Below, one piece after another: positions 1-21,618 of a stretch of 21,618 bases of DNA; within the stretch, counting starts at the first letter, position 1; the number at the start of each line of letters is the position of its first letter. This DNA comes from a virus. Location of the stretch: the IMG/VR virus record IMGVR_UViG_3300021092_000241, positions 1-21,618 of that record, one strand, 5' to 3'. The notes beneath the pieces are model-generated. The model worked only from the letters and a program-made list of their open reading frames with translations. It made no database searches and had not been told where the DNA came from. The translations under genes and the position numbers were made by a program.

Positions 1-80
1 GTGATATAATCCGATGAAGAAGTCCGATCTGAAAGTGGTGATAAGTATTCTAGATCTGGTAGTTCTCTAAAGTATCCCAT
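1..80 (-). CDS. 53: Baseplate wedge protein gp53, N-terminus only (partial)
   Basis: A minus-strand ATG at 78-80 opens a frame with no stop to the window edge, giving 26 codons that begin MGYFRELPDLEYLSPLSD. I recognise this opening as that of gp53 of marine T4-like phages, where a short acidic and aromatic N-terminus precedes the LysM-like wedge domain. In T4, gp53 joins baseplate wedges around the hub. The start lies 1 nt after the stop codon of gene 48, so the two are almost certainly co-transcribed and translationally coupled. Only the first residues are present, so the assignment rests on the N-terminal pattern and the position next to gene 48. Confidence 0.68.
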   Translation of the reverse strand, partial: MGYFRELPDLEYLSPLSDRTSSSDYI

Positions 81-81
81 T

Positions 82-1029
82 TTAGTAACCTACACCTCTG
101 AAATCGGGCTTTGCGTCATTACTAAATGCATCATAATCCTTTTCATAAATTGGAAACATTTCTTGAAAAGTTAAATCCATAGTCATAGAAACTGGAGTTC
201 CATCACTATATGTTGTATAGACATTTTCTCCTGTATAATTTACAGACATGTCTTTAAGAAAACAGGGTTTAAATTTATGTAAAAATGGATGATCACCTGA
301 ACCCTTTTTATATGCTAAGGTGAACACATTTGGCGTGCTTAAAAATGTTCCTCCTTGTTGACCTTTTGCAGCCATATTTTTCTTTAAAGTCCGAATAATG
401 TTTTTAACATTATTACTTTCATCGTTATCTCTTGGAGTCATTTTAAAAGAAAATCTAAAAGTTCTTAAAGTGACTCCACTGAATAGTAACTCCATATTTG
501 GGTTAAGTATTTGTCCACTTTCTCTTGCTAAAAAGGAGTTAAGTGATACATTTCCACCAAAAACAGATACTGCCTCTGCAGCGAGTCCTTTCATTATTAA
601 ATTTTTCACATCGCCTCCAAGACTATTAAAAAATGTTCTAGTTTCTCCGCTTAACTTCTCGCCAATTTTTGTTATACTTCCTGTAATATTACCCTCATTA
701 AATCCATAATCACCAGTCATTACATTTTGGACAGCACTTAATCCTTTAGCAACAATAGTATTCATACTATCATCACTATAATTTACACTATTGCCGTCTT
801 GAATATTAGAAGGCATTGGTAAAATAATAAGACTAGATATTATTGCACCTGTCTCTGGATTTGATGTTACTTGATTTTGCGGGGTCGCATTAACAGTTAC
901 ATTACTACTTCCCAAAAGACTTCCTGGAACATAAGAAGATATTCCCACACTAAACCAATCTGTGGTTTGATAAAGTATTTCGTTAGGATATCTTAAAGAA
1001 TATGAAGTAACTGGAAGCGGTGTAGGCAT
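82..1029 (-). CDS. 48: Baseplate tail tube cap protein gp48
   Basis: The 315-aa protein matches gp48 of T4-like phages, which sits on the hub and starts tail tube polymerisation together with gp54. The diagnostic part is the C-terminal half: NPNMELLFSGVTLRTFRFSF with MTPRD following (176-201), then a helical stretch of the NVKNIIRTLKK type (207-217), HPFLHKFKPC (247-256), a VNYTGENVYTTYSDGTPVSM segment (263-282) and a final LTFQEMFPIYEKDYD (287-301). This is the tail-tube-like fold family. The N-terminal 100 residues are Ser/Asn-rich and less conserved in my reading. The ATG is preceded by a good ribosome site, AAAAGGATAA. It lies 10 nt after the upstream unknown gene and 1 nt before gene 53, in one minus-strand operon. 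Confidence 0.88.
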   Translation of the reverse strand: MPTPLPVTSYSLRYPNEILYQTTDWFSVGISSYVPGSLLGSSNVTVNATPQNQVTSNPETGAIISSLIILPMPSNIQDGNSVNYSDDSMNTIVAKGLSAVQNVMTGDYGFNEGNITGSITKIGEKLSGETRTFFNSLGGDVKNLIMKGLAAEAVSVFGGNVSLNSFLARESGQILNPNMELLFSGVTLRTFRFSFKMTPRDNDESNNVKNIIRTLKKNMAAKGQQGGTFLSTPNVFTLAYKKGSGDHPFLHKFKPCFLKDMSVNYTGENVYTTYSDGTPVSMTMDLTFQEMFPIYEKDYDAFSNDAKPDFRGVGY

Positions 1030-1039
1030 TTATCCTTTT

Positions 1040-1441
1040 TTAATTATTTAGTCTAATATTTGCAAAAGGGACTTCTCTTAAGTCTGCAATTTCATCTGCA
1101 TAAACTTCATATAAAGATCCAGCAATTTCATTCCAAGTATATTGATGAACTTCTCCCCAGTGAAAATTAAGTGCCTTAAATCCCCAATTAAAAACTTGTG
1201 TGACTGCTACTAATGGATTTGAATCGTATCTAATATTAGGTGTTTTTGGATTGTAAACAAACGTATAATATTTACCAGATTGTGGAATCTTTCCACTTTC
1301 TTCCAATACCTCTAAAACTCTTAGCATTAAATCATCGGGATTTTCTGTTCCATCAATACCATCGATGACTGGACGAATGCGATTCGTATTATCATCAGTT
1401 GGATTTTTTTCTCTTCGTTCTTTAAGTGTCTTTCTAGGCAT
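1040..1441 (-). CDS. Conserved unknown structural-operon protein (133 aa)
   Basis: I do not know a function for this protein. It begins MPRKTLKERREKNPTDDNTN. The frame can be extended to a TTG at 1453, but the ATG at 1439-1441 is preferred: it overlaps the end of gene 4 by 8 nt, which is usual in this operon. The N-terminal 20 residues are strongly basic, suggesting DNA or protein binding. The rest looks like a small globular domain, with YYTFVYNPKTPNIRYDSNPL and a conserved-looking FHWGEVHQYTWNEIAGSLYE near the C-terminus. I have the impression that homologues occur between genes 4 and 48 in marine T4-like phages, usually annotated as hypothetical. Its placement between a head-completion gene and a tail-cap gene suggests a role in head or tail finishing; this is inference. 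Confidence 0.8.
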   Translation of the reverse strand: MPRKTLKERREKNPTDDNTNRIRPVIDGIDGTENPDDLMLRVLEVLEESGKIPQSGKYYTFVYNPKTPNIRYDSNPLVAVTQVFNWGFKALNFHWGEVHQYTWNEIAGSLYEVYADEIADLREVPFANIRLNN

Positions 1442-1877
1442 TAGAGATACCAAGTTCTGATTCTGTTAGGACTTTAAATTCATATCCACGATCAGCACAC
1501 CATTCTCTTGCCGCACTCCATTTTGCCTGATTTTTAGCATACTCATATGCTTCATAAAGATATTTTTTAGTCTGTCGTTGTGGTTTTGGTGGAGGAGTTG
1601 TTTGTCTTTTTGGTTTAATCTCAATCAAATATTTTTTGAGTAAACCATTACTTTCTTTGACTTTGATATAAAAGTCTGGAAAATATCGATGAACTTTATT
1701 ATCTACAGGAGAACGATAAGGTAATGCTATTTCTTCTGAACCCCATTCAATAATATTTTCATTTAAGTCACAATAGACCATAAATTTACGTTCCCAAAGA
1801 GATCTGTAAATGATATTTGTTGGATCTCCCTTGTATTTTTTTGGATAGGAAGGTTGATATTTTCCCTTATATGACAT
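1434..1877 (-). CDS. 4: Head completion protein gp4 (PD-(D/E)XK nuclease fold)
   Basis: The 147-aa protein matches T4 gp4 (gp50/gp4), which finishes packaged heads before tail joining. T4 gp4 is about 150 aa. Visible signature: GDPTNIIYRSLWERKFMVYC (17-36) with NENIIEWGSEE (39-49), then HRYFPDFY (63-70) and YLIEIKPK (83-90). The E29, D68 and E86-x-K88 pattern is that of the TnsA-like PD-(D/E)XK nuclease fold, and all of these residues are present, so catalytic competence is possible. A Lys/Gln/Pro-rich linker (89-104) leads to a helical C-terminus rich in Tyr, Ala and Trp. It is the first gene of the minus-strand operon, starting 35 nt from the divergent plus-strand gene. The start ATG has no obvious Shine-Dalgarno sequence. 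Confidence 0.87.
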   Translation of the reverse strand: MSYKGKYQPSYPKKYKGDPTNIIYRSLWERKFMVYCDLNENIIEWGSEEIALPYRSPVDNKVHRYFPDFYIKVKESNGLLKKYLIEIKPKRQTTPPPKPQRQTKKYLYEAYEYAKNQAKWSAAREWCADRGYEFKVLTESELGISNA

Positions 1878-1888
1878 TATACATAGTA

Positions 1889-1896
1889 TATAAACT
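1889..1896 (+). promoter_or_regulatory. Weak late promoter candidate for the tube-like gene
   Basis: TATAAACT, within TATATAAACT, matches six of eight positions of the T4 late element TATAAATA. It is 17 nt upstream of the GTG at 1913. It lies back to back with the minus-strand candidate at 1905-1912, so the two would fire in opposite directions across the same 35 bp. The match is weak and the call depends on position. Confidence 0.3.
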
Positions 1897-1904
1897 CATC
1901 TAAG

Positions 1905-1912
1905 TATTTAGA
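1905..1912 (-). promoter_or_regulatory. Late promoter candidate for the gene 4 operon
   Basis: Read on the minus strand the sequence is TCTAAATA, one mismatch from the T4 late -10 element TATAAATA. It lies in the 35-bp divergent gap, 28 nt upstream of the gene 4 ATG, so transcription would begin roughly 20 nt before the gene. No other candidate exists in the gap on this strand. Confidence 0.45.
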
Positions 1913-2623
1913 GTGCCTACTAAAAAAAGAATATCTGATTTCAAACCATTATTTACCAACCTCGCACAAACTTCACATTATGAAGTTAGATTTGGAGGTC
2001 TTGGATCTAGTGGTGGGGAACTAATTTCATATCTTAATAGTAAAGGGATTACTCAGAGATTCATTGTCGAAGACTGCGGACTACTTTGTTCATCGGCATC
2101 TCTTCCAACAACAAATTTGGCAACGGCAACTATTAGTGGAAATCATATGGGTACGACTGAGTATTTTGCTCATACAAGGCAATACTCTCCAATTACTCTA
2201 GAATTTTATGTAGATAAAAATTATAATGCTCTTAAATTTATGGAAAGTTGGATGGAGTTTATTGCGAGTGGATCTCATAATCCAATTGACAGTCGTCTTC
2301 CTTCGGTGAAACAAAATAGTGACGCTTATCTTTTTAGAATGCAGTATCCGGAATATTATAAATCAAATGAGACAAAAATTACCAAGTTTGATAAAGATTA
2401 TAATCAGGAAATAGAATATACTTTTAGAGGTCTTTTTCCATCAGCAATTTCATCTCTGGCAGTTAGTTATTCTGCATCTAACATTCTTACTATGGCAGTA
2501 ACATTTCAATATGATCGCTATATTGCCGGTAAGTCCAGTTCGCTTTCAAATTTGCTTGGAAACAATAATAACTTTGTTTCGAACATTGCAAATACAGCAA
2601 ATTTCATTGAAAATATTTTTTAG
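1913..2623 (+). CDS. Tail tube/tube initiator-like protein (gp19/gp54 family)
   Basis: The 236-aa protein resembles T4-type tail tube proteins (gp19 and the related initiator gp54). An N-terminal strand region around YEVRFGGLG (23-31) is followed by FIVEDCGLLCSSASLPTTNL (50-69), a tube-like hairpin AHTRQYSPITLEFYVDKNYN (86-105), then a FMESWMEFIASG helix. Near the C-terminus come LFPSAISSLAVSYSASNILT (174-193) and a final beta strand VTFQYDRY. T4 gp54 is longer, about 320 aa. Placement beside hub gene 26, away from the main tube gene, favours a hub or initiator variant over the bulk tube protein. The start codon is GTG; no in-frame ATG nearby keeps the conserved N-terminus, and no clear Shine-Dalgarno is visible. 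Confidence 0.68.
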   Translation: MPTKKRISDFKPLFTNLAQTSHYEVRFGGLGSSGGELISYLNSKGITQRFIVEDCGLLCSSASLPTTNLATATISGNHMGTTEYFAHTRQYSPITLEFYVDKNYNALKFMESWMEFIASGSHNPIDSRLPSVKQNSDAYLFRMQYPEYYKSNETKITKFDKDYNQEIEYTFRGLFPSAISSLAVSYSASNILTMAVTFQYDRYIAGKSSSLSNLLGNNNNFVSNIANTANFIENIF

Positions 2624-2653
2624 ATAATATGAATACCAATATCAATTTTGCCG

Positions 2654-2661
2654 AATAAATA
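2654..2661 (+). promoter_or_regulatory. T4-type late promoter upstream of gene 26
   Basis: AATAAATA matches the NATAAATA late promoter described for T4-like cyanophages. It lies in the 69-bp gap between the tube-like gene and gene 26, 32 nt before the gene 26 ATG. The predicted start site falls 6-7 nt further on, leaving a leader of about 25 nt. It would drive the hub operon from gene 26 onwards. Confidence 0.65.
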
Positions 2662-2692
2662 AGTGTAGTTGAATATTTAATGTTTAAATAAA

Positions 2693-3412
2693 ATGCCTTT
2701 ACCTAAAATTTCTACACCAACATATGAGTTGGAAATACCTTCGTTAAAAAAAAATATTAAATACAGACCATTTTTAGTCAAAGAAGAAAAGGTCTTAATT
2801 ATTGCGATGGAAAGTGAGGATCCAAAACAAATTGCAGAAGCGGTAAAAACCGTAATTTCAAATTGTATTCTTACTAAAGGAATTAAAGTCGAACAACTAT
2901 CAACTTTCGATATTGAATATTTGTTTCTGAATGTTCGGGGAAAGTCTGTTGGTGAGTCTGTTGATGTTTTAATTACCTGCCCAGACGACGGAACCACACA
3001 AGTTCCGGTTTCAATTAATCTAGATGAAATTAAAGTAAATGTTGGTGAGGAACACTCAAAGGATATTAAACTTGATGATACTTTGACTCTTCGAATGAAA
3101 TATCCATCGATGCAAGAGTTCATTAAGACTAATTTTAATAATACTCAATCTATTAGTATTGATGACACCTTTGAGATGATTTCTTCTTGTATCGATCAGA
3201 TTTTTAGTGAAGAAGAATCCTGGGTTGCTGCCGATTCGACTAAAAAAGAACTTGATGAATTTCTAGAACAACTGACCACAAATCAGTTTAAAGCAATTGA
3301 AAAGTTTTTTGAGACAATGCCTAAACTATCTCATATTATTAAGGTCAAAAATCCAAATACCGAAGTTGAAAGTGAGGTCGTATTGGAGGGTCTAACATCT
3401 TTTTTCGCCTAG
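2693..3412 (+). CDS. 26: Baseplate hub protein gp26
   Basis: The 239-aa protein matches the T4 gp26 family (T4 base plate protein family; T4 gp26 is 208 aa), a hub assembly component. Visible family features: MPLPKISTPTYELEIPS at the N-terminus, KYRPFLVKEEK (23-33), a helical segment with ISNCI (55-59), FDIEYLFLNVRGKSVGE (72-88) and CPDDG (96-100). The C-terminal third is helical and acidic, ending EGLTSFFA. Its last codons carry a perfect -1 slippery heptamer, described separately, that would extend this protein into the next ORF. The gene order 26 then a short 51-position ORF agrees with T4 (25-26-51-27). It likely provides the chaperone-like N-terminal part for the tape-measure-like proteins encoded next. 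Confidence 0.86.
   Translation: MPLPKISTPTYELEIPSLKKNIKYRPFLVKEEKVLIIAMESEDPKQIAEAVKTVISNCILTKGIKVEQLSTFDIEYLFLNVRGKSVGESVDVLITCPDDGTTQVPVSINLDEIKVNVGEEHSKDIKLDDTLTLRMKYPSMQEFIKTNFNNTQSISIDDTFEMISSCIDQIFSEEESWVAADSTKKELDEFLEQLTTNQFKAIEKFFETMPKLSHIIKVKNPNTEVESEVVLEGLTSFFA
3385..3406 (+). promoter_or_regulatory. Programmed -1 frameshift signal at the end of gene 26
   Basis: The heptamer T TTT TTC at 3400-3406 has the X XXY YYZ form in the gene 26 frame (TCT TTT TTC). An SD-like GGAGGG occupies 3385-3390, 9 nt before the heptamer, a spacing close to that of the stimulatory SD in E. coli dnaX. After a -1 slip the next codons are CGC CTA GGA and then the ATG at 3415, so the shifted frame is open and continues through the 59-codon ORF. 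The product would be 238 + 3 + 59 = 300 aa. The gene 26 stop follows one codon after the heptamer. No strong downstream hairpin is visible; only a short GCC/GGC pairing is present. Confidence 0.65.
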
Positions 3413-3414
3413 GA

Positions 3415-3594
3415 ATGGCTCATACTTCGTTGGAGTCATATTATAGAACTACTTTTCAGTTGATGCAGCATCATAAATACTCATTAACAGAATTAGAAAA
3501 TATGATGCCCTGGGAAAGAGAGGTTTATATTACTCTTCTTTCACAATATGTTGAAGAGCAAAATCTAAAGAACCAACATCAACAGAATGGCTAG
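3415..3594 (+). CDS. Small gp51-position ORF, likely the frameshift extension of gp26
   Basis: This 59-codon frame is too short for many gene callers. It starts 2 nt after the gene 26 stop and overlaps the next start by 8 nt. It has the look of the second half of a tail assembly chaperone: a Tyr/Gln-rich N-terminus, then LTELENMMPWEREVYITLLS (24-43) and a charged helical tail. Leu-rich helices joined by a PWERE(V/I)Y motif recur in the downstream part of such two-part chaperones. An AGGA abuts the ATG with no spacer, so independent initiation would be poor; translation by -1 frameshifting from gene 26 fits better. T4 carries gene 51, the hub assembly catalyst (249 aa), in this position. Sequence homology to T4 gp51 itself is not established here. 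Confidence 0.72.
   Translation: MAHTSLESYYRTTFQLMQHHKYSLTELENMMPWEREVYITLLSQYVEEQNLKNQHQQNG
3472..3479 (+). promoter_or_regulatory. Internal late promoter candidate
   Basis: CATAAATA fits NATAAATA exactly and shares the ATAAATACT core with the intergenic candidate at 11099. It lies inside the 59-codon ORF, 108 nt before the start at 3587. It could add transcripts for the long hub proteins without gene 26. Being inside coding sequence (codons for His, Lys and Tyr), it may be chance. Confidence 0.35.
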
Positions 3595-5290
3595 TCTATC
3601 ATCTCCATTTGCACCTCCTGCTCTTCCTGCAGCACAAGCACAACCACAGGCAGGTTTGGTTAATATTGAGAGAAATTTAGAATCTCAGAAAGAACAAAAT
3701 GTTAAGCAGACACAGGAAATTTCTGGACTTCGCACCACGATAGAATCTTTAAGAACAGAAGTCACAACATTGAATAATGGTATCGGGTCTGTTTCTAATT
3801 TAATACAGCAAGATACTGCCGTCGAAAAACAACAAGAACAACAAGAAGCAGAAAGAGAGAGAAGACTTGTTGAAACTAAAGTTCGAATGGGAAAAGAGTC
3901 TCAACTAGAAAGCAGTATTACAAGTGCTCTTGTGGGACCGGTTCAGGCTCTTGAACCAAAAATTAATAACATATTTGATAGAATTAAAACAGCTTTATTT
4001 ACATTATTTACCGGTTGGTTAACGAATCAGGGAATTGAAGCACTTAGAGCAAGTGCAGAAGGAAATAAAACTGAATTAGAAAAAATTAGAGATAGAGTTC
4101 TTAATGCTTTTGGAGATGTTATAAAAGTCTTCGCAGCGATTAGAACCGGATTTAGTTTGATAATTGGAACTATTACCACACTTGCTGGAAGAATTGCTGG
4201 TTTTGTAACCAAACTTGCTCTGGCACCCATAAAAGTTTTAACAAATACTCTTAGAGGTGCTCCTCTTCTACAAAATGTGTTTGGTGAAACAAAACCTAAA
4301 CCTAAACCAACAGGACCAGGACTCATTGGAGGATTATTCAGTAGTGTTGAAGCATTTATGAATTTTAGAAATGGGGAAAATGTAGATGCAATTATGAACG
4401 CTGCGTTGTTACTTCCGACACCTCCTATTGTTAAAGGACTTTTAATTGCGGGTGTAACAGTAGATAATATAGCAGAAGTATTTGGTGGTAATCTTTTTGG
4501 GTTTAAAAATCCAAATCACGAAAGAAAGGGAAAAGAAATTGCGGAAGAAGCAAAAAAACAAAAAAAATCTTCAACATCAACAACATCAACAACATCAACA
4601 TCAACAACATCGACAACATCGACAACATCAACATCAACCGCACAAACTCCGTTAATGGGAGATAAAAAAGATGAAAAATCTGAAACTGATCCAAAAAATA
4701 TGACTCCTGGTCCAGTACCCGGAAGTCCAAATATTCAACCTACTTCTGCTGGTGGTGCTGCTCCTGCTGGTGGTGCTACTCCTGCTGGTGGTGCTGCTCC
4801 TGCTGGTGGTGGAGATCCCGCAGGTGGTGCTGCTCCTCCTACTAGTGGTGGTGTTAGTAGTCCAATGACATCTATGGCACCACAGGCATCAGAACTTTCA
4901 TTAAATAATCCTCCGGGAGCACTAGTTCCCGGACAAAGACCTGATAAAGCTCTGACTAGCGAACAATTTAAGGCAGCAACACAAGCAAGAGCACAGGGTA
5001 AAGCAGATGGATTGTCTGGAAAAGAATTGGAGATATATGTTGCAAATGCTGCTATGAATGCTGGAACACCGAGCACCGCAAATATAAGTTCTCCAGCGCA
5101 GACTCCAAATGTTGGGGCACTTCCAGAACCGACTCCAAATGTTATTATGGCAGGAGAGCAGGGTGGTTCTCAACAATCACCAACTCCACAGGCACCACCA
5201 GTAGGAAGCGATACTCCTATAATTAATTCTTCCAATCCTGATAATTTTTATGTCCTTTATTCTCAATTAAATTATAATGTGGTGATATAA
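3587..5290 (+). CDS. Tape-measure/hub-like structural protein (567 aa), function inferred
   Basis: I cannot assign this protein by motif, but its build and place suggest a hub-associated or tape-measure-like protein (T4 gp29 is 590 aa). Order: a Pro/Ala/Gln start, a long heptad coiled coil (about 24-112), an amphipathic hydrophobic segment LFTLFTGWLTNQGIEAL (137-153), a charged helix, then very hydrophobic helices (about 175-222 and 265-300) as seen in tape measures. Residues 328-351 are a Ser/Thr repeat and 389-418 a GGAAPA repeat, followed by Ala/Pro-rich sequence and a short ordered C-terminus. The GWL-rich block resembles the one in the following gene. It comes directly after the predicted tail assembly chaperone, where tape-measure genes usually lie. 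It starts 8 nt inside the 59-codon ORF and ends 1 nt before the next start. Confidence 0.72.
   Translation: MASLSSPFAPPALPAAQAQPQAGLVNIERNLESQKEQNVKQTQEISGLRTTIESLRTEVTTLNNGIGSVSNLIQQDTAVEKQQEQQEAERERRLVETKVRMGKESQLESSITSALVGPVQALEPKINNIFDRIKTALFTLFTGWLTNQGIEALRASAEGNKTELEKIRDRVLNAFGDVIKVFAAIRTGFSLIIGTITTLAGRIAGFVTKLALAPIKVLTNTLRGAPLLQNVFGETKPKPKPTGPGLIGGLFSSVEAFMNFRNGENVDAIMNAALLLPTPPIVKGLLIAGVTVDNIAEVFGGNLFGFKNPNHERKGKEIAEEAKKQKKSSTSTTSTTSTSTTSTTSTTSTSTAQTPLMGDKKDEKSETDPKNMTPGPVPGSPNIQPTSAGGAAPAGGATPAGGAAPAGGGDPAGGAAPPTSGGVSSPMTSMAPQASELSLNNPPGALVPGQRPDKALTSEQFKAATQARAQGKADGLSGKELEIYVANAAMNAGTPSTANISSPAQTPNVGALPEPTPNVIMAGEQGGSQQSPTPQAPPVGSDTPIINSSNPDNFYVLYSQLNYNVVI
4568..4639 (+). repeat. 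Ser/Thr codon repeat (ACA/TCA) in the 567-aa protein
   Basis: Seventy-two bases consist almost only of the codons ACA, TCA and TCG, encoding a Ser-Thr run of 24 residues (328-351). The Thr-Thr-Ser and Thr-Ser units are irregular, so this is a compositional linker rather than an exact tandem array. It probably separates the hydrophobic N-terminal half from the C-terminal part. Confidence 0.8.
4751..4840 (+). repeat. 18-bp tandem repeat encoding GGAAPA (5 units)
   Basis: Five in-frame 18-nt units of the form GGTGGTGCTGCTCCTGCT run end to end. Units 1 and 3 are identical, unit 2 has one change (Ala to Thr), unit 4 is diverged (Gly-Gly-Gly-Asp-Pro-Ala) and unit 5 ends in Pro. The product is a flexible Gly/Ala/Pro linker. 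Confidence 0.85.
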
Positions 5291-5291
5291 T

Positions 5292-7253
5292 ATGGCAATC
5301 TCATCACCACTTACTCCAAAAACTTCGGAAAGAACTATAAAAAACCTTCAGGGTATCATACTCAATAAAACACGAGTTAGTAGAGAAACTTTTCGAAATA
5401 AAACAATCTTACAGGATCGTAGAATTGAAAATGACAGGAGAGCTCTTCAAGAAGACGCACTTGAGGCACCTGATATTGTGAGAAGACCACGTGGTGCCGC
5501 ACAATTAATTGCCGGTAGTACCAAGGGATTTTTTGAGAGATTACTCGGATTTCTTGGTTACTTAACTGCCGGATGGCTTCTTAGTAATTTACCCACCTGG
5601 ATTGCAATGGGTAAGGAGTTTATTGCCAGAACTGAAAAAATGGGCAATTTAATTGGAGGTTTTCTTTTAAATACCACAAAAATATTCAATAATATTACGA
5701 GTCTTTTGGGTGCGACTTTAACTAATATAGTGACATTCGATTTTCTTGATACTTCGGAAAGAGTTGGCACTGCTTTCGAGGAACTTCAATTAAGTGTGGA
5801 TAATTGGGGAACTGGATTTGAAGAAGCTCTTAACTTAATAACATCTCCATTAACCGAAGGTGTTGCTTCTGGTGAGAATGCTCCTCCACCAGGAACTCAA
5901 TATACCGATGAGGGTGCCTATGAAACACCACCATCTTCTGGTGGCACTCCGGCACCGCAAGTAATGTTAGAGGGTGGAATATCAGGCACCACCGCTTTAT
6001 TGCCAGCTAGTGCAAAGGGTGCTGATCAATATATTGGAGCCACGGATCGTTTTGGATATTCCAGTTGGAGAGGAAGGCATCATAATGGTATTGATATTGG
6101 AACAACCAAACAAAAAGGATATTACGTCGCATTTTTACTTGATGGAACGGCAACTCTTGGCAACCAACCAGAAGGTGCTGGGTTATTTGTTGAAATAAAA
6201 AGTGGTGGAACGACATATAAATTTTTTCACCTTGCTAGATTTTCTATTGCATCTGGTCCGTATAAAGCTGGAACTGCAATTGGTGAAATTGGAACTACTG
6301 GATCTAGTACTGATATACATTTACATTATGAAGTTCATCCACCAGGATCTAAGGGAGTAGATCCAACACCATATTTAAATCTTATTAAAATTGGAAAAAA
6401 ACTAGGCAAACCAACTCCTGCTCCGGCTTCGATTGCTTCTTCATCAACTAGTCAACCTCAACAAAACTTAATGGGAACTTCTTCTTCGGGAATAAAATTG
6501 GGAGGAGGATCAAATGCGGAAAAAGTATATAAGCATTTAATTGGATCTGGATTTACTTCTCAGGCATCTGCCGGTGTAATTGGAAACTTAATGCAGGAAA
6601 GTGGTGGGGGGACATTTAATATCAATCCACAAAGTCATCAAAAGGATGGACCAGGAAGAGGTATTTTACAATGGGGAACTGGAAAAGGTAGTGGAGAAAG
6701 ATGGGACACATTGTCTGCCTGGGCCAAAAAATCAGGTAAAGATCCATGGACTCTTGAAACACAAGTTGAATGGATGATGAAAGAAATGAAAGATAGAGGA
6801 ACTCTTAATCGTCTTAAAGGAATTAAAGATACACGTAAAGCAACTCTTTTATTTGAAAACGAAATGGCAGCTGCTGGAAAACCTATGATGGAAAATCGTT
6901 ATCGTTATGCTGATAAAGCTCTTGCAACATTTGGTGGAAAATCTGCGACGGATATTTCCACCCCATCATCCCCATCCATAGCATCAGCACAAACATCAAC
7001 CCCAACACCGGCACAAATCACACCAACCGGAACTCCTCAAAATCCACAAATGAGTCAGTCATCACAGGCTCTAACACCAGAGAGAACCGGACCAACGGTG
7101 ATCGTTGCTCAAAATCCTTCGTCTATGGGACAACGAATGATGTCTTATGGTGGTGGAGGTTCTTCTGGTGGAGGATCACCACAAATAAGTGAATTTGCTA
7201 TGTTAAATAATTTTATAAAAAATAAACTTCTACTCGATCTTGCTTACCTGTAA
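5292..7253 (+). CDS. Hub protein with M23 endopeptidase and tail lysozyme domains
   Basis: This 653-aa virion protein should cut peptidoglycan during DNA injection. The N-terminus (1-75) is basic and helical. Residues 76-150 are hydrophobic and resemble the GWL block of the preceding protein. A Pro/Gly linker (190-225) leads to an M23 (LytM-type) zinc endopeptidase: H264-x3-D268, H313 and H343-x-H345, with spacings of 49 and 81 residues from H264, close to LytM (50 and 83). After a Ser/Pro linker, residues 408-547 fit the phage tail lysozyme family, with GVIGNLMQESGGG (428-440, candidate catalytic E436), a GILQWG motif (457-462) and a Trp-rich helical C-terminal part. A Ser/Thr/Pro/Gln and Gly tail follows. 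It shares a TAATG overlap with the next gene. Two lytic domains in one hub protein compensate for the missing lysozyme in the gp5-like protein. Confidence 0.86.
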   Translation: MAISSPLTPKTSERTIKNLQGIILNKTRVSRETFRNKTILQDRRIENDRRALQEDALEAPDIVRRPRGAAQLIAGSTKGFFERLLGFLGYLTAGWLLSNLPTWIAMGKEFIARTEKMGNLIGGFLLNTTKIFNNITSLLGATLTNIVTFDFLDTSERVGTAFEELQLSVDNWGTGFEEALNLITSPLTEGVASGENAPPPGTQYTDEGAYETPPSSGGTPAPQVMLEGGISGTTALLPASAKGADQYIGATDRFGYSSWRGRHHNGIDIGTTKQKGYYVAFLLDGTATLGNQPEGAGLFVEIKSGGTTYKFFHLARFSIASGPYKAGTAIGEIGTTGSSTDIHLHYEVHPPGSKGVDPTPYLNLIKIGKKLGKPTPAPASIASSSTSQPQQNLMGTSSSGIKLGGGSNAEKVYKHLIGSGFTSQASAGVIGNLMQESGGGTFNINPQSHQKDGPGRGILQWGTGKGSGERWDTLSAWAKKSGKDPWTLETQVEWMMKEMKDRGTLNRLKGIKDTRKATLLFENEMAAAGKPMMENRYRYADKALATFGGKSATDISTPSSPSIASAQTSTPTPAQITPTGTPQNPQMSQSSQALTPERTGPTVIVAQNPSSMGQRMMSYGGGGSSGGGSPQISEFAMLNNFIKNKLLLDLAYL

Positions 7254-8587
7254 TGTCAATTAACAAGTCTCTATACGAAGAACTGGTTCTGGAATCAAAC
7301 GATCAAAAAAGGACGATTGACATTAAAAATGGTGTCATCGCATTCGAATATTTCGAGGACATTTTTTCTCCAACAATTACCGGTAGAATTAAAGTAGTCA
7401 ATACAGGAAATACAATCGAATCTTTTAAGGACCCAGACGGAGAAAAGCAATCGATTTATAATGGACTTCCTCTTCGTGGTGGTGAAAGACTTTCAATTAA
7501 ACTTGCCGGAAATGTTCCGGGAAGAGAATCACTAAATTTCTCAAAAGACCCCAAAGATTATTTTTATGTTTCGAGTATTACTGATGTAATTTCAGAGGCA
7601 CAAAATGAAAGTTTCACTTTGAATCTAGTTTCACGAGAGGCAATTACAAACGAAACTTCAAGAGTAGCAAAAAAATATTCAACATCATTAAAGATTAATG
7701 AGACGGTTCGCAAAATTTTAACCGATGTTCTAAAAACTGATAGAATCGGAACAATTGATGAGACTTCAAACAAGTATGGTTTTGTTGGTAATTTAAGAAA
7801 ACCATTCACCATATTAATTTGGTTAGCATCTAAAAGTGTTCCGGTGGTTTCCGGAGATGCGACTGCAGGATTTGTATTTTATCAAACTCGTGATGGATTT
7901 CAGTTTCGTGCGATTGATAATCTAATTGCTCAAAAACCAAAGGCAACATATGTTTATAATCCAACAACCGTATCTTATGATGATAATAATAAAAAGGTTG
8001 ATAATGAGTTTAAAATTTTAAATTATAGCACCGAAAAAAATCAAAATTTAATTGAGAAACTTCGTCTTGGAACCTATTCGAGTTCTAGAATTTTTTATGA
8101 CCCTCTTAAATTTACATTCACCGAATCAATATTTCAACTTAAAGATTATGACAATAAATCTGAAAATCTTGGTGGAACCGATTTAAAACTTCCTAAAATA
8201 TCAGAGGGTTCTGATCAATCTCTTGGAGATGTTCCTTCTAGAATTATCACTGCTGTTTTGGATATTGGAACAATCGAAGCAGAAGTATCAAAGGATGAAA
8301 ATGCTGACCCCTCTTTATATCAATCACAATCTTTAATGAGATATAATATTCTTTTTAGTCAGATTTTAAATGTAATGGTTCCTGGAAATATAGATTTAAG
8401 AGCGGGTGATGTGATTGAGTGTTTATTTCCCACTAATTCACTAACAGACAAAAAAGAACACGACCCAGAAACAAGTGGTCTATATATGATTAAGGAACTT
8501 TGCCATCATTTTAATACGGAAAATTCCTATACATCATTAAAATTAATAAGAGATACATTCGGAGTCAACAATAAAGAAAAGAAATGA
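7253..8587 (+). CDS. Baseplate hub ring protein, gp27-like
   Basis: The 444-aa protein fits the T4 gp27/gpD hub family, which forms the trimeric ring that carries the gp5 spike. An N-terminal tube-like beta-barrel starts with VIAFEYFEDIFSPTITGRIK (28-47), LRGGERLSIKLAG and YFYVSSITDVISEAQNESFT, the usual 'interface of tail tube fold' pattern. A middle helical and beta region follows, and the C-terminal barrel has MVPGNIDLRAGDVIECLFP and then GLYMIKELCHHF with a closing LKLIRDTFG. Position immediately before the gp5-like gene, with an ATGA 4-nt overlap, matches the hub order. The T4 protein is 391 aa. The alternative is a LysM-less gpD-type hub, which is the same functional class. Confidence 0.8.
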   Translation: MSINKSLYEELVLESNDQKRTIDIKNGVIAFEYFEDIFSPTITGRIKVVNTGNTIESFKDPDGEKQSIYNGLPLRGGERLSIKLAGNVPGRESLNFSKDPKDYFYVSSITDVISEAQNESFTLNLVSREAITNETSRVAKKYSTSLKINETVRKILTDVLKTDRIGTIDETSNKYGFVGNLRKPFTILIWLASKSVPVVSGDATAGFVFYQTRDGFQFRAIDNLIAQKPKATYVYNPTTVSYDDNNKKVDNEFKILNYSTEKNQNLIEKLRLGTYSSSRIFYDPLKFTFTESIFQLKDYDNKSENLGGTDLKLPKISEGSDQSLGDVPSRIITAVLDIGTIEAEVSKDENADPSLYQSQSLMRYNILFSQILNVMVPGNIDLRAGDVIECLFPTNSLTDKKEHDPETSGLYMIKELCHHFNTENSYTSLKLIRDTFGVNNKEKK

Positions 8588-11076
8588 TAGACGAATCACT
8601 ACTTAAAAGTAATTTTGTAGGAAGAGACGGATTCCGTTGGTGGATTGGTCAGGTTGCCCCCGAGGATGCACAGGGTGGGCAGATAAATGGTGAGGGATGG
8701 GGAAATAGAAGAAAAGTTAGGATTATGGGGTATCATCCTCACGATATCACCGAACTTCCCGATAAAGACCTTCCGTGGGCACAGTGTATGTTGCCCACAA
8801 CAACAGGAACTGGTGCCGGAAATAATGGAACTAATGTCAAAATATTGGGAGGAGATACCGTATTCGGTTTCTTTATGGACGGTGATAATGCTCAACTTCC
8901 GGTTATTATTGGTGCATTCGGTAAGACCGCAGAAGGTGCCGTAAGCAATCAATTTAGTTTTCCATTTAAACCGTTTACGGGATATACAAGTAAGATTAAG
9001 AATGATGGATCTAATTTAAAACGCGATCAAACGAACGAGGGAACCAAGGAGACTCAAAAATCACCATATCATCTTCCAACTAAAACCACAAATGAAAAAT
9101 CGAGTGGTGAAGAGATTTCATATTTCAGTGGTATTGGGGATAAGGTACAGTTTGCATCTACAAAAGCTAATACATTTGTTGATAAAATCTCGACAGAACT
9201 TGAAAATGCAGTCAAGTTTGTTGAGACATTAAAATCTTATAAAGATTTATCAAAAGAATATATTGATGAACAAATTGAAAAATTATGTAAAGAAATTTCT
9301 AAAAAAATACAAGGTATTTCTACCGGTATTGTTGGTGGAGTCTTGAATGATACTTATAAGAAAATGATTCCATCATTAAATGAAGGTGTCGAAAAGGTAT
9401 ATGATGATGTAAGTAGTAAAATTGAGGCAGCAACTAAAAGTATTTCACAGGGACATCTTGCCGGTGCCAAAGCTCAGGCAGAAACAATTCCACAATTAAA
9501 AAAACTTCAAGACGAAATCCCTAAATTAGGAAAATGTATTGTAAAGGATTTATTCAATATTATTGATGAAATGCTTTGTGCATTATTAAAAAATATTGCC
9601 AATCTAGTCTCCTGTGTGATAGATCAATTTCTTGGTGGACTATTAAATGCAATTATAGGTGCGATTGAGTTGGGACTCAATCTTGCGATGGGAGCACTTG
9701 GCATTGCTAAATTATTACAGGGATTTGATTTAGGATCAATTATCAGAGGGAGTTCCAAAGGTATTTCCGGAGTCTCATTTATTGCAGAGTGTGGTAAATG
9801 CCCATCTCCCTCAGATCCTGGTGTTGAAAGGTGGATGATTGGAAGTGGTGTGATTAGTTCGCCTGATACTAAGTTAAGCAAAATTTTAGAAGTTGCCAAT
9901 ACTGCCAAAGGAATTGTTGATGGAGTTACAGATGCCATAGATGCGGTAGAAGGCGCTATTACTGGCGTTACAGGAGCACTTGATATTTTTAACAGTTCTA
10001 TTGGTGATTCTGGAACTCAAAGTGCTCTCGGAGCTTGTTATGCAGGGCCGCCAAGGTCTTGCAATCCACCTGAACTTAAAGTATTTGGCGGTGGCGGGTT
10101 TGGAGCGGAGGTAATTCCTATTTTTGGTTCAATTGTTAATGGAAATGTTGGAAGTTTAATTGGTGCTGTAATTACAAATGCGGGGTCTGGTTATATTTCT
10201 GCTCCATTTGTGGAGGTGACCGATAATTGTAATCAAGGATATGGAGGAATTGTTCAAACAACAATTAATGCGGAAGGTCAAGTTGCTAGTGTCGTGGTGA
10301 TTTCCGATGGTGAAAATTACCCAGTTGGAACTCAAGACCCAGATGTATTCACAATTGTAAGTGTTCTGATTGAAAATCCAGGAGTAGAATATGAACCAGA
10401 TGATATTGTAATTGATAATCTTGGAAATGAATATAGTGTGATTATTAATAATGGTTCTATCGTTAAGGTTGACCCCGTAAATGTTAAGAATATTGAGAAG
10501 TTGCCTGTTCTTGAAGTTGTTGGTAAGAAAAATTCCATAGGAATATATGAAGTTACTCAAGGAAGAGGAGCAATATTAAGACCAATCTTTGGTATCAAAC
10601 CAGAGTTCCAGGGAGAAGTTCAACAAATTATTGATTGTGTTTATCCTAGACGTTCAGAAACACCTCTAACAACACCAACTTCTACATCAACTCCTATACC
10701 AATCACTGCATTAATTTCAACATCAACAACCACCACACCAACTTTAACAACCACCACACCAACTTTAACATCATCGGGTGGAGGTGGATCTTCTTCCCCA
10801 GCATCTTTCCCAGTACCAACACCTGTACCATCAACACCAACACCAATATCATCACCATCACCAACTCCTACACCAACTCCTACACCAACTCCTACACCAA
10901 CTCCTACACCAACTCCTACACCAACTCCTACACCAACTCCTACACCAACTCCTACACCAACTCCTACACCAACTCCTACACCAACTCCACCACCATCTCC
11001 ACCACCATCTCCACCGCCATCTCCACCGCCATCTCCACCGCCATCTCCACCATCGGGAGGAGGATATGGTTACTAA
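8584..11076 (+). CDS. 5: gp5-like spike base with OB fold, no lysozyme domain
   Basis: The 830-aa protein begins with the gp5/VgrG OB-fold domain (about 11-115): GFRWWIGQVAPE (16-27), RRKVRIMGYHPHD (42-54), LPWAQCMLPTTTGTGAG (63-79) and GDTVFGFFMDGDNAQLPVIIG (90-110). This domain sits at the hub-spike junction. A linker (120-185) leads to long helices (185-390) with a hydrophobic stretch IIGAIELGLNLAMGALGIAK (357-376). A Cys-containing segment (403-495) and a beta region with an NAGSGYISAPFVEV motif and a similar VISDGENYP follow (500-670). Residues 690-825 are Thr/Ser/Pro-rich, with exact Pro-Thr and Pro-Ser repeats, ending GGGYGY. I see no lysozyme-like Glu/Asp/Thr region and no gp5C beta-helix here. 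The needle is in the separate gene at 11151. Gene symbol by analogy only. Confidence 0.78.
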   Translation: MIDESLLKSNFVGRDGFRWWIGQVAPEDAQGGQINGEGWGNRRKVRIMGYHPHDITELPDKDLPWAQCMLPTTTGTGAGNNGTNVKILGGDTVFGFFMDGDNAQLPVIIGAFGKTAEGAVSNQFSFPFKPFTGYTSKIKNDGSNLKRDQTNEGTKETQKSPYHLPTKTTNEKSSGEEISYFSGIGDKVQFASTKANTFVDKISTELENAVKFVETLKSYKDLSKEYIDEQIEKLCKEISKKIQGISTGIVGGVLNDTYKKMIPSLNEGVEKVYDDVSSKIEAATKSISQGHLAGAKAQAETIPQLKKLQDEIPKLGKCIVKDLFNIIDEMLCALLKNIANLVSCVIDQFLGGLLNAIIGAIELGLNLAMGALGIAKLLQGFDLGSIIRGSSKGISGVSFIAECGKCPSPSDPGVERWMIGSGVISSPDTKLSKILEVANTAKGIVDGVTDAIDAVEGAITGVTGALDIFNSSIGDSGTQSALGACYAGPPRSCNPPELKVFGGGGFGAEVIPIFGSIVNGNVGSLIGAVITNAGSGYISAPFVEVTDNCNQGYGGIVQTTINAEGQVASVVVISDGENYPVGTQDPDVFTIVSVLIENPGVEYEPDDIVIDNLGNEYSVIINNGSIVKVDPVNVKNIEKLPVLEVVGKKNSIGIYEVTQGRGAILRPIFGIKPEFQGEVQQIIDCVYPRRSETPLTTPTSTSTPIPITALISTSTTTTPTLTTTTPTLTSSGGGGSSSPASFPVPTPVPSTPTPISSPSPTPTPTPTPTPTPTPTPTPTPTPTPTPTPTPTPTPTPTPTPTPPPSPPPSPPPSPPPSPPPSPPSGGGYGY
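10861..10980 (+). repeat. Perfect 12-bp tandem repeat, 10 units (Pro-Thr)
   Basis: CCAACTCCTACA is repeated ten times without a single change, encoding (PT)20 in frame. A synonymous difference would be expected between old copies, so exact identity points to recent slippage expansion or gene conversion. The repeats start after a degenerate Ser/Thr/Pro region and lead into the Pro-Ser array. Confidence 0.95.
10987..11046 (+). repeat. 12-bp tandem repeat encoding PPPS, 5 units
   Basis: Five units of CCA-CC(A/G)-CCA-TCT follow the Pro-Thr array. The second codon is CCA in the first two units and CCG in the last three, so two successive expansion steps can be read from the sequence. Together with the Pro-Thr array it forms a stiff Pro-rich C-terminal tail on the gp5-like protein. 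Confidence 0.9.
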
Positions 11077-11098
11077 AAAATCAATTACCGTCACATAG

Positions 11099-11106
11099 AA
11101 TAAATA
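11099..11106 (+). promoter_or_regulatory. T4-type late promoter before the spike needle gene
   Basis: AATAAATA, followed by CTATG, fits NATAAATA. It lies in the 74-bp gap after the gp5-like gene, 45 nt before the ATG at 11151. This is one of the few real gaps in the plus-strand block and allows independent expression of the needle, S74 and downstream genes. Confidence 0.65.
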
Positions 11107-11150
11107 CTATGATTGGAAAAAGAACAAATTATCGATTGCATTAAAATATA

Positions 11151-11858
11151 ATGGCACCAAGAGAAGAAGACTGGCAAAGTAGAAATTTTGTAACACTCGG
11201 ACCCAATTTTAGATTAGATATTCGAAATCCTCAATTGGGGTTAAATGGTGCGGATGTTTATACACAATATGGATACACTGATAATAAGGATGTCAATGTT
11301 ACCGGATTGACGCAGGGAGGAATATATAAAATCTATAATGACAAGTCAATTGAAATCGTTGCCGGACAAAAATCTCCTGGTGGTGGTGTTGATATTACAA
11401 TTTTAAGTAAGGCAGGTGATATTACAATTACAGCAGAGAAGAATGGAACTATTAGAATTAGAGGTAAAAATATTACGATTGATGCCGATGAAACCATTAC
11501 ACTAAATGCCGGTAAAGATATTAATATGAGGTCCGGTGGAAAAAATGTTGTTCAGGCCCAACAAGTTGATGTAAAGGGGCAAACAGGAAATGCTTTGCCA
11601 CAAGGAACTTCTATGGGAGAAAGTGCCTATGGAGCAAACCCAAAGGCAGGAACCGATGTCGTTCAAGACTATTTCTCTGGTGGTCCAACTGTTAAATACT
11701 CTTGTAATCCTCCAGAGGGACCAGTGGTGACAGCAACAGAAACACAAGAGTCTGATGATGATTTATTAAGTGAGGAAAATACAAAATTAACTGGTAATGA
11801 AACTGCTGGTTCATTTGAGACTGGTGGAGCAGCAAGTGGTGGAACCCTCGCAGAATAA
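11151..11858 (+). CDS. Beta-helix spike needle protein (gp5C/VgrG-needle-like)
   Basis: The 235-aa protein has, at about 63-143, short repeats of alternating hydrophobic and polar residues broken by Gly and Asp: KSIEIVAG, VDITILSKAGDITITAEKNG, TIRIRGKNITIDADETITLN and AGKDINMRSGG. This is the pattern of the trimeric beta-helix of T4 gp5C, P2 gpV and VgrG, the membrane-piercing needle. The N-terminus (1-60) is a compact adaptor-like region. The C-terminal 90 residues are Gly/Ser/Thr/Glu-rich and look disordered, so a tip cap is not visible. In T4 the needle is part of gp5; here it is a separate gene 74 nt downstream. The ATG has no evident Shine-Dalgarno sequence. Confidence 0.78.
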   Translation: MAPREEDWQSRNFVTLGPNFRLDIRNPQLGLNGADVYTQYGYTDNKDVNVTGLTQGGIYKIYNDKSIEIVAGQKSPGGGVDITILSKAGDITITAEKNGTIRIRGKNITIDADETITLNAGKDINMRSGGKNVVQAQQVDVKGQTGNALPQGTSMGESAYGANPKAGTDVVQDYFSGGPTVKYSCNPPEGPVVTATETQESDDDLLSEENTKLTGNETAGSFETGGAASGGTLAE

Positions 11859-11860
11859 AA

Positions 11861-12460
11861 ATGACAAACCCAAGAGAAGTATTTTACGGAAATCAATGTA
11901 ACTTTAATCAACCACCTACATTTTGGAATGGGATGAAAGTTTTCAATACTTCAAATCTTCATGGTCACTTAAATGTGGTTAAGCATCCCAAAGAACCCTT
12001 TATACCAAATATCACAACTGATGGTAATTTGAAGGTTAACTTGAACGCAACAATTAATAAAAAACTAACTGTTAATAGTGATACTCATCTTAATAAAAAA
12101 TTACTTCTTGCAAATTGTGGAAATGTTGCTAAAAGAATTGATAGAGCAGATAGACTACCAAGTTCTGATAAGAAACTTAAAACCAATATAACTCCAATTG
12201 AAAATGCACTAGATAAAGTATTGTCATTGGAGGGTGTTGAATTTGATTTTATTAAGGGTGCCAAAACCGGATATCTTGGAGTTCATCAAGTTGGTCTCAT
12301 TGCTCAGGATGTAAAAAAAGTAATTCCAGAAGTTGTGGGAAAAAATACCGATGGAAATCTTGGACTTTCTTATCAGCATTTGGTTCCACTATTGATTGAA
12401 GCAATAAAAGAACAACAAAAAGAAATTGAAGAACTAAAAAAAATTATAAAGGAAAAGTAA
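11861..12460 (+). CDS. Free-standing peptidase S74 (intramolecular chaperone) protein
   Basis: The C-terminal half of this 199-aa protein (about 100-199) is a peptidase S74 domain, the self-cleaving intramolecular chaperone of endosialidases and tail fibres. Signatures: SSDKKLKTNITPIENALDKV (101-120), FDFIKG, GLIAQDVKKVIPEVV and a final LSYQHLVPLLIEAIKEQQKE followed by a heptad coiled coil. S102-D103 is the expected cleavage junction, and K107 is five residues after the Ser, as in the Ser911/Lys916 dyad of endoNF. Residues 1-100 are a small beta-rich region with GNLKVNLNATINKKLTVN and KKLLL stretches, which would trimerise and remain after cleavage. The gene starts 2 nt after the needle gene. 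Its clients could be its own N-terminus or, less usually, a neighbouring fibre. Confidence 0.88.
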   Translation: MTNPREVFYGNQCNFNQPPTFWNGMKVFNTSNLHGHLNVVKHPKEPFIPNITTDGNLKVNLNATINKKLTVNSDTHLNKKLLLANCGNVAKRIDRADRLPSSDKKLKTNITPIENALDKVLSLEGVEFDFIKGAKTGYLGVHQVGLIAQDVKKVIPEVVGKNTDGNLGLSYQHLVPLLIEAIKEQQKEIEELKKIIKEK

Positions 12461-13171
12461 ATGGCAACTCAACCACAAAAAGATGATTTAAAGATACTTT
12501 TTAATGGAACAATTGATAGTAATTTGGATGGTATTGTAGATAGTGAAGCTAAAATTAAAGAAATTCAACCAATTATAGATAAGTTTGATCCTGCCTGTAA
12601 AGGTCTTGACAAAGAGATTGTAACTATCACGGCAAGTATTAATGCTCTTAAGGCTGAAATTGTAACACTACATTTAACTGCACATAATGTTGGATGTGGA
12701 ACAACAGTTGGAGTCACGACAGTTTTTTCTGATACAATAGTGGATAGCTCCTATAAGTTGAGTAGTTCTACATATGATTCTGATGATCCTTATGACATAA
12801 CTAATACAACTCTTACAACATCCAATGTAGGGTTCGGGACTTTTGTAATATATACAAAAAATAACAGTTCAAGCACCGGTCTTGGTTCTGCTTTTGCAAG
12901 TATTGGTTCTTGTTATGGAGTTAATTGTATACCCCAAACCTGCACCACTGCCTTAACTAATATTACAGCAAAACAAAATCAAATTATCTCATTACAATCA
13001 CAACTGGATAATTTAGTGTCCGCATCAAATTCTATGAGAACCGAAAGAATCGATTATCAAGTTATAAGGTGGGCAGAAAAAAGTTCTATTCGTAGCGCAA
13101 AAGAAGAAAATGAACGAATAAAAAAAGCAATTGGTGTTTTGGAAGATGCAAAATACGACCCTTATATTTAA
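12461..13171 (+). CDS. Unknown structural protein with helical hairpin and Cys residues
   Basis: I do not recognise a function for this 236-aa protein. It begins directly after the S74 gene stop, with a good AAAGGAAAAG ribosome site. Residues 20-72 and 160-225 look like long charged or Ala/Gln-rich helices that could pair as a coiled coil. Between them is a beta-rich, Ser/Thr/Gly-rich insert (75-150) with NVGFGTFVIYTKNN. It has five Cys (46, 79, 151, 156, 161), three of them close together in CYGVNCIPQTC, unusual for a cytoplasmically assembled virion protein. The layout suggests a trimeric or elongated connector in the fibre block. A trimeric fibre attachment or neck-like protein is possible; this is inference. 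Confidence 0.8.
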   Translation: MATQPQKDDLKILFNGTIDSNLDGIVDSEAKIKEIQPIIDKFDPACKGLDKEIVTITASINALKAEIVTLHLTAHNVGCGTTVGVTTVFSDTIVDSSYKLSSSTYDSDDPYDITNTTLTTSNVGFGTFVIYTKNNSSSTGLGSAFASIGSCYGVNCIPQTCTTALTNITAKQNQIISLQSQLDNLVSASNSMRTERIDYQVIRWAEKSSIRSAKEENERIKKAIGVLEDAKYDPYI

Positions 13172-13178
13172 AAAAAAG

Positions 13179-13186
13179 TATAAATA
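13179..13186 (+). promoter_or_regulatory. Consensus T4 late promoter before the beta-helix fibre gene
   Basis: TATAAATA is an exact match to the T4 late element. It lies in the 34-bp gap between the Cys-containing unknown and the 747-aa gene, 20 nt before the ATG at 13206. The predicted start site leaves a leader of only about 14 nt. Confidence 0.72.
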
Positions 13187-13205
13187 GTTAAAATGATATC
13201 TATGA

Positions 13206-15449
13206 ATGGCAAATAAATATCCATTAATTTTTAATTCAGATCTTGGATTAATACAGGAAGTTACTTCGAAGGATGTCATCACTCCTGATAATATTAAGAC
13301 CACCAATCTAGTAGTGACCGGCACTATTGCTGTGCCCGGCGGAGGATCATTAGATGCGCTGAGAATTAAAAGTTTTGGTATTAGTAATGATCCAACTGTG
13401 TATACCGGAACGGGTTCAATTGTAGAAAATAAATTAGTAGTTAGTGGAATATCCACATCAAGATTTTTAATTAATCAAAAAGTCAAAATACTTGGTATTA
13501 CAAGTTCAACTGATTCTGCAGTAATTCCAGCCACAGACAGTGCTTGTAGCTTTGATAGAGTCGGTAATATGACATCCGGCACCACTTATCGTTATTGGGT
13601 TGCTCAATACCATTATCGTAATGGTAAGATCGGAACATCAACTCAGGCAATTCCAACAGCCGGACTTGCCGTAACTGCAATTGGAGATTTTAATGATGTA
13701 AATCATATTGCTTTAACTCTTCAAAGAACAAGTGTAGATCATGGTCTTTTAATCTACCGCAGCGAAGATTCAACCTCAACGGATAATGCCAAATTAGTTG
13801 CTATTCTTGGGCCAAAAGAACTGGGAGTAATAGCGACTTCTGGTATTAACTGGAAAGATTATGGTCCCTATGAAAAAACCAAGTGGTCTCCAAAAACTGC
13901 CAAGAATGAATTTGATGATACAAGTCAAATACATTTTCCGAATACAGCAACTTTAACCACATCCGCAAGAAAAGGTTGGGCAATAGATACTATTACTGCC
14001 GTAGGATCTAATTCTATTACCGTTAGTGGCAATTATACTCTTAATAGCAATAATTCTGTAAAAGTAATACACGATAATACTTTTGGATTTAAACAGGCAA
14101 TAGGTGCTGCCGTATCTGAAGGTATTTCATCACTTATTCTTCCTAGTGGAACTTATTATACAGAATCAATTGTTATTCCGAATGGATTTGCTTTAAAGGG
14201 AGAAGGAAAAAATACAATCATTAAAAAGCAATTTTTTGCAGACGACACAACAGATGGAGGAGGAAACACTCTTACATTTGATGGAAACCTAATAGGAATT
14301 GCAGCCGGAGTTGGTACACTGACCGATATCACTCTTCAAAGTTTAACAATAGATGGTAATAATGCGAATAATATTCTTTTCCTTGATGACGATGATAATT
14401 ATCTTGTAAATTTGGTAAATACTAAATCTTCATTAATTTCCGATGTTGAAATTCGCAATTCTCCTGCATCTGGTTTGTACACTGTTAATTCCGATAGATT
14501 AGCCATTCAAAATTCTCAGATTGTAGACGGCTCCTTAACCGACAGATATCCTTTTTCTCCGGTAAATGCTCAGAACTCAGAAGTTCTTCGAATTAATAAT
14601 TCATTGTTTCAAAACTATCCAGGAGCTTTGGATTTATCTGTGACTTCAATTTCTGCTGTAAATGGTAATGTTGTTCGTAACTGTGGAACAGGAATTAGAT
14701 TATTTAGTTCTGGCAAATTTACCACAAGTGGAAATATTATTTTGGGACCAGCAGACGAATTTATTCCTACAAATGATCTTTTTGATAGTGATTTTAATTC
14801 AGTAAATCTTGGTATTAATACCACCGTTGATTTTACTGGTCCTGTTATGCTTTATAATGAAAATGGTTTACCAAAGAATCTTGATAGTTCTTTGGTTGCA
14901 ATCACCGCAGGAATTGGAACAATTATAAATCTTGGTTTAAGTAATGAATCACTTGGAACAAGGTTTATGAACTTCAATATTCCTACTCCAAACACCGGAA
15001 CTTTTGGAAGATCGAATGGTTATATTCAATTAAAACTCAATCTCGCACAAACAAGTACTTTGGCAATTGGAAACACATTGGGATATGATGTGAGGGGAAC
15101 AGAATATTTGGATGTACCTGTTGGATTCACAACATTTGTTGGAATTGGAACGGGAGCCTGGAACATTATCGGTGCCGGTGCCACAATGTATACCGTAACC
15201 TTAGCTACCTCAAATCAATTTAGTGCGTTTGCAGTCGGAGACATTGTGAAACTTGCAAATCATTCGGTGACTCCTGATCTTGGATTCCAAGATCTCACTG
15301 TTGCGGCAAAATTAGATGTGAATTCCGTAACTAAACAATTAAGATTAACCGGGTTTACCACAGACTCACAAACAAACGGCACGGCGACTGGATATATAAC
15401 TGTAAGAAATACATTTCTCATTGCAAAAGGAAGAATCGGAGTCACCTAA
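13206..15449 (+). CDS. Pectate-lyase-like beta-helix fibre or spike protein
   Basis: The 747-aa protein probably forms a host-binding trimeric fibre or spike. Residues 1-48 look like an attachment segment. Residues 50-110 form a beta region, and 115-205 resemble an Ig/FN3-type module (YRYWVAQYHYRNGKIGTSTQ). Residues 291-515 are a right-handed parallel beta-helix of the pectate lyase superfamily: FGFKQAIGAAVSEGISSLIL with PSGTYY, ALKGEGKNTIIK, LTDITLQSLTIDGNNANNIL, VEIRNSPASGLYTVNSDRLA and VVRNCGTGIRLF. The C-terminal 230 residues are beta-rich with Gly-Ile-Gly-Thr repeats typical of these phages. A depolymerase active site cannot be identified by eye. The gene follows its own consensus late promoter and abuts the next start. 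Confidence 0.78.
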   Translation: MANKYPLIFNSDLGLIQEVTSKDVITPDNIKTTNLVVTGTIAVPGGGSLDALRIKSFGISNDPTVYTGTGSIVENKLVVSGISTSRFLINQKVKILGITSSTDSAVIPATDSACSFDRVGNMTSGTTYRYWVAQYHYRNGKIGTSTQAIPTAGLAVTAIGDFNDVNHIALTLQRTSVDHGLLIYRSEDSTSTDNAKLVAILGPKELGVIATSGINWKDYGPYEKTKWSPKTAKNEFDDTSQIHFPNTATLTTSARKGWAIDTITAVGSNSITVSGNYTLNSNNSVKVIHDNTFGFKQAIGAAVSEGISSLILPSGTYYTESIVIPNGFALKGEGKNTIIKKQFFADDTTDGGGNTLTFDGNLIGIAAGVGTLTDITLQSLTIDGNNANNILFLDDDDNYLVNLVNTKSSLISDVEIRNSPASGLYTVNSDRLAIQNSQIVDGSLTDRYPFSPVNAQNSEVLRINNSLFQNYPGALDLSVTSISAVNGNVVRNCGTGIRLFSSGKFTTSGNIILGPADEFIPTNDLFDSDFNSVNLGINTTVDFTGPVMLYNENGLPKNLDSSLVAITAGIGTIINLGLSNESLGTRFMNFNIPTPNTGTFGRSNGYIQLKLNLAQTSTLAIGNTLGYDVRGTEYLDVPVGFTTFVGIGTGAWNIIGAGATMYTVTLATSNQFSAFAVGDIVKLANHSVTPDLGFQDLTVAAKLDVNSVTKQLRLTGFTTDSQTNGTATGYITVRNTFLIAKGRIGVT

Positions 15450-18400
15450 ATGCCAGACAATACTAATGTTAATAATAATGCATCTGTTGTAGTTATAGGT
15501 AGAACAGCTCCTGTCCCAGCAGGACAACAAAAATCAGAAAAATCTGTTCCTGTTGTTATCGCAAATGATCAGTCTCCAATTCCCGTTGAAGAGCAGAATA
15601 AAATTCAATCAGAAGTTGCATTATCCCTCCTTGGAATACCTAGATCCGAAGTTGCTCTTGGAATTTTTGCCGACGTAAATACTTATGATGTAAATCCAAC
15701 GGAGTGGTCATCATTCCCGGAGCAATTTTCCAAAGTATCTAACGCCGGAGTATATGCCGGTATTGGACAGACGATGGGATGGGGATTATCTCACGTTCCA
15801 GAAGAATCTGGAGCGATGATTGAGGCACCACCAGATAGATATTCTGTATTAACATCTAAAAGATTTTTTAGATATCAACCTGGCCGTGTTTCTGCCGCAA
15901 CATTTGGTGTTAAGACAACTAAACTAAAACCTGACGTAACTGGAGCGACTGTTCAAAACCCGTGTATTCGTAAATATGGTATTTTCGATAACTTTGATGG
16001 TTATTATTGGGAAACAAGAAATAATGGAGCCGGCGATAATTTTTGTGTAGTAAGAAGAACTCAAGCCAATACTTTTGAAAATCCGATAGAATTCAATACA
16101 CCTGGTAATAGAGAAGACTATGCCAGAACAAATCCACAAGATCCATTTGGAATAAGAGGGTCAGAATCTCAAGATGATGCAACTGCTCAGAATAATCCCC
16201 CTGCAAAACCAAAGAAATTTGGAGATCTTGTTATTTTAAGAGATAATCTTTTGATGACTCATGCAGCAGTTTATGATCCATCTTTATTACAACCAGAATA
16301 TAAAGTTGGAATTGCATCAGTCAGCGGTGGAAATACCTTACAGATTCCAGGAATTTCGAAGAGTATATCTGATGCAACCTATAATATAGACACTGGAATA
16401 ATGGTGATCACAACATCTACCGCTCACGGGTTTGGTGTTGGTAAATTTATCACTCTATCCGGAATAGGAATGACTTGCTATTTGGATCCCTCTGTTCCAA
16501 AAATATATCCAAACAGAGCTAGTGGATATAATGTTATACAGGTAGATTCGCCAACTGTATTTAGAGTTAATGTTGGAGTCTCGACTGTTCCAACTTTTTA
16601 TGTTTCGGGAGGAACTGCCGTTGGACTAACAACTGGGCAATATGTTTCATATTCTAAAGGAACTAATGTTGGAGTCATTACTGGTCTCACAGATACCTCA
16701 ATTTATAGAGTTGCCGGTGTCACCACAACTGGAAATGTAACTTTAAAGCCTTTGAACAGTGATGCTGTTATTACTGGACTTTCAAATGGAACTTATACCA
16801 ATCATGAAATAATTACTCCGGTTCCTTTTGTGCAACCATTATCTGGTCAGATTTCTGAAAAAAATAGATATACTTCAATAGTTCCAAGTGGAACAACCAG
16901 CACAAATCCAAATGCTGCCGGAACCGGAATGTTCCCCTATCTTTATACTGATACTGATGGTATTACTAAGGAAGGTTACATTGACACGACATTATCATCT
17001 GAAAATTCCGCAACACTTAAAACTCAAATAGATGCCATTAATAGTTATTATGATAAGTGGGTGAATCAAAATGTTGCACAAGAATATTTGAATGTTTATG
17101 AATACAGAGTGCCTAGATCCAGATTTAGTGGAGATAGGCTAGACAATCTTACTGATGATTTAGTTTATAGTGATGCCGTTGCTAATAATCGAGCTGGGCA
17201 GAATGTAATCGATGCAGATACTGGTGAGATAATACAAGACACTAGTATCTGGAATTTGTCTTTTGATAAAGTTACAATGTATAAAATTGAATTCTCCTGG
17301 TATGGTGCTGTTGGAGGACTCTTTTTAGCATATGTTCCTGTAAGTAATGGTGAAGCAAGATGGGTCAGAGTTCATCACCTCAGAGCATCAAACCAACTTA
17401 AAGTTTCTTCTTTGGGTAATGCGACTCTGCCAATTACTTATTTGGTTTATGGTGGTGGTAATAAAGATAGAAATGGATATCTGGACGCTAATAGACCTGA
17501 AGCAAGTTTTTCTTATGGGACTCCTTCAGAACATATTATTAAGTATGGTGCCTCATATTATATTGATGGTGGAGACCGAGGAACCGTAAAGTTATTCAGC
17601 ACCGCAACACCAACAGCTGTTGATGTTTATGGTTCTAAGAGATCATTTACTGTTGGTGCAGCATCAACACAAGTTTCACTCACCAATGCCGGAGATTCTA
17701 CTGATCCATTCATTACTGCCGGAGCAAGCGCAGGACTATCCAGTTCATATTATGTGGGGGCTAAAATTATAACGAACAATCCTTTGGATCAGGGCATTGA
17801 AGTTGTTTATGTAAATCCCATAACCAATAAATTGCATCTAAATTCTCCATTAAACTTATCGATTCTGCCAGCAAGTATCACAATTATCCCAGATCGAAAG
17901 ACTCCACTAATTGGTCTTAAATGTAAAGATTTTATTCAAAGTAGCACAGGAAGAAATGTAAGAAACAGAACACAAGTTTATCCAACAAGACTTTCAACCG
18001 GTTCAACTGGTGTAATTAAAGTCGACTTATTGAAGACTCCTATATTCCAAACAACATCAACAGTTACTGGTATCACAACAATTTCTGCTGATGTTAATAT
18101 TGGTAAGAGTGGATCACCAACCATTGTAACTCTCACAAATACAGGTTATCTCTCAACTAGCACTGGAACCTATGGTTATTTTAGAGGGTATTTCCAAAAC
18201 GATCCCTCACAAAGAAAAATTTCTGTATTAGGATACTTGGAAAATCGAGTAACAAATGGGTATCACTTTAATGCTCTTAATTCTACATCAGATAGTATTA
18301 TACTAACAACAACAGATCCATTTTTAAGAGAGGAAAATCACAATCCAGTGGGAAATATTGTTTCTCCCACAACATCAGAATCCACTCTTGCCCAGTTGTC

Positions 18401-18653
18401 ATCCGTTAAAGTGAGTCCACAAATAAGAAGTCCAATTCCAAAAACAGGAACCGTTGTTTCTTCACTGTTTATTCCTGCATCAGGAGAAGAATATGATTTA
18501 TCTCCATACTTTGATTATAATAAAGAATATCTATCATTCCCTCTAACGAATGTTATCGAGAGTTTATATTTGTGTGGGTCTTCTCAAATAGATTATAATT
18601 CATCTGCAGCTGCAGCTAGCGTTTCGGCAAGTTTAACTTGGGAGGAGCAGTAA
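15450..18653 (+). CDS. Large peripheral structural protein (1067 aa), paralogue of the next gene
   Basis: This large virion protein has no function I can name. The ATG directly follows the previous stop, with GGAAGAATCGGAG as a plausible ribosome site. N-terminal 60 residues: VVVIGRTAPVPAGQQ and VPVVIANDQSPIPVEE, a segment often seen in phage structural proteins. Three motifs recur in the following gene: RFFRYQPGRVS (138-148), VTMYKIEFSWYGAVG (608-622) and KYGASYYIDGGDRGT (698-712). Between the first two lies an extra region of about 350 aa, with beta-rich TSTAHGFGVGKFITLSGI and repeated Gly-Val-Thr stretches. The C-terminus is beta-rich. It is probably a tail fibre, tail sheath-tip decoration or baseplate-peripheral protein; this rests on size, neighbours and composition. 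Confidence 0.72.
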   Translation: MPDNTNVNNNASVVVIGRTAPVPAGQQKSEKSVPVVIANDQSPIPVEEQNKIQSEVALSLLGIPRSEVALGIFADVNTYDVNPTEWSSFPEQFSKVSNAGVYAGIGQTMGWGLSHVPEESGAMIEAPPDRYSVLTSKRFFRYQPGRVSAATFGVKTTKLKPDVTGATVQNPCIRKYGIFDNFDGYYWETRNNGAGDNFCVVRRTQANTFENPIEFNTPGNREDYARTNPQDPFGIRGSESQDDATAQNNPPAKPKKFGDLVILRDNLLMTHAAVYDPSLLQPEYKVGIASVSGGNTLQIPGISKSISDATYNIDTGIMVITTSTAHGFGVGKFITLSGIGMTCYLDPSVPKIYPNRASGYNVIQVDSPTVFRVNVGVSTVPTFYVSGGTAVGLTTGQYVSYSKGTNVGVITGLTDTSIYRVAGVTTTGNVTLKPLNSDAVITGLSNGTYTNHEIITPVPFVQPLSGQISEKNRYTSIVPSGTTSTNPNAAGTGMFPYLYTDTDGITKEGYIDTTLSSENSATLKTQIDAINSYYDKWVNQNVAQEYLNVYEYRVPRSRFSGDRLDNLTDDLVYSDAVANNRAGQNVIDADTGEIIQDTSIWNLSFDKVTMYKIEFSWYGAVGGLFLAYVPVSNGEARWVRVHHLRASNQLKVSSLGNATLPITYLVYGGGNKDRNGYLDANRPEASFSYGTPSEHIIKYGASYYIDGGDRGTVKLFSTATPTAVDVYGSKRSFTVGAASTQVSLTNAGDSTDPFITAGASAGLSSSYYVGAKIITNNPLDQGIEVVYVNPITNKLHLNSPLNLSILPASITIIPDRKTPLIGLKCKDFIQSSTGRNVRNRTQVYPTRLSTGSTGVIKVDLLKTPIFQTTSTVTGITTISADVNIGKSGSPTIVTLTNTGYLSTSTGTYGYFRGYFQNDPSQRKISVLGYLENRVTNGYHFNALNSTSDSIILTTTDPFLREENHNPVGNIVSPTTSESTLAQLSSVKVSPQIRSPIPKTGTVVSSLFIPASGEEYDLSPYFDYNKEYLSFPLTNVIESLYLCGSSQIDYNSSAAAASVSASLTWEEQ

Positions 18654-18656
18654 TTT

Positions 18657-21618
18657 ATGTCTCTTGAAAAAGATGTAAAAATTGGTGATGATAAACGTCC
18701 GATCAGCACAACAATTTCTCAAGAAAAACTTTATAATATAGCAAATGGTGAAGTTTTAACCGATGAATTTGGTAATGAAATTGTAACAGAAGTTGAAACT
18801 TATGTTTTGTCCGGAGTAACGATGGATAAATCGACTTCGGTTGTTTTCAATACGAAATCTCAAGGTTCGGTAAATTTTAATAAAATCTCAATAGCTTCTA
18901 CAATTGCAACATATTCTTCTGGTAATACTAATAATATTGGAATTACAACGACAAATCCAAATATTAATGTAGGAGATTTTATTTCGGGAACATCTATTCC
19001 TGATGGAACAAGAATTTCGAGAGTTGGAATTGGAAGTATTTTTATTTCAAATAATACAACCAATACAACATCTCTGTCAGAACTCGTACTGATAGAAAGA
19101 AAGAATTTTTTTAAAACAAAATCAAAACCAACCATTAAGGTTGAAGAACAGTTTAAAGAATCAAGTGAAGTTAGTACGACCTTACTTGGTGTAAATCGTG
19201 CCGAAACGCAACTTAGTCTATTTTCAAATGTATCCTCATACGGATTAGATCCCGATGAATTTGAATTTTATTCTTTTAATGATGGAATAAGTTTCGATTC
19301 TTGGGAAACAAGAAGAAATGCCATTTATGGATATAGATATCAGGCAAAACAAACTGAAGAAACGCAGGAATCGGGAATTAGACTTACAGCATTTCCAACT
19401 CCATACTCATTTCCATTCGGTCCAAAATTTCAAAAATTAGGGGTATATAATTCACTTTTATTTAAACGATATATCAATTTTATTGAACTAGGAAATAAGT
19501 TACATGATTATTTTAATACTGGGACAGGAGGAAGCGGATATCCGTCTTCTTGGAAACAGAATTTTTTGCCAAAAGAATTTGCAGAAGTAACCGGTGGTGA
19601 TGTAAAGTATAGTGTCGATATTGAAAGTGCATTTGCAAGAATCGATACCTGGACTGATACTTGGAGAAATATTAAAGACGGAAGTTTAATAGATCCAGTA
19701 ACTAATCAAAGTTTTAATTTTGAAAAAGTAAATCAAATAACCAAACCTTCTGCATATACTTCTGATACCACTAGACCTGGTTATTCAGACAAAAATAAAA
19801 GATATGCTTATCTACAGTCAAGAAGAGTATTCAGATATCAACCAGGTCGAATTAGTGGATTTACATTTGGATTAAGATCTTCCGTAGAAGCAGTCACCGG
19901 TATTACTTTGGAGTGGGGAATATCTAATCCAACGGATGAATATGTTTTTAAAATCGACGCAGGTCAATTTTCAATTGTTCGTAGAAGCACAGTTCCTCTT
20001 GAAACAGAGGTTTTAACGAGAAATGGTTTAACTATAACAGATCAAAAATATATACCGAGCGGAAATCCTTTTGATTCTAAATCATATTATACTATTACTA
20101 TTCCAAGAGACAAATTTAATGGAGATCCTTTAAATGAAAAGGGTCCTTCTAACTGGGGTATTAAACCAGAAAAAGTAACCATGTACAAAATTGAATTTGG
20201 TTGGTATGGTGCAATTGGTGCCAGATTCTATGTTTATGTACCAACTGGTAATGGAGATGCCAGATGGGTTGTTGCCCATACTCTGATAATTGAAAATTCA
20301 TTAACCGCCCCTTGTCTTCGTGACTCTTATTTTAGATTTAAATACTCACTTAACATCGAAGATACCGGAGATGTAAAAACTCCACAATACTTGTATAAGT
20401 ACGGTGCATCATATTATATTGATGGTGGAGACGAAGGGACATCTGAAATATATTCTGTAAGTTCTGGTATTTCCTCTACTTTTAAAACTACAGAAAAAAC
20501 TCTTTTGGGTATTACTCCTAAACAATCTATATTAAATCGTGATGGAATTCCAGTAGAAAATAAAAAATTAATTATTCCAACAAACTTAAATATATCAACA
20601 GATTCTTTAACAGAAGTAAAAACGGTAAGTTGTTCTGCCTGTCCTGGATTTGGGCACGTTTATACTCCCGGAATTGGGACAACCGAGAGTGGTAGAAATG
20701 TGAATATTACATTTACAAGTGGAGATACAATTTCCGCAAATCCGGGAAGTTATTTTTATAAAAGCGATATTGGTGCAAAACTAATTGCACCATCAATTTA
20801 TAATGCATATATTGCATCTGTGGATAATCAGGTTGGTAGTGGAATTTCTTTTCAAACAGCTAAGATAGAAGGATTTCAAGGATACAGTAGTTTTATTCTG
20901 GGACCCAGAGACCTTTCTGGAACCGAGAGATTAGATAGAGTCGCAGGAATTGTGACTACAGTAGATACGACCGGTGATGTTTCATATCCATATCCGGTTA
21001 GATTAAGTAATTATAATGCCGTTGCCGCATCAGATTTTAATTTCACTGGATCAAAAATTGAAATAGAGTTTGTAAATCCTAATAAGGGGGATAGTTATGC
21101 CCACTTTGCAGATTTTCTTATTGGTGTCACAGATAAAAAACCAAATGTATCAGAGTCTGGCGAATTGAATGGATTTTTTATTGGTGCGGCATCAACTACG
21201 ATTTTACCTAACAGTGATATATTATTTGGAAAACACACTCACAGTTATGCATATTTTAATGAAAGTGGAGTCGAGCTTGGTGAGGGCTGGGCCCCGCTGC
21301 AACCACCATTAAGAATGGGTATTGATTATCGAATTCCTGGACTTGCAGATCCTGCAGGCGGAACTTGCTCAAAAGTCACTATCACGGTTGATAACCCTAT
21401 TTCAGTTTCAAATGCTAAAGAATATTTGGGAAATCCAAAAACTAACCCACCATTTCCTGACGGATTTTATTATATTCAAATACCGGGCTCTTTTCCCTCA
21501 TTAACATATACGGGTGGTCAGATTGTCTTACTTAATCCCTCTAGTAACACCCCTAATACTCCTATTTTTACTAATTTAACATATATTGGTGAACCTGTGG
21601 GACCATACCTTATTTCTG
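18657..21618 (+). CDS. Large peripheral structural protein, 3' end beyond window (partial)
   Basis: An open frame starts at ATG 18657, 3 nt after the previous stop, preceded by GGGAGGAG. I read it through to the last base without a stop (987 codons), so the true protein is longer. It shares RVFRYQPGRIS (390-400), VTMYKIEFGWYGAIG (507-521) and KYGASYYIDGGDEGT (581-595) with the 1067-aa neighbour. The spacing from the first to the second motif is about 117 residues here against 470 there. The N-terminal 130 residues have TIATYSSGNTNNIGITTTNP and a GDFISGTSIPDGTRISRVGI segment common in phage fibre and baseplate proteins. The middle is acidic and aromatic. The C-terminal part is Gly/Pro/Ser-rich and beta-like, with Cys-x2-Cys (SCSACPGFG). 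Function is unknown. Confidence 0.75.
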   Translation, partial: MSLEKDVKIGDDKRPISTTISQEKLYNIANGEVLTDEFGNEIVTEVETYVLSGVTMDKSTSVVFNTKSQGSVNFNKISIASTIATYSSGNTNNIGITTTNPNINVGDFISGTSIPDGTRISRVGIGSIFISNNTTNTTSLSELVLIERKNFFKTKSKPTIKVEEQFKESSEVSTTLLGVNRAETQLSLFSNVSSYGLDPDEFEFYSFNDGISFDSWETRRNAIYGYRYQAKQTEETQESGIRLTAFPTPYSFPFGPKFQKLGVYNSLLFKRYINFIELGNKLHDYFNTGTGGSGYPSSWKQNFLPKEFAEVTGGDVKYSVDIESAFARIDTWTDTWRNIKDGSLIDPVTNQSFNFEKVNQITKPSAYTSDTTRPGYSDKNKRYAYLQSRRVFRYQPGRISGFTFGLRSSVEAVTGITLEWGISNPTDEYVFKIDAGQFSIVRRSTVPLETEVLTRNGLTITDQKYIPSGNPFDSKSYYTITIPRDKFNGDPLNEKGPSNWGIKPEKVTMYKIEFGWYGAIGARFYVYVPTGNGDARWVVAHTLIIENSLTAPCLRDSYFRFKYSLNIEDTGDVKTPQYLYKYGASYYIDGGDEGTSEIYSVSSGISSTFKTTEKTLLGITPKQSILNRDGIPVENKKLIIPTNLNISTDSLTEVKTVSCSACPGFGHVYTPGIGTTESGRNVNITFTSGDTISANPGSYFYKSDIGAKLIAPSIYNAYIASVDNQVGSGISFQTAKIEGFQGYSSFILGPRDLSGTERLDRVAGIVTTVDTTGDVSYPYPVRLSNYNAVAASDFNFTGSKIEIEFVNPNKGDSYAHFADFLIGVTDKKPNVSESGELNGFFIGAASTTILPNSDILFGKHTHSYAYFNESGVELGEGWAPLQPPLRMGIDYRIPGLADPAGGTCSKVTITVDNPISVSNAKEYLGNPKTNPPFPDGFYYIQIPGSFPSLTYTGGQIVLLNPSSNTPNTPIFTNLTYIGEPVGPYLIS

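Follow-up and report, generated by a model that had tools for sequence, protein, structure and literature searches.

A conserved three-part recoding signal is predicted to join gp26 and gp51 into a frameshifted tail assembly chaperone in T4-like cyanophage-type phages

In the T4-like cyanophages, gene 26 is followed by a small open reading frame (ORF) that is annotated as gp51. This locus raises the question of whether the small ORF is a gene of its own or the second half of a longer gp26 made by programmed -1 frameshifting, as proposed in an initial annotation of the DNA. The window analyzed here, a 21.6 kb stretch of virus DNA, comes from a T4-like phage of the cyanophage type and holds its tail region. 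Its minus strand carries genes for the tail tube cap, a gene 2-like and a gene 4-like protein, which are followed on the plus strand by the tail tube gene (1913-2623, directly 5' of gene 26), gene 26, the small ORF, and more tail genes. The gp26 of the window shares 77% identity with its counterpart in Synechococcus phage S-SRM01 and 70% with the one in P-SSM2. The next gene (3587-5290, plus strand), the start of which overlaps the end of the small ORF, gave no confident family match in Pfam and PHROG profile searches, and its position suggests that it possibly belongs to the tape measure module. It is followed by a gene (5292-7253, plus strand) for a tail protein with peptidase M23 and tail lysozyme domains and a weak tape-measure-family match (phrog_9570, E 1.7e-15, over the lysozyme region). 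The downstream genes code for tail proteins, their tape measure identity being weak; in RHph_I1_18 the tape measure is annotated one gene further on. Elsewhere in the window, the gene 4-like head completion protein (1434-1877, minus strand) matches the TnsA-like endonuclease domain PF08722 (E 2.6e-25), and a tail protein at 8584-11076 has a long terminal Pro-Thr/Pro-Ser repeat encoded by simple-sequence DNA.

Gene 26 begins at ATG 2693 and its short form of 239 aa (2693-3412, plus strand) ends with CTA ACA TCT TTT TTC GCC TAG, where TTT TTC lies in the 0 frame. The heptamer T TTT TTC (3400-3406) has the register that tandem -1 slippage requires, and a single codon (GCC) separates it from the stop TAG (3410-3412). 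A Shine-Dalgarno (SD)-like GGAGGG (3385-3390) is present 9 nt 5' of the heptamer. The -1 frame is open from 3376 up to a TAG at 3592-3594 and runs through ATG 3415, which lies 2 nt past the gene 26 stop and is preceded by an AGGA (3411-3414). The initial annotation had placed the GGAGGG, the 9-nt spacer, the heptamer, the stop, and the open -1 frame exactly. The size of 300 aa that it gave for the fusion is likewise correct, with 238 codons before and 62 codons after the shift (join(2693..3406,3406..3594), spanning 2693-3594 of the plus strand) and a predicted junction peptide region of SFF-RLGMAHTS. Across the 6,024 codon steps of the window's coding sequences, T TTT TTC turns up in frame a single time. 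No other heptamer of the window lies 10 codons or fewer from a stop and has over 25 codons open in the -1 frame.

The products of both frames have known relatives. The gp26 of the window matches Pfam T4_baseplate PF12322 (E 9.5e-75) and the baseplate hub family phrog_150 (E 2e-81). The -1 product matches phrog_634, the baseplate hub assembly catalyst (E 5e-29), and also the C-terminus of phrog_150 (positions 229-278 of 282). Of the T4 proteins tested, a profile of the fused proteins matched only two, gp26 over the N part (E 2.7e-24) and gp51 over both the N and the C part (E 8.5e-15). Hence, in T4 the short and the long form appear to come from two distinct genes. The structure was modeled on a natural in-frame fusion (L029) with alignment rows for the N domain only, at a pLDDT of 86.5. 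VIA-align placed 2ob9, the tail assembly chaperone of HK97, first among the PDB matches of the model, with a modest Z of 8.0 and an rmsd of 3.9 over 84 residues; the match spans only about residues 1-96, the N domain. Next came 3fgx and 3klu, both related prophage-type proteins. Foldseek found no significant PDB match for the model, and the PDB sequence search gave nothing useful. The matches and the modeled fold support a tail assembly chaperone (TAC), of which gp26 would be the short form, TAC-N, with an HK97-like N domain, and the fusion the long form, TAC-NC. If so, the ‘gp51 baseplate hub assembly catalyst’ of cyanophages, encoded here by 3406-3594, is then the TAC-C domain and not a separate gene. 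The fusion used for modeling comes from a 236 kb contig (3001-3894) in which 2 nt are missing from the heptamer region (TCTTTTTGGTTAGG) and gp26 and gp51 share one frame of 297 aa. No second copy of gp26 was found in this contig, and a shift there would yield the short form instead. The sequence is present in only one contig of the collection, and an error is possible. In S-PRM1 (L083, 2528-2713), the gp51 domain is encoded by the -1 frame though it is unannotated in the GenBank record.

Junction loci were gathered with the gp26 of the window, S-PM2, PX29, and RHph_I1_18 along with those of named phages, which gave 145 distinct non-fused junctions. The short ORF is followed in all of them by a C-domain ORF in the shifted frame, which stays open past the heptamer position for typically 57-62 codons and in one case for only 22. 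The initial annotation had suggested an alignment of gene 26 3' ends. The junctions keep the -1 register, and 142 of the 145 have the X XXY YYZ heptamer (140 TTTTTTC and 2 TTTTTTT), in the 0 frame as in the window and always with a single codon between it and the stop, the conservation reaching proteins down to ~28% identity. The three junctions whose last eight codons hold no heptamer belong to RHph_I1_18, D524, and Marshall. RHph_I1_18 (L085, 3190-3235) has a T TTT TTA nine codons 5' of the gene 26 stop, not adjoining it, and the distant gp26 relatives D524 (L088) and Marshall (L090) keep a gp51-type -1 ORF with no X XXY YYZ heptamer near the stop, that of Marshall having no start codon either. 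Codon choice at the site is equally uniform. Phe-Phe is written TTT TTC in 121 of 123 distinct tails, where the codon usage of the gene itself (background TTT 0.715) would give ~0.20 each (binomial values on this basis ignore shared ancestry), and in every one of the 123 the base before it is a T that closes a Ser, Ala, Asn, or Asp codon. When the viral contigs of IMG/VR were scanned with the signal alone (GGAGGG-N9-TTTTTTCG-NN-TA), at least 119 sites were found and, among the matches listed, 118 of 119 were gp26 followed by the gp51 domain in the -1 frame. Conservation and the signal-only scan rule out a chance heptamer, and the same frames in 145 distinct sequences rule out a sequencing error or a pseudogene.

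The SD-like element, whose conservation was another check put forward earlier, is present as GGAGGG or GAGGG 9 nt 5' of the heptamer in 103 of the 145 distinct junctions. It coincides with a codon bias in the relatives. Of 99 distinct Leu-Glu-Gly sites, 83 use GAG for Glu (background in the gene body 0.286) and 79 have a G as the last base of the Leu codon (background 0.297); the two together give GGAGGG. The neighboring Glu codons are mostly GAA (134/175). Some relatives have no recognizable SD-like element or stem.

A third element, absent from the initial annotation, is found on the other side of the heptamer. The segment ATGGCTC (3415-3421, plus strand), which begins 8 nt past the heptamer and includes the candidate ATG of the -1 ORF, pairs with GAGTCAT (3433-3439). 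Both putative stimulators stand at the proper distance from the slip site. The arms vary together among the relatives (ATGGCTC/GAGTCAT, ATGGCGC/GCGTCAT, ATGATGC/GCATCAT, ATGACTC/GAGTCAT). In 72 sequences, 96% of the stem cells are paired as against 21-52% in slid controls, and 34 cells have changed on both sides as against 15.8 in shuffles, a number reached in 0 of 500 shuffles. On the gp26 tree, one pair shows at least 8 joint switches between U-A and G-C. Likewise, the downstream region folds better than its synonymous resamplings (mean z -2.3, 116 sequences). The stem-loop of the window is unexceptional alone (z 0.03 in 64 nt, with 9% of synonymous resamplings folding as well), and a stronger RNA structure sought in the window by itself was discarded, as single-sequence folding is unremarkable and the helix is revealed by comparison only. 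Relatives of S-PM2 have a different, longer hairpin of 14-16 bp (GTTCTATAAT/ATTATAGAAC; GTTTTATAAT/ATTATAAAAC), a group with neither the ATG nor the SD-like element has a CCCTCT/AGAGGG stem, and no clear stem is seen in a few lineages (L049, L057, L136, and L142).

The -1 ORF may also, or instead, be translated from a start of its own. Most relatives keep an ATG near its beginning, with which low-level initiation is compatible, and some free gp51 may arise by internal initiation beside the frameshifted TAC-NC in the phages that keep it. We consider this unlikely, as whole lineages are without a start codon and free gp51 is therefore not generally needed. It is more doubtful still that gp51 exists only as a small protein of its own, with translation beginning at ATG 3415 through coupling to the gene 26 stop 2 nt before it, as the databases have it for P-SSM2 and S-PM2. 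An ATG is missing near the -1 ORF start in 37 of the 145 junctions and any ATG, GTG, or TTG in 19. In nearly all of these, the heptamer is still present and the -1 frame open. In those 19, the C domain could hardly be expressed except as a fusion. The AGGA abuts ATG 3415 and hence leaves no SD spacing; the initial annotation had seen this and called the start poor, which is true of the window but makes up only a part of the argument. Moreover, the ATG lies inside the conserved stem, which also accounts for its conservation, and an independent start has no need of T TTT TTC. T4 gene 26 has an internal AUU start, and for this reason a non-canonical ATT/ATC start at 3382 or 3397, near the GGAGGG, was considered; it was rejected as those codons are not kept as starts in the listed junctions. 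Slippage of RNA polymerase on the T run would suit the six Ts of nearly all relatives but is a most improbable source of the long form, since the runs are not lengthened (140 TTTTTTC vs 2 TTTTTTT), the register always fits tandem -1 re-pairing, and the conserved SD-like element and RNA stem-loop both act on ribosomes.

The reading that we favor, with a probability of roughly 0.93 on the strength of the sequence comparisons and the fold model, is that a programmed -1 frameshift at T TTT TTC makes both TAC-N and the 300-aa TAC-NC from the gene 26 message. The earlier proposal of a fusion between gp26 and a gp51-like domain at a TAC locus finds support in the conservation, the start-less relatives, the SD-like element, the covarying stem-loop, T4 gp51, and the predicted fold. 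A fraction of the ribosomes at U UUU UUC (3400-3406) would slip back by one base, with both tRNA-Phe re-pairing on UUU UUU. The slip would be helped upstream by the pairing of GGAGGG with the anti-SD of 16S rRNA and downstream by the stem-loop (3415-3439), which may stall the ribosome. The slipped ribosomes would read CGC CUA GGA AUG and finish TAC-NC, and those that do not slip would stop one codon later and release TAC-N. If lambda gpG/gpGT is a guide, the tape measure protein may be coated by many copies of the short form and few of the long, with the C domain recruiting the tail tube protein, and a role in tail length is likewise suggested by lambda. Slippage in vivo, its rate, the ratio of the products, the action of the stimulators, and the role in assembly are what we infer from these data.

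The proposed arrangement has several parallels. Lambda gpG/gpGT and other TAC frameshifts are alike in making short and long forms from adjacent frames within the tail gene cluster by a -1 slip near the end of the short ORF. The lambda slip site is G GGA AAG; there is no sequence similarity to lambda, and the site here, T TTT TTC, is flanked by an SD-like element upstream and a stem-loop downstream. E. coli dnaX has an SD-like element ~10 nt upstream, an X XXY YYZ heptamer, and a downstream stem-loop, and thus shares the three-part layout. However, dnaX is an unrelated gene whose shift gives a shorter product, whereas here the shift would give a longer one. T4 genes 26 and 51, homologous to the short and long form respectively, are separate genes on opposite strands and need no frameshift. 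Frameshifting is said to be conserved in several T4-like groups, T4 reportedly using genes 26 and 51. A review of 2016 regarded low-level G-T frameshifting as widespread in long-tailed phages ‘except T4’ (PMC5009743). The initial annotation knew of no report for T4-like phages, but T4-like TAC genes, some with frameshift signals, have reportedly been described already (Vladimirov, Gautam and Davidson, 2022, Virology 566:9-15). That work, cited elsewhere for poly-T -1 signals in T4-like TAC-N genes (PMC12846349) and for some T4-likes with separate short and long genes (PMC10885494), concerns the same kind of gene, with gp26 as TAC-N and the 26-51 type as TAC-NC. No description of an SD-like element or stem-loop at the gp26/gp51 locus was found in the literature searched, which includes few subscription journals, and the conservation of the two may be a new detail.

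Short and long TACs made by a -1 slip are known from other tailed phages and have been proposed for some T4-likes; here, the three-part signal is unusually well conserved. It is likely that cyanophage-type T4-likes share this signal, with stimulators turning over between lineages and the heptamer fixed, and that what hundreds of cyanophage genomes list as a gp51 ‘baseplate hub assembly catalyst’ has no gene of its own, being the C domain of a TAC made by frameshifting. This would correct the annotation of gp26/gp51 in T4-like cyanophages, for which the records examined list two separate proteins or omit the second. The locus also offers more than 100 natural variants of one bacterial-type -1 signal, in which stimulators are gained and lost against a fixed heptamer and which may help in learning what such signals need. 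Finally, it speaks for the view that in T4 a separate gene for the long form takes the place of frameshifting.
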